The notes beneath the pieces are model-generated. The model saw only the letters and a list, made by a program, of their open reading frames with translations. It searched no databases and was not told the origin of the DNA. A program made the position numbers and the translations under genes. Positions 1-64,000 of a DNA stretch of 64,000 nt are shown here, in pieces. Source of the stretch: Acidobacteriota bacterium (GTDB lineage Bacteria > Acidobacteriota > Terriglobia > Terriglobales > Acidobacteriaceae); the NCBI GenBank assembly GCA_003225175.1, contig QIBA01000028.1, forward strand, positions 62,001-126,000, written 5' to 3'. How positions within the stretch are numbered: position 1 is the stretch's first letter; the number at the start of each line of letters is the position of its first letter.

Positions 1-411
1 TTGCTTCTCTTTTTTGGCATCGAAATGACCAAGTCCGTACCAAATTCCTTTATCCTGTCGTGCTCCGCCGACAGTGAAGGTGCCGACCGGATCTCCATTC
101 TTGAGGATGTCGTAGATCACACCCGCATCAACTGCCAACGGCTCGGGTTGGGCCTGATAGAGTTCGGCATCGTAGAATCGGCCTTCCACGAGAATTGCAA
201 CCGGCGTAAGTACAGAGGTGCTGGACTCCGGAGTCGAACTATCTCCGTTCCAGGTCACGACTGCAAGTGCTCGTGGCCCGCTGTTCTTTTTGCGCTGGGC
301 GCGTATCGAGAGCGGATTGATCGCCAGCGCGGCGACGAGTGCGGCTCCCACCATGAATCGTCGGCTGCTATATAAATGAGCAAATAAACTTTGCGAGGAA
401 AAATCCTTCAT
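1..411 (-). CDS. secreted protein of unknown function, C-terminus beyond window
   Basis: The reverse strand is open from the window edge to an ATG at 409-411 and would give 137 residues here. The N-terminus has an SSRRF motif followed by a hydrophobic stretch and a likely signal-peptidase site near IRAQ, so export is likely. The mature part resembles small secreted proteins common in Acidobacteria, with a TPVAILVEGRFYDAELY-type stretch; I know no function for it. An internal ATG at 352-354 would shorten the signal and remove its positive charges, so I prefer 411, although this start overlaps the start of the divergent peroxiredoxin gene and no clear ribosome-binding site is visible. Confidence 0.6.
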   Translation of the reverse strand, partial: MKDFSSQSLFAHLYSSRRFMVGAALVAALAINPLSIRAQRKKNSGPRALAVVTWNGDSSTPESSTSVLTPVAILVEGRFYDAELYQAQPEPLAVDAGVIYDILKNGDPVGTFTVGGARQDKGIWYGLGHFDAKKEKQ

Positions 412-877
412 GGAAATTGGCGATAAGGTACCTGACATCAGTGGCCCAAATGAAAATGGCGAGCCGGTGAGCCTGAAAAATCTTCGCGGCAAGCCGGTTG
501 TCCTCTTTTTCTTTCCAAAAGCTGACACACCGGGCTGAACCATTGAGGCCTGTGGCTTCCGCGATCAATTCGAGAAGCTGCAACGCGCCGGCGCGGTCGT
601 GCTGGGCATCTCCAAAGACTCACCCAAAGCCCTCAAGAAGTTCAAAGACAAATATAGCCTTCCCTACTCCATGTTGGGCGACGAAGACAAGAAGCTCTGC
701 GAAGCATTCGGAGTCCTCAAAGAAAAAAATATGTATGGCAGGACGACGACCGGAATCGAACGCACCTCGTTTCTGATCGACAAAGAGGGTCGAGTGGCAA
801 AAATCTTCCCTAAGGTCAAGCCTGAGGGACACGCGGAAGAGGTGCTGGCCGCGATGAAGGAGCACTCGAAGTTGTAG
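410..877 (+). CDS. bcp: Bcp/PrxQ-type peroxiredoxin, candidate selenoprotein (in-frame TGA at peroxidatic position)
   Basis: Reading from ATG 410, the frame encodes 42 residues ending in FPKADTPG, then TGA at 536-538, then TIEACGFRD and a full Bcp C-terminus to TAG 875-877. Counting the TGA as a residue gives 155 aa, the normal Bcp length. E. coli Bcp has TPGCTVQACGLRD at this site, so the TGA replaces exactly the peroxidatic Cys. The resolving Cys five residues later (Cys48) is kept. Bcp reduces peroxides using a thiol donor, usually thioredoxin, in the cytoplasm. Sec at this position is known in some bacterial peroxiredoxins. The sequence after the TGA shows no decay: no other stop or frameshift. 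A GAGGA ribosome-binding site lies at about 393-397. The alternative is a TGC-to-TGA nonsense mutation or base error. No sel genes are in the window. Confidence 0.8.
551..582 (+). promoter_or_regulatory. candidate bacterial SECIS hairpin after the bcp TGA
   Basis: Positions 551-559 pair with 574-582 over nine base pairs, two of them G-U, leaving a 14-nt loop (560-573) whose second base is G. The loop begins 21 nt after the TGA at 536-538. As I recall, bacterial SECIS models ask for an apical loop 16-37 nt after UGA, a loop of 3-14 nt, and a G in its first two positions, so this fits, with the loop at the upper size limit. A competing short hairpin (545-550 with 554-559) sits too close to the UGA. 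Pairing was done by eye and no energy was calculated. Confidence 0.45.
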
Positions 878-893
878 ATCCGAGAAGCAGCAT

Positions 894-923
894 GGTAGAG
901 CAGCAGCATGCTGCATCTCTACC
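894..923. repeat. dispersed palindrome, copy A
   Basis: GGTAGAG and GCAGC face their complements around a central AT, with one two-base mismatch near the middle of the arms. The same element occurs at 16997-17022, 18757-18788 and 48670-48697. Here it lies between bcp and the YhhQ gene and would be translated if the transporter started at 892, which argues for the later start. Confidence 0.8.
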
Positions 924-945
924 AGTACAATGGAGACACGCCTCC

Positions 946-1725
946 ATGTCCCAGGCCCTGCTCCAGCGGCTCACGCACAAGCACCAGAGTCTAGGCAACT
1001 TTCGGTATTACGACATACTGGTACACATCTTCGTCGTAGTGCTGCTGATCTCCAACCTCGTCGGGTCGAAGATCTGCGCGATTGGACCGTTCCGGATCTC
1101 TGGCGCACAGCTGCTTTTCCCAATCACTTACATCTTTGGGGATGTCTTCACCGAAGTCTATGGATACTCGGGTTCGAGGCGCGCAATCTGGATCGGCTTT
1201 TTTGCTTCTGGACTCATGGCTTTCATGGGCTTCGTTACTGTTCACATCCCGCCAGCGCCGGATTGGCCAAACCAGCATGCCTTCGAAATCATCTTCAACT
1301 TCGTTCCGCGGATGGTGGCAGCAAGCCTAATCGCTTTCTGGTGCGGTGAGTTCGCGAACTCCTACACGCTGGCACGAATGAAGCTGCTCACAGAAGGACG
1401 CTGGCTGTGGACGCGAACTGTGGGATCTACGGTGGTGGGGCAAGCTGTGGACACCACTATCGTCATGTTTCTCGCATTCGGCGGCACTCTGAATCCGAAA
1501 TTGATCTTGAACCTGATCGGCTCAGGATATCTTGGCAAAGTGCTCTATGAGGTTCTGGCGACACCGTTGACGTACTTGGTTGTTAACTTTCTTAAGCGGA
1601 CTGAAGGTGTGGACGTGTACGACACACACACGGACTTTAATCCTTTCTCAAAGGAAAAGCCGGGAGAGACGGAGATCGCCACGCCATTAAAAGCCGAGTC
1701 AGTGGCGGCTGTGGGAAGCAAGTAG
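946..1725 (+). CDS. yhhQ: queuosine precursor transporter, YhhQ family
   Basis: This is an inner-membrane protein of 259 aa with about six hydrophobic segments. It matches the YhhQ/DUF165 family: the NLVGSKI stretch, FPITYIFGDVFTEVYGY, and a late VGQAVDTTIVMFLAF segment are typical. Members import queuosine precursors (preQ0/preQ1) for tRNA wobble modification. I start at ATG 946 (MSQALLQ) because the open frame upstream to 892 only translates a dispersed palindrome. The C-terminal tail of about 35 residues is hydrophilic. No preQ1 riboswitch could be recognised in the short upstream gap. The next gene converges from the other strand. Confidence 0.88.
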   Translation: MSQALLQRLTHKHQSLGNFRYYDILVHIFVVVLLISNLVGSKICAIGPFRISGAQLLFPITYIFGDVFTEVYGYSGSRRAIWIGFFASGLMAFMGFVTVHIPPAPDWPNQHAFEIIFNFVPRMVAASLIAFWCGEFANSYTLARMKLLTEGRWLWTRTVGSTVVGQAVDTTIVMFLAFGGTLNPKLILNLIGSGYLGKVLYEVLATPLTYLVVNFLKRTEGVDVYDTHTDFNPFSKEKPGETEIATPLKAESVAAVGSK

Positions 1726-1737
1726 CAGTAAGGCCAG

Positions 1738-3630
1738 TTATCTCAGTTCGGGTTTGGGAAGCGGACTGTCGCTGCGAGTGATGGTTCCATCGCTGTTGAC
1801 CTTCATCACCATCAGCACTTTGTCGTCAGCCTGGATGCCGTGGCACCACTGATTTACTTCCGTCAGCACGGCCTCGACGATTCCCTGAGCAGTGTTACCG
1901 CGATTCTTTAACACAGAAGCGGCCAGCTTCTCCGATCCGAACTCTTCGTCATTCTGGTTGCAAGCCTCCAGAATCCCATCTGTGCAGCAGACTAGGATGT
2001 CGCCTGCCTTTAGTTGTGCAGTGCCGCGAGTGTAATCCGTTTTTGGGAATAGACCGATTACTGTCCCGCCGTCTTCCAGAAGCGTGCAGGTCCCCGTCTC
2101 CCCGTCCACAAGAATCGGGGGCACATGGCCGGCATTGATGTAATGAAGCCCATTGCGCCGCGTGTCCACCAGGCCAAGGAAGCAGCTCAGGTACTTCTCT
2201 GACTTGGTGTCGTTGTAGATCATCTCGTTCAACGACAAAGCCAGGACTTCCAACGAATGCAGATGCATCACCAGCGCCCGCAGAGTCGCCTGCAAGTTCG
2301 ACATCACCAGTGCCGAAGAAACGCCCTTGCCTTCAACGTCGGCAACCACCAGCAAGAGCGACTGCGGACCGAGATGAAGGAAGTCGTAATAGTCTCCGCC
2401 GCACTCGAAGCAAGGCTCGTTCGCCACCGCTAAGTCAAAGCCCGGAACGACTGGGGGTTGGTCCGGTAACAGGCTCCGCTGAATACCGCGCGCCAGCGCC
2501 AGCTCCTTTTCCATGCGCTGCTTCTCGAGAGACTCGCGGTGAAGGCGCGCATTCTCCAGCGCCATGGCCATATGGCCCGAGAGCTTGGAGAGAAAATCTT
2601 CATCTTCGGCTGTGAAGTGATTCCCGGTTGTCTTATTAAGGAGCTGGATAACTCCGACTACCTCGCCCGTGTAGTGTCGAATTGGCATTCCCAGAAGAGA
2701 ACGCGTCCGATAATTAAAGCGCTGATCGAAGCTTGGCTCAAATGCTGGATGCGCGTAGGCGTCCTCTACATTAACCGTCTCTGCCGTTTCGGCAACATGC
2801 CCGGCAATACCTTTGCCCCATGGCATGCGAATCTCCTGGTGATCAAGACCGAAAGCCACAATCGACCACAGCTCTTTCTGTTTGGCGTCAACCAGAAAGA
2901 CACTGCCGCGATCGGCCTTCACTTCCTGCCGCGCAATCTTGAGGATTAATTCAAGCAGTTCAGCGAGATCGAGCGTCGAGTTAAGGAGGCGGGTTGCTTC
3001 AAATAACAGTGAGAGCTGTGTGATCTGCTTCTGCTGCTGTTGTGCCGCGAATACGTCGGGGACTTTGATATTGCACATCTCCAAGTAAGTCCGCCACAAC
3101 GAAAGTAGCGCCGGAGAGGCGCTTGCTTCCGTATAAACGGCAAGCGCTCCCAGCAGCGTGCTGCCACCAGCGAGTAAGGGGTAGCAGGAGATGTAATGAA
3201 AGCCATTTGTTCGCGCAAATTCCTGATCTTCTGCGCTGAACGAGGCGAGGTTAGCGTTCTCGATCGCTCTGCGCGCCTCAGCGACCTTACCGAGCGCACC
3301 CTCTCCGGACGGCACATAATCAAGCCGTCGCTGAGCAGCCTTGCCGGCGGAATGCACGAGATACAGCGAGTTCGAGGTCTCGTCCCAGAGCCACAGTTCG
3401 CCACGTTCGCCCTGGAACTCCGATACGAGAAACTCAGGAATACGCTGGAGGATTTCGTCATTTGGAAAAGTGGAGAAAGATGTGACCACTCCAGCCAGAG
3501 AATCGAGAATATCCTGGCGCTCTAATTTGGCTTTTTCAGTCGCCACAGCAGAGGATTCCACGAGTACCGCTACCTTTGGCGCAGGGAAAAGCGCCGAGGA
3601 ACTAGCAAAATTGTCGATTTTGCTCCCCAA
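1738..3630 (-). CDS. GAF-GAF-SpoIIE (PP2C-type) serine phosphatase, RsbU-like
   Basis: The 630-aa soluble protein has a divergent GAF-like domain (about 45-190), a clear GAF domain (about 205-365, with WGKGIAGHVAETAE and LGMPI), a short helical linker with the usual RGIQRSLLPD, and a SpoIIE/PP2C phosphatase domain (about 395-610). Metal-binding acidic residues are visible in GGDYYDF (Asp413), DVEGKG (Asp431), CTDG (Asp551) and QADDK. Such proteins dephosphorylate anti-anti-sigma factors in partner-switching systems in response to signals sensed by GAF. No STAS or anti-sigma partner gene lies in the window, so the pathway is inferred. The gene stands alone, convergent with yhhQ. Confidence 0.88.
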   Translation of the reverse strand: MGSKIDNFASSSALFPAPKVAVLVESSAVATEKAKLERQDILDSLAGVVTSFSTFPNDEILQRIPEFLVSEFQGERGELWLWDETSNSLYLVHSAGKAAQRRLDYVPSGEGALGKVAEARRAIENANLASFSAEDQEFARTNGFHYISCYPLLAGGSTLLGALAVYTEASASPALLSLWRTYLEMCNIKVPDVFAAQQQQKQITQLSLLFEATRLLNSTLDLAELLELILKIARQEVKADRGSVFLVDAKQKELWSIVAFGLDHQEIRMPWGKGIAGHVAETAETVNVEDAYAHPAFEPSFDQRFNYRTRSLLGMPIRHYTGEVVGVIQLLNKTTGNHFTAEDEDFLSKLSGHMAMALENARLHRESLEKQRMEKELALARGIQRSLLPDQPPVVPGFDLAVANEPCFECGGDYYDFLHLGPQSLLLVVADVEGKGVSSALVMSNLQATLRALVMHLHSLEVLALSLNEMIYNDTKSEKYLSCFLGLVDTRRNGLHYINAGHVPPILVDGETGTCTLLEDGGTVIGLFPKTDYTRGTAQLKAGDILVCCTDGILEACNQNDEEFGSEKLAASVLKNRGNTAQGIVEAVLTEVNQWCHGIQADDKVLMVMKVNSDGTITRSDSPLPKPELR

Positions 3631-3736
3631 CTATATGCGGGCTTTTGGACTTTGTAAATCCAATGGTCCGTGGTGATTCGTACTAAATTAATGTTTCACG
3701 CCGGGTATACTGCAACTTTTGCAGGCTGTGTGCAAT

Positions 3737-4759
3737 TCAGGAGATCCCGCCAAGATCTGCCCTCTGATGATGCTTCACGATCGCCTCGTTGATTTGCAAG
3801 GCTAAGGCCAATGCCGCACGGCCCTCATTGAGAGAAATCTGAGGGACGCTCCGGCTGCGCACAGCGCTGAGAAATGCCCCGATCTCGGTTCGCAGCGGTT
3901 CTCCTGCTTCCACCTTCGGTTTGTTGATAGCGATTCCCGGAGCTGGTCCGATGCGGGTTGGAGATACTTCACCTCGCAGCAATGCAGCCGCAGCCTTCTC
4001 ATCTACACGAATGCTGATCACGTCCTGCCGTCCGTAATCAATCGAGATGTACTCGTGGGGCTGGAAAAAGCGAAGCTTACGGACCTTCTCAGTGCTCACG
4101 CGGCTTGCAGTGAAATTGGCGACACAGCCGCTCTGGAATTCGACTCGCACATTTGCGATATCTACTTTGTCGCTGATTACCGGCAGGCCAACAGCACGAA
4201 TCTCGCGAACAGGCGATTTCACCAGCGATAGCACTATGTCGAGATCGTGGATCATCAGATCCATGATGACGTCAACGTCCAGCGAACGCGGAGTAAAGAC
4301 GCTTAGCCGGTGCACTTCGAAGAACATGGGCTTCGTGACCAGTTCGACAGTGGCCATCACAGCCGGATTGAATCGCTCCAAGTGACCTACCTGTGCGATT
4401 CGGCCTGTTTTCGAAGCGATATCGATCAGTTCATCAGCTTCCGCCAACGTCGAGGCCACTGGTTTTTCGATGAGCACATCGGCGCCGCTCTGCATGAGTT
4501 CTCGCGCGACGCTCAGATGATGACTGGTAGGAACCGCAACGGAGGCGGCTTCAATCTTTCCGCGCAGGTCACCGATTGAAGCGATGGACTGTGTACCGAA
4601 TTCGGCTGCAATGCTTTGGGCCCGCTGGGGATTGTTGTCCACAACTCCAACGAAATCGATCCCTGCACTTTCCTGCTGCAGTTGCCGGTAAACACGTGCG
4701 TGGTTGCGACCGAAGGCACCGCACCCGACAACCGCAACGCGAACGACGGCGGCACTCAT
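3737..4759 (-). CDS. Gfo/Idh/MocA family oxidoreductase
   Basis: A 340-aa NAD(P)-dependent sugar oxidoreductase. The Rossmann fold shows GCGAFG at 12-17 and the family signature EKP at 98-100, followed by the C-terminal beta-sheet domain. The ATG (4757-4759) overlaps the stop of the upstream glycosyltransferase as ATGA, so the two are almost certainly co-translated. With the GT39-like and GT2 genes upstream it forms a three-gene reverse-strand unit, which suggests a role in making or modifying a nucleotide sugar or lipid-linked sugar. The substrate cannot be told from the sequence. Confidence 0.88.
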   Translation of the reverse strand: MSAAVVRVAVVGCGAFGRNHARVYRQLQQESAGIDFVGVVDNNPQRAQSIAAEFGTQSIASIGDLRGKIEAASVAVPTSHHLSVARELMQSGADVLIEKPVASTLAEADELIDIASKTGRIAQVGHLERFNPAVMATVELVTKPMFFEVHRLSVFTPRSLDVDVIMDLMIHDLDIVLSLVKSPVREIRAVGLPVISDKVDIANVRVEFQSGCVANFTASRVSTEKVRKLRFFQPHEYISIDYGRQDVISIRVDEKAAAALLRGEVSPTRIGPAPGIAINKPKVEAGEPLRTEIGAFLSAVRSRSVPQISLNEGRAALALALQINEAIVKHHQRADLGGIS

Positions 4760-5514
4760 TCAAAGAACCGGAACTTCAGGATGTGCCACACTGCGGCCAC
4801 GCCATCGCGCCACGTAATCTTTTTGCCTTCCTCGTAAGTGCGGCCGTGATAGCGGATCGGAACTTCATAGATGCGGCAGCCCAGACGGGCGACTTTGATC
4901 GTGAACTCCGGTTCGAAACCAAAACGGTTGCTGCGGAACTGCAGTGCGTCAAGCACCTCGCGGCGAAAGACTTTGTATCCGACCTCCATGTCGGTGAGGT
5001 TCAGGTTGGTAAGCATGTTGCAGAAAAATGTCAAACCTTGATTGCTCACGTAGTGCCAGAAATAAAGGACGCGATGGGAGCCTCCGTGGAAGCGATTGCC
5101 GAAAACCACGTCAGCAAAGCCTTCAAGGATGGGCTCCAGCAGCCGTGAATAATCGCGTGGATCATATTCAAGGTCGGCGTCCTGAATCAGAAGCACGTCG
5201 CCAGAGGCATACTTAAACCCTGTACGCAGGGCAGCCCCTTTGCCCTGATTATGATCATGCAGCACGAGTTTGATTTGCGCGCCAAAAGTCTCCTGCACTC
5301 GGTGTACTAATTCGGGAAGGATCTCACGCGTGCCATCTCGCGAAAAGTCGTCCACAATCACGAGTTCAAGTTCCAAGGGAGAAGCCGCCTGAAGAACTCT
5401 CTCTAGCGTAGTGGCCACGGTTGCCCTCTCGTTGTAGACCGGAAGAATAATCGATAACCGCCGTAGTGTTTTGTTGACGTCAACAGCGAAGCGTCGGGAA
5501 GTCACGAGTTTCAT
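4756..5514 (-). CDS. family 2 glycosyltransferase, dolichol-phosphate mannosyltransferase-like
   Basis: A 252-aa GT-A fold enzyme with SIILPVYNER near the N-terminus, VIVDDFSRDGT, and a DAD metal/nucleotide-sugar motif within LIQDADLEYDP. The NQGKGAALRTG stretch and the late FGFEPEF segment are typical of enzymes that transfer a sugar onto polyprenyl phosphate at the membrane. No transmembrane extension follows, so it is probably peripheral. The ATG at 5514 overlaps the stop of the upstream gene (ATGA). A longer open frame to 5718 runs antisense-free but inside the upstream gene and is not used. Together with the GT39-like gene this suggests a lipid-linked sugar donor and its transferase. Confidence 0.88.
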   Translation of the reverse strand: MKLVTSRRFAVDVNKTLRRLSIILPVYNERATVATTLERVLQAASPLELELVIVDDFSRDGTREILPELVHRVQETFGAQIKLVLHDHNQGKGAALRTGFKYASGDVLLIQDADLEYDPRDYSRLLEPILEGFADVVFGNRFHGGSHRVLYFWHYVSNQGLTFFCNMLTNLNLTDMEVGYKVFRREVLDALQFRSNRFGFEPEFTIKVARLGCRIYEVPIRYHGRTYEEGKKITWRDGVAAVWHILKFRFFE

Positions 5515-6842
5515 GAAGGTGTGTTCGTCGCGATTTCGTGCGCTGTCTGTTTCTTTGCTGTGGGTTGCGTATAAAGGAACAGCCCTACCATCAGGACCAA
5601 CATCTCTGGTTCGATTGGAGCACGATATCGCGGGTGAGGAAAAGTAACGTAATAGATGAGGGGCGCGGCAAAGAGCAGAGATCCAAATAAAAATGTCGCG
5701 GGATGTCGAGAGCGCCACATCGCGCAGAGCGCAGCGAACGCCAGAATCGACGAGAGCAAGAATGCGATATTCCTTCCTAACGTGAGCACTTCAAATCCGC
5801 TATCGCGCGGCGTGCCATACCAGTAGAAGATCGCGCGTTTTAAGCAGAGTTTGGCAAAGAGCAGTGGCTGAGACCGAATGAAATCGAACGCTTCCCGCTT
5901 CTTCACCTGGACATAAGCGATCTCTCCCATCTCCTGGTATTTCCTGCGCTCAAGGACGTTGCTGCTGGGATGCACCCAGAATCGCCATAGGCCGACGGCA
6001 TTGTCTCCATTTCCCATGCGCAACTCAGCGCCAAAGTTGCTGCGGAGGGGAATGAAGCGATGGAAGACGATATAGTTTCGAATCACCCAGGGACTGAGCA
6101 GGACAAGGAATACACATCCCGCAGCAATAGCAGACCAAAATGCCCTCTTGCCGGCGTGGAACCGTAATTGTGTGATCAGCAGCCACACCCCGCAGAAGGG
6201 AAGCCACAACAGGAGCGCCGGATTCGTTAACGCGATTAGGCCCCATAACACTCCGAACAGCAGCCATTCCGAGGTTCGCGTTCGCGGGGAAAATTTGACG
6301 GCAAAGGCAGGCGCTCTCGCCTGAGTCGGGCCAGACAAGGTCTCCGGTGTAGAGTTCATCCACTGCACACCTGCCATTCGCAACCCTAACAAGAAGAGAC
6401 AGGCCAACAAAAACGTGGCGAGGCTCGTCTCCCATGCCCACTTGATTGCCCAGTACCAAGCATAGGGGAACAGCGCGGCTAGCCATCCCGACCACATTGC
6501 CGCGCGATGACCGAATGTTCGTCGTGCGATGTAGAAAACCGGAATAATGGTGAGCGCGGAAAAGATGGAATTGATGGAGAGAATCACGATCGCCGATCTG
6601 ACCGTATAAATCCCGAAAACTTTGAACACGCCGGCCAGCAGATACGGATAGATCGGAGCCAACCACGCTGTGGGTCCTGTACCGTCCTGGAACGGTGAAC
6701 TGAAACCCTGGCCCAATGCAACGGAGCGAGCAATGCGGCCTGTCTCCCACCCAAATCCAAAACTTCCCTCCAGTTTGGAAATTCGATAGGTGTGACCGAT
6801 AAAGATCGCAAGCTCGCGAGCGACGAGTCCCACCCACACCAT
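5511..6842 (-). CDS. GT39/ArnT-like integral membrane glycosyltransferase
   Basis: A 443-aa polytopic protein with about ten hydrophobic segments. The first periplasmic region after TM1 carries the GFGWETGRIARSVALGQGFSSPF stretch and TAWLAPIYPYLLAG, typical of dolichyl-phosphate-mannose-protein mannosyltransferase-like enzymes that use a polyprenyl-linked sugar. The frame upstream of the ATG at 6842 is open to about 6960 but contains no usual start codon. First of a tightly overlapping three-gene unit with the GT2 and Gfo/Idh/MocA genes. Acceptor unknown. Confidence 0.75.
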   Translation of the reverse strand: MVWVGLVARELAIFIGHTYRISKLEGSFGFGWETGRIARSVALGQGFSSPFQDGTGPTAWLAPIYPYLLAGVFKVFGIYTVRSAIVILSINSIFSALTIIPVFYIARRTFGHRAAMWSGWLAALFPYAWYWAIKWAWETSLATFLLACLFLLGLRMAGVQWMNSTPETLSGPTQARAPAFAVKFSPRTRTSEWLLFGVLWGLIALTNPALLLWLPFCGVWLLITQLRFHAGKRAFWSAIAAGCVFLVLLSPWVIRNYIVFHRFIPLRSNFGAELRMGNGDNAVGLWRFWVHPSSNVLERRKYQEMGEIAYVQVKKREAFDFIRSQPLLFAKLCLKRAIFYWYGTPRDSGFEVLTLGRNIAFLLSSILAFAALCAMWRSRHPATFLFGSLLFAAPLIYYVTFPHPRYRAPIEPEMLVLMVGLFLYTQPTAKKQTAHEIATNTPS

Positions 6843-6959
6843 GGTGGACCATCGTTGCCAGCGAGAATGAGAGAAAACCGGGGAAGCCCGCCGCAGACTG
6901 TTCTTCTGTTGAGTGTAAGAAATCGAACTGTTCCTTGCGGCTTTTGTAGCGACTATAAC

Positions 6960-7889
6960 TCAGTGCTCGTGGCGATGGTGAGCTTCTTCCAAGGTGACCG
7001 GTATCAAGCAGCCGTGAGCGGTCTCGCAATTCTCGTGTTCGAACTGGATCGTAGTGTGATGAATACGAAAGTGTACGGCCAGACGCTCCTTCACACTGCG
7101 CAAGATCGCCTCACTGGCGGATGGCGGAATATCGGCAATCGCAATATGGCAGGAGAGAGCATGCATCTCTGATCCTATGCTCCAAACGTGCAGGTCATGA
7201 ACATCCCTTACTCCATTCACCTGCTTCATCGTATCGGCCAGCAGCTCCATGCTCACGCCTTTCGGGGTGCCTTCCAGCAAGATGTTGAGCGTCTCGCGAA
7301 CAATGCCGAATGAGGACCAGAGAATCAGCGCGCCGATTGCGAACGAGAGTGCCGGGTCGATCCATGTCTTTCCCGTAAACAGAATGAACCAGCCGCCCAC
7401 AATCACGGACGCAGTCGAGAGCGTATCTCCGAGCATATGAATGAAGGCGCTGCGAACGTTCACGTCGTCACTGCTCCCATGCAACATGATCGCAATCAGC
7501 CCATTCATGACAACGCCCGCAGCCGCCACGATCATCATCGTCCGGGCGTGCACAGCTACGGGATTCACCATGCGGTGAGCGGCTTCGAGAAAGATGTAAA
7601 TCGCCACTGCTACCAGGCTGAGGGCATTTACGAACGCCGCCAGCACGCCGGCGCGATGGTAGCCAAAGGTCTTGGTCGCAGTTGGTGGACGTGTCCCGAG
7701 GTACACCGCTACCCATGACAGCAGCAGCGCGAGAAAATCCGACACGTTGTGCCCCGCCTCCGACAGCAGTGCCAGACTATGAGCTTTTATTCCAGCGACG
7801 ACGGTTACAGCAATGTAGGCCAAGGTGAGGAACAGGGCCACGCGCAGGAGCTTCGAGGTGCTCGCCGGGCCATGCGCGTGCGCGTGCAT
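6960..7889 (-). CDS. cation diffusion facilitator (Zn/Co/Cd efflux), CzcD/ZitB-like
   Basis: A 309-aa inner-membrane antiporter with six hydrophobic segments. The metal site appears in TM2 (SEAGHNVSDF) and TM5 (HMLGDTLS), both in the HxxxD form. A cytoplasmic C-terminal domain with DVHDLHVWSIGSEMHALSCHI follows, as usual in the family. Both ends are His-rich (MHAHAHGP and HHRHEH), which may bind metal. It is expected to export Zn2+ or similar ions in exchange for protons. The gene is on its own, 117 bp upstream of the glycosylation unit on the same strand. Confidence 0.92.
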   Translation of the reverse strand: MHAHAHGPASTSKLLRVALFLTLAYIAVTVVAGIKAHSLALLSEAGHNVSDFLALLLSWVAVYLGTRPPTATKTFGYHRAGVLAAFVNALSLVAVAIYIFLEAAHRMVNPVAVHARTMMIVAAAGVVMNGLIAIMLHGSSDDVNVRSAFIHMLGDTLSTASVIVGGWFILFTGKTWIDPALSFAIGALILWSSFGIVRETLNILLEGTPKGVSMELLADTMKQVNGVRDVHDLHVWSIGSEMHALSCHIAIADIPPSASEAILRSVKERLAVHFRIHHTTIQFEHENCETAHGCLIPVTLEEAHHRHEH

Positions 7890-7982
7890 ATGCAGATAGT
7901 GTAGCGAGAATCGGGTGATGGGTCATCGGTGACGTGGGAACGGCACGCCGGCTAAGCTGCATACATCGAGTACTTACCCTTC

Positions 7983-8077
7983 ACTGACATCCCGAAGCCA
8001 AAGCGAAGATCTGCTTCTCTGGGACGACTCCAGGAAAGCAGATTCGTCGCGAAAAGCAGGCGCTTCGGAATGACAGT
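7983..8077. repeat. intergenic inverted repeat of the TCATTCCGA type, copy 1
   Basis: The left end ACTGACATCCCGAAGC faces the right end GCTTCGGAATGACAGT, with ATCTGCTT and AAGCAGAT as inner arms. It is an imperfect relative of the element at 46816-46918. It occupies part of the 363-bp gap 7890-8252, whose remainder shows no gene; the last bases hold the ribosome-binding site of the BON gene. Confidence 0.6.
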
Positions 8078-8252
8078 ATCGAGGTCGGTAGTAGATTGGG
8101 TTCGCACTTCGGCCGATCACCACGATGACGCGATCGCCCCGATGCTTCCAATTCTTCCTTGCCTTAGCCCGCCAACCCTCTGTGGTTCAACAGCATCCGG
8201 GTAGGGGTGAAGAGGTACTCAGACCCTGAGTAGGCATGCAGGAGATTTCCCC

Positions 8253-9740
8253 ATGAAGCACAACACAAGTATCTTCCTAGTCTTAGTTTTGGCGGCTGTC
8301 ATTGTGCCGTTCACATTGGCGCAGGACACGTCCTCGAACTCGTCAACAATCCCGAGTTCCCAGAGTGCGGCCACATCCAGTCAGACCTCCGGAAATGACA
8401 CCACGGCGGTCACTTCCAAGAGCTCGTCCAACGACGGCGATCTAACCCAGCAGCTTCAGTCGAAGTTCAGCCAGGATCCGGCATTTGCCAACGTTCAGGT
8501 GTCGGTTACGAACCACAGAGCCATGCTTACTGGCAGTGTTGCGTCTAAGGCGGACAGGAAGCGCGCCAAAGAAATGGCAAAGTCCGTGGCGGGAATCAAG
8601 AAGGTGGACGAACACCTGACCGTGAACGCGACTGCCGGCGGCGGCTCTACCACTGGTAATAACAATCCCACTACTGCCGGCACTTCAAGTGGCACAACTT
8701 CAAGCGAAAGTAGCGCCTCTGCCATGCCGCCGAGCACCTCTACATCTAGTTCAGCTACCGCGCCCAGCACTACTCCTGAAACGAGCGCCAGCCCCTCCCA
8801 GAGCGCTTCGAGTGCGCCGAGTTCAGCCAGTGCTGCGACGAGTTCGAGTGGACAGAGCAGTGCTGCCAATCCGAGCGGTCAAAGTTCCGCTGCGACTGCG
8901 CCGACCAATTCGAGCACAACTCCTTCGTCGAGTTCGACAACTCCTAGCTCGACCTCAGGCGAAGCAGCAAATATGACAGCGACTCAAAGCAGCTCAGCTT
9001 CCGCCGCACCTGGCGCAAGCTCTGCTAGTGGAGCGCCCACAACCCCCAGCGCGAGCACCAGCGCCTCGGGAGTTCCCAGCAATCGGAGCGTTGGAGCGAG
9101 TGCCTCAACGAATTCGGCAGTCGGACAGAATCCGTCGAGCGCACCGCAGGCGAATACTGCGAGCCAAGGCAATGTAGCCAGCCAGACATCTACTTCTGCG
9201 ACGCAATCAACTAGTCCGAGCTCGAGCACGACAGGTGGTGTCACCGGCGCGGCGACTGCGAGCGCGCCCAGTGCCTCTCAGTCTGGAACTACTTCGAGCA
9301 CCATCGGCTCCAATACTGGCGTGAGCAGCAATGCTGGCGCTGCAGCCGGTACGCCTGGCAGCAGCACAACTGGAGTTGGAGTCAACGACACAGCAACTCT
9401 CCAAAATCAAATCCAGAATGCACTGCAAAATGAACCTACTCTGCGCAACGACAACCTCAATGTGAACGTGACTGACAGCACCATCGAGTTGAGCGGGACA
9501 GTTCAAACCAGCAAGGAAAAACAGACGGCACAACGCATTGCCAGCTCATTTGCAGGAAACCGGCGTGTTCGCGATCGCATCACGCTGAGCGGCAAAGGCA
9601 CGGCCTCGAACAGCTCAAGCTCGAACAACCTGGGCGTTAATCCAGCCGGCAACCAGAACAATCCGAACAACCCAAACCAGCAAAACCAGAACTCAAACGA
9701 CGCCAAGACACGCGGGGATGCGTCGACTAATCCTCGCTAG
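8253..9740 (+). CDS. secreted BON-domain protein with long Ser/Thr/Ala-rich linker
   Basis: The 495-aa protein starts with a Sec signal peptide (cleavage near FTLAQ, residue 24). A BON domain spans about 61-125 (LTGSVASKADRKRA). Then about 250 residues are almost only Ser, Thr, Ala, Gly and Pro. A second BON domain spans about 378-446 (IELSGTVQTSKEKQ) and the tail is Asn/Gln-rich. BON domains often bind membranes or carbohydrate in the periplasm; a structural envelope role is likely but not shown. AGGAG precedes the ATG by 8 nt. A strong intrinsic terminator follows. The low-complexity linker is expected to vary in length between strains. Confidence 0.85.
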   Translation: MKHNTSIFLVLVLAAVIVPFTLAQDTSSNSSTIPSSQSAATSSQTSGNDTTAVTSKSSSNDGDLTQQLQSKFSQDPAFANVQVSVTNHRAMLTGSVASKADRKRAKEMAKSVAGIKKVDEHLTVNATAGGGSTTGNNNPTTAGTSSGTTSSESSASAMPPSTSTSSSATAPSTTPETSASPSQSASSAPSSASAATSSSGQSSAANPSGQSSAATAPTNSSTTPSSSSTTPSSTSGEAANMTATQSSSASAAPGASSASGAPTTPSASTSASGVPSNRSVGASASTNSAVGQNPSSAPQANTASQGNVASQTSTSATQSTSPSSSTTGGVTGAATASAPSASQSGTTSSTIGSNTGVSSNAGAAAGTPGSSTTGVGVNDTATLQNQIQNALQNEPTLRNDNLNVNVTDSTIELSGTVQTSKEKQTAQRIASSFAGNRRVRDRITLSGKGTASNSSSSNNLGVNPAGNQNNPNNPNQQNQNSNDAKTRGDASTNPR

Positions 9741-9761
9741 ACTACATGTAGAAACACAGAG

Positions 9762-9792
9762 AAGGCGGCCCCCATGGCCGCCTTTTCGTTTA
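9762..9792 (+). terminator. intrinsic terminator after the BON gene
   Basis: AAGGCGGCC pairs perfectly with GGCCGCCTT around a five-base loop, followed by a T-rich run (TTCGTTT). It lies 22 bp after the BON stop codon. Confidence 0.85.
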
Positions 9793-9796
9793 CGTG

Positions 9797-9866
9797 GTTC
9801 CCGCCGAGGGTGGGTATTCGACAGCGATGTTACGGCTGCTGGGGTCGGGACGGCGGCTCCCAACCA
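9797..9866. repeat. GTGGTTCC inverted repeat, copy 1
   Basis: ACGTGGTTCCCGCCG on the left faces GGCGGCTCCCAACCAC on the right, about 35 bp apart. Related arms occur at 24700-24728 and as a pair at 49868-50040. No gene lies in it. Function unknown; it looks like a dispersed intergenic element. Confidence 0.5.
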
Positions 9867-9938
9867 CATAATCGTGCTTTGCGCATGTAAGTAGCGCAAG
9901 TTTGCGCGCACACGATCAATCCGATAGCCTCGATCTAA

Positions 9939-10301
9939 ATGGGTTCAGAGCATCATCGCGTGAGTCTCCACTTACCCGACGGCTCATTTCGCGAATTGCT
10001 GGTCCGAGAAGATCAGCACATCTGGGATGCGGCTCACGCCGTAGGAGTTGAACTACCTTCGATCTGTCATCAGGGGCGGTGCCTCACCTGCGCAGGACGA
10101 CTACTCGAACCAGGCGACTTTGATGCAAGCGACGCAGTTGCCTATTTCCGTGAGGATCGAGCTGCCGGATTCATCCTTCTGTGCACCGCGTTCCCTCGTT
10201 CCGATTTGGAAATTAGAACGCACCAGCAGTTGCTCATGCGTCAGCACCGCCGAGCCTTGGGGTTACCAGCTCCATACTCAGGTGTAAGTGATGCGGGCTA
10301 A
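9939..10301 (+). CDS. plant-type [2Fe-2S] ferredoxin
   Basis: A 120-aa small electron carrier. The cluster motif CHQGRCLTC (C-x4-C-x2-C) and a fourth Cys in FILLCTAFP match plant-type ferredoxins. Acidic residues around EPGDFDASDAV fit the usual interaction surface. The C-terminal extension of about 25 residues is basic. It is a single gene, and no oxygenase or reductase partner is adjacent, so its redox partner is unknown. The start at 9939 (MGSEHHRVSLHLPDG) fits the family N-terminus. Confidence 0.9.
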   Translation: MGSEHHRVSLHLPDGSFRELLVREDQHIWDAAHAVGVELPSICHQGRCLTCAGRLLEPGDFDASDAVAYFREDRAAGFILLCTAFPRSDLEIRTHQQLLMRQHRRALGLPAPYSGVSDAG

Positions 10302-10455
10302 AAGGGCATTCGGCTGTCGCTTTCGGCCAGTGCACAATGCATGACTCGCCCTTACAAAGTATTCAAAAGGGCCTCAGGCTAAGAGGCTCGGAATGGACAA
10401 GGTTTCATGAGACTCTTTAGCCGAGCGCGCTCTTATACACTTGTTTGTTCCTTCA

Positions 10456-11448
10456 ATGCTCTCTCCTGCTGAAACTCTGAACCAACGCGCACCATCCCTA
10501 ACGACCTTCGTCGGCCACGTTCGTTCCGGCGATGTTCGCGCGCTCGCGCGCGCGATCACCGCGATTGAGAACGATTCGGCACAGGCTTCGCAGTTGATGA
10601 AGGCGCTGTTTCCGTACAGCGGAAACGCCACCGTAATCGGGTTGACCGGATCGCCTGGTTCGGGCAAGAGCACGCTGGTCGATCAGCTTGCTCGCGAGTA
10701 CCGAAAGCAGGAAAAAACCATCGGCATTATTGCTGTCGATCCAACGAGCCCTTACACCGGGGGAGCCATTCTCGGCGACCGCATTCGCATGCAGGCGCAT
10801 CATGCCGACAACGCTATCTACATCCGCAGCATGGCCACCCGCGGATTTCTCGGCGGGCTTGCTCCTGCGACTGCCGATGTCGCAACTCTGCTCGACGCTG
10901 CCGGGAAAGAAATCGTCTTTATCGAGACTGTCGGCGTAGGCCAGGACGAAATTGATATCGTCCGGCTGGCCGATGTCACCGTGGTCATTCTTGTTCCCGG
11001 GATGGGAGACGACGTTCAGACAATCAAAGCGGGAATTATGGAGATCGCCGACATCTTTGTGATTAACAAGAGCGATCGTGAAGGCGCGGAGCGCGTGGAG
11101 CGAGAGATCCGCGCCATGCAGACGCTTGACATCCGCCACGATGATTGGACGCCTCCGATTGTGAAAACCGTCGCCAGCGACGGGAACGGCGTCCCCGATT
11201 TGGTGAAGGCGATCGCATCATATCGCCAGTACCTCAAAAGAAAAGACCTGATGCTGCGCAAAAAGGTCAGCAACTGGCGGGAGCGCTTGGTTGAGATGCT
11301 GCGCAAAGCGCTGCTCGATCGCATGATCCGCGAGCAGCTCGATCCCGAGCATCTGAATCAATACGCCCGGGAGATCGCTGAGCACAAGCGGGATCCTTAT
11401 TCCTTAGTAGAGGAGCTGGTCACGAACTTTGGAGCAAAGCATGTTTAA
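10456..11448 (+). CDS. meaB: methylmalonyl-CoA mutase-associated GTPase MeaB (ArgK family)
   Basis: A 330-aa G3E-family P-loop GTPase. Walker A GSPGSGKS is at 65-72, followed by VDPTSPYTGGAILGDRIRM, FIETVGVGQDE and the NKSD base-recognition motif. MeaB guards the loading and protection of adenosylcobalamin in methylmalonyl-CoA mutase. I start at ATG 10456 rather than the TTG at 10441. The next gene, methylmalonyl-CoA epimerase, overlaps it by 8 bp, which supports the role in propionyl-CoA/methylmalonyl-CoA metabolism. The mutase genes are not in the window. Confidence 0.93.
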   Translation: MLSPAETLNQRAPSLTTFVGHVRSGDVRALARAITAIENDSAQASQLMKALFPYSGNATVIGLTGSPGSGKSTLVDQLAREYRKQEKTIGIIAVDPTSPYTGGAILGDRIRMQAHHADNAIYIRSMATRGFLGGLAPATADVATLLDAAGKEIVFIETVGVGQDEIDIVRLADVTVVILVPGMGDDVQTIKAGIMEIADIFVINKSDREGAERVEREIRAMQTLDIRHDDWTPPIVKTVASDGNGVPDLVKAIASYRQYLKRKDLMLRKKVSNWRERLVEMLRKALLDRMIREQLDPEHLNQYAREIAEHKRDPYSLVEELVTNFGAKHV

Positions 11449-11848
11449 GGTCGATCATCTGGGCATCGCGGTGAAGAGTATTGCAGAGGCTCGCAAGTTT
11501 TACGAGAAGCTTGGCATGAAGGTTGTTAGCGAGGAAGTTATCGAGGACGAAAAAGTACGCGCAGCGATGGTGCCCGCGGGCGAAAGCCGGCTGGAACTTC
11601 TTCAAGGAACCTCCGAAGACTCGGTAATTAGTAAATTCATCGCCAAGCGTGGTGAGGGATTGCATCACGTCGCCATCCACGTGAACGACATCTCGGCAAC
11701 CTTCGAAGACCTGAAACGCAAAGGTGTCCGCCTCATCTCGGACGAAATCAAAATCGGCGCCGGCGGACACCTTTACATCTTCGTGCATCCCTCTGCTAGT
11801 GGAGGCGTATTGCTCGAGCTCTGCCAGGATCCCATCTCTGCGGTCTGA
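11441..11848 (+). CDS. mce: methylmalonyl-CoA epimerase
   Basis: A 135-aa VOC-fold metalloenzyme that interconverts (2R)- and (2S)-methylmalonyl-CoA. The family residues are visible: DHLGIAV at the N-terminus, GEGLHHVAIHV in the middle and GVLLELCQ at the end, supplying the His/Glu metal ligands. The ATG at 11441 lies inside the end of meaB (8-bp overlap), so translation is coupled. An upstream ATG at 11429 is possible but adds only four residues of meaB overlap. Confidence 0.92.
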   Translation: MFKVDHLGIAVKSIAEARKFYEKLGMKVVSEEVIEDEKVRAAMVPAGESRLELLQGTSEDSVISKFIAKRGEGLHHVAIHVNDISATFEDLKRKGVRLISDEIKIGAGGHLYIFVHPSASGGVLLELCQDPISAV

Positions 11849-11849
11849 C

Positions 11850-12497
11850 ATGCTGCTGCTCGCTCTCGATACTTCGGGAAGGCAAGGCGGGGTTACCCTG
11901 GCGCGCGGCGCAGGCGGGCAGGTCGAAATCATCGAATCGGCATCGATTCAAGGTGGGACATTTTCGGCAGAACTCGTTCCGCAGATCTCCGATATTTTGC
12001 GCCGGTACCAATTAACTCCCCAGCAGCTTCAAGGGTTGGTGGCCGTCACGGGCCCCGGTTCATTCACTGGCTTGCGCGTGGGGCTCACGGCCGTTAAGGC
12101 ATTGGCTGAGGCGTTAACAATTCCTATCGCTGCTGTGACTTCTTTGGAGTTGTTGCTTGAAGTGACAGGCATTGAAATGGGGGCGATGGCCGTGCTTGAT
12201 GCTGGGCGAGGTGAGCTCTACGTCGCAGTTTGGAACGGAACTCGCGAAGAGATGCTGCTGTCGTTGGACGAAGCTCTTGCCCTGGCGAGATCGCATAATC
12301 TGCGCGTGCTGGCTGCCGAGACGAACATCGCGGCGAAGTTTGACCAAGCAATATTAGCGACTTACTGCAGCACCGAGGTAGCAGCGAGGATTGGATATTC
12401 CAAACTGCTTGGTGGAGAAACAATCGATGTCCTCGTGCTGGATGCTAACTACATTCGCCGGTCGGAAGCTGAGTACATGCAAAAGATGAGGAAGTAA
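11850..12497 (+). CDS. tsaB: tRNA threonylcarbamoyladenosine biosynthesis protein TsaB
   Basis: A 215-aa protein of the ASKHA fold. The N-terminal LALDTSGRQGGVTL and GPGSFTGLRVG motifs are diagnostic of TsaB (YeaZ), the partner of TsaD in making t6A on ANN-reading tRNAs. The ATG at 11850 follows the mce stop (TGACATG), so it belongs to the same transcript. A longer frame back to 11724 only shadows mce. tsaB is commonly followed by rimI; here the rimI sequence follows but is joined to a transposase (12681-13763). Confidence 0.92.
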   Translation: MLLLALDTSGRQGGVTLARGAGGQVEIIESASIQGGTFSAELVPQISDILRRYQLTPQQLQGLVAVTGPGSFTGLRVGLTAVKALAEALTIPIAAVTSLELLLEVTGIEMGAMAVLDAGRGELYVAVWNGTREEMLLSLDEALALARSHNLRVLAAETNIAAKFDQAILATYCSTEVAARIGYSKLLGGETIDVLVLDANYIRRSEAEYMQKMRK

Positions 12498-12573
12498 ATG
12501 CTTCGTACTCCGAATCACAACCCACTCGCCTTAGTTCCGGGGCACAAGTTCGCCAGGTCAGTCTGCAAGGATC

Positions 12574-12619
12574 TTTGAAGGGGCACGGCTTCAGCGAAGC
12601 GAAGCCATACCCCTTCAAA
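12574..12619. repeat. REP-like hairpin upstream of the transposase
   Basis: TTTGAAGGGGCACGGCTTC (12574-12592) pairs with GAAGCCATACCCCTTCAAA (12601-12619) with two mismatches, around an 8-nt loop. Related fragments GGCACGGCT and TGCCCCTTCA recur inside the 3' part of the transposase frame at 13171-13206. Such hairpins flanking an IS200-like gene are typical of REP/RAYT modules. Confidence 0.75.
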
Positions 12620-12680
12620 ATCGATTCCTTTGAGCTTATCTTTGTTCCCGATTCTATTCAGTCTCCTGAGAGATCAGTTA

Positions 12681-13763
12681 ATGAAACCCACTCGCGAACC
12701 TTTCCCAGCCATGCCGACCACTTACTCGGTTGGTTCACAAACGTTCCAGCGACGGATGTACTTCCAGAATGAACGGTGGGCGCGGCTGTTTATCGAGACG
12801 CTGTATCACTATCGGCAAACAGGCATCTTCAAATTGCATGCGTTCGTCGTCATGCCTGAACACTTCCACATTCTGCTTACGCCTTCAACAACTCTCGAAC
12901 GAACAGTTCAATATCTAAAAGGGGGCTTTTCTCGAAAAGCGAGATTGAAATTTCATTGGAAATTCCCGATTTGGCAGAACAGTTTCACCGATCATCGAAT
13001 TCGGGATGCCGTTGATTGCGATAATCACATTCAGTACATCTATCTGAATCCGATTAGAAGAAAACTCTGTGGTGTGGCGTCAGAGTATCCGTACTCTTCC
13101 GCTCATTCCGGCTTTGAGCTCGACGAACCCCCGCAGCGGCTAAAGCCGGAGTGGGGGGCGAGTTCCTGCGGCACGGCTCTGCACCCCGAATGCTGTGCCC
13201 CTTCAGAATCGGAACAGCCGAATACAAAGCAAACAGGAGTTCAGAGTTCCGCTGTACGTGTCGGCAAGAGCCAAACTAACTCGCTTTGCGATACACGCTT
13301 CGATACCCTCGAAACCGTAAAGATCATTCCAGCGAAAGCATCCGCAATACCGTTCATCCTTTCAGTCCAGCGCGCCTGTCCTGCTGCTTCTCAGTGGAAG
13401 CCAACCGACTACACGGCGGCTATTGCCCAACCTGATCGTCTGGTCCTAATCGCCGAGAAGGACTCCAAAATTCTCGGCTTCGCGGTTGTTTATACTGGAA
13501 TTCCGGAATGGGAACTCGAAAATGTGGCTGTCGCTCCGGATTCGCGCAGGAGCGGAATCGGGCGCGCTCTGATGGCCGCGCTTATCAATCTAGCCCGAAA
13601 GGCTGGTGCAACCGAAATCCGCCAGGAGATTCGGATATCGAACACGGCTGCACAGAAGCTAGGGCTTTCGGTCGGTTTCATTCAGGAAGGTCGGCGGCCT
13701 GACTACTACCGCGATCGGGTGGAAGATGCCTTATTGTTCAAGTACTTACTTGGCCGGCAGTAA
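12681..13763 (+). CDS. REP-associated tyrosine transposase (Y1/HUH) fused in frame to RimI-type N-acetyltransferase
   Basis: One 360-aa frame encodes two known families. Residues 1-150 are an IS200-like RAYT transposase: HUH motif MPEHFH (His61, His63), WQNSFTDHRIRD, and QYIYLNPIRR with the probable catalytic Tyr119. Residues 150-212 are a linker read from REP-like DNA. Residues 213-358 are a GNAT domain of the RimI type: LENVAVAPDSRRSGIGRAL (acetyl-CoA binding) and the RimI hallmark RPDYY...EDAL. RimI acetylates the N-terminus of ribosomal protein S18. It sits directly after tsaB, where rimI normally lies, so the transposon probably landed at the rimI 5' end. Between about 13150 and the GNAT core there is no ATG, GTG or TTG in frame, so the acetyltransferase can only be made as a fusion unless an unusual start is used. 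Confidence 0.85.
   Translation: MKPTREPFPAMPTTYSVGSQTFQRRMYFQNERWARLFIETLYHYRQTGIFKLHAFVVMPEHFHILLTPSTTLERTVQYLKGGFSRKARLKFHWKFPIWQNSFTDHRIRDAVDCDNHIQYIYLNPIRRKLCGVASEYPYSSAHSGFELDEPPQRLKPEWGASSCGTALHPECCAPSESEQPNTKQTGVQSSAVRVGKSQTNSLCDTRFDTLETVKIIPAKASAIPFILSVQRACPAASQWKPTDYTAAIAQPDRLVLIAEKDSKILGFAVVYTGIPEWELENVAVAPDSRRSGIGRALMAALINLARKAGATEIRQEIRISNTAAQKLGLSVGFIQEGRRPDYYRDRVEDALLFKYLLGRQ
13171..13206. repeat. REP-like sequence within the fusion linker
   Basis: GGCACGGCT is followed 14 bp later by GCTGTGCCCCTTCAG, the same building blocks as the hairpin at 12574-12619. Just before it, CCCCGCAGCGGCT and AGCCGGAGTGGGG (about 13129-13157) form another imperfect palindrome. Both are translated as part of the transposase-RimI linker. 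Confidence 0.55.
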
Positions 13764-13897
13764 TGCGGCAGGGGAGCTCGCCAGTACGTTCATAATTCCG
13801 CAAAAATCGTTGAACCAGCTCAGGCACTGTGCTACTTTTCATGTCCTGAGGCACATCCAAGATGATGTGTCGGCAGTTCTGGCCAGGAGGTTCAAGG

Positions 13898-14125
13898 ATG
13901 GCAACATCCCTCCGCGAAGAGCTTTTGGCCAGCCACGAGGAGTTTCGTAGGCTGGCCGAGGAACACTCACATTATTGTCAACGCCTCGAAGTTCTCACCC
14001 ACAAGCCGTATCCCTCCACAGAAGAACAACTGGAAGAAGTCAGACTGAAGAAGCTGAAGCTGCGTCTTAAGGACCAGATGGAATCCATCGAGCAGCAGCA
14101 GCGTCAGTTGCATCAGGTGGCTTAA
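13898..14125 (+). CDS. DUF465 (YdcH-like) small coiled-coil protein
   Basis: The 75-aa acidic/basic helical protein matches the DUF465 pattern: SHEEFRRLAEEHSHYCQRLE, then a short break with KPYPSTEEQLEE and RLKKLKLRLKDQME. An AGGAGG ribosome-binding site sits 7 nt before ATG 13898 and decides this start over the ATG at 13862. Function of the family is not established. Single gene. Confidence 0.85.
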   Translation: MATSLREELLASHEEFRRLAEEHSHYCQRLEVLTHKPYPSTEEQLEEVRLKKLKLRLKDQMESIEQQQRQLHQVA

Positions 14126-14346
14126 GGTCTAGCTGCTGAGCGGCGCGAAAGCAGCTCTCTCGCCGCGAGGGCTATCGGTGTGTTCGGGTCCTTCTAAATC
14201 TAAAATTCCAGAACTCCAAGTTTTGCTGGGTTTCCCGCGCGATGCCTGCGAAACCACAACAGTGTGGTCGGCCTTGAATGCGTACTGGAGACGTAGCAGG
14301 CTACGCCGCTGGCAGTCGCTCGCCCGATATAATCATTGAATCCCTT

Positions 14347-14979
14347 ATGGTCCGTGACGGCTTCTATTACGGCCTGGGCGCACTCGTGGCCGCTTTGCTC
14401 CTGGGTCTCCTCAATTCTTGGCTCGCCTTGCCGCCATTGTTGCTGGGTGGGTTCTTCCTGTGGTTTTTTCGCGATCCGGAGCGTGCCATTCCTGACGGGC
14501 CTGGAATCATCGTCTCTCCTGCTGATGGCAAAGTCACCTCGATCTCAGGAGCCCCGGAAGACGGTCGGAAGCAGAGGATCAGCATTTTCCTGAATGTATT
14601 TGACGTTCACGTGAACCGATCTCCTATTACCGGGACTATCACGGGCATCTCCTACCAGAAAGGCAAGTTCGGAAATGCGATGTCTGCCGGATCGTCAGAC
14701 ACGAACGAGCAGAATGTTGTCACGGTCGAAGGAGATAACCAGACGGTCGTCTTCAAGCAGATCGCTGGGCTACTTGCGCGCAGAATTATCTTTAATCCTC
14801 GAACTGGCGACCGGATCGAGCGCGGCCAGCGCGTTGGACTCATCAAGTTCGGTTCCCGGGTGGACGTGGTGCTGGAAGACACCGTGGACATTCAAGTGAA
14901 AGTGGGGGACCACGTCGCCGGGGGTTCGTCTATCCTTGGAGTGCTCCGCGCAGGTCAGAGCCGGGCGGAAGCGGTGTGA
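14347..14979 (+). CDS. psd: phosphatidylserine decarboxylase proenzyme (short, archaeal-type)
   Basis: A 210-aa membrane-associated proenzyme. [29 protein letters not shown] and the self-cleavage motif FGS (Gly169-Ser170, where Ser becomes the pyruvoyl group) are all present. It decarboxylates phosphatidylserine to phosphatidylethanolamine. The next gene, pssA, makes its substrate and overlaps it by one base (TGATG). An open frame extends back to ATG 14278, but the family usually begins at MVRDGFYYG, so I use 14347. Confidence 0.93.
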
Positions 14980-15857
14980 TGAATCTGGGCAGGCCATTTC
15001 GACGGGCAGACGATCCGCAGCAGCCACATCGCATGCGTCGGGGCATGTACGTACTCCCGTCAATCTTTACCGCCGGAAACATCGCCGCAGGCTATTACGC
15101 AATCTCACAAGCGATTCAAGGTTCGGCCAGCGCGCCATTCCACTTCGATAACGCGGCCAAAGCGATAGGTTTTGCCGTGCTCTTTGATGGACTCGACGGC
15201 CGCATCGCGCGCATGACGAACACGACCAGTGACTTCGGCCGTGAACTGGACTCGCTTGCGGACGTCATCACTTTCGGAGTCGCTCCCGCCATTTTGGCCT
15301 GGATTTGGGGATGCCATCAGATTCCTGAACTGTGGCAGCCCGATCTGCGCCACAAGATCATCCAGGCCGGCGCAATCGTGACCTTCCTCTTCGTGATTGC
15401 CGGAGCGAGCCGACTGGCACGCTTTAACATCAGCAAAAACCCTCAGCCCAAGAATCCTGGACGGCCCGGCCGCAAATACTTTGTCGGAATGCCGATTCCG
15501 GCTGGCGCCGCGATGATCGCCGCGACGGTGCATTTTGGTGATGGCGCTCCGATCGACCGCTGGTGGGAGACCTTGCTGTGGCTAGTCTTCCTTGTGCTGA
15601 TCTCATACTTGATGGTCAGTACCTGGCGCTTCTGGAGTCCCAAGGGTATCGACTTGCGCACACGGCAGCCGTTCTGGGTTTTTCTGGTCATCTGCGGTTT
15701 TCTGGCTCTCCTTTGGTATTACTCGGAGTACGTTCTCTTCGCTCTCGGACTCTTGTATCTCGTTTCGGGAATCATCGCCCGCTTCGCCTATGCTGTGAAG
15801 CGAAGGCCCCCTACCGCTCCGAGCTACGAACCTGAATCCGGGGTCGATCTGGCATGA
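14979..15857 (+). CDS. pssA: CDP-diacylglycerol-serine O-phosphatidyltransferase
   Basis: A 292-aa polytopic CDP-alcohol phosphatidyltransferase. The catalytic motif DG-x2-AR-x8-G-x3-D-x3-D reads DGLDGRIAR...GRELDSLAD. It forms phosphatidylserine from CDP-DAG and serine, feeding Psd. About eight hydrophobic segments. ATG 14979 overlaps the psd stop; a GTG at 14976 is the only alternative. Confidence 0.93.
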   Translation: MNLGRPFRRADDPQQPHRMRRGMYVLPSIFTAGNIAAGYYAISQAIQGSASAPFHFDNAAKAIGFAVLFDGLDGRIARMTNTTSDFGRELDSLADVITFGVAPAILAWIWGCHQIPELWQPDLRHKIIQAGAIVTFLFVIAGASRLARFNISKNPQPKNPGRPGRKYFVGMPIPAGAAMIAATVHFGDGAPIDRWWETLLWLVFLVLISYLMVSTWRFWSPKGIDLRTRQPFWVFLVICGFLALLWYYSEYVLFALGLLYLVSGIIARFAYAVKRRPPTAPSYEPESGVDLA

Positions 15858-16915
15858 ACCGTCCCGCCATTGTCCCTCATGTATTCCGTGTGGCGATTGT
15901 CGGTGCTGCCACTCTGAAAGGCCGCGAGCTGAAGGAAGTTCTCGACGAGATGAACTTCCCCGTTGCCGACGTAAAGCTGCTCGATGATGATGAGTCTCTG
16001 GGACAACTCGATCAGATCGGCGATGAGGCGACGTTTATCCAGCCGGCTGATCCGGAGCATTTTCGCAATGTCGACTTCGCTTTTTTTGCCTCAGATGCCG
16101 CGTTCACTGGCAGGCATTGGCAGAGCGCACTTCAGGCAGGCGCCACGGTTCTTGATCTCTCGTATGCTCTCTACGGGGAACGCAACGTCTCAGCTCGTTC
16201 ACCGTGGATCGAAAAGGAACTGGAACGTGAATCGGGTCGAGAACCGGGACATGAGGATCTGACCACGACGGCGGTCGTGATTGCGCATCCCGCGGCCAGC
16301 GTTCTGGCTTTGCTGCTGCTGCGAGCGCGGAGCGCAGGCAGCATTCAAACAGTGGCTGCAACGGTCTTCGAGCCGGTCTCCGAACAAGGCAAACGCGGCA
16401 TGGATGAGCTGCACCAGCAAACCGTGAACCTGCTCTCCTTCACGACGTTACCAAAGGAAGTCTTCGACGAGCAGGTTGCCTTCAACATGCTTGGCCGCTT
16501 CGGAGAAGGCTCTTCGATTTCTCTCAAGAACATCGAAGCTCGCATTGCCGCGCACTTCGAGGCCATTGTCGGCAAGAGCGTGCCGGTACCTTCGCTGATG
16601 CTGGTGCAGGCTCCTACCTTCCACGCACACACGTTTTCCGTCTACATTCAGTTTGACGGCGAGATCAAGGCGTCGGCACTCGCCACGGCGTTGGCTGGGG
16701 AGCACGTGACGATCGTCGATCCAGCAGAAGATGGGCCCAGCAACGTAAACGCAGCCGGACAAGGAAACGTACTTGTATCCGTGCGCCGGGACGCCCGCAA
16801 TGCGAATGGGTTCTGGATTTGGGCGGCGGCTGACAACTTGAAGATTGCTGCGATCAGCGCGGTGGAATGCGCGGCGACGTTGAGCACGATGCGACCTTTG
16901 GGGAAGGTACAGTGA
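15854..16915 (+). CDS. aspartate-semialdehyde dehydrogenase-like protein lacking the catalytic cysteine (USG-1-like)
   Basis: The 353-aa protein has the Rossmann start VAIVGAATLKGRELKEVL of the Asd/USG-1 family and its dimerisation domain (AFNMLGRFGEGSS, then HAHTFSVYI where the catalytic His region lies). In true Asd a Cys sits in a PNC-T/S motif; the equivalent here reads HPAASVLAL, with no Cys. It is therefore probably a non-catalytic paralogue such as E. coli Usg, whose role is unclear. ATG overlaps the pssA stop (ATGA). Its place between phospholipid and LPS-assembly genes gives no obvious amino-acid biosynthesis link. Confidence 0.75.
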   Translation: MNRPAIVPHVFRVAIVGAATLKGRELKEVLDEMNFPVADVKLLDDDESLGQLDQIGDEATFIQPADPEHFRNVDFAFFASDAAFTGRHWQSALQAGATVLDLSYALYGERNVSARSPWIEKELERESGREPGHEDLTTTAVVIAHPAASVLALLLLRARSAGSIQTVAATVFEPVSEQGKRGMDELHQQTVNLLSFTTLPKEVFDEQVAFNMLGRFGEGSSISLKNIEARIAAHFEAIVGKSVPVPSLMLVQAPTFHAHTFSVYIQFDGEIKASALATALAGEHVTIVDPAEDGPSNVNAAGQGNVLVSVRRDARNANGFWIWAAADNLKIAAISAVECAATLSTMRPLGKVQ

Positions 16916-16996
16916 AACTTGGTAAAGATGCAGCATATTGCGTCTTTGCGACGAGTTCTGGGCTGCACGCAGCGCTAGAAGCACCGAACAGCTTGG

Positions 16997-17022
16997 TGGA
17001 GACGCAGCATGCTGCGTCTCTA
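16997..17022. repeat. dispersed palindrome, copy B
   Basis: GGAGACGCAGC and GCTGCGTCTCTA face each other around a central AT, 11 of 12 positions paired. It lies in the 173-bp gap before lptE and is part of the open frame upstream of the true lptE start. Confidence 0.85.
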
Positions 17023-17088
17023 TCATCTTTTGCGCATGGCCCAACTCACAAAACAGCAGAGCCCGGGCGCGAAAAGCGCGCGCCAGGG

Positions 17089-17625
17089 ATGACAGTATTC
17101 AGTGGAGTGAGCTTTATTGGTGCTCTACTCCTCATGTCCTTCTTCCTTAGCGCCTGCGGCTATCACTCGTCGAGCCACTCGCAAGTCAAACTCCCGTCCG
17201 GTATCGACATCATCGCCGTACCCATTTTCATCAACAAAACAAGCAGTTATCGCGCCGAGCAAGTATTGACCGAAGCTGTGGTTCGCGAATTCACGAGTCG
17301 TAGTCCTTACAAAATCGAAACGAAAGATGATGGCACTTCGGATGCCGTGCTTCACGGCACAGTCGTCACTACGAACATCTACCCTCTTACGTACGATTCC
17401 CAAACTGGGAGACAATCGAGCGCTATTGTTCAAATCAACATGAGCGTCAAGCTCGTCGACAAGCACGGCAAAACGCTCTTCGAGAATCCCAACTACCAGT
17501 TTCGCGAGCAGTACCAGGTGACTCGTGAGGTCACCAGCTTCTTCGACGAAAGCCCTCCCGCGGTCGACCGTCTCTCGCGCGATTTTGCGCGCACCCTGGT
17601 CGCCGAAATCCTGGAGGGCTTCTGA
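17089..17625 (+). CDS. lptE: LPS-assembly lipoprotein LptE
   Basis: A 178-aa outer-membrane lipoprotein. The signal peptide ends in a lipobox LSAC (Cys23) followed by GYHSSS; VKLPSGIDIIAVPIFIN and the late RDFARTLVAEILEGF are typical of LptE, which plugs LptD during LPS insertion. ATG 17089 is preceded by CCAGGG. The long frame upstream (to 16867) translates a palindrome and lacks a signal. Its stop overlaps holA, the gene order lptE-holA being common in Gram-negative bacteria. Confidence 0.87.
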   Translation: MTVFSGVSFIGALLLMSFFLSACGYHSSSHSQVKLPSGIDIIAVPIFINKTSSYRAEQVLTEAVVREFTSRSPYKIETKDDGTSDAVLHGTVVTTNIYPLTYDSQTGRQSSAIVQINMSVKLVDKHGKTLFENPNYQFREQYQVTREVTSFFDESPPAVDRLSRDFARTLVAEILEGF

Positions 17626-18755
17626 TGTCAGGCCGCAGCTTTACTGTCACAGAGCGCTTCGTTTCGGAGGTCTCGGCGCGCAATTTGAAGGCAGCCTATG
17701 TACTCGTTGGCGACGAAGTGTTCTTTCGCGACCGATGCCGCGCCGCTCTGCTTCAGCATCTGGTTACGCCCGAACTTCGTGACTTCAGCCTCCACGATCT
17801 CGATCTCACGCAAACCAGCCTTGCCGAAATCCTCGACTTGGCGCGCACGCCTTCGCTGATGGCGCCGTTTCAGGTCTTCTTCATTCGCAGCGTGAAAGCC
17901 CTTTATGGGCGTGGATCACATCACGAGGAGTTCGCCGCAATCGAGGAGTATTGCCGCAACCCCAATCCCGCGGCAGTGCTGATTTTTGTCGCCGACCACA
18001 TCAGCATTTCCGCCGATGCCCGCCGGATGGAGATGCAGGACAAGGAACGCTACGAGCGCATCCGCGAAACTCTGGGAGAGTACTGCACGATAATCGAGCT
18101 GTCGCGCGTTGACGAAAGCGATGGCATGCGCTGGGTGATTGAACACGCGGCGAAAGAGGGAGTGAAAGCAGATGCTGAAGCCGCGCGAGAGCTGGTCGAT
18201 GCGCTCGGCGCTGACATGATGCTGGTCAGCAACGAACTCGAGAAGCTGATCCTGTTCGTTGGGCAGAAGAAACGAATCAGCATCGGCGACGTGGAAACCA
18301 TGGTGCTCGCCGCCAAGCAGCGTTCCCTTTACGAACTCACCGACGCGATCTCCTCCAAGGACCGTGTTCGCGCGCTCTCCGTGCTGGATGCGCTCCTCGC
18401 CGGCGAAGAAGGAGAAGAGGCGGCGATTGGACACATATACATGCTGGCGCGTACCTTCCGCCAGATGCTCGTAATCCTGGAGAAGAACGTCCGCGATTCG
18501 CGCGCGATCTGGCAGGCGCTATGGCAAGGCTTCCGCGTGCCTCCCTTTGCTGCCGAGGACATAATTCGCCAAGCTCGCCGCTACAAGTCACGCCGGGAAC
18601 TCATGGCTGCGCTGCGACTGCTCGCCCGCGCTGATCTGGCTCTGCGCTCCAATCCTCCCAGCAAACGGCTAGTGCTTGAGAAGCTCGTCATCGACCTCTG
18701 CGCCGAGACCTCGCCCGCGGGACCCCGGTGGACTCAGGAAGAACTGGCCCTCTGA
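17625..18755 (+). CDS. holA: DNA polymerase III delta subunit
   Basis: A 376-aa clamp-loader subunit that opens the beta sliding clamp. YVLVGDEVFFRDRCRAALL at the N-terminus, the middle ELSRVDESDGMRWVIEHAAKEG and RSLYELTDAISSKDR, and the C-terminal three-helix collar with SNPPSKRLVLEKLVIDLC match HolA. ATG overlaps the lptE stop (TGATG). A dispersed palindrome begins 2 bp after the stop. Confidence 0.93.
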   Translation: MSGRSFTVTERFVSEVSARNLKAAYVLVGDEVFFRDRCRAALLQHLVTPELRDFSLHDLDLTQTSLAEILDLARTPSLMAPFQVFFIRSVKALYGRGSHHEEFAAIEEYCRNPNPAAVLIFVADHISISADARRMEMQDKERYERIRETLGEYCTIIELSRVDESDGMRWVIEHAAKEGVKADAEAARELVDALGADMMLVSNELEKLILFVGQKKRISIGDVETMVLAAKQRSLYELTDAISSKDRVRALSVLDALLAGEEGEEAAIGHIYMLARTFRQMLVILEKNVRDSRAIWQALWQGFRVPPFAAEDIIRQARRYKSRRELMAALRLLARADLALRSNPPSKRLVLEKLVIDLCAETSPAGPRWTQEELAL

Positions 18756-18756
18756 G

Positions 18757-18788
18757 TAGTAGAGACACAGCATGCTGCGTCTCTACTA
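18757..18788. repeat. dispersed palindrome, copy C
   Basis: Two 15-base arms, TAGTAGAGACACAGC and GCTGCGTCTCTACTA, pair at 14 of 15 positions around AT. It directly follows the holA stop and could act as a hairpin at the transcript end; a T run (18798-18804) lies about 10 bp later. Confidence 0.88.
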
Positions 18789-18836
18789 AAAGTTCGTTTT
18801 TTTTGTGATCCCTAAATTTAAAGAAGTTAGGGGACG

Positions 18837-18937
18837 AGATCCCCGACATATCCCCGGAAGTTCGGGGATCAATCCCCGGCCGGATCCCCAGCATTTCGGG
18901 GATAATCCCCCGAAATCCCCGGCGCCTCCGGGGATTG
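18837..18937. repeat. three tandem 33-bp hairpin units built from ATCCCC/GGGGAT
   Basis: Nine ATCCCC hexamers occur in 97 bp: forward at 18839, 18850, 18872, 18884, 18905 and 18915, reverse at 18864, 18898 and 18930. The order is forward-forward-reverse three times, giving units that start 33 bp apart and each fold into a CCCCG/CGGGG hairpin. The bases between hexamers differ among units, so only the hexamers are conserved. It lies in the 429-bp gap between holA and the hydrolase gene. It has no spacer/repeat pattern of a CRISPR. Confidence 0.8.
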
Positions 18938-18972
18938 CTCGGGAATCATCGAGGTCAAAGGCCTGCAAAATG

Positions 18973-18997
18973 AACCGTCGATTTGCCGACGGTTTTT
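18973..18997 (+). terminator. intrinsic terminator downstream of holA
   Basis: AACCGTCG pairs with CGACGGTT around a six-base loop and is followed by a T run. It may end the tsaB-to-holA transcripts. Confidence 0.8.
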
Positions 18998-19184
18998 GCC
19001 TCCTCGCCAAAGCAATTCCCAAACTGGAATTCGCACGCACCTCTGCATGATGGCGCAAGTGATAAAGAAAAGGCAAGGTTCATCCGTTGTTCTACGACTT
19101 TTTCGGTTTAATCTGCTCAAGAGCTTACGACTGATGGGAAAAATATTTGCGTCGTCCGTTGTTCTAGAAACAAAAGACGTACTC

Positions 19185-19853
19185 ATGCGAAGCTATAGGT
19201 CTATGCCAGAGCCGTTTCTGGATCAGTCGCCGAACCAACCAGCTGTCCGTGGCTTCCTCCATCAGCCAAAGGAACGCATTGATGCTGGTCTGGTGCTCAC
19301 TCACAGCGCGGGAGGGAATTGCAACTCACCATTGCTGGTGGCACTCGCTGCTGCGCTCTGCACCACGGGCCTGATGGTTCTCCGGTGCGATCTCCCCTTT
19401 CGCCAGGCGCGCCCACATGGGCCGCCGATGGCCAGCGCTGAGAGGGATCAAGCAGGACTTCAGCGTGCGGTTCAGGTATTGCGCGAGCAGATCAACAGCC
19501 GCATCTTTCTCGCCGGACACTCTTACGGCGGACGTATGGCAACTACGCTTTGCGCTCATCAGCCTTCGTTGCTGGATGGTCTTTTGTTGCTCTCTTATCC
19601 GCTGCATCCGCCGCGCAAGCCGGAACAACTGCGAACTGCGCACTTTCCCAAGTTGTACACACGAGCGCTGTTCGTACATGGAACGCGGGATCCATTTGGA
19701 TCGATTCAAGAGATGAAGTCGGCGTTGGGTCTAATTCCAGGCCAGACTGAACTCTTGCCGATCGAAGGCGCTGGCCATGAATTGCTGACGAAGTTCAATC
19801 GGGAGCGCCTCGCTAGCAGCATCCTGGCAAAGTTTCGGGAGTTCTTTCCTTAG
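19185..19853 (+). CDS. alpha/beta-hydrolase of the KANL3/Tex30-like type
   Basis: A 222-aa soluble hydrolase. TLTHSAGGN-like oxyanion region (LVLTHSAGGNCNSP), nucleophile elbow AGHSYGGR, acid in HGTRDPFG and His in GAGHEL form the catalytic set. The family is often annotated only as alpha/beta-family hydrolase; substrate unknown. The open frame continues upstream to 18996 but includes low-quality sequence; starts at 19185 or 19203 are both plausible and no clear ribosome-binding site decides. Convergent with the sigma factor gene. Confidence 0.78.
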   Translation: MRSYRSMPEPFLDQSPNQPAVRGFLHQPKERIDAGLVLTHSAGGNCNSPLLVALAAALCTTGLMVLRCDLPFRQARPHGPPMASAERDQAGLQRAVQVLREQINSRIFLAGHSYGGRMATTLCAHQPSLLDGLLLLSYPLHPPRKPEQLRTAHFPKLYTRALFVHGTRDPFGSIQEMKSALGLIPGQTELLPIEGAGHELLTKFNRERLASSILAKFREFFP

Positions 19854-19975
19854 CTCGCGAGTGCAGGATTGGCAGTACCGGTGGCGGTTGCCGCTGCGTA
19901 GGCGTGCGCCGGGCTGGAGACGTGATGCTGAATTGGACGGACTGACCCAGCGGCTCCCGCCGCCACTACATGCGC

Positions 19976-20653
19976 TCACAGCGCGTTGATTCGCTGCAGC
20001 ACGCTCACAACAACACGATCACATCGCTCTCCCATGAAGGGAAATGCGCTGCTCGCATTCGACGACACGCGGGCAAGCAGTTCCTTACGCAGTAGAGCAT
20101 GTCCGCGATGCAGGCGAGTCTTCACGTTCTCCTGCGAAATCTCCAGGGCATCCGCAGTTTCGGCTGTGCACATCTCCTCGACGTCTCGGAGCATAACGAC
20201 CGAGCGAAACTGCTCCGGCAGGTTCAGGATCGCTTCCTCCAGCAGCTTTCCGAGTTCCGCCTTAGAGGCGTACTGTTCGGGATTTTCGGATTTGGAGTAA
20301 AGTATGCTCGTATCCGCCTCCAGAGAAACTTCGTCAAGTTGAGTCATGTGTCCACGTTGGCGCAGACGGGCGAACGCCTCGTGGACGGCGATCCTCGTAA
20401 GCCATGTAGAAAACTGCGAACGTCCGGCAAACTGGTTCAAGTGCTGATAAGCGCGAACGTAGGCATCCTGCATAACGTCTTCGGTCTCATTCTCGTCGCG
20501 CAGGATGGCCCTCACTGCACGGTATAGGCGCTGGTTGTAGCGCCGCATGATCAGCTCATAGAGCGCAGTCTCACCGGCCAGAACGCGGGAGACGATTTCC
20601 TGGTCGCTCCAAGCCTCCATCTTCGTCTGTTCAAGAATTGCAGGAATCGCCAT
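19976..20653 (-). CDS. ECF-type RNA polymerase sigma factor
   Basis: A 225-aa sigma-70 family group 4 protein. Region 2 shows MRRYNQRLYRAVRAILRDENETEDVMQDAYVRAY with the core-binding and -10 helix; region 4 shows LPEQFRSVVMLRDVEEMCTAETADALEISQENVKTRLHRG, a helix-turn-helix for the -35 element. There is an extra C-terminal tail of about 35 residues with a Cys. No anti-sigma gene is adjacent: the neighbour upstream is a divergent small membrane protein. ATG at 20653 is chosen; a GTG at 20656 is equally possible. Confidence 0.9.
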   Translation of the reverse strand: MAIPAILEQTKMEAWSDQEIVSRVLAGETALYELIMRRYNQRLYRAVRAILRDENETEDVMQDAYVRAYQHLNQFAGRSQFSTWLTRIAVHEAFARLRQRGHMTQLDEVSLEADTSILYSKSENPEQYASKAELGKLLEEAILNLPEQFRSVVMLRDVEEMCTAETADALEISQENVKTRLHRGHALLRKELLARVSSNASSAFPFMGERCDRVVVSVLQRINAL

Positions 20654-20771
20654 CACTCAAATAGAGTCTCGCGAGGAGATTAGGTTACAGGATTTCAGAG
20701 CTCTAGATGCAAACCGCTGGCCGAGCTGTAACCGTTGGCCTCCTTTTCGCTCAATTCGGAGTAGGAAGCAA

Positions 20772-21203
20772 GTGGATGAAACGAAGTTTGATAACAGATT
20801 AAGTGCCGCTTGGTGGGCGCTACGAATTGGTCTGGGGGCGGGGCCGATCATCGTTGGACTCGACGTTCTTCAACAAAATCGTCGATTGGGGAATGTACCT
20901 GAGCCCGTTGGCTACGAAAGTCGTGCGCGTGAGCAATACGACATCATGCACGCCGTCGGAGTGATTGAGATCATCGCCGGGAGCCTCGTTCTTAGCCGGC
21001 ACATGAAAGTTGGCAACTACGTCGTGATGCTCTGGTTGCTCGGTATCTCCATCAATCTTGTGACAACCGGCATGTTCTTCGATCTGGCGATGCGCGATCT
21101 CGGGTTGGCGGTGGCTGCGTTCGCCTTATCGCAGCTTTCGGCACTGCGAGAGGATACAATCGCGGTGCGAGAATCTAGTCCAACTTTGAGAGCTACTGCA
21201 TAA
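20772..21203 (+). CDS. small membrane protein (DoxX-like fold) with a compensated frameshift pair
   Basis: The 143-aa frame from GTG 20772 (AGGAAG upstream) has three to four hydrophobic segments. Its first part ends in IIVGLD and its last part (MHAVGVIEIIAGSLV, then ISINLVTTGMFFDLAMRDLGLA) fits a known family of small bacterial membrane proteins. Between them, at about 20865-20945, the read frame gives VLQQNRRLGNVPEPVG, whereas the +1 frame gives FFNKIVDWGMYLSPLA, which is what I expect for this family. So two opposite indels seem to have shifted about 27 codons without creating a stop. It may be a drifted gene or a sequencing artefact. Function unknown. Confidence 0.65.
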   Translation: MDETKFDNRLSAAWWALRIGLGAGPIIVGLDVLQQNRRLGNVPEPVGYESRAREQYDIMHAVGVIEIIAGSLVLSRHMKVGNYVVMLWLLGISINLVTTGMFFDLAMRDLGLAVAAFALSQLSALREDTIAVRESSPTLRATA

Positions 21204-21225
21204 ATCTGGAAACGGAGAATACTTA

Positions 21226-21561
21226 ATGCATAAATTCTTATTGGTGACCGCCATCATGGCCAGTTTCGTAGCCGTGGCTGCTGCCGAAACATTTAACGAT
21301 GCTCCCGTGCTTGATGTCTCCTGCGCAAGGATCGCCGCCAAAGATCCGGACGCGCACACTCGCGAATGTGCGCTTCAGTGCCAGAAGAGCGGCTTTGGGA
21401 TCATGACCAGCGACCATAAATTCCTGAAGTTCGATTCGAAGGGGAACTCTCTTGTTGTCGATGCTCTCAAGAAGTCCGACAAGAACGCGCATCTGCGTGT
21501 TGATGTAAGCGGCGATCTCAAGGGTGATACGTTGAAGGTCACGTCGCTCAAGCTTCTGTAA
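21226..21561 (+). CDS. small secreted protein of unknown function
   Basis: The 111-aa protein has a Sec signal peptide (cleavage near VAAAE, residue 20). The mature part has three Cys (SCARIAAKDPDAHTREC, then CQKSGFG) and a C-terminal region like HLRVDVSGDLKGDTLKVTSLKL, which looks like a small beta domain. Similar small exported proteins occur in Acidobacteria, and I know no function. GGAG lies upstream of the ATG. Confidence 0.7.
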   Translation: MHKFLLVTAIMASFVAVAAAETFNDAPVLDVSCARIAAKDPDAHTRECALQCQKSGFGIMTSDHKFLKFDSKGNSLVVDALKKSDKNAHLRVDVSGDLKGDTLKVTSLKLL

Positions 21562-21875
21562 TTCTGTGAGACTCCCATCAGAACGGAGTGCCCGGCACCC
21601 ACGTCCGGCGTTCCAGAGCATTTAGGAGTTACCGTACGGTTTTGCCGGACCTAACCGTACCGGGCGCCGAGTACGCCCAGGCGCTCCGTAAGACATCCTT
21701 CCGCCCTTGCCACTGTTCATTTTCGGACACCTCTTCGCGGCCTCGAACACGCAGGGTTTGCTGCACGTCACTATTTAGGCCTTAAGCACTGCCGAATCAT
21801 CCTGTTGCCTGTTGCTTCGTTTCGGAATCGGACGTGCCATTTCTCTCCTGAAGGCAAGGTTTCAGGATCCGAAAA
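21562..21875. other. 314-bp gap with no gene recognised
   Basis: No credible coding frame is seen. ACCGTACGG and CCGTACCGG at 21630-21663 are partly palindromic copies of one short motif. The last 15 bp before the ABC gene contain a weak ribosome-binding region. A promoter for the ABC-TolC genes is expected here but could not be placed. Confidence 0.5.
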
Positions 21876-22580
21876 ATGATTGAGTTACGCGGTATAGAGA
21901 AAACGATCAAGTCGCCGGCAGGAACGATCTGGCTGTTGCGGCGGATCAACCTCGACGTAGGGCAAGGCGAGTTTGTGACCATCATGGGCCCCTCGGGCGC
22001 GGGCAAAACCACGCTCATGAGCATCCTTGGGATGCTCGACGATCAATGGACGGGGGAATACTACTTTGCTGGCGAAGCCGTACACAAAATGAACCGCAAG
22101 CAGCGTTCGGAGCTGAACAAGAAAAACATTGGCTTCGTCTTCCAGAGCTACCACCTGCTCGACAATCTCACGGTGGCCGAGAATCTCGATCTTCCGCTTT
22201 CTTACAAAGATATCAAGAAATCTGAGCGCACCAGCATGGTGTGCGACACGCTGGATCGCTTCAACATCGTCGGGAAAAAAGATCTCTATCCCAATCAGTT
22301 GTCGGGCGGACAGCAGCAATTGGTCGGCGTCGCTCGCGCGGTGATCAACAAGCCCAAATTGATCCTTGCCGACGAACCGACGGGCAATCTTCATAGCGAC
22401 CAAGCGAAGGAAATCATGGAGCTCTTCCGGCAGCTCAACGAGGCTGGAACGACGATCATCCAAGTAACTCACTCCGAGGGGAACGCGGCTTACGGGAATC
22501 GCACGATCAAGCTGCTTGATGGATGGATCGTAGGAGACACGGCGCGTCCAGTGGAAGCCGGGCACGCCTTGGCGACATAA
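21876..22580 (+). CDS. ABC transporter ATP-binding protein, MacB/LolD type
   Basis: A 234-aa ATPase with Walker A GPSGAGKT (38-45), Q-loop [17 protein letters not shown], signature [14 protein letters not shown], Walker [12 protein letters not shown] and the H-loop QVTHSE. This LolD/MacB pattern normally works with a MacB-like permease. Signature position QQQL instead of QQQR is slightly unusual. The next gene, 54 bp on, is a TolC-type channel, so a tripartite export system is likely, but neither a membrane-fusion protein nor a permease is encoded in this window. Confidence 0.88.
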
Positions 22581-22634
22581 GAGTTTCTCGACAAATCAGA
22601 GTTGATCCAAGGACGAAAAGGAGCCTTGAAGCCG

Positions 22635-24683
22635 ATGTATAGGTGTTTTCTTCAATCGCAGCTTAGAGTTTTCGCGTCGTTGTGCCTTGCCGCAGTTACT
22701 CTAGGGAGTGCGGCAGCGCAGGACAACCGTGCGGCGCAACTGGCCGCCACCGCGCAGCAGAACGATCAAAGTGCACCTAGCGCAGCATCGGCACAACCTG
22801 CGGCCACGCCGTCGCAGCGGCCGACCGACTCAGAGGTTATGGGCAAGATCGACTTCTCGAAGTCTCGCAAGTCCTTCCCCAACATGCTGGCGCCATACGA
22901 GGGGCGTACTCTGCGCTCGCCGCGTCTCTCGAATTCCGCCCGCATTAATCAGCTGATCAAAGATGGCAAGCTCGTGCTCTCACTCAACGACGCCGTTGCG
23001 CTGGCCCTCGAGAACAACCTCGACTTGGCAATTGCTCGCTATAACCTCGATATTGCCGATACCGACGTCCTGCGTACCAAAGCGGGAGCGAGTGTTCGCG
23101 GAGTAGCCAGTGGTCTGGTGCAAGGCACACCTGGCGGTGGTATTGGCGGATTCGGCAGCGGTGCTCCTGGCGCAGGCGCTGGCGGGACCTCAGGCGGTGC
23201 AGGTGGCGCCGGAAGCGGCGCTGGCGGACTGGTGCAATCCACAATCGGAGCGGGCGCACCAGTGAGCTCCTACGATCCGCAGATCACGACGAACTTCAAT
23301 GTCGAACACGGGGTCTTCCCGATTGCAAATCAAGTAACCTTCGGCGTCCCCTCTGTGCAACAGAACACCGCGAATGCCAATTTAAGTTTTCAGCAGGCAT
23401 TCCCGACGGGGACTGCATTTGATTTCGGAATGCAGAACAGTCGCCAAACCACCAATGGACGCTTCACTGAGCTGGTGCCTGCGCTCAATTCAACTTTCCG
23501 CTTCACCCTTACGCAGCGTCTGCTCTCCGGGTTCGGACTCGGACCGAACCTGCGCTTCCTGCGCATTGCAAGAAATAATCGTGAAGTTACGGATATCGCA
23601 TTTCGCAATCAGGTGATCGCCACCACCACGCAGATCCAAAATATCTACTGGGATTTGGTGAATGCCGTGGAAGACGTGAAGGTGAAGCAGCGTTCGCTAT
23701 CTCTGGCTCAGAAAACACTTGAAGATGACAAGAAGCAGGTGGAGCTTTTGGCCATCGCGCCAATCGAAGTTACTCGCGATGAAGCCGTTGTCGACTCCAG
23801 TAATCAGGATCTGATCATCTCGCAAACCAATCTTCAACTGCAGGAACTTCTGATGAAGAACGCGATCACGCGCAACCTGAGCGATGCCGAAGTAGCATCC
23901 GCGGCCATAGTTCCGACTGACACGATCGTAGTTCCCGAAAACGAACCAGTAGTGCCCACACAGGACTTGATCAGCGAGGCGCTTTCACATCGTCCTGAGC
24001 TGGCGGAATCGCGAATCGACATGACGAACCGCCAGATATCGCGCAAGGCGGCGAAGAACAACCTGCTGCCGTCTCTTGACTTTGTGGCGTTCTATGGCGG
24101 GTCCGGCCTGGCCGGCGTTCCAAATCCGAACCTGTCATCCAACGCTGGGCTGCCGGTGACCGGCTTTGGCGATGTCTTTTCACGCACTTTCAATGGCAGC
24201 TCCCCGGATTACTCGGTCGGATTCTCGCTTAACATTCCACTGCGCAATCGAGTTGCGCAAGCCGACCAGGTCCGCTCCGAATTGGAATATGGACAGGCAG
24301 AGCTTCACCTGCAGCAGCTTCAGAATCAGGTGGGCATCGAGGTCCGCAACGCACAGTTTGCGGTAATGCAGTACCGCGCCCGCGTGGTCTCGGCGCGAAA
24401 GGGAGGGGACGTCGCGCAGCGCACGCTGGATATCGAGCAAAAGAAGTTGGCACTCGGAGCTTCCACCAGCCTGCAGGTATTGCAAATAGGCCGTGATCTC
24501 GCAGTGGCCGAATCGAATCTGGTGACAGCGACGACGGCTTATGCCAAGGCTCGCGTGGAACTCGATCGTGCTATCGGTGCTACGCTTGTAAATAACGGCA
24601 TCAGCATCGACGACGCAGAAACCGGCAACGTACATGCGCTGCCGCACATGACAGGAATCACGCCGGCGAACGCGCAGGAGTAG
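22635..24683 (+). CDS. TolC-family outer-membrane efflux channel
   Basis: A 682-aa protein with a signal peptide (cleavage near SAAAQ). The mature N-terminus is disordered, then two OEP repeats follow: LSLNDAVALALENNLDLAIARYNLDIAD, and in the second half DLISEALSHRPELAESRIDMTNRQISRKAAKNNLLPSLDFVAFYG. Long helical segments fit the periplasmic barrel. A glycine-rich insert (about residues 165-200) lies in the first repeat after TPGGGIGG. ATG 22635 has AAAAGGAG upstream; an upstream TTG at 22602 is less likely. It follows the ABC ATPase and precedes a two-component pair. Confidence 0.88.
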   Translation: MYRCFLQSQLRVFASLCLAAVTLGSAAAQDNRAAQLAATAQQNDQSAPSAASAQPAATPSQRPTDSEVMGKIDFSKSRKSFPNMLAPYEGRTLRSPRLSNSARINQLIKDGKLVLSLNDAVALALENNLDLAIARYNLDIADTDVLRTKAGASVRGVASGLVQGTPGGGIGGFGSGAPGAGAGGTSGGAGGAGSGAGGLVQSTIGAGAPVSSYDPQITTNFNVEHGVFPIANQVTFGVPSVQQNTANANLSFQQAFPTGTAFDFGMQNSRQTTNGRFTELVPALNSTFRFTLTQRLLSGFGLGPNLRFLRIARNNREVTDIAFRNQVIATTTQIQNIYWDLVNAVEDVKVKQRSLSLAQKTLEDDKKQVELLAIAPIEVTRDEAVVDSSNQDLIISQTNLQLQELLMKNAITRNLSDAEVASAAIVPTDTIVVPENEPVVPTQDLISEALSHRPELAESRIDMTNRQISRKAAKNNLLPSLDFVAFYGGSGLAGVPNPNLSSNAGLPVTGFGDVFSRTFNGSSPDYSVGFSLNIPLRNRVAQADQVRSELEYGQAELHLQQLQNQVGIEVRNAQFAVMQYRARVVSARKGGDVAQRTLDIEQKKLALGASTSLQVLQIGRDLAVAESNLVTATTAYAKARVELDRAIGATLVNNGISIDDAETGNVHALPHMTGITPANAQE

Positions 24684-24699
24684 GCAGGGACTTTGCTTA

Positions 24700-24728
24700 C
24701 GTGGTTCCGGCGCCCTGGTCGGAGGGCT
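24700..24728. repeat. GTGGTTCC element, single arm
   Basis: ACGTGGTTCCGGCGCCCTGG matches the arms at 9797 and 49868. It lies in the 191-bp gap between the TolC gene and the response regulator; no gene is seen there. Confidence 0.45.
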
Positions 24729-24874
24729 GCAACACTAATTTCTCGTGCTTGGGCGCATTGTTGGTGGCTGAAGCTGTGTGCCGGCCGAGGGCGCCTGGAA
24801 GATGTAAGGCACATCGGACTGACAGGTCTCAATGTGCTAGTCAGTGGAATAGGGATTGAATCTTTGGAGGAGTA

Positions 24875-26278
24875 ATGCCCATCAGCAGCGTGGAACCGCG
24901 TGAGATCACAAAGACGAGCGCCCCCCCGGTTCCGCGAATCCTCGTCGCAGACGATCAAGCCGACGTGCGCGAGGCGCTTCGCCTCCTACTGAAAGGCGAA
25001 GGCTATCGCATCGATACCGTCGCTTCCCCTGAAGCGGTAATGGAGGAACTCGCCTCCGAAGAATTCGACATCTTGCTGATCGACCTGAACTACAGTCGCG
25101 ACACAACCTCGGGCGAAGAAGGCCTAGCGCTGCTCTCGAAAATCCAGGCGCTGGACAGCACGCTGCCGGTGATCGTCATGACCGCTTGGGGCAGCGTTAA
25201 CATCGCCGTGGAAGCCATGCGCCGCGGCGCTCGCGATTTTATCCAGAAACCCTGGGAAAACGAGCGACTCGTAAGCATTCTGCGTACCCAGGTCGAACTC
25301 AGCCATGCGTTGAAGCGGGCACAACACCTCGAGGCAGAGAATCGCCTGCTGCAGGCGCAAGGCCGGCCTACTTTCATTGCTGAGTCGAAGGTCATGCAGC
25401 CGGTGCTGGAGTTGGTAGCGCGTATCGGTCCGAGCGACGCCAACGTGCTCATCACCGGCGAGCACGGCACCGGCAAGGAAGTCGTTGCGCGTACTTTGCA
25501 CATGCTGTCTGGACGTTCTTCGCGGCCGATGGTGACCGTCAATACCGGCGGTCTGCCTGAAGGAACATTCGAAAGCGAACTTTTCGGACACGTGAAGGGC
25601 GCCTTCACCGATGCGCGCACCGACCGTATTGGCCGCTTCGAACTAGCAGACAAGGGCACTATTTTCCTGGATGAAATCGCGAACGTGCCTCTCAAGCAGC
25701 AGGCCAAGCTGCTGCGCGTCCTCGAAACCGGTGAGATAGAGCGAGTCGGCTCGTCGAAAACCAAGAACGTCGATGCCCGCGTGCTCTCAGCAACGAATGC
25801 CGACTTAAAGGTCGAGAGCACGAAGGGAAATTTCCGCGCCGACTTGCTTTTCCGGCTCAACACCATCGAAATCCATCTGCCGCCTCTGCGTGAGCGCCGC
25901 GAGGACATTCCTCTTCTGGCACAGCACTTCCTCAAGGCGTACGCGCAGCGATACCGCAAGCAGGTGTTTCGTTTCGATCCTGCTGCGATGCAGAAAATGC
26001 TTGAGTACTTCTGGCCTGGGAATGTGCGCGAACTCGATCACTCGCTTGAGCGCGCAGTTCTGCTATCCCAGGGCGAATCGATACGTCCAAGCGATCTGGG
26101 ATTGAGCGATAAGCGCGAGAGCACAAGCTCGATCGAAGAGATGAGTCTGGAAGAAGTAGAATCGCTGCTCATTCGGAAGATGCTTTCGCGCTACTCCGGA
26201 AACATCAGTCACGCCGCCGAAGCGCTGGGATTGAGCCGGAGCGCGCTCTATCGCCGCATCCAGAAATATGGCCTCTGA
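24875..26278 (+). CDS. NtrC-family sigma-54-dependent response regulator
   Basis: The 467-aa regulator has a receiver domain (phospho-acceptor Asp70 in LLIDLN, acidic pair Asp26-Asp27, Lys in QKPW), an AAA+ domain with Walker A GEHGTGKE (195-202) and ESELFGHVKGAFTDA, and a C-terminal Fis-type helix-turn-helix (HAAEALGLSRSALYRRI). The sigma-54 contact loop is GAFTDA, a known variant of GAFTGA. GGAGG precedes ATG. The kinase gene overlaps its 3' end by 11 bp, so the two are a cognate pair. It probably controls sigma-54 promoters of the adjoining export genes, which is an inference from position. Confidence 0.92.
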   Translation: MPISSVEPREITKTSAPPVPRILVADDQADVREALRLLLKGEGYRIDTVASPEAVMEELASEEFDILLIDLNYSRDTTSGEEGLALLSKIQALDSTLPVIVMTAWGSVNIAVEAMRRGARDFIQKPWENERLVSILRTQVELSHALKRAQHLEAENRLLQAQGRPTFIAESKVMQPVLELVARIGPSDANVLITGEHGTGKEVVARTLHMLSGRSSRPMVTVNTGGLPEGTFESELFGHVKGAFTDARTDRIGRFELADKGTIFLDEIANVPLKQQAKLLRVLETGEIERVGSSKTKNVDARVLSATNADLKVESTKGNFRADLLFRLNTIEIHLPPLRERREDIPLLAQHFLKAYAQRYRKQVFRFDPAAMQKMLEYFWPGNVRELDHSLERAVLLSQGESIRPSDLGLSDKRESTSSIEEMSLEEVESLLIRKMLSRYSGNISHAAEALGLSRSALYRRIQKYGL

Positions 26279-27674
26279 GCTCGACATCTTCGGGCATACC
26301 GTAGCGACATCTTCTCAGCGCAAAAAGAAAAAAAAGATGAGCTTCGAGAGGCGGTTTGTGCTCTACGCGCTTCTCGCAGGTCTGTTTCCTCTGAGCGTTT
26401 GCGAGCTGATGCTGTGGCTCGGCAGCTTTTCTTCCCAGACGCAGTGGACTCTCACGTTCTTCCTTGTACTCGCCTGGCTGATTGGCGCTTTCGCCTTGCG
26501 CGGCCAGGTGATCCGCCCATTACAAACGCTTTCCAACATGGTCGCCGCACTGCGAGAAGAAGACTTTTCCTTCCGTGCGCGGCGTGCCAGTCGCAACGAT
26601 GCTCTTGGCGAACTGGTTCTTGAGATCAATGCCCTTTCGGATACGCTTCAGGGCCAACGTCTGGGGTCGATGGAGGCGGTCGCGCTGCTGAAGAAGGTGT
26701 TGATGGAGATCGATGTGGCGGTCTTTACTTTCGATCCGCAGCAGCGCCTCCGCATCGTAAACCGCGCCGGCGAGCAACTCATGGGCATAACTCAGGAACG
26801 CATGGTTGGGCGCAGCGCTCATGACTTGAAACTCGACAGCCTTCTGGCCCAGGCCGGTGGGCGCACTGTGCGTATGAGCTTCCCAGGACGGGAAGGTCGC
26901 TGGGCGATTCAGCAAACTTCGTTTCGCGAACGCGGCGTGCCCCACCAACTGCTGCTGATCTCTGATCTCAGCCGTGCTCTGCGTGAAGAAGAACGGCAAG
27001 CTTGGCAACGGTTGATCCGCGTACTCGGGCATGAGCTGAACAACTCGCTTGCGCCTATCAAGTCCATCGCAGGCACATTGCGCTCGCTGGCGTCGCGTTC
27101 CAATCGGCCGGAGGATTGGAATCAGGATGTGGAGCGCGGTCTTGAAGTAATCGAGAGCCGAGCCGATGCGCTGAGCCGATTCATGCAGGCATATACGAAG
27201 CTTGCGCGACTTCCTGCTCCGACCTTCAGCAAAGTTCAAATTGGATCACTGGTGCGCCATGCCGCCGGAGTCGAAGCTAGATTGCCGGTTGAAGTAGTGG
27301 CAGGAGACGAGATCACAGTCGATGGCGATCCCGATCAGCTCGAGCAGTTGCTTATTAACGTAGTCAGAAACGCGGTCGATGCTTCTCTCGATCCTTCGAT
27401 CCGAACTCCGGGTTCGGTGCAAATTGGCTGGGCGCTGAATGGAACCGCCATCGAGGTCTTTATTCGTGACCAAGGGCCCGGACTCTTAAACAGCAATAAT
27501 CTGTTCGTGCCTTTCTTCACCACCAAATCAGGCGGTAGCGGCATTGGCTTGGTGCTGAGCCGGCAGATCGCCGAAGCACATGGCGGCACCTTAGCGCTCG
27601 AAAATCGTAAAGACGTGCGCGGCTGCCAGGCTACGTTGCGTCTGCCGCTGGATTCTCACACGACCTTGCAATAA
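26268..27674 (+). CDS. membrane sensor histidine kinase, NtrY-like
   Basis: A 468-aa kinase with two transmembrane helices close together (about 28-50 and 58-78) and almost no periplasmic loop, a HAMP domain (78-130), a PAS domain (about 145-230), a HisKA region with His254 (VLGHELNNSLAPIKS) and an ATPase domain with LLINVVRNAVDAS and GGSGIGLVLSR. It should autophosphorylate and pass phosphate to Asp70 of the preceding regulator. The signal is probably cytoplasmic or in the membrane, since there is little outside the cell to sense. Confidence 0.92.
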   Translation: MASELDIFGHTVATSSQRKKKKKMSFERRFVLYALLAGLFPLSVCELMLWLGSFSSQTQWTLTFFLVLAWLIGAFALRGQVIRPLQTLSNMVAALREEDFSFRARRASRNDALGELVLEINALSDTLQGQRLGSMEAVALLKKVLMEIDVAVFTFDPQQRLRIVNRAGEQLMGITQERMVGRSAHDLKLDSLLAQAGGRTVRMSFPGREGRWAIQQTSFRERGVPHQLLLISDLSRALREEERQAWQRLIRVLGHELNNSLAPIKSIAGTLRSLASRSNRPEDWNQDVERGLEVIESRADALSRFMQAYTKLARLPAPTFSKVQIGSLVRHAAGVEARLPVEVVAGDEITVDGDPDQLEQLLINVVRNAVDASLDPSIRTPGSVQIGWALNGTAIEVFIRDQGPGLLNSNNLFVPFFTTKSGGSGIGLVLSRQIAEAHGGTLALENRKDVRGCQATLRLPLDSHTTLQ

Positions 27675-27815
27675 CGGCATCATGGTGGAGCGCAGTCCGC
27701 CGCGGGGACATCTCTACGAGGATGATGGGCCTCAAATTCTCCCACAATACCACCGCCCTTTCCCTTTTCCCGGCGAAGCCTTAGCATATTCCGTTTCAAT
27801 TCATTGCTCGGAGCC

Positions 27816-30800
27816 ATGCTGATGAGCCTCGTTCTACGCCAGTTGTGCCTTATTTCTTGCCTTCTAGTTCTCCTGACTTCCTTCCTCACCGCTCAAAAGT
27901 CTTCGAAAAAGAAGAATGCTCCTGCACCGTCGGTGTCGGCTGCTCCCTCCTCTCCTATGGAACAGGGGAGGAAGGAGGAGGACCCGTTATTCAAGGGGCT
28001 CACGTGGCGGTTGGTCGGCCCGTTTCGGGGCGGACGCGTGCTCGCGGTTTCTGGCGTAGTGGGCGAGCCTAATACCTACTACTTTGGCGGAGTGGGTGGT
28101 GGCGTATGGAAGACGACCGACGGCGGACTGAATTGGATTCCCATGTCGGACAAGGAAAAGTTTTCGTCCATAGGAGCGATCGCGGTAGCTGAATCGGACC
28201 CAAATGTGATCTATGTCGGCACTGGAGAAGCCTGCATCCGCAACAACATCCTGCAAGGCAATGGCATGTACAAGAGCACTGATGCGGGCAAGACATGGCA
28301 CGCGATCGGTCTGGAGGACACTCGCCACATCGGCCGCCTCGCCGTTCACCCAAAAAATCCCGATATCGTTTTCGTTGCGGCTCTCGGTCATGCTTATGGA
28401 CACAACACGGAACGAGGGGTCTTTCGCTCGACTGATGGCGGCAAGACTTGGCAGAAGGTTCTTTATAAGGACGATCAGACCGGAGCGATCGACGTAGTCT
28501 TCGATCCCTCAAACCCCAACATTCTTTTTGCCGCGCTGTGGCAGGCGTACCGGACTCCTTACTCCATGGTGAGCGGCGGCCCAGGAAGCGGTCTCTATCG
28601 CTCAGCCGATGGCGGCACTACATGGCAGCAGATCAACGGCAACGGGTTTCCCACGGGAGTCATTGGCAGAATTGGCGTTGCTGTCTCAGCAGAGCCGAAT
28701 CGCGTGTACGCGTTGATCGAAAATGACAAAGGCGGACTCTATCGATCTGACGATGGTGGCGAGCACTGGCGCCTGGTTAACGACGATCATCGCTTTCGCC
28801 AGCGCGCCTGGTATTACACACATCTCTTCACGGATCCAAAGAACCCCGACGTTGTGTACATTCTCAATACTGGATCGTATCGCTCGATTGATGGCGGTAA
28901 GATTTTCACGGCGCTCTCCACTCCGCACGGCGACAACCATGGATTATGGATCGATCCTACAAATCCCAAGCGTCTGATTAACTCAAACGACGGCGGAGCC
29001 GATATCAGCACGGATGGCGGCCTGCACTGGACTTCGCAGGACAACCAGCCAACGGCGCAGTTCTATCATGTAATAGTCGACAATCAGTCTCCCTATCGAA
29101 TCTACGGCGCACAGCAGGACAACACGTCGGTCGGCATCGCCAGCGCCACGAACCATTTTGGGATTGACCGTACTGACTGGAACCCAGTTGGCGGATGCGA
29201 AAGTGGATACATCGCTCCCTATCCAAAAGATGCCAATATCGTGTATGCAGGCTGCTATGACGGCAGCATCACGGAATTTAATAAGGAACTAGGCATCGAG
29301 CGCGAGATGAATGCCTGGCCGCTGAATCCCATGGGCCATGGTGACGTGGATCTCAAGTATCGCTTCCAGTGGACGGCGCCAATCGTGATCTCTCCCCACG
29401 ATCCCAACGTGATTTACCACGGCGCTCAGGTCGTGCTGAAGACAAGCGATCGTGGCTATCACTGGCAGGAGATCAGTCCCGACCTCACCCGTAACGACAA
29501 GCGCACGCAGCAATCGTCCGGTGGTCCTATCACCCAGGACAACACGAGCGCTGAGTACTATGGCACCGTATTTACGATTGCCGAGTCTCCATTGCAGGCA
29601 GGAGCAATCTGGGCGGGAAGCGACGATGGTCTGGTTCACATCACAACCGACGGAGGAAAGAACTGGGCGAATGTAAGTCCGAAAGATCTTCCCGATTCCG
29701 GCGGCGGACCAATTCTGCACTACAGCCGCATCAGTCTGATTGAAGCTGGGCATTTCAATGCCGGAACGGCGTACGTGTCGGTCGATCGTCATGAATCGGA
29801 CGACTGGGCGCCTTACGCATTCAAGACTACCGACTTCGGAAAGACGTGGAAGCGAGCCAATGGCGATCTGCCGGCAGGAGCCACGGTGCGAGCCATCCGC
29901 GAGGATCCGAAACGGGAAGGATTGCTGTATGCTGCAACTGAGATCGGTGTATACGTCTCGTTCGATGACGGCGCTCACTGGCGGTCTCTGCAGCGCAACC
30001 TGCCGATGAGCTCGATGCGCGATCTGGCAGTCACGAACCGCGATCTTGTGGTCGCCACGCATGGCCGCGCTTTCTGGGTGCTCGACGATATCACGCCGCT
30101 TCGCGACTACAAGGCTGACCTGCCAAATGCCGATGTGAACTTTTATAAGCCGTTCACTGCGTATCGCTACTCAGGCGGAGTCTTCGGCGGTGGCGGCGGA
30201 GGACGTGGTGGCGCAATCGGACAGAACCCACCAAACGGCGCGATCATTTACTACACGCTTAAGACAGCACTAGGCCCGGAAGAGTCTGACGAAGCCAGGG
30301 CGGGACAACCATCTTCATCGGAAGCAACGCCGACGGCTACGCAAGAGGCAACCGCCGCCAAAGAGCCTGGAACGCCACAAACAAACGCTCCGGCCGGAGC
30401 AAAAGTGGAGGCCCAGAAGCAGGAGGCCACGCGCGAAGTGCCCGCGCCCAAGCCGAGAGAGGAGCATGTCACCGTTGAGATCCTCGATGCCGGCGGAAAA
30501 GTAATTCGCACTTACCCGGCGAAGCAGCCTACGGTGACTGAAGCTCAGAGCGAGGAGGCCGGAGAAGGATTTTCTCGCCAGGCTCAGCCGAATCCGACGG
30601 GCAATGCTGGACTTAACCGATTCGTGTGGAACCTGCGTTACGAGGACTCCACCAAAGTTCCCGGCGCGATTCTGTGGGGCGGAAGCAATTCTGGTCCCAT
30701 GGCAGTTCCGGGGAATTACCAGGCTCGACTGACCGTCCACGGCAAGAGCTACACGCAACCTCTCGAGCTCAAGTCCAACCCGCGGCTGCAGGTCACGCAG

Positions 30801-31325
30801 GCCGATCTGCAAAAGCAATTCGATTTGCTACTCCAGATTCGCGATCAAGTCAGTAAGGTCGACCAAGCCATTAACCAGATGAACAGTGTAAAGAGGCAAA
30901 TGGAGGATCTCGACAAGCGCTTGCCGAGAGACGACCACGGCAAGACCGTCCGTGACGCAGGCAAGAAGTTACAGCGGACCATCGATCCAATTCAGGACGC
31001 GCTGATTCAATCAAAGGCCAAGAGCTCGCAGGACGTGCTGAACTACCCCATTCGGCTCAATAACGAACTTGTAGCGCTGGCGGGATCGATTTCCTCGACA
31101 GACACAGCACCCACCACTCAGGCGTACCAGGTCTTCGACATGCTGAAACAGCGCAGCGATGAGTGGGTTGCGCGCTGGGACCAGGTCGTAAAGAACGACA
31201 TCGCAGCGTTCAATCAGCTGGTGCGCCAGCAGGATGTTCCCACCATCATTCTCGAGAGCTCCGCTGCGGCACCAACTGGTGCCACGTCCGGCCCGAATGG
31301 GGACCAACTGGAAGAAAAAAGATGA
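27816..31325 (+). CDS. large secreted BNR/VPS10 beta-propeller protein
   Basis: A 1169-aa exported protein. The signal peptide (LISCLLVLLTSFLTAQ) is followed by repeated BNR/Asp-box blades such as STDAGKTWH, STDGGKTWQ, SADGGTTWQ, STDGGLHW and TTDGGKNWA over about residues 50-745, making one or two sortilin-like propellers. A Pro/Ala/Thr/Glu-rich stretch (about 815-880) leads to a helical C-terminal region. These proteins are numerous in Acidobacteria and are often labelled glycosyl hydrolase by propeller similarity; no catalytic residues can be assigned. Start ATG 27816 has GGAG five bases upstream; ATG 27822 is an alternative. Confidence 0.87.
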   Translation: MLMSLVLRQLCLISCLLVLLTSFLTAQKSSKKKNAPAPSVSAAPSSPMEQGRKEEDPLFKGLTWRLVGPFRGGRVLAVSGVVGEPNTYYFGGVGGGVWKTTDGGLNWIPMSDKEKFSSIGAIAVAESDPNVIYVGTGEACIRNNILQGNGMYKSTDAGKTWHAIGLEDTRHIGRLAVHPKNPDIVFVAALGHAYGHNTERGVFRSTDGGKTWQKVLYKDDQTGAIDVVFDPSNPNILFAALWQAYRTPYSMVSGGPGSGLYRSADGGTTWQQINGNGFPTGVIGRIGVAVSAEPNRVYALIENDKGGLYRSDDGGEHWRLVNDDHRFRQRAWYYTHLFTDPKNPDVVYILNTGSYRSIDGGKIFTALSTPHGDNHGLWIDPTNPKRLINSNDGGADISTDGGLHWTSQDNQPTAQFYHVIVDNQSPYRIYGAQQDNTSVGIASATNHFGIDRTDWNPVGGCESGYIAPYPKDANIVYAGCYDGSITEFNKELGIEREMNAWPLNPMGHGDVDLKYRFQWTAPIVISPHDPNVIYHGAQVVLKTSDRGYHWQEISPDLTRNDKRTQQSSGGPITQDNTSAEYYGTVFTIAESPLQAGAIWAGSDDGLVHITTDGGKNWANVSPKDLPDSGGGPILHYSRISLIEAGHFNAGTAYVSVDRHESDDWAPYAFKTTDFGKTWKRANGDLPAGATVRAIREDPKREGLLYAATEIGVYVSFDDGAHWRSLQRNLPMSSMRDLAVTNRDLVVATHGRAFWVLDDITPLRDYKADLPNADVNFYKPFTAYRYSGGVFGGGGGGRGGAIGQNPPNGAIIYYTLKTALGPEESDEARAGQPSSSEATPTATQEATAAKEPGTPQTNAPAGAKVEAQKQEATREVPAPKPREEHVTVEILDAGGKVIRTYPAKQPTVTEAQSEEAGEGFSRQAQPNPTGNAGLNRFVWNLRYEDSTKVPGAILWGGSNSGPMAVPGNYQARLTVHGKSYTQPLELKSNPRLQVTQADLQKQFDLLLQIRDQVSKVDQAINQMNSVKRQMEDLDKRLPRDDHGKTVRDAGKKLQRTIDPIQDALIQSKAKSSQDVLNYPIRLNNELVALAGSISSTDTAPTTQAYQVFDMLKQRSDEWVARWDQVVKNDIAAFNQLVRQQDVPTIILESSAAAPTGATSGPNGDQLEEKR

Positions 31326-31375
31326 AACCTTTGTGAAACTATTGGAGTATTAGTCTTGCAAAGAAGAGGGCGCAC

Positions 31376-32173
31376 GTGACCACCCCCAAATTGCGTCTGA
31401 GCCTCGTCCTGCTGATTTCGTCGGCAACGCTGCTGCATGCCGGCAGGTTTCAACCAAAGCAGGAGATCACTGACGGTATCTTCCACCTCAAACCACAGCG
31501 AGCAATCGAAGAGCTGCGCGCCGAGGCTTTGCGATCCACACCACCGGTAGAGCTTGGCCAGTTCCGCAAGCCTGAACTTGTGGAGCTGGTAAAGCTGGAT
31601 CCAACGATAAAACTCGATATCCGTTACGCTACCAGCCAGAACTTTCTCAGCACGCCAATGTACTCGCAAGCACGCGCCTTCCTGCAACGTCCGGCCGCTG
31701 AGGCGCTCGTACGCGCCAATCAGAGATTGCACGCCGAAGGCTACGGAGTCGTGATTCACGATGCTTATCGCCCGTGGTATGTGACAAGGATGTTTTGGGA
31801 CGCCACTCCGGACGACAAGAAGATCTTCGTTGCCGATCCGGCAACCGGGTCAAAGCATAACCGCGGCTGCGCCGTTGATTTGAGCATCTACGACCTCAAG
31901 ACAGGACGCGAAGTATCGATGCCCAGCGTCTACGACGAGATGACCCCGCGGGCGTTTGCTGAATATCCCGGCGGCACCGCGGAAGAGCGACTACATCGCG
32001 CGACGCTGCGCAGCGCGATGGAAGAGGAAGGATTCACCGTGTACCCAAATGAATGGTGGCACTACGACTACAAGGATTGGAAAGAGTATCCCATCATGAA
32101 TGTCCGCTTCGAAGATATAGGCGGCGGACCAGCCACAACTCGAGCAAACAAGGCACAACACACAGTGCGGTGA
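31376..32173 (+). CDS. D-alanyl-D-alanine dipeptidase, VanX/DdpX type
   Basis: A 265-aa M15D zinc peptidase with a signal peptide. The ligands are in SKHNRGCAVDLS and EWWHYD, and the conserved Arg in DAYRP, so it should cleave D-Ala-D-Ala in the periplasm. Signature DIRYATSQNF and P-x-Y near residue 95 agree. GTG 31376 is the start. Immediate upstream gene is the propeller protein, 50 bp away. A cell-wall recycling role is more likely than vancomycin resistance, since vanHA is absent here. Confidence 0.88.
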   Translation: MTTPKLRLSLVLLISSATLLHAGRFQPKQEITDGIFHLKPQRAIEELRAEALRSTPPVELGQFRKPELVELVKLDPTIKLDIRYATSQNFLSTPMYSQARAFLQRPAAEALVRANQRLHAEGYGVVIHDAYRPWYVTRMFWDATPDDKKIFVADPATGSKHNRGCAVDLSIYDLKTGREVSMPSVYDEMTPRAFAEYPGGTAEERLHRATLRSAMEEEGFTVYPNEWWHYDYKDWKEYPIMNVRFEDIGGGPATTRANKAQHTVR

Positions 32174-32202
32174 GTCGCGCTGATACGTGGCAGTTCTGAA
32201 AC

Positions 32203-32893
32203 TTAACCGATGAGAGTGCCAGGCGCGTTCGTCTTGGCGAGCGGCACCAGCGCGCGATCATGTAGGCGACCCATGATGGGTTCGGCAATCAACGCCCGAA
32301 ACAGCGCGGTAGCCATGTCTTCCTGTGTGTCCCATGCATCGCCCTGAGTTCCTAAAAAGGCGTCAGCAGAAGAGCCTCCAATCAGGGCGGACTGCCACTC
32401 GAACAACTCGTAGAGAGCGCTGATGGCGAGGCACACAGCAACACAGAAGAACATCCGCCAACCTTTGCTCTTGAAAACCCTGCGCCGAATCGTGACCTCG
32501 CGTGCGATAAGGTACGGCACAAATCCCTGTGCGAAGTGGCCCACTCGGTCATAGTGGTTGCGAGCAAGATGGAAGTGATCGCGAATCCAGTTGAACAGCG
32601 GAACGTCAGCATAGGTATAGTGCCCGCCGATAAACAGAATCCCACAATGCAACACGATCAAGGTGTATACGAGACTCGTAAAAGCGAAAGCGGTTGCAGG
32701 TGGCCAGCACAGCCACCATCGCTAACACTCCTGGTAAGACTTCAAGGGTCCAAGTTAGGTAATCGTGCGGACGTATGGCCGACCATGCCAGCCAAATCCC
32801 ACAAACAAAGAGCAGAAAGAGATTGGAACCGGGGACTCGAGACTCGTGAGAAACAGCTGAGGCGGCTGTGCTCATGGATTCAATTTGCTGCAT
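32203..32893 (-). pseudogene. YjdF/DUF2238-family membrane protein, frameshifted
   Basis: Two frames on the reverse strand together give one DUF2238 protein. From 32875/32893 the frame encodes LLFVCGIWLAWSAIRPHDYLTWTLEVLPG and ends its match at RFRF; the family continues in the next frame as TSLVYTLIVLHCGILFIGGHYTYADVPL and on through NHYDRVGHFAQGF to GTQGDAWDTQEDM. The switch falls on the AAAA run at 32680-32683, and one base removed would restore about 225 aa. Otherwise conservation is good, so this could be a fresh mutation or an assembly indel. The family is of unknown function with several membrane helices. Confidence 0.8.
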
Positions 32894-32941
32894 TGTAGCA
32901 ACACAGCCCCTCGGTTGTTCGGCGAAATCAGATAAAGTCAG

Positions 32942-33862
32942 TTAACGGGTAACCAGCCTGCTCAAGATGCCATGTGGCGACTTCTCCGGCGTCACCATCA
33001 CCTGCCTTGCCACGATGAGCGTCTGCTCCAACGCAAACTGACCTGATAGCACCGCATGGCTGACCATGTCGGTGTACGCCATCCAGCTCGAGCCTGAAGG
33101 AAACTCCCAATGCTGTTTGGGACAATTTTTTTGGAAGCTGGAGTTCTCCTTCAAGTAGTTGTGGAAACGCACCATAAATTCGTCGTAAGGCGAGCGCTTT
33201 AAGGAAGGCACCAGCGCTCCGACACCAAATGTTGCCAGCGCGCGCTTCAAGGCCGGCATCGCCATCGATGAGGGCAACGGCACAGAACCTCCGCCCTTCA
33301 GTTTGCCTGCGCGCATCTTTTCGACGAGTACATCGAAGGTCTCGGTTGTCATCCAGTTCCGCGTTTTCGCGGGATTGATGTTGTTAAAGAAGCGCAGGAT
33401 GCGATCGCCCTGAGTTGGACGAGTGGGGAAGGCATCTGTGTGCAACAGATCGTTGCGTTTACGAAGAGCGAGATCGCGTCCGGCCTCCTCTTCGGGACGG
33501 TAACTGGCATAGTCTACCTTCCACTTGGAGCGATACGGACCGAGAAATCCTCCGAGAAAATCGATCACGTCCTTCGAGTAGCGGTGCATGATCCGCCGCA
33601 AGCGATCTGCCGTCGCCGGATCCTGTGTCTCAAAACCGGAGATGCGATCTTCCAGAGGACGATAGGCGATATTTTTGTGAAACGTTCCAAAAACGTGCTG
33701 ATGACCGAGTAAGAAGTCAAGGTCTTCTTCGGGAATCTTGATAGGCGTTTCCGGGAAAAAAATGATGTCGCCCGCTTCGAGTTGCGCGCAATACTCTCGA
33801 AGCCGCTCTGGACTGCGAGTAACTAATGGGAGCTCCGAAGTGGGAATCGTCATCAGTTGCAT
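32942..33862 (-). CDS. kdoO: Kdo hydroxylase (KdoO), Fe(II)/2-oxoglutarate dioxygenase
   Basis: A 306-aa protein with the KdoO-family core RNDLLHTDAFPTRPTQGDRILRFF, containing the HxD iron motif, and NNINPAKTRNW, WEFPSGSSWMAYTDMVSHAVLSGQ toward the C-terminus with the distal His. The enzyme hydroxylates the Kdo sugar of lipid A-core at the inner face of the inner membrane, making Ko. The lack of a signal peptide agrees. It fits the LPS genes elsewhere in the window. Five bases separate its start from the next gene upstream, so they may be co-transcribed. Confidence 0.82.
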   Translation of the reverse strand: MQLMTIPTSELPLVTRSPERLREYCAQLEAGDIIFFPETPIKIPEEDLDFLLGHQHVFGTFHKNIAYRPLEDRISGFETQDPATADRLRRIMHRYSKDVIDFLGGFLGPYRSKWKVDYASYRPEEEAGRDLALRKRNDLLHTDAFPTRPTQGDRILRFFNNINPAKTRNWMTTETFDVLVEKMRAGKLKGGGSVPLPSSMAMPALKRALATFGVGALVPSLKRSPYDEFMVRFHNYLKENSSFQKNCPKQHWEFPSGSSWMAYTDMVSHAVLSGQFALEQTLIVARQVMVTPEKSPHGILSRLVTR

Positions 33863-33867
33863 TGGAA

Positions 33868-34173
33868 TTACCGGCTTCGTTCTCGGAAAAAGAAGATCAA
33901 AGATCCGATCATGGCGGTTACAAAGATCCCCAATGCCGATGGCGCAGCGAAATATCGATAGCCCAGCGAAAAATCAACAGCCCTGTGCGTCGCCGCCGCA
34001 AGAATCGCGAGAAACGCAATTGCCAAAATGTTCAGAACGAAGAATGACATGACTGCGAGGGCCAGCGCTGTAGCAACTGATTTTAGAACCGTATAAGTAA
34101 CTGAGGGGCGACGCTCGAGAATCAGCGTTGAGGGAACTCGAATCTCCTTCATCTCAATCGACGACATATTCAT
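33868..34173 (-). CDS. small membrane protein of unknown function
   Basis: The 101-aa protein has a hydrophilic N-terminus (about 30 residues) and two hydrophobic segments (about 32-62 and 75-96), ending in FRERSR. I recognise no family. It lies 45 bp downstream of pgsA on the same strand and 5 bp before the Kdo hydroxylase, so the three likely share a transcript about envelope lipids. Confidence 0.65.
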   Translation of the reverse strand: MNMSSIEMKEIRVPSTLILERRPSVTYTVLKSVATALALAVMSFFVLNILAIAFLAILAAATHRAVDFSLGYRYFAAPSALGIFVTAMIGSLIFFFRERSR

Positions 34174-34218
34174 ATTTTAATCAAGACTTAAAGAAGCTGA
34201 GGACCAGGCCCACAGTTG

Positions 34219-34884
34219 CTAGGGATTGGGTTGCACTTCGGGTGGAAGTTCCCGATGCTTGCGACGGCTGAGGACAAAGGGACGTCTTCGCCGGCGCTCT
34301 GAAGCCTTTCGGTCGATCTTCGACCAGAATGCCACAAAGTAATCTGCGGCAGAGACGATCGACACGGCGACCATGAACCAGATCGACATCTGCGCAATCA
34401 GGTCCACAGGAAATATGAAGGGACCTATGTTCCATTTGAGCCAGCGATGGTCAAGAATTACGGCCACCACGCTCACGATCTGCACCACCATTTTCAGCTT
34501 TCCCAAATCGCTGGCCTGAATTGTGAACCCTTCCGACGCCGCAATTCCGCGGAGACCACTCACCAGAAATTCGCGTCCAATGATGATTACGGCAATCCAT
34601 GCAGGTACGATACGCGGATTAAATTGCACGAGAGATATAAATGCCGCGGCGATCATGAGCTTGTCCGCGAGCGGATCAAGCAGCATGCCGATGGTCGTGA
34701 CCTGACCTCTCTTACGGGCGAGGTACCCATCGAGGCCGTCAGTGATTGATGCCAGGAGGAAGAGGGCGGAAGCTACCAACTCCTTCTCGCCGTTCCGGCT
34801 GGAAAACACACTGCTCGACAGCAGCCACATGAAGATGGGCACACTGAAGATGCGACTCAGCGTGATGTAATTGGGGAGATTCAC
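34219..34884 (-). CDS. pgsA: CDP-diacylglycerol-glycerol-3-phosphate 3-phosphatidyltransferase
   Basis: A 221-aa membrane enzyme with the CDP-alcohol phosphatidyltransferase signature DGLDGYLARKRGQVTTIGMLLDPLADK and the PgsA start NLPNYITLSRI. It makes phosphatidylglycerophosphate, the first step to PG and cardiolipin. The C-terminal tail is basic. It is the first gene of a reverse-strand group; upstream lies an inverted repeat. Confidence 0.93.
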   Translation of the reverse strand: MNLPNYITLSRIFSVPIFMWLLSSSVFSSRNGEKELVASALFLLASITDGLDGYLARKRGQVTTIGMLLDPLADKLMIAAAFISLVQFNPRIVPAWIAVIIIGREFLVSGLRGIAASEGFTIQASDLGKLKMVVQIVSVVAVILDHRWLKWNIGPFIFPVDLIAQMSIWFMVAVSIVSAADYFVAFWSKIDRKASERRRRRPFVLSRRKHRELPPEVQPNP

Positions 34885-34950
34885 CGCGTGCAGACAGCTC
34901 CAAAACCTTGATTATCCGCCACTGGGATTTTGATAGCAAACACCACGTCA

Positions 34951-35114
34951 TTTCACCACGGAGGCGCGGAGAAACCCAAGAGCATGATGAACAAGCTTCG
35001 CAGTACTTTCCGCCGCTCCCCAAACTCAGTGACATTTTGCGCGCTACAATTTCGTCTTTCCTGATCTACTGAATTCTTGGTTTTCTCCGTGTCTCTGTGT
35101 CTCCGTGATGAAAT
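34951..35114. repeat. inverted repeat of the CACGGAGACACGGAGAAA type
   Basis: TTTCACCACGGAGGCGCGG at 34951 faces TCTCTGTGTCTCCGTGATGA ending at about 35112; the inner arms share CGGAGAAAC/GTTTTCTCCG. It fills the 242-bp gap between the divergent pgsA and DinB-family genes, so both promoters must lie in or beside it. Confidence 0.65.
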
Positions 35115-35126
35115 GGAAGCGAATCT

Positions 35127-35603
35127 ATGAAGAACTCATCTCTGCAGCAACACGTCATCAATCTGCTGAATTTTGAAGGCGCTCATGTCGGTTTCGACCA
35201 GTCGGTTCGTGGGCTTGGAGCCGAATTGCGCGGCAAGAAGATCAAGGGATTTCCACACACGGCTTGGCAACTCCTCGAACACATGCGAATTGCCCAGTGG
35301 GATATCCTCGAATTCAGTCGCAACTCGAAACATGTTTCGCCAAAATGGCCAGACGGATACTGGCCACAGTCTTCCGCGCCGGCTGACGAGGAAGCGTGGA
35401 AGAAGAGTATTGCCGCATTTCGTCGCGATCTTGAGGAAGTGAAGAAGCTCGTGTCGCAAGGGGATGAGCAGCAGCTTTGTGCGCGAATTCCGCATGGTGA
35501 TGGTCAGACATTGCTCCGAGAAGCGCTACTTGTGGCTGACCACAATTCATATCACCTTGGCCAGCTAGTGATGCTCAGGAAAATGTTCGGAGCCTGGAAG
35601 TAG
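35127..35603 (+). CDS. DinB-family (four-helix, putative metal-dependent) protein
   Basis: A 158-aa helical protein. The family His residues appear in TAWQLLEHMRIAQWDILEF and LVADHNSYHLGQLVMLRK. DinB-like proteins often act as thiol S-transferases (for example with bacillithiol) or have no known role; the substrate cannot be predicted. It is not DNA polymerase IV, despite the name. Single gene divergent from pgsA. Confidence 0.82.
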   Translation: MKNSSLQQHVINLLNFEGAHVGFDQSVRGLGAELRGKKIKGFPHTAWQLLEHMRIAQWDILEFSRNSKHVSPKWPDGYWPQSSAPADEEAWKKSIAAFRRDLEEVKKLVSQGDEQQLCARIPHGDGQTLLREALLVADHNSYHLGQLVMLRKMFGAWK

Positions 35604-35643
35604 CGGCTTCCGTTTCCCGGGTCACTCAAAGACGAATGCCGAA

Positions 35644-36618
35644 CTAGTAAGCTCTCAGCCGCCGTGCTTCCCTAACTACATTCTCCACTTTGGGAAGGAA
35701 GAATTTCTCCAGCGGCGGCGAAAATGGCACTGGAGTATCCAGTGAGGCGATGCGCGTGATAGGAGCATCGAGATCGTCGAACGCCAGTTCGTTGATCACC
35801 GCCGCGATTTCTCCGGCAAGGCCTCCGGTCTTTGTGTCCTCGTGCAGGATGATCACGCGATTGGTTTTCTTAACCGTATTCGCAATCGCTTCCTTGTCGA
35901 GAGGAGCGACTGTACGTAAGTCGACAATCTCCAGCTCGACACCTTCGTTCGCGAGAATGTCTGCAGCTTCCTGGGCGACATAGACCATCGCCGCATATGT
36001 AATCACACTTACGTCGCGCCCTTCACGGTGAACTCGTGCCTTGCCGATCTCGATGGTGTAATCCTTGGCGGGCAATTCTTCCTTGATGCGACGATAGAGA
36101 AACTTGTGCTCGAAGAAAAGACAGGGATTGTTGTCGCGGATCGCGGCTTTGACCAGACCCTTGGCATCGTGGGCAGTCGCAGGACAAATTACTTTCAGTC
36201 CAGGCGTATGCGCGTAGTAGGTTTCGGGGTTCTGCGAGTGAAACGGACCGCCGCTCACGCCACCGCCTGAGGGTCCTCGAAGCACCACAGGTGCAGGCGC
36301 ATCCCAGCGATAATTAGCCTTCGCAACCATGTTGATGATCTGGTTGTGTGCGCAGCTAATGAAGTCCATGAACTGGAACTCGGCAACTGGACGCATGCCA
36401 GTGAGCGAAGCTCCGAAGGCGGCGCCTACAATGGCAGCTTCGGCGATGGGCGTGTCAATCACGCGCTCGCTACCGAAGTGATGAATAAATCCTTCGGTAA
36501 CCTTGAAGGCGCCGCCATACACACCGATATCTTCTCCGATGCAGAAGACAGCCGGATCGCGTTCCATCTCTTCCCAAATGCCTTCGCGGATTGCTTCGAG
36601 GTAAGTGACAGGTGCCAT
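35644..36618 (-). CDS. 2-oxoacid dehydrogenase E1 beta subunit
   Basis: A 324-aa transketolase-like subunit with TYLEAIREGIWEEMERDP, GEDIGVYGGAFKVT, SGGGVSGGPFHSQNPE and the C-terminal LRTVAPLDKEAI domain. With the alpha subunit it decarboxylates a 2-oxoacid (pyruvate, acetoin-derived or branched-chain; not distinguishable here) and loads lipoamide on E2. ATG overlaps the alpha stop as TAATG, so the subunits are coupled. No E2 gene follows. Confidence 0.9.
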   Translation of the reverse strand: MAPVTYLEAIREGIWEEMERDPAVFCIGEDIGVYGGAFKVTEGFIHHFGSERVIDTPIAEAAIVGAAFGASLTGMRPVAEFQFMDFISCAHNQIINMVAKANYRWDAPAPVVLRGPSGGGVSGGPFHSQNPETYYAHTPGLKVICPATAHDAKGLVKAAIRDNNPCLFFEHKFLYRRIKEELPAKDYTIEIGKARVHREGRDVSVITYAAMVYVAQEAADILANEGVELEIVDLRTVAPLDKEAIANTVKKTNRVIILHEDTKTGGLAGEIAAVINELAFDDLDAPITRIASLDTPVPFSPPLEKFFLPKVENVVREARRLRAY

Positions 36619-37946
36619 TATCGGAAATGCGCCACGTCGCTGGCCGCTCCTAGTTTCTTCTTTTTTACTTGTTTCACTTTGGGCGTGCCATACAGCAGCG
36701 GGATCTCAACCGAGTTATCACAAAAAACGCGCTCGCCTGCTGTTGATCCGTCGGGATAGGGCGAGGCATCGGCGAAGTCCCGATCTTCCTCAATCTGCTT
36801 TTGTGTGAAAGCGACTAGATCGCCATTCTCCTTCGGAGTGAGCCAGTGCTTCTCTAGCAGATACTTCTCCATGCGTGCAATTGGATCGCGCTTTTTCCAG
36901 TACTCGAAATAGGCAGGAGGGACATACGCTGCGGCATCGTGCATGGCGTGTCCACGCATGCGCATCATCTTGGCCTCGATGAGGGTGGCGCCTTCGCCGC
37001 CATAAGCTCTTTGCGCCGCCTCGTAAGTCACGTCATACACCTGATTAGGGTCGGTGCCGTCGACGATGAACCCCGGCACGCCGTACCCAATCGCGCGATC
37101 TGCAAGGTCCGTGCACGCTACCTGGCGGTCGACAGGAGTGGAATAGGCCCACAGATTGTTCTCTATGATCAGTATCACTCCGAGCTTTTGCACGGCGGCG
37201 AAATTGAAGCCTTCGTAAGTTGGACCAGTGGATTGCCCACCATCGCCGACCCATGTGAGACACGCGATGTTCTTGCCTTGAAGTCGCGCACCCAACGCAA
37301 CGCCTGCCAAAACGGGAATGAGATCCCCTAACATTGAAATTGGCGCAGCTATATGGCGCTGGTGCTTGTCCCCAAAATGCGAGCCGGCATCCCGCCCTCC
37401 GGTAGGGGCGCCAGACTTGGCCATGTATTGCATCATCAAGTCGCGCGGTTTGAATCCTCGAACCAGCAGCGCCCCCTGATTGCGGATCAGTGGTCCGATC
37501 CAATCACCCTCGCGCAGCGCGTAAGCAGAGGCGCAGGAGCAGCCTTCCTGTCCGAGCCCGAGATACACGCCGCCGACAACTTTTTGTTGTTTGAAGAGAT
37601 TTTCGAGCGTCTGCTCCATCTTGCGGTTGAGCAGCATGTAGCGATAAATCTCGATGCTTTGCTGCTTGTTTAGGTACTTGGATTCGCGCAGTGGGGGAGG
37701 CTCTGCCGTCAGATCGCCTTCGATGGCATAGCGAAATTGGCCGTCTACACATTCTTCTACCGTGCGACACTCGAGCACCTCGAGGCGGTAGTCAGGAATG
37801 CCATTCGGATTACGAGAAATTGTGTATTGGTTGCTGGATGCGCTATTGCGGCGTGAACCATTGGCACTTTGAAGTTCAGAGCGAGAGGTGTTGCGAGGGC
37901 TCTTAATCGGCGTCTTGGTTTGAGGCTTGCTCTCGCTCTTCTTCAT
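36618..37946 (-). CDS. 2-oxoacid dehydrogenase E1 alpha subunit
   Basis: This thiamine-diphosphate enzyme subunit has the motif GDGGQSTGPTYEGFNFAAVQKLGVILIIENN (TPP and Mg binding), the phosphorylation-loop-like MRMRGHAMHDAAAYVP and the RNQGALLVRGF substrate region. An N-terminal extension of about 60 residues is Ser/Lys/Asn-rich and probably disordered. I use ATG 37946 (MKKSESK), giving 442 aa; a TTG at 37988 would add 14 residues. It precedes the beta gene and lies 53 bp downstream of lipB. Confidence 0.9.
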   Translation of the reverse strand: MKKSESKPQTKTPIKSPRNTSRSELQSANGSRRNSASSNQYTISRNPNGIPDYRLEVLECRTVEECVDGQFRYAIEGDLTAEPPPLRESKYLNKQQSIEIYRYMLLNRKMEQTLENLFKQQKVVGGVYLGLGQEGCSCASAYALREGDWIGPLIRNQGALLVRGFKPRDLMMQYMAKSGAPTGGRDAGSHFGDKHQRHIAAPISMLGDLIPVLAGVALGARLQGKNIACLTWVGDGGQSTGPTYEGFNFAAVQKLGVILIIENNLWAYSTPVDRQVACTDLADRAIGYGVPGFIVDGTDPNQVYDVTYEAAQRAYGGEGATLIEAKMMRMRGHAMHDAAAYVPPAYFEYWKKRDPIARMEKYLLEKHWLTPKENGDLVAFTQKQIEEDRDFADASPYPDGSTAGERVFCDNSVEIPLLYGTPKVKQVKKKKLGAASDVAHFR

Positions 37947-37999
37947 CGCAGGGCGGTTTGCGACGGCGAGAGATTCCCCCAAAGCCAATCGCAGACGAA

Positions 38000-38914
38000 T
38001 CAGGCGAGAGAGACTTCGTCTTTGCTGCCGAGTTGAGGGGCCTTCTGCTCGCGACGCACTTCCCGAAGGTTCTTGGGAACCTGCAGGGGAACACCTATTG
38101 TAGTGGATTGAGCATCGTCAGCGGGACGATCCTCCATCGCTTCAGTGCTCAATAATGCCTCAAGCGATTCAAGCGAGAGCATTTGCCGTGCGAAAACTCT
38201 CCCAAAGTTTAGTGAGACGGCATTTGCAACGGCCTCTATGCTCGGCACCGTACCCTTACCTGCAAGCTCTTGCGCCATGGACGTCACCGGTCGATCACTG
38301 ATTCCGCAAGGAACTATCAGCTTGAAATAGTCCAGATCTGTTGTGATGTTAAGAGCAAAACCGTGGCTGGTAACACCGCGCGAGATGTGAACGCCAATAG
38401 CTGCGATCTTCTTTTGTTCAATCGCCTTTTCGCAAGCTAGCGATTCGATTGCTGTAGGCTTGATGGGCCAATTATTGGCAAAGCAACTCTGAGAATTTGA
38501 GGCTTGCGTCCAAACCCCAGTCAGCCCACAGATGCGCTCAGCAGGGATTCCAAGATCACCGCAGGTTCGAATCAAAGCTTCTTCGAGGCGTCTGACAAAC
38601 TCAACCGCTCCCAGCCGAGGAGAGAAACCTCGCAAATCAACTATTGGGTAACCCACAAGCTGCCCCGGGCCGTGAAAAGTAATGTCACCGCCGCGATTGC
38701 TTTCAAAAACATCAACAGACTTGTTTTGCAGAATATCTCGAGAAACCAGCAGGTTTTTGTGGCTGGCATTGCGACCGAGAGTGATGACCGGAAAATGTTC
38801 CAGAAGAAGCAGCACGTCAGGAATGCTTTGCTCCTTGCGGAGCTCGACTAGCGTTTGCTGCAGGCTCAGCGCGGTGCCATAGTCGATTCTGCCGAGGTAG
38901 AGTATGGAGATCAT
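38000..38914 (-). CDS. lipB: octanoyl-[acyl-carrier-protein] transferase LipB
   Basis: A 304-aa lipoyl-pathway enzyme that moves octanoate from ACP to E2/GcvH lysines. RGGDITFHGPGQLVGYPI, KKIAAIGVHISRGVTSHGFALN and the catalytic Cys in IVPCGI are present. A roughly 25-residue insert with two Cys (before KKIAAIG) and a 50-residue C-terminal tail make it longer than most LipB. ATG 38914 begins at MISILYLGR; a TTG at 38938 adds eight residues. It sits with E1 and lpd genes, whose E2 partner would be its target. Confidence 0.9.
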   Translation of the reverse strand: MISILYLGRIDYGTALSLQQTLVELRKEQSIPDVLLLLEHFPVITLGRNASHKNLLVSRDILQNKSVDVFESNRGGDITFHGPGQLVGYPIVDLRGFSPRLGAVEFVRRLEEALIRTCGDLGIPAERICGLTGVWTQASNSQSCFANNWPIKPTAIESLACEKAIEQKKIAAIGVHISRGVTSHGFALNITTDLDYFKLIVPCGISDRPVTSMAQELAGKGTVPSIEAVANAVSLNFGRVFARQMLSLESLEALLSTEAMEDRPADDAQSTTIGVPLQVPKNLREVRREQKAPQLGSKDEVSLA

Positions 38915-38954
38915 TTGCGAAGAGTTGAAGCCACTCAAATGTTCCTATTCCGCG

Positions 38955-39312
38955 TTAAGCTTCCTGCGCTTCCAGGTAAGTTGAGTAGCTTTTTTTGGCT
39001 GGGAATCCCGAGGCCTCTCCAGTGCAATCCTTCGACATTAAATTCGATTGCTTCTTCCATATTGCGCTAAACCTCCTCACGCGTGCGGCTGGTGGAGACG
39101 CAGCAGCCCTGCAGGTCCGGAGAATACGCTGAAGAGCCCGTCTTCCTTCGGCTCGACTACTACCAAATGTTTCATTGCTTCAGTCCCGCCTGTTTCAGAA
39201 TGCTGTTCACCGTACCTAGAGCGGGGTCATCATTTGGCTTTCGCGCAAAGTATAAGACCCCATTTGCTTCGATGCTTGAACTCCTTATGACTTTCTTACT
39301 GCGCTCCAAATA
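38955..39312 (-). pseudogene. decayed hicAB toxin-antitoxin module
   Basis: HicA: a frame ending at TGA 39172-39174 keeps the start-like VIRSSSIEANG and the end KPNDDPALGTVNSILKQAGLK, but the middle with the catalytic GSH is gone. HicB begins at the overlapping ATG (39173-39175): MKHLVVVEPKEDGLFS, then after a frame change SPDLQGCCVSTSRTREEV, a TAG at 39067-39069, RNMEEAIEFNVEGLHWRGLGIPS, and after another change at a 7-A run the ending SYSTYLEAQEA. All pieces match HicB order. So toxin and antitoxin are both broken by one deletion, two frameshifts and one stop. Sequence 39313-39352 holds nothing recognisable. Confidence 0.78.
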
Positions 39313-39352
39313 CTATTCGTCCTACTCTGCAGAACCCCGTGGAGCTTCATCT

Positions 39353-40774
39353 TTAAATATTGATCGCCTTGCCTTCGACGCTGCTAAACCCATCAAGCAG
39401 CGCCTCGTATAGAGTTGGATGCGCATGAACAGTGAACATCATCTCTTCTACCGTGGCCTCGAGCTGCATAGCAGTCACAGCCTCAGAGATCAGTTCCGTG
39501 GCCTGTGGACCAATGATGTGTACACCCAAGATTTCGCCGTACTGTTCTTCTGAGACAACTTTGATGAAACCGTCGTGGCTGCTGATGATGCTCGCCTTCG
39601 AGTTCGCAGTAAATGGAAACTTCCCGATTTTTACCTTGTAGCCCTTCTCTCGCGCCTGGGCTTCGGTTAGGCCTACGCTGCCGATCTGCGGTTCGCAGTA
39701 AGTTGCTCCGGGTATTAGATTGCGCTTCACTGGACGAGCGTATTTACCTGCGATCTTCGCCACGGCAACCATGCCTTGCATCGCAGCCACGTGGGCCAGC
39801 TGAGGCATTCCCAAAACGATGTCGCCGATCGCATAAATGCACGGCTCCGTTGTCTGCATCCATTCGTTTGTGGGAATGAAGCCTCGGTCGGCTTTGATTT
39901 TGCTCTTTTCCAGGCCAACATCATCAGTCTGCGGGGCGCGCCCAATGGCGATCAGCACCTTCTCGGCCTCGAGCTTCTGCTGTTTGCCATCACTGCCGGT
40001 GAAGGTCACCACAGCTCCGTCTTTAGTCTTTTCAACCTTCTCGACCTTCGCTCCAAGATGGCAATTGATGCCGCGTTTCTTGTAGACGCGCAACAATTCC
40101 TTGCTTATGTCCTCATCCTCGACAGGCACAAGCCGTGGAAGCGCCTCGAGGATTGTCACCTCCGCTCCGTAGGACTTGTAGATTGAAGCGAACTCGACGC
40201 CTACGGCGCCCGATCCGATTACGATGAGCGATTTCGGAATTGTGCCGAGCGAGAGAATCTCGATGTTCGTAAGAATCGTGGGATCAGGTTTCAAACCGGG
40301 AAGCATTCTAGCCTGCGATCCACTGGCGAGGATCACGTTCCTCGTGTGCAGCATGCTCTTTTTGCCATCGTCTCCGGTCACTTCTACTTCGAGCACGCCA
40401 TTCTTTACTGGACCAGTCAACCTGCCGTAACCGGGAACGACCGTGACCTTGTTCTTGCGCATCAGGAACTCGAGTCCTTTCGCGTGCTTGGTGACGATCT
40501 TATTCTTGCGATCCTGAACGGTACCCCAATTCACTTTCATGCCGTCGACATTCTCGATACCGTGCTCCTTCGCCGCCTTGAAGTGGTCGTAGATCTCGGC
40601 GTCGAACAGCAGGCTCTTGGTCGGGATACAGCCTACGTGCAGGCATGTGCCGCCGAGCTTCGGATCTTTTTCGATCAGTGCGACTTTCAGTCCATACTCT
40701 CCGCCGCGAATCGCGGCCGTATAGCCGCCCGGACCGGAGCCAATGATGGCTGCGTCGTAGATAGTCTCTGGCAA
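39353..40774 (-). CDS. lpd: dihydrolipoyl dehydrogenase (E3)
   Basis: A 473-aa flavoprotein. IGSGPGGYTAAIRGG binds FAD, the redox disulfide is Cys44/Cys49 in GGTCLHVGCIPTK, VIGSGAVGVEFASIY binds NAD, and the C-terminal HAHPTLYEALLDG carries the catalytic His-Glu pair. It reoxidises lipoamide on E2 of 2-oxoacid dehydrogenases. Same strand as lipB and E1 alpha/beta, separated by the dead hicAB. Confidence 0.95.
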   Translation of the reverse strand: MPETIYDAAIIGSGPGGYTAAIRGGEYGLKVALIEKDPKLGGTCLHVGCIPTKSLLFDAEIYDHFKAAKEHGIENVDGMKVNWGTVQDRKNKIVTKHAKGLEFLMRKNKVTVVPGYGRLTGPVKNGVLEVEVTGDDGKKSMLHTRNVILASGSQARMLPGLKPDPTILTNIEILSLGTIPKSLIVIGSGAVGVEFASIYKSYGAEVTILEALPRLVPVEDEDISKELLRVYKKRGINCHLGAKVEKVEKTKDGAVVTFTGSDGKQQKLEAEKVLIAIGRAPQTDDVGLEKSKIKADRGFIPTNEWMQTTEPCIYAIGDIVLGMPQLAHVAAMQGMVAVAKIAGKYARPVKRNLIPGATYCEPQIGSVGLTEAQAREKGYKVKIGKFPFTANSKASIISSHDGFIKVVSEEQYGEILGVHIIGPQATELISEAVTAMQLEATVEEMMFTVHAHPTLYEALLDGFSSVEGKAINI

Positions 40775-40935
40775 TTGGGACTCCGTTTACTTCTTGGGAA
40801 TTCGGTTAGAAGACAAACATTAGATTGTAACAAGCAGGATTTGGTCGCAAGCGTGACCGCTGGGGCTCGAAACGAGCGGCAGATTGGATAGTTGGAACGA
40901 AGGAACTTGTTGAGTCGTTGAGGTTACAAAGGAAG

Positions 40936-40958
40936 GGCCGCCCACGATGTGAGCGGCC
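40936..40958 (-). terminator. hairpin terminator after the lmo0937-type gene
   Basis: GGCCGC at 40936-40941 pairs with GCGGCC at 40953-40958; on the reverse strand the stem is followed by CCTTCCTTTG, weakly T-rich. It lies 22 bp after the small gene's stop. Confidence 0.5.
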
Positions 40959-40979
40959 ATCCTGATCTTGCGATCCCAG

Positions 40980-41129
40980 CTAGACCACCGTTCGCCGTCC
41001 AGTGATCAGGTTGACGATCAACACGATCACGGCCGCCACCAACAGCAAGTGGATCAAACTGCCGGCCACATGGAAGCTGAATCCTAGAAGCCAGAGAATC
41101 AGCAAGATGGCAAAGATTGTCCAAAGCAT
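40980..41129 (-). CDS. lmo0937-family small membrane protein (DUF5670)
   Basis: The 49-aa protein begins MLWTIFAILLILWLLGF and continues HVAGSLIHLLLVAAVIVLIVNLI, two short membrane helices, ending GRRTVV. This pattern is the widespread lmo0937/DUF5670 family, often stress-linked but of unknown function. GGAGGG lies upstream of the ATG at 41129 and decides it over the longer frame from 41177. Confidence 0.9.
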   Translation of the reverse strand: MLWTIFAILLILWLLGFSFHVAGSLIHLLLVAAVIVLIVNLITGRRTVV

Positions 41130-41295
41130 ATTTCGGCCCTCCCTCTTTAAAGTCCTCGCTCGATAAGATGGGGCCACTCTGAATGGTGTTGCTAGATAAG
41201 TAAATACTTTCCTCTACTTCACACAGTGCACGGACCGTCAGCAGGCCAGCAACTCCCAATGCGGATGCTTCGCTCGGCAACGCTGATCGGCGAAA

Positions 41296-42330
41296 TCAAG
41301 CAATCAATTTTGCTGCATCTTTTGCGAAGTACGTAAGGATGGTTCCTGCCCCCGCTCGGCGGATCGAGAGTAAAGATTCCAGCATCACGCGCTGCAGATC
41401 GAGCCAGCCATTCTGGGCAGCCGCCTGGATCATGGCGTATTCACCGGACACCTGGTATGCCCAAATGGGAACGTCGAAGCGCTCTCGCGCTGCGGCAAGC
41501 ACGTCCAAGTATGGCATCGCCGGTTTCACCATCAGCATATCCGCGCCTTCGTCCACATCGGTTTGGATCTCGCGCATCGCTTCGCGGAGATTCGCACCAT
41601 CCATCTGATAAGAGCGTCTGTCGCCAAACTGCGGAGCAGAATCTGCCGCCTCCCGGAATGGACCGTAGAAGCCGGAAGCGAATTTGGCTGCGTAAGAAAG
41701 GATTGGAGTGTTCTGGAGACCTGCTCCGTCCAGAGCTGTCCGGATGGCGGCAACTCTGCCGTCCATCATGTCCGAAGGGGCAACGATGTCCACGCCTGCT
41801 CTTGCCAATGAAACCGCTGTTCGCGCCAGAATTTCCAGTGTGCAATCATTCTCAATCTCGAACTCAACCGAAGGCGCCGTAGCGGCCGCCGCCGCGCCGA
41901 GATCGCCAGCCCTGGTTGCCGCTGTTTTTCTCACAATCCCGCAGTGTCCGTGGGACATGTATTCACAGAGACATACGTCCCCAAGCACTATCAAATCGGG
42001 AACCGCGCGCTTTATGGCGCGGGTTGCCCGCTGCACAATGCCATCATCTGCCCAGGCTCCAGTTGCTTGCTCGTCTTTCGTTTCTGGGAGTCCGAAGAGG
42101 ATGATGGCTGGAATTCCCAACGCGTGAGTTTCCTGAGCTTCCTTTATCGCCTGGTCGATGGAAAGATTGAAGATGCGGGGCATCGAACGAATCGCTTTTC
42201 GGACACCCTCGCCCGGGCAAACAAAAAGTGGATAAACCAGCGACTCGGGAGTAAGCCGCGTTTCCCGCACCATCGAACGCAGAGCCTCGTTCCGACGGAG
42301 CCGACGCAGACGTGTCACAGGGAAAGCCAT
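41296..42330 (-). CDS. hemB: delta-aminolevulinic acid dehydratase (porphobilinogen synthase)
   Basis: A 344-aa enzyme of haem synthesis joining two 5-aminolevulinates. Active-site lysines are Lys216 ([12 protein letters not shown]) and Lys269 ([12 protein letters not shown]). Cys120, Cys122 and Cys130 in [13 protein letters not shown] form the zinc site of the Zn-dependent type. An unusual Ala-rich insert (about 134-158, with a run of AAAAA) lies just after the third Cys and before ENDCTLE. I start at ATG 42330 ([10 protein letters not shown]); the frame upstream to 42519 has no family similarity. Confidence 0.93.
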
Positions 42331-42400
42331 ATGGGAATTGTATTTGAAAGCTGGGTGAAAACCATTGGCTGGCGGTCTGCTGTGGGCGTGCTGCCAATGA

Positions 42401-42532
42401 TCAGCTTGGAAAAGCAGGCGTCGCGGACTCGTGCTGCGGAGGCGCTTTGCGGAATTTCGGGAGGTGTAGCACAAGTCCGGCAACGCAGCAGCCAACCAGC
42501 AAAGCGGCAGCGAAGACAAAGAAACGTTTCAA
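42401..42532 (-). CDS. possible 43-aa single-helix membrane protein
   Basis: From TTG 42532 the reverse strand encodes [21 protein letters not shown] followed by [22 protein letters not shown] basic start, one hydrophobic helix or signal, and a basic/polar tail look like a genuine small membrane protein. A GTG at 42538 is an alternative. No clear ribosome-binding site, and I know no family. It lies 71 bp before hemB. Confidence 0.4.
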
Positions 42533-42806
42533 GCCCACTTGCCTACTGGACCGGAGGCGCACACTTTCTCATTTCGAATCAGCACGGCGCAGCATTATAG
42601 CCGCTGGTGGAAGCGCACCCTGCGAAAACCCGCGCAGAGTGCGGCACGCACAGTTTGGAAAATGCTCAGGACCCAAAGAGAGAAAAGGGTCGGCCGCCCG
42701 GCGCCTTCATAATTGAGGATGACTTAGAACGAGTCGGCAAGATGTCGATCAAGCGAGCGAGCTCTCTAGCCGCTGTCAGGTTTTTGCTGGTACCTTTCAG
42801 AGGCTC

Positions 42807-43982
42807 ATGCTGAACACGCTGGCGATCTCCAACTACCGTTCTCTGCGGCAGGTCGTCCTTCCATTCGAACGTCTGAATGTGATCACCGGAGCGAATGGCA
42901 CAGGGAAATCAAATCTCTATCGCGCCCTGCGGCTGCTGGCGGATGTGGCACAGGGACGCGTTGTTTCCTCTATCGCCCGCGAAGGCGGACTGCAGTCGAC
43001 GCTCTGGGCAGGTCCGGAGACGATTGCCCGCTCCGTGCGTCTGGGTGAGTTTCCCGTTGAGGGAACGCGGCGCAAGCAGCCGATCTATCTGCGCCTTGGG
43101 TTCGCCGGGGACGACTACAACTATGCCATCGACATGGGCTTGCCTAAACAAACCAAGGACGATCCCTCCGCATTTAAGCGCGATCCGCACATCAAGCGCG
43201 AGTGCATCTGGCACGGGGTCCAACTTCGTCCCAGCGCGCTGCTCATTGATCGCGATGGGCCCATCCTTAAGGTTCGTACTGAAGATGGCGGCTGGCACAT
43301 CGTTACGCAAAACCTTTCTACATTTGACAGCATGATGACCTACCTCTCGGATCCGCGCAGCGCGCCCGAGATGCTTGCGCTGCGAGAATCGATTCGCGCC
43401 TGGCGCTTTTACGATCATTTCCGCACAGATGCCCAGAGCCCAGTGCGTTCGCCGCAGATCGGCACGTGGACTCCCATTTTGGGAGACGATGGATCCGATG
43501 TCGCCGCTGCAATGCAGACCATCGTCGAGCTGGGCGATGGCGAACTGCTGGACACGGCCATCGCTGACGCATTTTCCGGCAGCAAGATTTCTGTCATGCC
43601 GGAAGAAAGCGGCAGGTTCGCGCTGCAAATGTCGCAGCATGGGCTTTTGCGCCCGCTTTCCGCAGCCGAACTCTCCGACGGCACGCTTCGCTATCTGCTA
43701 TGGATCGCCGCCCTACTCACGCCGCGTCCACCGACGCTCATGGTGCTGAACGAACCCGAGACCAGCCTGCATCCAGACTTACTCGGCGCTCTGGCACGCC
43801 TGATTGCAAAAGCCGCAGCGCGGACGCAGGTGGTGGTTGTAACCCACTCACCGCGGCTGATCTCGTCGCTCGAGGAACAACCCGGTTGTCACTCGATCAA
43901 GCTGGATAAGAACTTTGGCGAAACGGTAATCGCGAGCAACAGCCAACGCACTGTTCCGACCTGGAAATGGCCAGCGCGATGA
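42807..43982 (+). CDS. SMC/RecF-like AAA ATPase (COG4637 type)
   Basis: The 391-aa ATPase has NYRSLRQVVLPFERLNVITGANGTGKSN (Walker A 30-37), a long middle region, the signature AELSDGTLRYL, Walker B LMVLNEPETSLHPDLL and a final HSPRLISSL switch. It resembles chromosomal AAA_21 proteins, related to OLD nucleases but without a TOPRIM domain. Some relatives act in phage defence, yet no nuclease or reverse transcriptase partner is next to it, so no role is claimed. The 274 bp before it (42533-42806) hold no recognised gene. Confidence 0.82.
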   Translation: MLNTLAISNYRSLRQVVLPFERLNVITGANGTGKSNLYRALRLLADVAQGRVVSSIAREGGLQSTLWAGPETIARSVRLGEFPVEGTRRKQPIYLRLGFAGDDYNYAIDMGLPKQTKDDPSAFKRDPHIKRECIWHGVQLRPSALLIDRDGPILKVRTEDGGWHIVTQNLSTFDSMMTYLSDPRSAPEMLALRESIRAWRFYDHFRTDAQSPVRSPQIGTWTPILGDDGSDVAAAMQTIVELGDGELLDTAIADAFSGSKISVMPEESGRFALQMSQHGLLRPLSAAELSDGTLRYLLWIAALLTPRPPTLMVLNEPETSLHPDLLGALARLIAKAAARTQVVVVTHSPRLISSLEEQPGCHSIKLDKNFGETVIASNSQRTVPTWKWPAR

Positions 43983-44105
43983 TCATTAGAACAGCAGATC
44001 CCGGCTACCGCGGCTGAATGGCCGTTTCGGAACGCAGTTTGGCTGCGGAGCGAAGGATGAAAGTTTCATTGTGGTCCTCGAGCTCAATTGATCAGTTTTG
44101 GCGTC

Positions 44106-45161
44106 TTATTTTTCCGGCGCGAGGGCATTCAAAATTCTGAGGAGCCTGGCGATGTCCTGGTCGCGGTCCTGGCGAGTGGCCATTGCCAACTGCGTGGCGA
44201 AGACCCGCAGAGCAATCTGACGCGGCACGTAGAGTGGGGCATCTTTATCCTCGACCATCCACCCGGCTTCCGCGTGCTGCAGCTTCAATTTCCTTTTTTG
44301 GGAGAGTGGATTTGCGGTGACCTGGCCATCAACGACAGCCACGGAGCAATCCAGGCGGATCTCCAGTGATCCCTGGTCTTTCCTGAGCTTCAATTTCTCG
44401 ACTTGTACATCATCGACTACGAGAACCGAGCTGTTTGCGTCCAAGGCTTGACTCGATTCGAGCGCGGAACCGGCGTCGTCGATGTGCTGAAGCAGTGCGC
44501 TACGGAGGTCTTCGGCTGTGGGTTTTCCCGGCAAATCCGCTTCAGCAATCAAAAATCGAGAGCCCGTGGCGGACGAGTCCCGATCCGGGACAATAATTTC
44601 TCGCGGGGCTGCGGCTGTTCTCTCCAGCTTCTGTTCATCATCGGCGCTGTCAGGGCGATGCGCTGTTCGCAGCAATCTGGGCGAGGCAGGCGCTTGCGCA
44701 CTCACGCGATAACGGTAGAAGCGGGGCGTGCCGCGGCGCGTCCAGTAGTCCGCGTCGTAGTAGTCGGTGTTTAAACCGGAGCGGAGGGAACTATAAAAGG
44801 AGTGCTCTCGCGGATTCACCACGACTCCGACATGACCGCGCCAGACGATCAGGTCTCCGGGCTGGGGATGGCGAACGCGTTGGAACGGATCGATTCCGGC
44901 ATAAATCTCGCTGGAGCTGGCGAAGCGGAAGTTGAGGCCGGCTTCGCGGTAGATCTGGTTGACCAGATGTGAGCAGTCGGGCTTTACGCCATCATCGGGA
45001 CGGTACTGGAGGGCCATCCTAGCCAGTTCCGTACCCTCGCGCGCACCGAGTAATTTTGAGCGGTCGTTCTCTTTGGGCGCATCAGAACGAGCGTAGCCTG
45101 CATGCGCGATCGCCATCAAAGCGATCGCGGCAGCCATCCTTTTGTGCCGGACTAAGCCCAT
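44106..45161 (-). CDS. secreted NlpC/P60-type cysteine peptidase
   Basis: A 351-aa protein with a signal peptide (AHAGYARS). The catalytic Cys63 is in KPDCSHLVNQIYREAG, His110 in GDLIVWRGHVGVVV, as in peptidoglycan DL-endopeptidases. The second half (about 190-351) is a separate domain with VLVVDDVQVEKLKLRKDQGSLEIRLDCSVAVVDG, possibly NTF2-like, unassigned. The likely role is cell-wall cleavage in the periplasm. Upstream, 45162-45454 contains no gene I can support. Confidence 0.82.
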   Translation of the reverse strand: MGLVRHKRMAAAIALMAIAHAGYARSDAPKENDRSKLLGAREGTELARMALQYRPDDGVKPDCSHLVNQIYREAGLNFRFASSSEIYAGIDPFQRVRHPQPGDLIVWRGHVGVVVNPREHSFYSSLRSGLNTDYYDADYWTRRGTPRFYRYRVSAQAPASPRLLRTAHRPDSADDEQKLERTAAAPREIIVPDRDSSATGSRFLIAEADLPGKPTAEDLRSALLQHIDDAGSALESSQALDANSSVLVVDDVQVEKLKLRKDQGSLEIRLDCSVAVVDGQVTANPLSQKRKLKLQHAEAGWMVEDKDAPLYVPRQIALRVFATQLAMATRQDRDQDIARLLRILNALAPEK

Positions 45162-45454
45162 CAGAGCACCGTCTCATTTCAGATTGTCCAACAAGGCTTG
45201 CGAGTTGCTGCATGATGTTTTGTTTCGGGGACCAGCAAAGGGACATGTACTTCTGTTGGTTCGCGGCGGAAGCGACTAAATCATTGAGAAGTGAATACTT
45301 TGGAAGCTGTACGGGCGGCGATGGCGGTTAACCCGTTCATAATATTGCGGAGTGATGGTGATCCAGCCAGGCGTGTCTTCTAGCAAAACAGATAGGTGAT
45401 GCCCCGGTTAAGAGCAAGGGCATTGAAAGAGGAAGAGCAGACTGACCATGCGTG

Positions 45455-45631
45455 TCAGCCTTCGCGCAGAGAAAGATCGGCGTCGACTTCGGGAAAAATC
45501 CATGTGGGCTGGACGAAGTCTTTCGGTTCGGGACGCGGAAACTGGAGCACGCGTCCCGCATCACTCGGCCAGAGGCGTTTTGATTTGGGCTTGAAGTTAT
45601 CGGGCACATGAAACGGAATCACCTGGGCCAT
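45455..45631 (-). CDS. 58-aa acidobacterial-type small protein
   Basis: The reverse frame reads MAQVIPFHVPDNFKPKSKRLW, then GRVLQFPRPEPKDFVQ and ends FPEVDADLSLREG. GAGGAG stands a few bases before the ATG at 45631. Short soluble proteins beginning M-A-x-V-I-x-F-x-V-P are familiar in Acidobacteria, without known role. It is out of frame with the longer antisense frames around it. Confidence 0.65.
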   Translation of the reverse strand: MAQVIPFHVPDNFKPKSKRLWPSDAGRVLQFPRPEPKDFVQPTWIFPEVDADLSLREG

Positions 45632-45910
45632 AAGTCTCCTCTTTTACTGCTGTCAAAGCTCGCTGGCCAACGTTGATCGCAATTCCAGTCCAATCGCTTG
45701 CAGCTGTTGAAACTGAGCTTTAGATGTCAGCCTGCCGGGAATGATTCATCCGCAATGATTCAAAGTTTGGATATGCGCGATAAGGCGGGATGAACGCAAC
45801 AACGGCACCCGGCTGTTTGGGGGCTTCTCAGTATCGGTGTGAAATTGTGCCCTTGCCGTTCACGTCCCAGGCGTATACAACTCCCTAGATCAATTTCAGG
45901 AGAAGGCAGC

Positions 45911-46795
45911 ATGCGCAAATTCATCGTCGCTGTAGCTGTGCTGTTTAGTTCGAGCGTCTTAGTTGCTCAGCAGGATTTCAGCAAAGTTGAGATCAAGGTC
46001 CAGAAAGTTGCCGGCAGCGTTTATATGTTGCAGGGAGCTGGAGGAAATATTGGCGTCTCGGTAGGCGACGACGGCATCATGATCGTCGACGACCAGTATG
46101 CGCCACTGGCTCCTAAAATCCAGGCAGCTCTTAAGGGCATCGCCGACAAGCCGCTGCGGTTCGTGCTGAACACGCATTGGCATGGCGATCACACTGGCGG
46201 CAATCCGGTCTTTTCGCAGCAAGCGCCAATTATTGCCCAGGATAATGTGCGCAAGCGCCTCGCTGCCGGGCGAAAGGGACCCGGACCGGAGATCCCGCCG
46301 CAGCCAGCCAAGGTGTTGCCGGTAATTACGTTTGAAGACAAGGTATCGGTGCACCTGAACGGAGAGGATATCCAGGCGATCCATTTCCCAAAAGGACACA
46401 CCGACGGAGACAGCGTGATCTTCTTCCCGCAATCAAACGTGCTGCACATGGGCGATGATTTCGTCACCTATGGCTTTCCCTTTGTCGATCTCAACAGCGG
46501 TGGCAGCGTTCGAGGCATGATCGAGGCGTTGAAGAAAGTCGTGACCCTCGTACCCCAGGATGTCAAGGTAATCCCCGGACATGGTGACCTTTCCACAGTT
46601 GACGACATGCGCGCATTCACCAAGATGGTGGAAGACACGTTCAACCTGGTCGCAGCACAGGTAAGCCAGGGCAAGTCCGCCGATGAAATCAAGAAGGCCA
46701 ACGTCCTCGCCGCGTACAGCAAGTACTCAGGAGATTTCGTTAGCACCGAGCGCTGGATCGATACCATCTACACGGAGCTGAAGGGGAGCCATTGA
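45911..46795 (+). CDS. secreted metallo-beta-lactamase-fold hydrolase
   Basis: A 294-aa exported protein (signal ends near LVAQ). The metal motif HWHGDH is at 89-94, with later ligands in FPKGHTDGDS, HMGDDF and PGHGDL. This arrangement is like B3-related or quinoprotein-relay/SoxH-type MBL hydrolases rather than a proven beta-lactamase. AGGAG precedes ATG 45911 by about nine bases, so the longer frame from 45839 is not used. Single gene; substrate unknown. Confidence 0.85.
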   Translation: MRKFIVAVAVLFSSSVLVAQQDFSKVEIKVQKVAGSVYMLQGAGGNIGVSVGDDGIMIVDDQYAPLAPKIQAALKGIADKPLRFVLNTHWHGDHTGGNPVFSQQAPIIAQDNVRKRLAAGRKGPGPEIPPQPAKVLPVITFEDKVSVHLNGEDIQAIHFPKGHTDGDSVIFFPQSNVLHMGDDFVTYGFPFVDLNSGGSVRGMIEALKKVVTLVPQDVKVIPGHGDLSTVDDMRAFTKMVEDTFNLVAAQVSQGKSADEIKKANVLAAYSKYSGDFVSTERWIDTIYTELKGSH

Positions 46796-46815
46796 GGATC
46801 GGGTGCTCTCAGCCA

Positions 46816-46918
46816 TTGTCATTCCGAGCCGCGGATTTTGCGGCGAGGAATCCCTACCCTACCGATACCCAGGCATTCTCATGGCAAGAGGGATTCCTCG
46901 CGTCGCTCGGAATGACAA
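46816..46918. repeat. intergenic inverted repeat of the TCATTCCGAGC type, copy 2
   Basis: The ends TTGTCATTCCGAGC and GCTCGGAATGACAA are perfectly complementary; inner arms GAGGAATCCC and GGGATTCCTC also pair. The 103-bp element fills the gap before the helicase gene. An imperfect relative is at 7983-8077. Confidence 0.85.
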
Positions 46919-46965
46919 CCAAACCGATGGCCCCGATTACCCGTCTCTTCTTTTAAACTGAGAGG

Positions 46966-49695
46966 TTGGACCTCAGTACCCTCAATCCGCAGCAGCGTGT
47001 AGCCGTTGAGACTGTGAACGGGCCTGTGCTGATCCTGGCTGGAGCAGGATCGGGCAAGACTCGCGTCATCACGCATCGCATCGCTCATTTGATCCAGGAC
47101 CACGGCGTCGCGCCAGACTCGATACTGGCAGTAACTTTCACCAACAAAGCCGCAGCCGAGATGGGCGAGCGCGTCAGCCGGCTGGTCGGGCACTTCTCTG
47201 TCGCCCAGCCGCGAATCTCAACATTTCACTCGTTTTGTGTGCGCCTGCTGCGGCGCGACATCGAAGCGCTGCGCATCAGCGATCAGGGACTGACGAAAAG
47301 CTTTGCCATCTACGATGAAGCCGACCAGCTGTCGCTGGTGAAGGCGGCGATTCGACGGCTCGGCATTGATGACAAGCAACTCACTCCGCGCAGCGTCCTC
47401 GGGCGGATTTCGTGGGCGAAGAATCACATGCTCGATCCGCAGGAGGTCTATCTCAAATCTGCCGATCCGAACACCGAGCGTGTGGCGCACGTTTACGAGG
47501 TCTATCGGCAGGAGCTCCGGAAAGCGAATGCCATGGACTTCGACGATCTGCTGCTCGAGGCTGTGCGGCTGCTCAAGAGTTCCGGTGAGGTACGTCGTCG
47601 ATACAACCAGCGCTACGAGTACATTCTGATCGACGAATATCAGGACACGAATCGTCCGCAATACGAGCTGATGAAGCTGCTTGGGGGCGAGCACCACAAC
47701 GTCTGCGTCGTCGGTGATGAGGATCAATCAATCTACTCGTGGCGAGGCGCCGACATTCGCAACATCCTGGAGTTCGAGCGCGACTTTCCCGAAGTGAAAA
47801 TTATCCGTCTGGAGCAGAACTATCGCTCGACGGAGAACATCCTCGAAGGCGCTTCGGCAGTGGTGAGCAAGAACAAGCAGCGCAAAGGAAAAACGCTGTG
47901 GACGGACCGGCAGGGCGGCACTCCGATTTATTACTACGAAGCGCCTGACGGGGAGAATGAAGCGCTCTTCGCTGCCGATTACATCTCACGCTTCTTGAAA
48001 GAGCCGAGTGAGATGGATGAGCCTCGCCGTGCGGCGATTTTGTATCGCACGAACTCACAATCGCGATTGTTCGAAGAAGCGCTGCGTCGCTATGGATTGA
48101 AATACAACGTTGTGGGCGGCTTCTCGTTCTACGAGCGCGCCGAGATCAAGGACATGATCTCGTATCTGAAGCTGCTGCAGAACCCTGACGACTCGATCGC
48201 TCTGCTGCGCGTGATCAACACGCCCGCGCGGGGAATCGGTAAAACGACGCTCGAAACACTCGAGCGGCTGTCGCTCGAAACCGGAGTGAGCATGTGGAGC
48301 GCCATGGAGCAGGCGATCCAGGAGAAGCTGCTTCCTGGGCGCGCAGTTCAGGCGCTTAGCGAGTTTAAGCAGATCATCGAGGATGCCAAAGCGATGCTGG
48401 GAGGGAGCTTTGTGGAGCGGCTGGCGGCAGATACGGCTGCGCCGAGCACTCAGCACGCAGCACTCAGCGTTCAGCCGCAGGCGGACGATCGGCGGTCGGC
48501 ACTCGGCGTTCAGCCTCTCAAAGATGTGGCGCAGGCGAACGACGAGGTTGGCGGTGACCAGGGTGTCACAGAAGACGATGAAGCCAGCTTCGGTTTTGGA
48601 GCCAACGAGCAGCATGAGTTATTTGGCTCATGGGACGTACAACCACCCGCTGCGGAACGAAGCAGCAGCGTAGAGACGCAGCATGCTGCCTCTCTACCAG
48701 AAGGCCAGGGTGCGCCATCCGCTGGACCCGACGAGACACCTGTGGAGGGCTTCCGCACGCCGGGTGGCGCTGCGACCTTGCCGGAGGTCATTAAGTTCCT
48801 CATCGACCGCACCGGTTACGTAAAGGCATTGGAAGAGGAAGCTACGCCGGAATCTTATTCCCGAATTGAAAATCTTCAGGAACTGGTAAATGCCGCGCGC
48901 GACTCGGCGGATCGCGCCGAGACACTGAGCGAGTTCCTGGATCACGCGGCGCTGGTGAGCGACACCGATCAATATGAGGAAGGCTCGCGGGTCACGTTGA
49001 TGACTTTGCACTCGGCTAAGGGGCTCGAGTTTCCGCTGGTCTTTCTCGTCGGCATGGAGGAAGGACTCTTTCCGCACTCTCGCACCTTCCTCAATCCTGA
49101 CGAGATGGAGGAGGAGCGCCGCCTGTGCTATGTCGGTATGACGCGCGCGATGGATACGCTCGTCTTGAGCCGTGCTCGCTATCGTCGGCGCTATGGCAGT
49201 GATTTGCCGGAAGCGAGCGTGCCGTCACGTTTTCTCGAGGAGATTCCGCCGCAGTTGATAGAAGAGATCGGCGGCTCGCATCGCGGCTCGCGCGAACCTG
49301 CGTCGAGCGAGGTGGATGAAGGACGTCATTACAGCTACGAAGACGAAGATCAAAGCGCGTCGTCCCGCGCGCGCCTCGGACGTTCGCTGGCTCCGGAGAA
49401 GACGTATTCAACCAAGCGCAACGGCGACAGGAGGTCACCCTATCAGTCGATCGACAATATCGCCGAATTCTTCGCTTCGCGCGGCAAGAAGTTCTCGCGT
49501 CCCAAGGTTGAAGTCGCAGAGCCGACCGGCAAACGTGGATTTCGTCCAGGGCAGCGCGTGCGGCATCCGAAATATGGAGAAGGCACTGTTTACAAGCGCG
49601 AGGGCGACGGAGATGAAGCCAAGCTTACGGTACAATTCCCGCAGTTCGGACTGAAGAAGCTGGTCGAAAAGTTCGCGCAACTCGAGAGAGTGTGA
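46966..49695 (+). CDS. pcrA: UvrD/PcrA-type DNA helicase with repeat-derived insertion
   Basis: A 909-aa SF1 helicase for repair and replication. LNPQQRVAVETVNGPVLILAGAGSGKT (Walker A), TFTNKAAAEMGERV, DEYQDTNRPQY, DEDQSIYSWRGA, EQNYRSTENIL and TLHSAKGLEFPLVFLVGMEEGLFPH give motifs I-V; GMTRAMDTL is motif VI. The C-terminal PcrA tail (FRPGQRVRHPKYGEGTV) is present. Between SFVERLA (about 485) and VIKFLIDRTGY (about 610) lie about 125 extra residues of low complexity, partly translated from dispersed repeats (STQHAALSVQ, VETQHAASLP). The start is TTG 46966. The reading frame stays open, so the insert is tolerated, probably as a surface loop at the 2B boundary. Confidence 0.92.
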   Translation: MDLSTLNPQQRVAVETVNGPVLILAGAGSGKTRVITHRIAHLIQDHGVAPDSILAVTFTNKAAAEMGERVSRLVGHFSVAQPRISTFHSFCVRLLRRDIEALRISDQGLTKSFAIYDEADQLSLVKAAIRRLGIDDKQLTPRSVLGRISWAKNHMLDPQEVYLKSADPNTERVAHVYEVYRQELRKANAMDFDDLLLEAVRLLKSSGEVRRRYNQRYEYILIDEYQDTNRPQYELMKLLGGEHHNVCVVGDEDQSIYSWRGADIRNILEFERDFPEVKIIRLEQNYRSTENILEGASAVVSKNKQRKGKTLWTDRQGGTPIYYYEAPDGENEALFAADYISRFLKEPSEMDEPRRAAILYRTNSQSRLFEEALRRYGLKYNVVGGFSFYERAEIKDMISYLKLLQNPDDSIALLRVINTPARGIGKTTLETLERLSLETGVSMWSAMEQAIQEKLLPGRAVQALSEFKQIIEDAKAMLGGSFVERLAADTAAPSTQHAALSVQPQADDRRSALGVQPLKDVAQANDEVGGDQGVTEDDEASFGFGANEQHELFGSWDVQPPAAERSSSVETQHAASLPEGQGAPSAGPDETPVEGFRTPGGAATLPEVIKFLIDRTGYVKALEEEATPESYSRIENLQELVNAARDSADRAETLSEFLDHAALVSDTDQYEEGSRVTLMTLHSAKGLEFPLVFLVGMEEGLFPHSRTFLNPDEMEEERRLCYVGMTRAMDTLVLSRARYRRRYGSDLPEASVPSRFLEEIPPQLIEEIGGSHRGSREPASSEVDEGRHYSYEDEDQSASSRARLGRSLAPEKTYSTKRNGDRRSPYQSIDNIAEFFASRGKKFSRPKVEVAEPTGKRGFRPGQRVRHPKYGEGTVYKREGDGDEAKLTVQFPQFGLKKLVEKFAQLERV
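48441..48522. repeat. GCACTCAGC-type low-complexity repeats inside pcrA
   Basis: AGCACTCAGC, CAGCACTCAGCGTTCAGCC and TCGGCACTCGGCGTTCAGCC occur within 80 bp, two near copies of one unit ending in GTTCAGCC. They are read as STQHAALSVQP and SALGVQP. Confidence 0.6.
48670..48697. repeat. dispersed palindrome, copy D, within pcrA
   Basis: GTAGAGACGCAGC pairs with GCTGCCTCTCTAC (12 of 13) around AT. It is read in frame as VETQHAASL at about residues 568-577 of the helicase. It is the only one of four copies inside a real gene. Confidence 0.85.
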
Positions 49696-49865
49696 GCAAG
49701 CAAGCGCTAAGACATTTGCTGCGGTGGGGCGGATTAGCCGTCGCCGTGATCGGCTTCGTTGTTCAGAATACAGGCGCATTCCGGGCTGGGCGCGTGCTGG
49801 TGTGGGTCGGATTGGGAATGATCCTCACGGGCATCATCGTGCGAATGTTCATCAGAGAGCCATAG
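49692..49865 (+). CDS. 57-aa two-helix membrane protein
   Basis: A GTG at 49692, overlapping the pcrA stop (GTGA), opens a frame: SKQALRHLLRWGGLAVAVIG, then VVQNTGAFRAGRVLVWVGLG and MILTGIIVRMFIREP. Two membrane helices with a basic loop. Coupling to pcrA and the codon pattern suggest it is real. I recognise no family. Confidence 0.65.
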   Translation: MSKQALRHLLRWGGLAVAVIGFVVQNTGAFRAGRVLVWVGLGMILTGIIVRMFIREP

Positions 49866-49867
49866 CA

Positions 49868-50040
49868 TTCATGGTTTTGCCTGCGTGGTTCCGGCCGCCT
49901 TCGGACGGGCAGGGTTTGGGGCTGCGAGAAGTTGATTTTAGAATTCGTCATTTCCAAACAATTCAATCTCACGAGCCCACATCTACGCCGACTGACGCCG
50001 CAAACCGGCCGAGGCGGCCGGGAACCACGCAAGCAAAACT
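49868..50040. repeat. GTGGTTCC inverted repeat, copy with both arms
   Basis: TTTTGCCTGCGTGGTTCC on the left faces GGGAACCACGCAAGCAAAAC on the right; GGCCGCC and GGCGGCC form the inner arms. It lies between the two-helix protein and the basic protein, and no gene is inside. Confidence 0.7.
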
Positions 50041-50108
50041 ACGCAAGCAGCGCCTAGCCATTACAATCGTGGTGGCAATTCCTACAACCTCATCCAGATT
50101 GGAACGCA

Positions 50109-50261
50109 ATGGCAAATACAAAGTCACTCAGCAGCGAAGATCGTAAGAAGGCAAAGCGCGCAGCCCGCAAAAAGGCAGCTCCGAAGCAGAAGCGCACAGT
50201 TCCGCGTGGTTCCGCAAAACGAAAAATGAAGAAGATGGCGCGCGGGACAGCGAAGAGGTAG
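50109..50261 (+). CDS. 50-aa very basic protein
   Basis: The frame begins MANTKSLSSEDRKKAKRAARK and is rich in Lys/Arg to the end (KRKMKKMARGTAKR), with about 20 basic residues of 50. It may bind nucleic acid, like short histone-H1-type tails or ribosome-associated peptides; no known family was recognised. No strong ribosome-binding site is visible. Confidence 0.6.
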   Translation: MANTKSLSSEDRKKAKRAARKKAAPKQKRTVPRGSAKRKMKKMARGTAKR

Positions 50262-50267
50262 GACAGC

Positions 50268-50346
50268 AGCGATTAGCAATTAGCGGTTAGCAACTAGCAA
50301 AGTGGCTATGACCCTGATTTTAGCTAATTGCTAATCGCTAATTGCT
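50268..50346. repeat. inverted array of 7-bp repeats (GATTAGC/AATTAGC)
   Basis: GATTAGC, AATTAGC, GGTTAGC and AACTAGC follow one another at 50272-50299, and GCTAATT, GCTAATC, GCTAATT run back at about 50324-50344. The two arms can form a long hairpin between convergent genes, perhaps as a two-way terminator. Similar heptamers occur near 53389 and 61566-61650. Confidence 0.75.
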
Positions 50347-50724
50347 TGCCTTTCCGCTGCCTTTCATATGCAGCACGAAATCCTTGCGCTCGTCATTCTC
50401 GACGTGCACAGTTAATTCCGGCTTGGGATTGCCTTTCACGTCGGCGGTAATGATGTAATCCGCCTTTCCGGCCGGGACGCGCTGGGCGAATTCGCCCTGG
50501 TGGTTGGAGTAGAGTTCCCACTTCGCCTTCTTCTCGTCGGCGCGGCGGATTTTGATTTTCACGCCATACGCCGGACGCTCGTCGGCACCGTAGAGTGTGC
50601 CAAAGAGCAGTGCATAGGGATCGCGCTCGTGCTGTTTTGAGTCGGCTGCTACGAGTAGGCACGACGCGGCGAGCATACAGGCGATGGCCAGGAATGCTGC
50701 CGCGCGGCGACGATCAGTAGTCAC
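50338..50724 (-). CDS. secreted carboxypeptidase-regulatory-like domain protein
   Basis: The 128-aa protein has a signal peptide (MLAASCLLVAADS) and a single beta-sandwich domain with FGTLYGADERPAYGVKIKIRRA, NHQGEFAQRVPAGKADYIITAD and a KDFVLHMKG end. Such CarboxypepD_reg-like domains are widespread in Acidobacteria as periplasmic or surface proteins. The start at 50724 overlaps the stop of the LysW-like gene upstream by 11 bp. Its 3' end reaches into the heptamer array. Confidence 0.7.
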   Translation of the reverse strand: MTTDRRRAAAFLAIACMLAASCLLVAADSKQHERDPYALLFGTLYGADERPAYGVKIKIRRADEKKAKWELYSNHQGEFAQRVPAGKADYIITADVKGNPKPELTVHVENDERKDFVLHMKGSGKASN

Positions 50725-50917
50725 TTTCCTCTTCTTCCTCCTCTTCGTCCCCTTCTTCTTCGTCTTCCTCGTCCTCGTTAACCTTCTTGAGTTCGAGCGG
50801 ATTTGCAGTGATGACTTCGAAGTCGCTCCCGCACTCGGCGCAGGAGACTACGTCGCCCTCCTCGATGTCATCTTCTTCAATGTCCAGATCGGTGTCACAC
50901 TCGGGACACAAAACCAT
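50714..50917 (-). CDS. LysW-like zinc-ribbon protein with acidic tail
   Basis: The 67-aa protein has Cys4, Cys7, Cys26 and Cys29 in LCPECD and SCAECGSDFEVITANPLEL. This is the core of LysW, the carrier on which alpha-aminoadipate or glutamate is held during lysine or arginine synthesis. True LysW ends with EDWGE, whose terminal Glu is the attachment point; here the tail is a run of Asp/Glu ending in SDY. So a carrier role is uncertain, and it may be a plain zinc ribbon. No lysX, lysZ or lysY is near. ATG 50917 was chosen as the motif starts right after it. Confidence 0.7.
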   Translation of the reverse strand: MVLCPECDTDLDIEEDDIEEGDVVSCAECGSDFEVITANPLELKKVNEDEEDEEEGDEEEEEEESDY

Positions 50918-51056
50918 TTTGTATTGCCTCCGTTCGCGGGCCTCTACATTACAAGAATTAATGAGTGCCGGGGTGGTGATTGCCACTTCCGTAGTTTTAG
51001 AATCTAACAGTTTTCGCCGTCAAGTCTGCGCCAACATACGAAAGGGAACTCTGACC

Positions 51057-52553
51057 TTGCACAACTCCATACTGCCAACCGTCGGGTTCGCATCTCTTCT
51101 AGTGTTGCTCTCAATCCCAGGTGTCACGCAGCGGAACCCTCAACTCCAAACTCCTCAGGCGCCCGCACCAGCTCCGATTCCGGTGAAACAAGTTGATCTG
51201 GATACGGCTACGCCTGATCCACAGATCGTCGAGGCTCTAAAGGAGATTTCCGGCGATCACATTCGGGCCGCGATCGAGAGGCTGGTTACCTTCAAGAATC
51301 GCAATACGCTCTCCTCGAACGATCAGGAGATGATCTCGCAAGGTCTGGGAGTGACCGCCGCCGCCAAATGGATTCAGGAGGAGTTCGAGCGCTACTCGCA
51401 CGCGTGTGGCGGATGTCTGCAGGTAAAGACCGATTCATTTACGCAACCGGTCGCGGCGCGGGTACCGACTCCGACGCCTCTGACCAATGTCTACGCTGTA
51501 CTGCAAGGCTCCGATCCCGACAACGCGAAACGGATTTACCTCGTCACCGGTCACTACGATTCGCGCAATTCCGACACGTTGAACACGAAAGATGCTGCGC
51601 CGGGAGCAAATGACGACGCCAGCGGCACGGCGGTAAGCCTCGAATGCGCGCGCGTGCTCAGCAAATACAAATTTCCTGCGACCCTGATTTTTCTGAGTGT
51701 TGCCGGCGAGGAACAAGGGCTCGACGGCGCCAAGCACTTCGCGGAGATGGCACGTCAGCAGGGTTGGGAGATTCAGGGAGTGCTGAATAACGATATCGTC
51801 GGCGGCAACACCACCCCGGGAGATTCCGGGCAGCGCAAGGACACAGTGCGCGTCTTCTCGGAGGGGATACCGGCGTCGGCAAAGCCGGAAGACATTACGC
51901 GTATTCGCAATCTCGGGGGCGAGAACGACTCGCGATCACGAGAACTCGCTCGCTACATTCGCAAGACGGCAAAGCAATATCTTCCGCAATTTCAGCCCAC
52001 GCTGATCTTCCGGCGCGACCGCTTCCTGCGTGGAGGCGATCACACCGCGTTCAATGAAGAGGGATTTGCCGGCGTTCGCTTTACCGAATACCGTGAAGAC
52101 TTTCATCATCAGCATCAGAACGTGCGCATCGAGAATGGCATTGAGTATGGCGATCTGTTGAAATTCGTCGACTTTGGATATGTCGCCAACGTGGCGCGCG
52201 TGAATGCCGCGACTCTGGCATCGCTGGCATTGGCGCCTGCTCCGCCTGCCAATGTCCGCATTGATACTCGCGGGCTCACGAACGATACCACCCTCACCTG
52301 GGAGGCGTCTCCGGGCGGAGGAGCGAGGCAATATCAAATTCTCTGGCGCGATGCGGATCAGCCATATTGGCAGCACGCGATGAACGCTCCCGCCGGCAGC
52401 ACTGCAGTTACGCTGCCGATTTCGAAAGACAACGTGATCTTCGCCCTGCGCGCAGTCGATGCGAAAGGACACGCCAGCTTGCTCGTCGTACCGCGTCCGA
52501 GCGGTAGAATCGACGTACCCGGCAGAGCCGCAGCCGCTTCGTCCGGGATGTGA
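51057..52553 (+). CDS. secreted M28 family zinc aminopeptidase with C-terminal Fn3-like domain
   Basis: A 498-aa exported protein. The metal ligands are seen in TGHYDSRNSD, GANDDASGT, GEEQGLDGAK, LNNDIVGG and GGDHTAF, the full M28 set for two zinc ions. The last 110 residues (PPANVRIDTRGLTNDTTLTWEASPGG) resemble a fibronectin type III domain. TTG 51057, with GGGAA upstream, gives a typical signal peptide; the upstream open frame runs antisense to the LysW-like gene. The probable role is cleavage of N-terminal residues from peptides outside the cell. Confidence 0.88.
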   Translation: MHNSILPTVGFASLLVLLSIPGVTQRNPQLQTPQAPAPAPIPVKQVDLDTATPDPQIVEALKEISGDHIRAAIERLVTFKNRNTLSSNDQEMISQGLGVTAAAKWIQEEFERYSHACGGCLQVKTDSFTQPVAARVPTPTPLTNVYAVLQGSDPDNAKRIYLVTGHYDSRNSDTLNTKDAAPGANDDASGTAVSLECARVLSKYKFPATLIFLSVAGEEQGLDGAKHFAEMARQQGWEIQGVLNNDIVGGNTTPGDSGQRKDTVRVFSEGIPASAKPEDITRIRNLGGENDSRSRELARYIRKTAKQYLPQFQPTLIFRRDRFLRGGDHTAFNEEGFAGVRFTEYREDFHHQHQNVRIENGIEYGDLLKFVDFGYVANVARVNAATLASLALAPAPPANVRIDTRGLTNDTTLTWEASPGGGARQYQILWRDADQPYWQHAMNAPAGSTAVTLPISKDNVIFALRAVDAKGHASLLVVPRPSGRIDVPGRAAAASSGM

Positions 52554-52557
52554 ACGT

Positions 52558-53379
52558 ATGTCTCCTCGTCATCAATCGTTTGAAATGGGATTGCCGCCTT
52601 TTCGCGGCGCAGTTCGACAGATCATTCTCTTCAGCACCGCGGTGTATATCGCTTTGTTGCTGATGCTCGCCTTTGCGCCTGGGCTCGGTCAGGCAGCGTT
52701 CGCGGTGGGCATACTTCAACCCGAGAAGGTCCTGCATGGATCGTTGTGGCAACTGGTCACATACCCATTCATGTATGCCGATCCCATTGCCTTCCTCTTA
52801 TCTCTCGTTGGCATTTATTTCATCGGCAGCCCAGTCGAGAGCCAGATTGGCTCGCAGCGGTTTTATGGACTCTTCTTCGGCAGCCTCATCGTAGCGGGTG
52901 CTGTCGGCGTTGCTTTATCGCGAACCGGAGTGATTGCGCAGGGAACAGCTGTGGGCTCCGGCGCCGCGGCGGACGCCATCCTGATGGTCTTTTATTTACT
53001 GAATCGGGGAGCCATGATCATGCTGTTCCCGATTCCGATTCAGGTCCCGATCAAGTGGGTAGTGGTCGGCATCGCGGCGATCGAAACGGCTTACTTGCTG
53101 CTCTTCCACTTCGCGCTGCAATTCTGCGTGGTTCTGCTGGGACTCGGCGCGGGATATTTGTGGTACACGCTGTTTTTGCGTCGCGGCGTTTCGATCAACC
53201 TTTCAGAGCGACTCTACGGACTCCGCAATTCCTATTACCGTTGGAAGCGTCGTCGTGCGGCCAAGAAGTTTCAGGTGTACATGCGCAAGCACGACCGCAA
53301 CGTCTATTTCGACGAGTACGGCAACTACAAGCCGCCAGATGATAAGCGGGACGATGAGCGGGGCGATTGGGTGAATTAA
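52558..53379 (+). CDS. rhomboid-like membrane protein
   Basis: The 273-aa protein has about six hydrophobic segments: ILQPEKVLHGSLWQLVTYPFMYADP and GSPVESQIGSQRFYGLF match rhomboid architecture. The Ser in AVGSGAAADA (Ser134) is in about the right place for the catalytic Ser, but the second His site is not the usual HxxG: LLFHFALQ follows. Proteolytic activity is therefore uncertain. The C-terminus is a basic, then acidic cytoplasmic tail. Start 52558, 4 bp after the M28 stop, so co-transcribed. Confidence 0.7.
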   Translation: MSPRHQSFEMGLPPFRGAVRQIILFSTAVYIALLLMLAFAPGLGQAAFAVGILQPEKVLHGSLWQLVTYPFMYADPIAFLLSLVGIYFIGSPVESQIGSQRFYGLFFGSLIVAGAVGVALSRTGVIAQGTAVGSGAAADAILMVFYLLNRGAMIMLFPIPIQVPIKWVVVGIAAIETAYLLLFHFALQFCVVLLGLGAGYLWYTLFLRRGVSINLSERLYGLRNSYYRWKRRRAAKKFQVYMRKHDRNVYFDEYGNYKPPDDKRDDERGDWVN

Positions 53380-53458
53380 TGTCAGCAATTAGCGATTAGC
53401 AAAACCACAAGACGACGCCATCAATGAATGAGAGTTACAGCGATGGCGCGTATCGATT

Positions 53459-53481
53459 TCGTGCCGCGTTTCGCGGCACGA
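53459..53481. terminator. bidirectional hairpin between convergent genes
   Basis: TCGTGCCGCG pairs perfectly with CGCGGCACGA over 10 bp around TTT. It stands between the rhomboid-like gene and the reverse-strand CRTAC1 gene. T runs are short on both sides (AGCTAGTT one way, AAATCG the other), so terminator function is likely, not certain. A heptamer pair AATTAGCGATTAGC is at about 53388. Confidence 0.6.
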
Positions 53482-53561
53482 GCTAGTTATCAGCAGCTTG
53501 GGCAACGATTACACTTCGGATTGATGATACGTGCAACCGGGGCTCCGTCGCGAGCGCCCTC

Positions 53562-56500
53562 CTATCTTCCCGGATAGACGTACCTATACTCGCTTACTCC
53601 ATTCCCAGATTGGTATCGAGTGTTGTATTCGAGCAGATATTCGAGTGAGCGTGCGTCCACCGGATACTTCGAGCTCGGGGGATTCGGGTAAATTCCCATT
53701 TTGTGAAACGGCAATGGATCGACTGTGAAGGCGTCTGCTGCGTAGAAATCCATGTCCTTCACGAAGCCATTCGCGTAAAACAGGTAATCGCGCTTCCATC
53801 CTTCCGGCACCTTCGGCAGCTTCGACGGATCGAAATCGAGCATGACCTCCTCGCCTGAACCGAAGACGACGAACTTGTCATCCGCGGCTTTGAGCAGAGG
53901 CAGCACCTCGCCGTAGCGGGTGTAGGAGCCGATATGACGCGCATACGGACCAGTTAGACTCACGTTCTCGTATGTGTAATTCAGGTCGCCGGGAAAGCGG
54001 CTCTCGTCGGCTCTCGGATAGCCATGAAAGTGCAATCGCGCTGCTGCGAGCGGAACCTCGATGGTTCGTACGCGCTGTTGCGGAGCGCTGTTTTCGACGA
54101 GGGCCTGGTCCCAGTAGATCTGAAGGTTCGTCACGATGCGAAGCTTTCGCGTGCCAGGCTTGACCTTGCCGGTGAGATCGACTGTGATCGTTCGCGGCAG
54201 TCCTGCGGGGAAGCCCATGTCCTCGATCACCCGCTTCCAGCTTCCATCCGCCTCTTGAGCTTCGACATATGGAGCGGTGACAGCGATGTTCGCCTGATAG
54301 GCGGCGTACATCGAGTTGGCAGTGAAGTACTCGGTAAAGCCATCGAGCAGCAGGTGAAGGGGCCGCGACGCGTCCCACTTGCCAAGATCGAGCACAAGGG
54401 AATGCGGCTCGGCGAAACCCGCGAAGTGCAGCAGCTTGAATCCGGTCACGTAACGATGATCGTGCGTGAGCAAGGCTGGGAGCACGTCATGGCCTGCATC
54501 ATCCCACGCGCCAGCCGGCGCATGGGGATGCTGCGCAGTGATGATCTTGAACTCGGGAAATGGCGGATTGGCAACGAAGCGTTCGTTGGGATAGATATCG
54601 GCACTCGCCGGATGATCGACGGCCACGAGCCGCGCTTGATCGAGATAGTTTACTTCTTCCATGGGCTCGGCGAACGTAAATCTCAAGCGGCCATTGTGCG
54701 TTTGCACGCGCGAGCCATCGATCTTGATGTACTCGTCCGGATCGGGAAGATCGCGTTGGTTTGGACCCACCCAGTGGCCGATCACAGCCGCGCCTATCAC
54801 ATCGGTGATGAATTCGTAGCGGCTGCCATTCCAGGCAAAGAGCACTGGACAGGAACTTCCGCGACGATCGATCTCGAGGATCTCGTGCCGCTCGTTTGCG
54901 GCAAGCTCGATCTCGTCCTGGTACACGCCGGTAGGCCAGAGCATACGAACTACATCGGCATGCGTCTCCTGGCCGAGCCCGGCAATGATTTCTGCGGGAC
55001 CTTGCGCCAGGTATCCACTGCTACCCGCGAGCTCCCACTTCTGTTGCGACTCGCCGGCGAAGACCTGCACTTTGGTCCCGAAGGCGCTTCGGTTGTCGTT
55101 GAGCCCTTTGAGTGCAAGTCTCAGCGAATGATTCTTATTGCCGCCGTCATTGCGCAGAGCTACGAGCGACCCATCCGCCTGCGTGATAAGCAGGTCAGAA
55201 TCGCCGTCGCCATCGATATCAGGGGCAACCAGCGCGCGCGGTGACTGCAGCTTGAGTTTATCGAGTCCCACTGCGGCGGTAACATCCTCAAAACCCTTTG
55301 GTCCTAAGTTACGCAACAGCCGAATCTCGAATCCGCGATCGCTCTCGCCGACAACTGCCAGATCGATCCATCCATCATTGTCGTAATCGACGGCGGCGAC
55401 TCCCCAGGCGCGCTGGAGGTTCAAATTGGGAAGCTGCGCAGCTTCGAACGACTTCCCATTCACGCTGCGCCACAGCGTTAACCCGGGGGCTGTGGGATGT
55501 GTGAAGGCGAAGTCCGTCCAGCCATCTTTATTGAAATCGAGCGCTACAACCCCGAGGCTCGATGAGGGCATAGGCTGAGTCCATGGCCGCTCTGCCTTGA
55601 AAGCTCCTTCTCGCGGGTTCAAGTAAACACTCGGCGAGGCTCTTGTCGAGGTCAGCACGAGATCAATCGCACGATCGCTGTTGACGTCGCTCGCCAGCAT
55701 TACTCCCGCACCATCTCCTTGAAGTTGCGTCTGGGTGGTCACGTCTGTGAAGGTGTTGTCCCCATTGTTGCGCAGCAGGAGGTTTCCGCCGTCGGAGCGA
55801 GTTACGTATAGGTCGAGATCGCCGTCGTGGTCGTAGTCCACAAACGTAGCGCTCAGGGGATGCCCGCTCACCTCAACATGAGTCGCGTTTGTATGATCGC
55901 TGAACTTTGCTCCGCCCTCATTATGAAAGAGCAAGACACGATCGCCGGTGGTGATCGCAACATCGGCTTTAGTGTCATTGTCATAGTCGCCGACAGCACA
56001 GCCGATTGCATTCCTCACGTCTTGCAGTCCAGACCCTTTCGTGGCGTTCTCAAAGCCTTTCTTTCGACGATTCAGATATAGGGCAAGTTGCCCTGCACTA
56101 TTGGGAAGCAGCACGTCAAGCAGCCCATCGCCATCGAGATCGAAGACACAAATTCCCGGGCCGGGCGATTCCACATTTGTTGGTTTTCCTTCAGCAGAGG
56201 CGGTCGGCAGTCCCGATTCAGGACCAAGAACTGCAAACTTAACGGGAATTGCCGCTGGCACCGGAGGCTCGCCGGGAATTATGCGCGCCAGGGAGAGAGG
56301 CCCTTGCTCTCCATAAATCTGGCTGATTGGCGAACCGAGCTTCTCGCGTGTGAGCTTCTGGAAGCGCTCGAAGTGCGGCTTGGCTTCATCTGCTTTGCCT
56401 TGTCTGCGCAACGAACCTGCCAGTCCAAACTCGGCCGAGACGTTCACTGGATTGAGTTCCACCGCGCGGCGAAATTCCTTCTCTGCTTCCGGGTATTTCT

Positions 56501-56942
56501 GCTGCTGCGAGTAAACGTCGCCCAGGAAGTAGTGAGCGTAGGTGTCGTCCGGAGCGAGTTGCGCAGCCCTAGTGAAGTCTGCGATCGCCTGCTCGGCCTG
56601 GCCATTATTGCGATGCAGCAGGCCAAGATTGTATGGAACCGCGGGATTCTTCGCATCGAGCTGGGCTGCGCGCTGTAGCGCCGCTTCTGCCTGTGGAACT
56701 CGGCCCAGATTGAGCAAAGCGATGCCGAGGTTGAGCTGCCCGCTGGTGTTGTCCTTGTCGGCTGCGACGACCTCCTGGAATTCCTTTAGCGCCTGATCAA
56801 GCTTCTGCTGATTCAGATAAGCGACGCCAAGGTTGTTGGCGCGCATGAGCTGCTGCCTGGCTGAGGGCTTCTGCGGTACTTCCGCAAACCATCCGCTCGA
56901 AGCGACGGCGCACAGGGCAAGGGCAGGAAGAAAACCGCGCAA
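53562..56942 (-). CDS. secreted TPR/FG-GAP/ASPIC-UnbV (CRTAC1) protein with long C-terminal extension
   Basis: A 1126-aa exported protein. Signal peptide; TPR repeats (about 30-200, LNLGIALLNLGRVPQAEAALQRA, YNLGLLHRNNGQAEQAI); FG-GAP/VCBS repeats of the DYDNDT, DYDHDGDLDL, DFNKDGWTD and DIDGDGDSD type (about 255-625), which bind calcium in a propeller; an ASPIC/UnbV domain (about 635-700, AFGTKVQVFAGESQQ, GLGQETHADVVRMLWPTG). About 430 further residues (DVIGAAVIGHWVGPNQRDLPD onward) belong to no domain I recognise. CRTAC1-like proteins may bind carbohydrates or act outside the cell. Single gene. Confidence 0.88.
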   Translation of the reverse strand: MRGFLPALALCAVASSGWFAEVPQKPSARQQLMRANNLGVAYLNQQKLDQALKEFQEVVAADKDNTSGQLNLGIALLNLGRVPQAEAALQRAAQLDAKNPAVPYNLGLLHRNNGQAEQAIADFTRAAQLAPDDTYAHYFLGDVYSQQQKYPEAEKEFRRAVELNPVNVSAEFGLAGSLRRQGKADEAKPHFERFQKLTREKLGSPISQIYGEQGPLSLARIIPGEPPVPAAIPVKFAVLGPESGLPTASAEGKPTNVESPGPGICVFDLDGDGLLDVLLPNSAGQLALYLNRRKKGFENATKGSGLQDVRNAIGCAVGDYDNDTKADVAITTGDRVLLFHNEGGAKFSDHTNATHVEVSGHPLSATFVDYDHDGDLDLYVTRSDGGNLLLRNNGDNTFTDVTTQTQLQGDGAGVMLASDVNSDRAIDLVLTSTRASPSVYLNPREGAFKAERPWTQPMPSSSLGVVALDFNKDGWTDFAFTHPTAPGLTLWRSVNGKSFEAAQLPNLNLQRAWGVAAVDYDNDGWIDLAVVGESDRGFEIRLLRNLGPKGFEDVTAAVGLDKLKLQSPRALVAPDIDGDGDSDLLITQADGSLVALRNDGGNKNHSLRLALKGLNDNRSAFGTKVQVFAGESQQKWELAGSSGYLAQGPAEIIAGLGQETHADVVRMLWPTGVYQDEIELAANERHEILEIDRRGSSCPVLFAWNGSRYEFITDVIGAAVIGHWVGPNQRDLPDPDEYIKIDGSRVQTHNGRLRFTFAEPMEEVNYLDQARLVAVDHPASADIYPNERFVANPPFPEFKIITAQHPHAPAGAWDDAGHDVLPALLTHDHRYVTGFKLLHFAGFAEPHSLVLDLGKWDASRPLHLLLDGFTEYFTANSMYAAYQANIAVTAPYVEAQEADGSWKRVIEDMGFPAGLPRTITVDLTGKVKPGTRKLRIVTNLQIYWDQALVENSAPQQRVRTIEVPLAAARLHFHGYPRADESRFPGDLNYTYENVSLTGPYARHIGSYTRYGEVLPLLKAADDKFVVFGSGEEVMLDFDPSKLPKVPEGWKRDYLFYANGFVKDMDFYAADAFTVDPLPFHKMGIYPNPPSSKYPVDARSLEYLLEYNTRYQSGNGVSEYRYVYPGR

Positions 56943-57079
56943 GAGGATGTCCCCGAAGTGGAGTTAATAATGCAAGGGAAGTATAGAAGAGGTGGGAATC
57001 GAGTGACCTCCACGACAGCAAGCGCAACAGCGGCGTTGCTGTGCACCTGAGTCACCGGATCACCCGATTATCCGATTTT

Positions 57080-58666
57080 TCACATCTCTCTCAGCGCGTC
57101 CCTCAACTTCTGCCGCAGAATCTTTCCTGAAGGATTTCTGGGAATCAACGGCACAAAACGCACTTCGCGGGGCTGCTTATAGCGCGTGAGGCGTTCGCCG
57201 ACGAAGCCGCAGAGTTCGTCTGCGATCTTGTTGCTTCCGGAATTGCCGTCACGAAGAACGACAAACGCGCATGGCACTTCGCCGGCGACAAGATCCTGGC
57301 GGCCAACGATGCCGCAATCGCGCACCATGGGATGCTCCAGCAGCACGGACTCCACTTCCGCCGGAGCGATAGCGAAGCCCTTGTACTTGATCATCTCCTT
57401 CACGCGATCGACGATGCGGTAGAAGCCGTCGGTATCGACGGTGGCCATGTCACCGGACCAGTACCAGCCATCACGAAGCACCACACTGGTCGCTTCAGGA
57501 GCGTTCCAGTAACCCATCATGAACTGCGGACCGCGCATTACGAGTTCGCCATGAAACGACTCGTGACTCATGTGCAGCCGGCATTCGGTTTGCGCAACGG
57601 CGTCTCCGATTGAGTCGGGACGATAAAGATCCTGCTCGATGTAGCCGAGGTGCGTAACCGGCGAAGCTTCGGTCATCCCGTATCCCTGCCGTAGACGTAT
57701 GCCCGTCTGTCGCGTGAACTTCCATGAGAGATCGGCCGCCAGCGGCGCGGCCCCTGACTTCGCGTAGCGCACACGATGGTCGTGCGGAAATGTTCCTCGG
57801 TCGGCCGCGTGGCAAAGCGTATTGATAATCGGCGGAACTAGAGGCAAAAACGTTGCGCGCTCCTCGCGTAGCAGCTGCAGGAACTTCGCCTCCTCAAAGC
57901 GAGGTATCAGCACCAGGGTGCCGCCTACTACGAGCAAAGGGTTCAGGACCACGTTTAATCCGTAGATGTGATACAGCGGCAGGCAGTTCAGCGCGATGTC
58001 GTCTTTGCTGTAGGTAGCTTCCTCTCCGGGCGCAAGCAACTGAAAAACATTTGTCACCAGATTCGAGTGCGAGAGCATTACACCCTTAGGGAAACCGGTG
58101 GTGCCGCTTGAAAATGGGAGGCCGGCGATCGTCGTGCTGGCATCGCTAGCGGGCCTTGCCGGCCTGACTGTCGTGGGCTGTAAGAGCGTTCCGAAATCCT
58201 CAGCTCCAGCCGCCTCCCCGCGGACGGTATAAATCTGCCTCACGCTTCCAATGTGGCGGAGACTGAGCTCTTTCACGTGAGCTGCGTCCGTAATCAGCGC
58301 AACGGCTCCGGAGGTTTCGAGTTGATAAGCCACCTCACGTTCGCGAAAGCTCGGATTTAGGAGTGTTGGGATACAGCCCGCCATCGTGGCAGCGTGGTAG
58401 GAGACGCAAAACTCCCAGGAGTTGAAGAGGAAGATGGCAATCACTTCTCCCGGCTTGAATCGGGCACTTAGCTGGGCGGCCAGCCGTTCCACCAAGCTTC
58501 CGTACTCCGCATAGCTAAGCGACCGCTGCGGAGTGGTCGAGTGGTCTATGATCGCAGTCTTCTCCCCGAACCTGTGGCAGGCCTCCAGGATGAGGTCGTG
58601 AACGAATAGCCCGCGGGGATCGCGATAGAGCTGTGTTCGCCGTGTAGGTTTGGGTTCAAATGCCAT
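57080..58666 (-). CDS. acyl-CoA/aryl-CoA ligase (ANL superfamily, 4-coumarate-CoA ligase-like)
   Basis: A 528-aa adenylating enzyme. PFSSGTTGFPKGVMLSHSN (P-loop), YGMTEASPV, YWSGDMATVDTDGFYRIVDRVKEMIKYKGFAIAPAEVESVL and NPSGKILRQKLRD give motifs A3, A5, A7-A10. It activates a carboxylic acid to an acyl-AMP and then CoA thioester; the chain type is not predictable. I start at ATG 58666; the longer frame to 58708 adds 14 residues. Adjacent, 8 bp after the longer frame, is a hydrolase gene on the same strand. Confidence 0.9.
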   Translation of the reverse strand: MAFEPKPTRRTQLYRDPRGLFVHDLILEACHRFGEKTAIIDHSTTPQRSLSYAEYGSLVERLAAQLSARFKPGEVIAIFLFNSWEFCVSYHAATMAGCIPTLLNPSFREREVAYQLETSGAVALITDAAHVKELSLRHIGSVRQIYTVRGEAAGAEDFGTLLQPTTVRPARPASDASTTIAGLPFSSGTTGFPKGVMLSHSNLVTNVFQLLAPGEEATYSKDDIALNCLPLYHIYGLNVVLNPLLVVGGTLVLIPRFEEAKFLQLLREERATFLPLVPPIINTLCHAADRGTFPHDHRVRYAKSGAAPLAADLSWKFTRQTGIRLRQGYGMTEASPVTHLGYIEQDLYRPDSIGDAVAQTECRLHMSHESFHGELVMRGPQFMMGYWNAPEATSVVLRDGWYWSGDMATVDTDGFYRIVDRVKEMIKYKGFAIAPAEVESVLLEHPMVRDCGIVGRQDLVAGEVPCAFVVLRDGNSGSNKIADELCGFVGERLTRYKQPREVRFVPLIPRNPSGKILRQKLRDALREM

Positions 58667-58716
58667 TCCGACCCGGCATTCTAGCCCGAAGCTCCCGGGC
58701 TTTCGCAACTAAAGCA

Positions 58717-59559
58717 TTACGTTCGAGTACCGTGGGCAGGCATTTGGCGATAGAAGAAGTCCACCAGATGCTGGAGCAGGGTTTGACCATTGACCTGCAG
58801 GTTCAAAGGCAGGCCGTGTCCCATGCCGTCAATGAGGAAGGTTTCGTGAGGCAGGCCGATCTGGCGTGCCCTTGCATCGATTTGCTCGGCGGCGCTTACG
58901 GTGATGGTTTCGTCCTCCTTGCCATGCATGATCACCAGCGCTGGCCCGCCCTTCTTGATCCAGCCTACCCTGCCCCCCATCGTCCCCCACATATCGGCTA
59001 CCGCCCGGAAGCGCGGGCTCTTTATCTCGGGATTGTAGGCAAGGAGCATCGAGGTCACAGCTCCCGCGGAGGAGCCCCCGATGAAGAGCCTTGAGGGATC
59101 GATGTCGTATCTGCCGGCGTTCGCGAGGATCCACTGCGTTGCACGATGGGCGTCTTCGACGGCGGCAAAGACGGTGCGGGCATACTGGTCTTGCGCCGAA
59201 CCCGGTGGATCGTCCGGTACTAGCCGGTAATTGATTGAAAAGCAAGCATATCCGCGTGCCGCGAACTCACGGCACAGGTTAGTCATCTCGGCCTTATCCC
59301 CAAACAGGAACCCACCACCGTGAATGGCAATCATCGCCGGACGCCTCCAAGCGGCTTCGGCGGTCTCCGGCAGGTAAACATCCAAGAGCAGGGGTTTCTT
59401 GGCCGGACCCGGCTCGCGAACGTCTCCCGCCCCGAACTGGACGTTCCGCACAACTTTCACCTTGAACTGGGGGTCCTTGAAGAGCGTGGCGGCATGAGCT
59501 GGCAAAACAGTCAGTACCAGCAATCCGCAAAAGACCTTAATTTTCTTAGTTACAAACAT
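58717..59559 (-). CDS. secreted alpha/beta hydrolase, esterase-lipase HGGG type
   Basis: The 280-aa protein has a signal peptide (VFCGLLVLTVLPAHA), the oxyanion motif HGGGFLFGD, the nucleophile in FIGGSSAGAV, Asp in GKEDETI and His in GMGHGLP: the hormone-sensitive lipase/BD-FAE-like set. It should cleave esters such as acylated sugars in the periplasm. ATG 59559 (MFVTKK) is used; ATG 59568 is alternative. Same strand as and 50 bp before the CoA ligase, which could use the released acid (inference). Confidence 0.85.
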   Translation of the reverse strand: MFVTKKIKVFCGLLVLTVLPAHAATLFKDPQFKVKVVRNVQFGAGDVREPGPAKKPLLLDVYLPETAEAAWRRPAMIAIHGGGFLFGDKAEMTNLCREFAARGYACFSINYRLVPDDPPGSAQDQYARTVFAAVEDAHRATQWILANAGRYDIDPSRLFIGGSSAGAVTSMLLAYNPEIKSPRFRAVADMWGTMGGRVGWIKKGGPALVIMHGKEDETITVSAAEQIDARARQIGLPHETFLIDGMGHGLPLNLQVNGQTLLQHLVDFFYRQMPAHGTRT

Positions 59560-59630
59560 GATTTCCACAATTATTATTCAACGCATCCTCCCTTTCGGCT
59601 ACTCACAACATCTGAAGTAACGGGATTGCA

Positions 59631-60308
59631 ATGTTCGGCTTATCTGGTATCAGTGCCTCCAGGGTGGAAGAAGCAAGCCCTTCCTTAAGATTCATTTACC
59701 TGCTTGAGATATTCACCGCCTGGGCGCTTATAGAAGCGACGATCTGGCATTACGGAAAGACTCAGTTCCGGCTCTTCTGGATTTCATTTGCGTTCATCGT
59801 TGCGAGCACGATCGCACATCGCCCCAAACTCAGCGAGATCGGCCTGAGTGTGCGCGGATTGCGTACCTCACTGTGGGTGATTCCCTCTGCAATCGCAGTA
59901 TCGAGCGCGGCAATGCTGCTGGCGTGGGCGGCAGGAACTCTGCATCCCTTGTTTGGAGCGGTAGCCCAGGCGAAGCACTCGAGCGGGTACGCGATCTGGG
60001 CTGTGCTGCAACAATTCATTCTGCAATCGTATTTCTACCTGCGTTTCGAGAAGCTGGTCTCTCCGCGCAGCGCGATTCTGCTGAGTGCGGGACTTTTCTG
60101 CCTCGCGCACATTCCCAATCCGGTACTGCTCGTGACCTGCCTGATCGCCGGCTGCATCGCCTGCGAGATATTTCGTCGCAATCGCAACATCTACGCACTC
60201 GGCGTAGCCCACGCGATCCTGGGACTCACCATTGCCATCACAGTGCCGGACGACATTCAGCGGCATATGCGCGTGGGAATTGGCTATTACCACTATCATA
60301 AAAGTTGA
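59631..60308 (+). CDS. CPBP-family membrane protein with degenerate protease motif
   Basis: The 225-aa protein has about six to seven hydrophobic segments and the CPBP layout: a first motif region QQFILQSYFYLRFE, then LFCLAHIPNPVL and later GVAHAILGLT, supplying two His-containing motifs. The usual EExxxR of CAAX-type proteases is replaced by QSxxxLR, so activity by the standard mechanism is doubtful. Divergent from the hydrolase gene and 37 bp before dinB, with which it may be co-transcribed. Confidence 0.75.
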   Translation: MFGLSGISASRVEEASPSLRFIYLLEIFTAWALIEATIWHYGKTQFRLFWISFAFIVASTIAHRPKLSEIGLSVRGLRTSLWVIPSAIAVSSAAMLLAWAAGTLHPLFGAVAQAKHSSGYAIWAVLQQFILQSYFYLRFEKLVSPRSAILLSAGLFCLAHIPNPVLLVTCLIAGCIACEIFRRNRNIYALGVAHAILGLTIAITVPDDIQRHMRVGIGYYHYHKS

Positions 60309-60345
60309 AACAGCTTTCTCTCCCTTCCTGTGATGAAATAGCTGC

Positions 60346-61578
60346 GTGGATTCCTCCCGCATTATCTTCCACGTCGACATGGACGCCTTCTTTGTCTCCG
60401 TGGAGGAGCTGCTCGATCCGTCGCTCAAGGGCAAGCCCGTCATCGTGGGTGGTGCCAAGGATCAGCGCGGAGTAGTCGCTGCTGCGTCCTATGCTGCGCG
60501 GAAATTCGGCGTGCACTCTGCAATGCCATTGCGCACCGCGGCCAAACTGTGTCCTGATGGCATTTACCTCGATGGGCACATGGAGCTCTATCGCGAGTAC
60601 TCAGACAAGGTTCGCAAAATCCTCTGCCGCTTTTCACCGAAAATAGAGATGGCGTCGGTCGATGAGGCCTATCTCGACATGACCGGCACTGCGCGTTTGC
60701 TCGGTCCGCCGCTTAAGGCAGCTCACGGCTTGCACAACGCGATTGGCACTGAGCTGAATCTGAATTGCTCCATCGGAATCGGCAGTGCTCGGGTTGTGGC
60801 CAAGATCGCCTCGGATCTGGCAAAGCCCAACGGCGTTCTCTTCGTTCATCCAGGTCACGAAATCCGGATGTTTGCCGGGCTTCCAGTGCGGAAGATGCCC
60901 GGCATCGGCAAAGTCACCGAAGCGCGCCTGCATGAGATGGGCATTCGCACTTTTGCGGAGCTCAACGCGCGTCAAGATCTCGAGCATGAGTTCGGGGTTG
61001 TCGGATCAGCGATGGCCGGCAAAGCTCGAGGCGAAGACGCCGGCGGCTGGTTCGACGAGGAGATCGGCGAAAACGCGCCGAAATCCATTAGCCATGAGCA
61101 TACCTTCGGCGACGATACCTCGGACGTCCAGGTGCTGGAGACCACGCTAGCACGATTAACGGAGATGGTTGCACGACGTCTGCGCGAGCAGAAATTTGAA
61201 GCGAGAACCATTCAGCTGAAACTGCGCTATTCGGACTTCCACACCATCACGCGAGCGCATTCCCTGCCGGAGCCAACCAGCAGCGATCACGCGATCCTCT
61301 CGAATATCCGTGTCCTCTTTCACAACAATTGGAGAAAGGGCGCTCGCGTGCGCTTGCTTGGAGTGCATGTATCCGGATTCGACTCCCCCGGCTCAACCGC
61401 CTCATTCGACTTCGACGGCGACGAGCGCTGGCGACAGGCGCTCTCTGCAGCCGATCGCCTGCGCGACAAGTACGGAGAGTCGGCGGTGCATATTGGCACC
61501 GCGTTAAAGGCCAATATTCGCGAAAGGACCCACGAGAATCCAGCTGGGCTGAGGGGCAAACCCAGCGATAAGCAATAA
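60346..61578 (+). CDS. dinB: DNA polymerase IV (Y family)
   Basis: A 410-aa error-prone lesion-bypass polymerase. Catalytic acids in HVDMDAFFVSVE and SVDEAYLDMTG; LNCSIGIGSARVVAKIASDLAKPNG and the HhH region MPGIGKVTEARLHEMG; little finger with KSISHEHTFGDDT. GTG 60346 is the start. The C-terminal tail ends in heptamer-repeat DNA (61566 on), so its last residues are repeat-derived. No LexA box was recognised upstream. Confidence 0.95.
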   Translation: MDSSRIIFHVDMDAFFVSVEELLDPSLKGKPVIVGGAKDQRGVVAAASYAARKFGVHSAMPLRTAAKLCPDGIYLDGHMELYREYSDKVRKILCRFSPKIEMASVDEAYLDMTGTARLLGPPLKAAHGLHNAIGTELNLNCSIGIGSARVVAKIASDLAKPNGVLFVHPGHEIRMFAGLPVRKMPGIGKVTEARLHEMGIRTFAELNARQDLEHEFGVVGSAMAGKARGEDAGGWFDEEIGENAPKSISHEHTFGDDTSDVQVLETTLARLTEMVARRLREQKFEARTIQLKLRYSDFHTITRAHSLPEPTSSDHAILSNIRVLFHNNWRKGARVRLLGVHVSGFDSPGSTASFDFDGDERWRQALSAADRLRDKYGESAVHIGTALKANIRERTHENPAGLRGKPSDKQ

Positions 61579-61650
61579 GCAATTAGCGATAAGCTAAGAC
61601 GATGTGCGATTTGGCTTCTGCTTATTGCCCTATCGCTTGTTGCCTTTTAT
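61566..61650. repeat. 7-bp repeat array between dinB and the ABC-F gene
   Basis: GATAAGC, AATAAGC, AATTAGC and GATAAGC stand in tandem at about 61567-61594, followed by GCTTCTGCTTATTGCCCTATCGC and TTGTTGCC running the other way to 61646. It matches the array at 50268-50346 in design. It overlaps the dinB stop and the ribosome-binding area of the next gene. Confidence 0.7.
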
Positions 61651-63622
61651 GATTCAGCTCTCGGGCGCTGGAAAGCGCTTCGGCCACAAACTGCTGTTCG
61701 AAGATCTTGATTGGCTGATCACACCCAACGACCGCGTTGGCGTGGTCGGTGCTAATGGGACGGGAAAATCCACGCTGCTGAAAGTGCTTGCCGGAATCGA
61801 ATCGCTCGATTACGGCAGCATCGTGCGCACGAAGGGAATTACCGCGGGTTATCTTCCGCAGGATGGTCTCTCGCTTAGCGGACGGACGGTCTTCGTCGAA
61901 TGCATCTCTGTCTTCGACGAGATTCGCGCGATGGAGCAGGAACTCGAACAACTCACTGTCCGCATGTCCGAGCTGGATCACGTTAGTGCTGAATACGCGC
62001 AGGTTGCCGATCGATTCCACATCCTGGAGACGCAGTTCCATGCACACGATGGCTACGCGCTGGAAGCTCAGGTCGGCGCGGTATTAACCGGCCTGGGCTT
62101 CCGCAAAGAAGATTGGCAGCGGGCGACCGAGGAGTTCTCGGGCGGATGGCAGATGCGAATTGCGCTCGCCAAGCTCCTGCTGCAGAAACCGAATTTGTTG
62201 CTTCTCGATGAACCCACGAACCATTTGGATCTCGAGACACGCAACTGGCTTGAAGACTATCTCAGCAACTACCCATATGCCTTTGTGCTCATCTCCCATG
62301 ACCGCTATTTCCTCGACGTCACGGTAAAGAAAACGGTCGAGATCTGGAACAAGCGTGTGCAGTTCTATAGCGGGAATTACGAGAAGTACCTGGCGCAACG
62401 GGAAGAGCGTAAGACGCAACTTGAGTCCGCGTATCGAAATCAGCGCGAGAAGATCGAGCAGCTCGAAGCCTTCATTAATCGCTTTCGCTATCAGGCGACC
62501 AAGGCAAAACAGGTCCAGAGCCGCATCAAGGAACTTGAACGCATGGAGCGCATCAAGATTCCGCCGGAAGAGAAAACCATCCATTTTCATTTTCCGAAAC
62601 CCAAACCAAGCGGACGAATGGTCGCGGACTTCAAGGGAGTGGCCAAGAATTACGACACCAAGGAAGTCTTTCGTAATGTGAACTTCGTGATCGAGCGCGG
62701 TGATCGCATTGCTCTTGTAGGCGCAAATGGCGCGGGCAAGTCGACGCTGATCCGCATGTTGAGCGGCAGTGAACCGCTTACGGCCGGTGAGTACGTTCTT
62801 GGACACCACGCGGAGCCAGACTACTTCGCGCAAGACCAGTACAAAGTGCTCAGTCCTGAACGCCGCATGCTGGATGATCTGGAAGAGGTCGCTCCACGTT
62901 CCACGATGACCGAACTCCGCAACTTGCTCGGCTGCTTTTTGTTTTCGGACGATGACGTATTCAAAACGCTGGGCGTGCTCTCGGGAGGCGAACGCAATCG
63001 TTATGCATTAGCGCGCATGCTGCTGCATCCCTCAAATTTTCTGTTGCTGGATGAGCCTACGAATCACCTGGATCTGAGGGCCAAGGACGTGCTGCTGAAC
63101 GCACTGCAGGAGTTCAGCGGAACCGTCGTCTTCGTTTCGCATGATCGTTATTTCATCGACAAGCTGGCCACGCGAGTCTTCGAAGTAGGCGGCGGCAACG
63201 TCGAGGTATTTCCGGGTAACTACGAAGATTATCTCTGGCGCAAGCAAGGTGGCGCGACTCAGCTGAGCAGCAGCGCGCCTCAGAGTCAATCTGCCATGCG
63301 TTCAATGGCTGAGACTGCAGAAGCCCACTCCGACTTACGCGCAGCGAAGAACGGTATTCCCGCGGCAAAAGACTCTGCCGAGCCGAAGCAGAGGCGAGTG
63401 AATCCCATCAAACTTCGGCAAATGAAAGAAAGGGTGCATGAGATCGAGGAAGAAATCACCAAAGTCGAGGCCGGCATCGCAGAATGCGAGCAGGCGCTTC
63501 AGAACTTTGTGACCGCACAGGAGACGGCGAGAGTGACGAGCTTATTGGAGACCCGGCGATCCGATCTGGAGTCTCTGATGAAGGAGTGGGAAGAAATCTC
63601 GGCGGTCATTGAGAGTGCGTGA
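61649..63622 (+). CDS. ABC-F family ATPase (Uup/EttA type)
   Basis: A 657-aa soluble protein with two ATPase domains: Walker A GANGTGKS and GANGAGKS, signatures SGGWQMRIALAKLL and SGGERNRYALARML, and two Walker B copies LLLLDEPTNHLD. The linker YSGNYEKYLAQREERKTQLE is the P-site tRNA-interacting motif of ABC-F proteins, and the C-terminus is a coiled coil. Such proteins act on ribosomes, in translation or antibiotic protection, or on branched DNA (Uup). It is not a transporter. ATG 61649 (MIQLSGAG) is the family start. Confidence 0.92.
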   Translation: MIQLSGAGKRFGHKLLFEDLDWLITPNDRVGVVGANGTGKSTLLKVLAGIESLDYGSIVRTKGITAGYLPQDGLSLSGRTVFVECISVFDEIRAMEQELEQLTVRMSELDHVSAEYAQVADRFHILETQFHAHDGYALEAQVGAVLTGLGFRKEDWQRATEEFSGGWQMRIALAKLLLQKPNLLLLDEPTNHLDLETRNWLEDYLSNYPYAFVLISHDRYFLDVTVKKTVEIWNKRVQFYSGNYEKYLAQREERKTQLESAYRNQREKIEQLEAFINRFRYQATKAKQVQSRIKELERMERIKIPPEEKTIHFHFPKPKPSGRMVADFKGVAKNYDTKEVFRNVNFVIERGDRIALVGANGAGKSTLIRMLSGSEPLTAGEYVLGHHAEPDYFAQDQYKVLSPERRMLDDLEEVAPRSTMTELRNLLGCFLFSDDDVFKTLGVLSGGERNRYALARMLLHPSNFLLLDEPTNHLDLRAKDVLLNALQEFSGTVVFVSHDRYFIDKLATRVFEVGGGNVEVFPGNYEDYLWRKQGGATQLSSSAPQSQSAMRSMAETAEAHSDLRAAKNGIPAAKDSAEPKQRRVNPIKLRQMKERVHEIEEEITKVEAGIAECEQALQNFVTAQETARVTSLLETRRSDLESLMKEWEEISAVIESA

Positions 63623-63722
63623 AGAGTAGCACCGGCGGCGGCAGGCGCTGAGTGAGTGTCCTCAATCAGGCGATTCTCTCCTTGTGTCCACTACCCGGTA
63701 GCTATCGCCGCCAGTATTGCCT

Positions 63723-64000
63723 TCACTTGCCCGGCAATTTAACCCCACCATCCACTCCCCAAGTTTTTCCCGCGTTGAACACAAGGAAGATCAGGAAAAG
63801 CATTGCTAAGGGAATGTTATCGAGATGGGCGCCTAAATACCTCCAAGCTGGCGCGCCATGACCGGGCTCATACCAGCTCGAGAAGGTCATTGCCAGCATG
63901 AACACTATGCCTCCTAATGAACTCAAACGCACAAGCCATCCGAGCACCAGTGAGATGCCGATAAGCAGTTCGCTCCAGGCCACGATCCGAGCCCACAGGA
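63723..64000 (-). CDS. DoxX-family membrane protein, N-terminus beyond window
   Basis: The frame is open to the window edge and gives 91 residues up to a TAA at 63737-63739 region of the strand: LWARIVAWSELLIGISLVLG, LGGIVFMLAMTFSSWYEPG and PLAMLFLIFLVFNAGKTWGVDG. This is the last half of a DoxX protein, which has four helices and is found in quinol oxidase or thiosulfate systems and many stress contexts. The start must lie past 64000; a GTG at 63981-63983 is only internal. Confidence 0.75.
   Translation of the reverse strand, partial: LWARIVAWSELLIGISLVLGWLVRLSSLGGIVFMLAMTFSSWYEPGHGAPAWRYLGAHLDNIPLAMLFLIFLVFNAGKTWGVDGGVKLPGK

Follow-up and report, generated by a model that had tools for sequence, protein, structure and literature searches.

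The RAYT–RimI reading frame downstream of tsaB

The analysed window is a stretch of 64,000 nucleotides from the draft genome of an uncultured member of the Acidobacteriaceae (98.9% complete, 268 contigs), and the locus lies inside a contig of 162 kb. The following features were found, where G001 is the genome with the nearest RimI relative:

11850..12497, + strand: tsaB, encoding a subunit of the t6A complex (Pfam TsaD match; 78.6% amino-acid identity to tsaB of G001)
12574..12619, + strand: 5' REP palindrome, TTTGAAGGGGCACGGCTTC...GAAGCCATACCCCTTCAAA, with 19-nt arms that are 89% complementary
12681..13130, + strand: core of a RAYT (REP-associated tyrosine transposase), beginning with ATG 12681 (NF047646; alignment to 4er8; conserved motifs)
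13131..13208, + strand: REP-encoded RAYT tail and degenerate 3' REP, the right end of the element (likeness to the RAYT-less REP pairs L096 and L099)
13209..13316, + strand: linker, open in the RAYT frame, putatively host flank or former rimI leader (no repeat in the genome; flat codon-position GC)
13317..13319, + strand: GTA at the RimI start column (30 RimI proteins aligned, each with its start codon marked)
13320..13763, + strand: RimI-type GNAT, intact (TIGR01575; alignments to PDB 5isv, 2cnm and 9mto; whole-branch average dN/dS ~0.11 against G001)

The stop-to-stop frame 12579-13763 on the + strand is open, with an ORF of 377 aa, and the RAYT and the RimI-type GNAT share one frame of 360 aa from ATG 12681 to TAA 13763. 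The RAYT model NF047646 matches residues 30-156 of the 377-aa ORF with 97.8 bits (cut-off 80). TIGR01575 (rimI) matches residues 244-369 with 88.8 bits over the whole frame, and the RimI part scored alone reaches 91.4 bits, both barely exceeding the cut-off of 86.4. Pfam matches in the fused frame are Y1_Tnp and Acetyltransf_1. The two domain matches are far beyond chance, whereas the fused frame alone is within chance. A single-sequence structure prediction of the 360-aa protein had a mean pLDDT of 32.5 and was disregarded. The original prediction of an in-frame joining of RAYT and RimI is thus confirmed, with both domain models above their cut-offs. It had also placed rimI downstream of tsaB, and this is correct: rimI comes after tsaB in the window, the same order is found in most relatives, and tsaB is the usual upstream neighbour in the family. 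The distance from tsaB to the RimI start column is ~820 nt, with the element in between. Directly after the tsaB stop there is an ATG with a good Shine-Dalgarno sequence (AGGAAG), which opens a 26-codon ORF at 12498-12578 ending in the 5' REP. It may be a remnant of the sequence that formerly surrounded the rimI start.

In-frame ATG codons within the RAYT are found at 12681, 12711, 12756 and 12852, among others. The last ATG, GTG or TTG of the frame within the RAYT is GTG 13074 and the next is GTG 13524, at about the midpoint of the GNAT domain; an in-frame codon scan found none between 13077 and 13521. The loss of the rimI start codon, as first proposed, therefore holds, and the proposed start-free stretch from about 13150 was conservative because the frame is start-free already from 13077. 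A CTG suggested as a start at 13180 does exist, at 13179, but it lies inside the 3' REP and is a poor candidate.

The REP-flanked element and the tsaB–rimI junction

The window RAYT has the Y1 HUH core, the HUH and Tyr motifs and two flanking inverted REPs. Alignment of relatives and coordinate mapping put the HUH motif HFH at 12861-12869, and Tyr 13035 in YIYLNP, with the NP motif adjacent, is the probable nucleophilic Tyr. The protein aligns to the TnpA-REP structure PDB 4er8 (E 4e-11). Since HFH and Tyr 13035 are kept, the RAYT may still be catalytic.

Further sites in the genome with partial copies of the 5' REP are C30:150188-150238 and 150347-150393, C32:164227-164258 and 164372-164404, and C38:46023. 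A search of the window with a REP consensus gave no match. Two genome sites (L096 and L099) are transposase-less REP pairs with the layout of the window element. Window 13131-13208 resembles ...CAGCGGCTGAAG... and GGCACGGCTCT...CCCTTCAAAA of these pairs, and their right REP, GGCACGGCTCT...CCCTTCAAAA, matches window ~13170-13208, where the window copy is degenerate. The REP pair and the REP-only copies support the insertion of a REP-flanked element between tsaB and rimI, and by comparison with these copies we place the element at ~12574-13208, with rimI outside it in its ancestral place. Capture of rimI within the transposon was rejected on this ground, as the right end at ~13208 is upstream of rimI; the original wording of gene capture was too strong. 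In relatives, the RAYT tails (..PPQRLKP...GTAEAVPFQ..) are REP-encoded and often run through the REP before a stop. The window RAYT tail also passes through the 3' REP, and no stop is met.

Among the nearest relatives of the window RAYT, most come from other genera and sit between carA and carB; the grouping of the window RAYT with these carA-carB RAYTs has weak support (80/75). In the window genome itself carA and carB are adjacent, with no insert. In many genera of the family (L035, L036, L049, L065 and L067-L075), RAYTs of this group occupy the carA-carB interval or lie immediately ahead of carB, a recurrent position for what is supposed to be a mobile element. In G151 (L073:2159-6028) a RAYT and carB share one frame of 1289 codons, and carB keeps its own ATG. 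A RAYT in G078 was listed with 1310 open codons, but in the DNA itself a stop codon separates the two genes.

The linker is 108 nt long, and a genome-wide repeat search found no copies of it elsewhere in the genome. Its codon-position GC is flat (0.54/0.49/0.49) compared with that of rimI (0.63/0.46/0.57). Shuffling of a 110-nt gap left a given frame open in 19% of cases, or in ~6% when the phase is also counted; an open, in-phase linker is therefore unusual, and selection is not required to explain it. The linker is probably flank that is open by chance in the RAYT frame. GTA 13317 aligns exactly where many relatives carry ATG, GTG or TTG, so that the start loss would be accounted for by a single base change, GTG to GTA for instance. 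No Shine-Dalgarno sequence was found ahead of 13317-13326, and a frame-1 TAA at 13318-13320 overlaps GTA 13317.

RimI starts are variable across this family and often lack an obvious Shine-Dalgarno sequence. In the congener G005, which is more distant, and in many other genera, the rimI start overlaps or closely follows the tsaB end. In G001 and G004 the rimI start is ~120 to 180 nt past tsaB, and a different REP-like repeat lies in the gap. The linker and the 5' flank mostly have no homology to the tsaB-rimI gaps of G001 and G004, the one weak match, in G004, being barely above shuffled sequences. The gaps of the two closest relatives (L005 and L006) carry the other REP-like repeat, GTAGAGACGCAGC...GCTGCGTCTCTAC in L006. 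In this genus, REPs seem to accumulate between tsaB and rimI. In G032, from another genus, rimI also has no ATG, GTG or TTG above its core (L032:1117-1953, reverse complement of the stored strand). An inserted ORF of ~115 aa separates tsaB from rimI there, and in the start column there is an ACG, which follows AAGGAG by 6 nt and the stop of the inserted ORF by one codon. Thus rimI genes without a canonical start persist elsewhere.

The RimI domain and a second GNAT

The nearest RimI relatives are those of G001 (78% identity) and G004 (72%). Between the window and G001 (NG86), rimI has a dN of 0.137 and a dS of 1.26, a ratio that is a whole-branch average and cannot show selection since the start loss; the values of tsaB are similar (dN 0.139, dS 1.33). 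Amino-acid and silent changes in rimI number 17:24 on the window branch and 8:12 on the G001 branch, which are alike. We found no stops, frameshifts or relaxed substitution in the GNAT domain. Decay of the domain, which had been named as a reason to doubt the prediction, was rejected on the intact frame and a dN/dS like that of tsaB.

Glu103 and Tyr115 are the catalytic residues of RimI, Tyr115 being the general acid (PMC3347575). In the window only one of this pair is present: the Glu103 equivalent is kept (GAG 13626), and the Tyr115 equivalent is replaced by Gly (GGG 13662). Tyr115 is absent (Gly or Ala) in 6/6 genomes of the genus (the window and L005-L009), whereas Tyr is present in 24/24 other aligned relatives. 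On this distribution we regard the Tyr115 loss as genus-wide and older than the insertion. By context and score we assign the window gene as the RimI orthologue, with uncertain activity. RimI function may already have been altered before the insertion, making the start loss more tolerable.

A second RimI-like GNAT is encoded at C57:90503-90901 (L080). It scores 77 bits, below the TIGR01575 cut-off, so the tsaB-linked rimI is the single gene of the genome above it; the equally good second rimI that would have spoken against the prediction was not found in this genome. The second GNAT keeps both catalytic residues and is conserved across the order. It is present in 20/21 genomes searched, most of which also have the tsaB-linked rimI, and is therefore an ancient paralogue and not a genome-specific replacement; a replacement rimI gained elsewhere was rejected on the same count. 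In these bacteria, true N-terminal acetylation may be the task of this second GNAT.

Source of RimI and comparison with known systems

The joined frame, the element, the absent start and the intact GNAT domain are direct observations, and the following course of events would account for them. In this lineage, a REP-flanked RAYT element would have entered the junction between tsaB and rimI. The RAYT C-terminus would be encoded by the 3' REP with no stop at the element end, as in many related genomes. The 108-nt flank would be open by chance and in phase with rimI, whose start is now GTA. Translation from ATG 12681 would then give a 360-aa read-through protein with RimI as its C-terminal domain, and this supply would suffice to keep the acetyltransferase domain intact. 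We infer that this protein is produced and acts as the principal source of RimI activity, and we put the probability that the read-through fusion is the main source of RimI at about 0.5. Read-through is favoured by the uninterrupted frame free of internal canonical starts, the completeness of both domains, the REP-flanked layout with its REP-only copies, the RAYT tails that run through REPs in relatives, the RimI dN/dS and GTA 13317 in the start column. In addition, RimI tolerates N-terminal fusion, as in the TsaB-RimI cases. The points against read-through are that the fusion was found in one genome only, that the linker has no coding signature and that the openness of the linker is not improbable by chance.

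The claim that the fusion is the sole form of RimI went too far, as RimI could still be translated separately, either from a weak start (GTA 13317, ATC 13323 or ATT 13326) or through reinitiation, for instance by ribosomes that terminate at the frame-1 TAA, and the fused frame would then be incidental. This is the main alternative, which we consider somewhat unlikely. The G032 gene, which uses or tolerates ACG, the variable family starts with frequently no obvious Shine-Dalgarno sequence and the G151 carB with its own ATG despite an in-frame RAYT all speak for it, but there is no Shine-Dalgarno sequence upstream of 13317-13326 and no stop separating RimI from the RAYT frame. GTA is also not known to be an established natural start codon. 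A silenced rimI, with insertion and start loss marking early gene death, is unlikely in our judgement. Such a loss could be borne if RimI is dispensable, as E. coli rimI mutants are viable and have no phenotype (PMC3347575), and the genome has the second GNAT with its two catalytic residues. RimI had also already lost Tyr115 in the whole genus. The absence of stops, frameshifts and relaxed substitution in the GNAT domain argues against silencing, as does the age of the second GNAT, which mostly occurs alongside the tsaB-linked gene. One wrong base (GTG to GTA) in a 268-contig draft would be enough to remove the start by assembly or consensus error, but the size of the contig, the completeness of the genome and the intact neighbouring frames make such an error very improbable.

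At the E-values used, no match spanning RAYT and RimI was found in 398 genomes of the family or in 399 genomes of the class, two overlapping samples. A GTDB contig scan for the fusion returned only the G004 rimI. The RAYT-RimI fusion is a feature of a single lineage in these data. With the architecture in one genome, the original suggestion of a domesticated fusion enzyme is therefore without comparative support. That a bifunctional RAYT-RimI is made and selected, with the acetyltransferase tethered to an ssDNA/REP-binding HUH domain and RimI expression dependent on the transposase, is quite improbable. The fusion looks like a one-off accident tolerated by the cell rather than a widespread new enzyme.

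If the read-through protein is translated, the locus would clearly exemplify how a mobile element can take control of translation initiation in a housekeeping gene. It would also show an origin of chimeras, in which REP-coded RAYT tails lacking stops enter downstream sequence, and the transposase would become hard to lose, which is one route to long-term vertical retention of RAYTs. If it is not translated, the locus is an ordinary insertion beside a dispensable gene.

The window element resembles a REPtron, a RAYT/TnpA-REP gene with flanking inverted REPs (PMC2817692, PMC6006769). Both have the Y1 HUH core with a Tyr beside NP, inverted REPs flank the window RAYT, and REP-only copies are found elsewhere in the genome. 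Unlike a REPtron, the window frame passes the 3' REP and continues 108 nt further into the host gene. Unusually long TnpA-Y1 proteins have been put aside as 'gene fusions or annotation errors' (PMC6006769), which is the sole mention of RAYT fusions in the literature examined. In these proteins, as in the window, the RAYT frame is lengthened by joining other sequence, but in the window it is known what the RAYT is joined to and where the element ends, and the joined gene has lost its own start. Fusions of rimI to tsaB have been reported in Bordetella and M. leprae (PMC4926160). There too RimI is joined to the product of the upstream gene, whereas in the window the partner is an inserted transposase and not a functional neighbour. 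Accidents of this kind are already known; the window fusion is a well-defined example, and its effect on a housekeeping gene is unusual.
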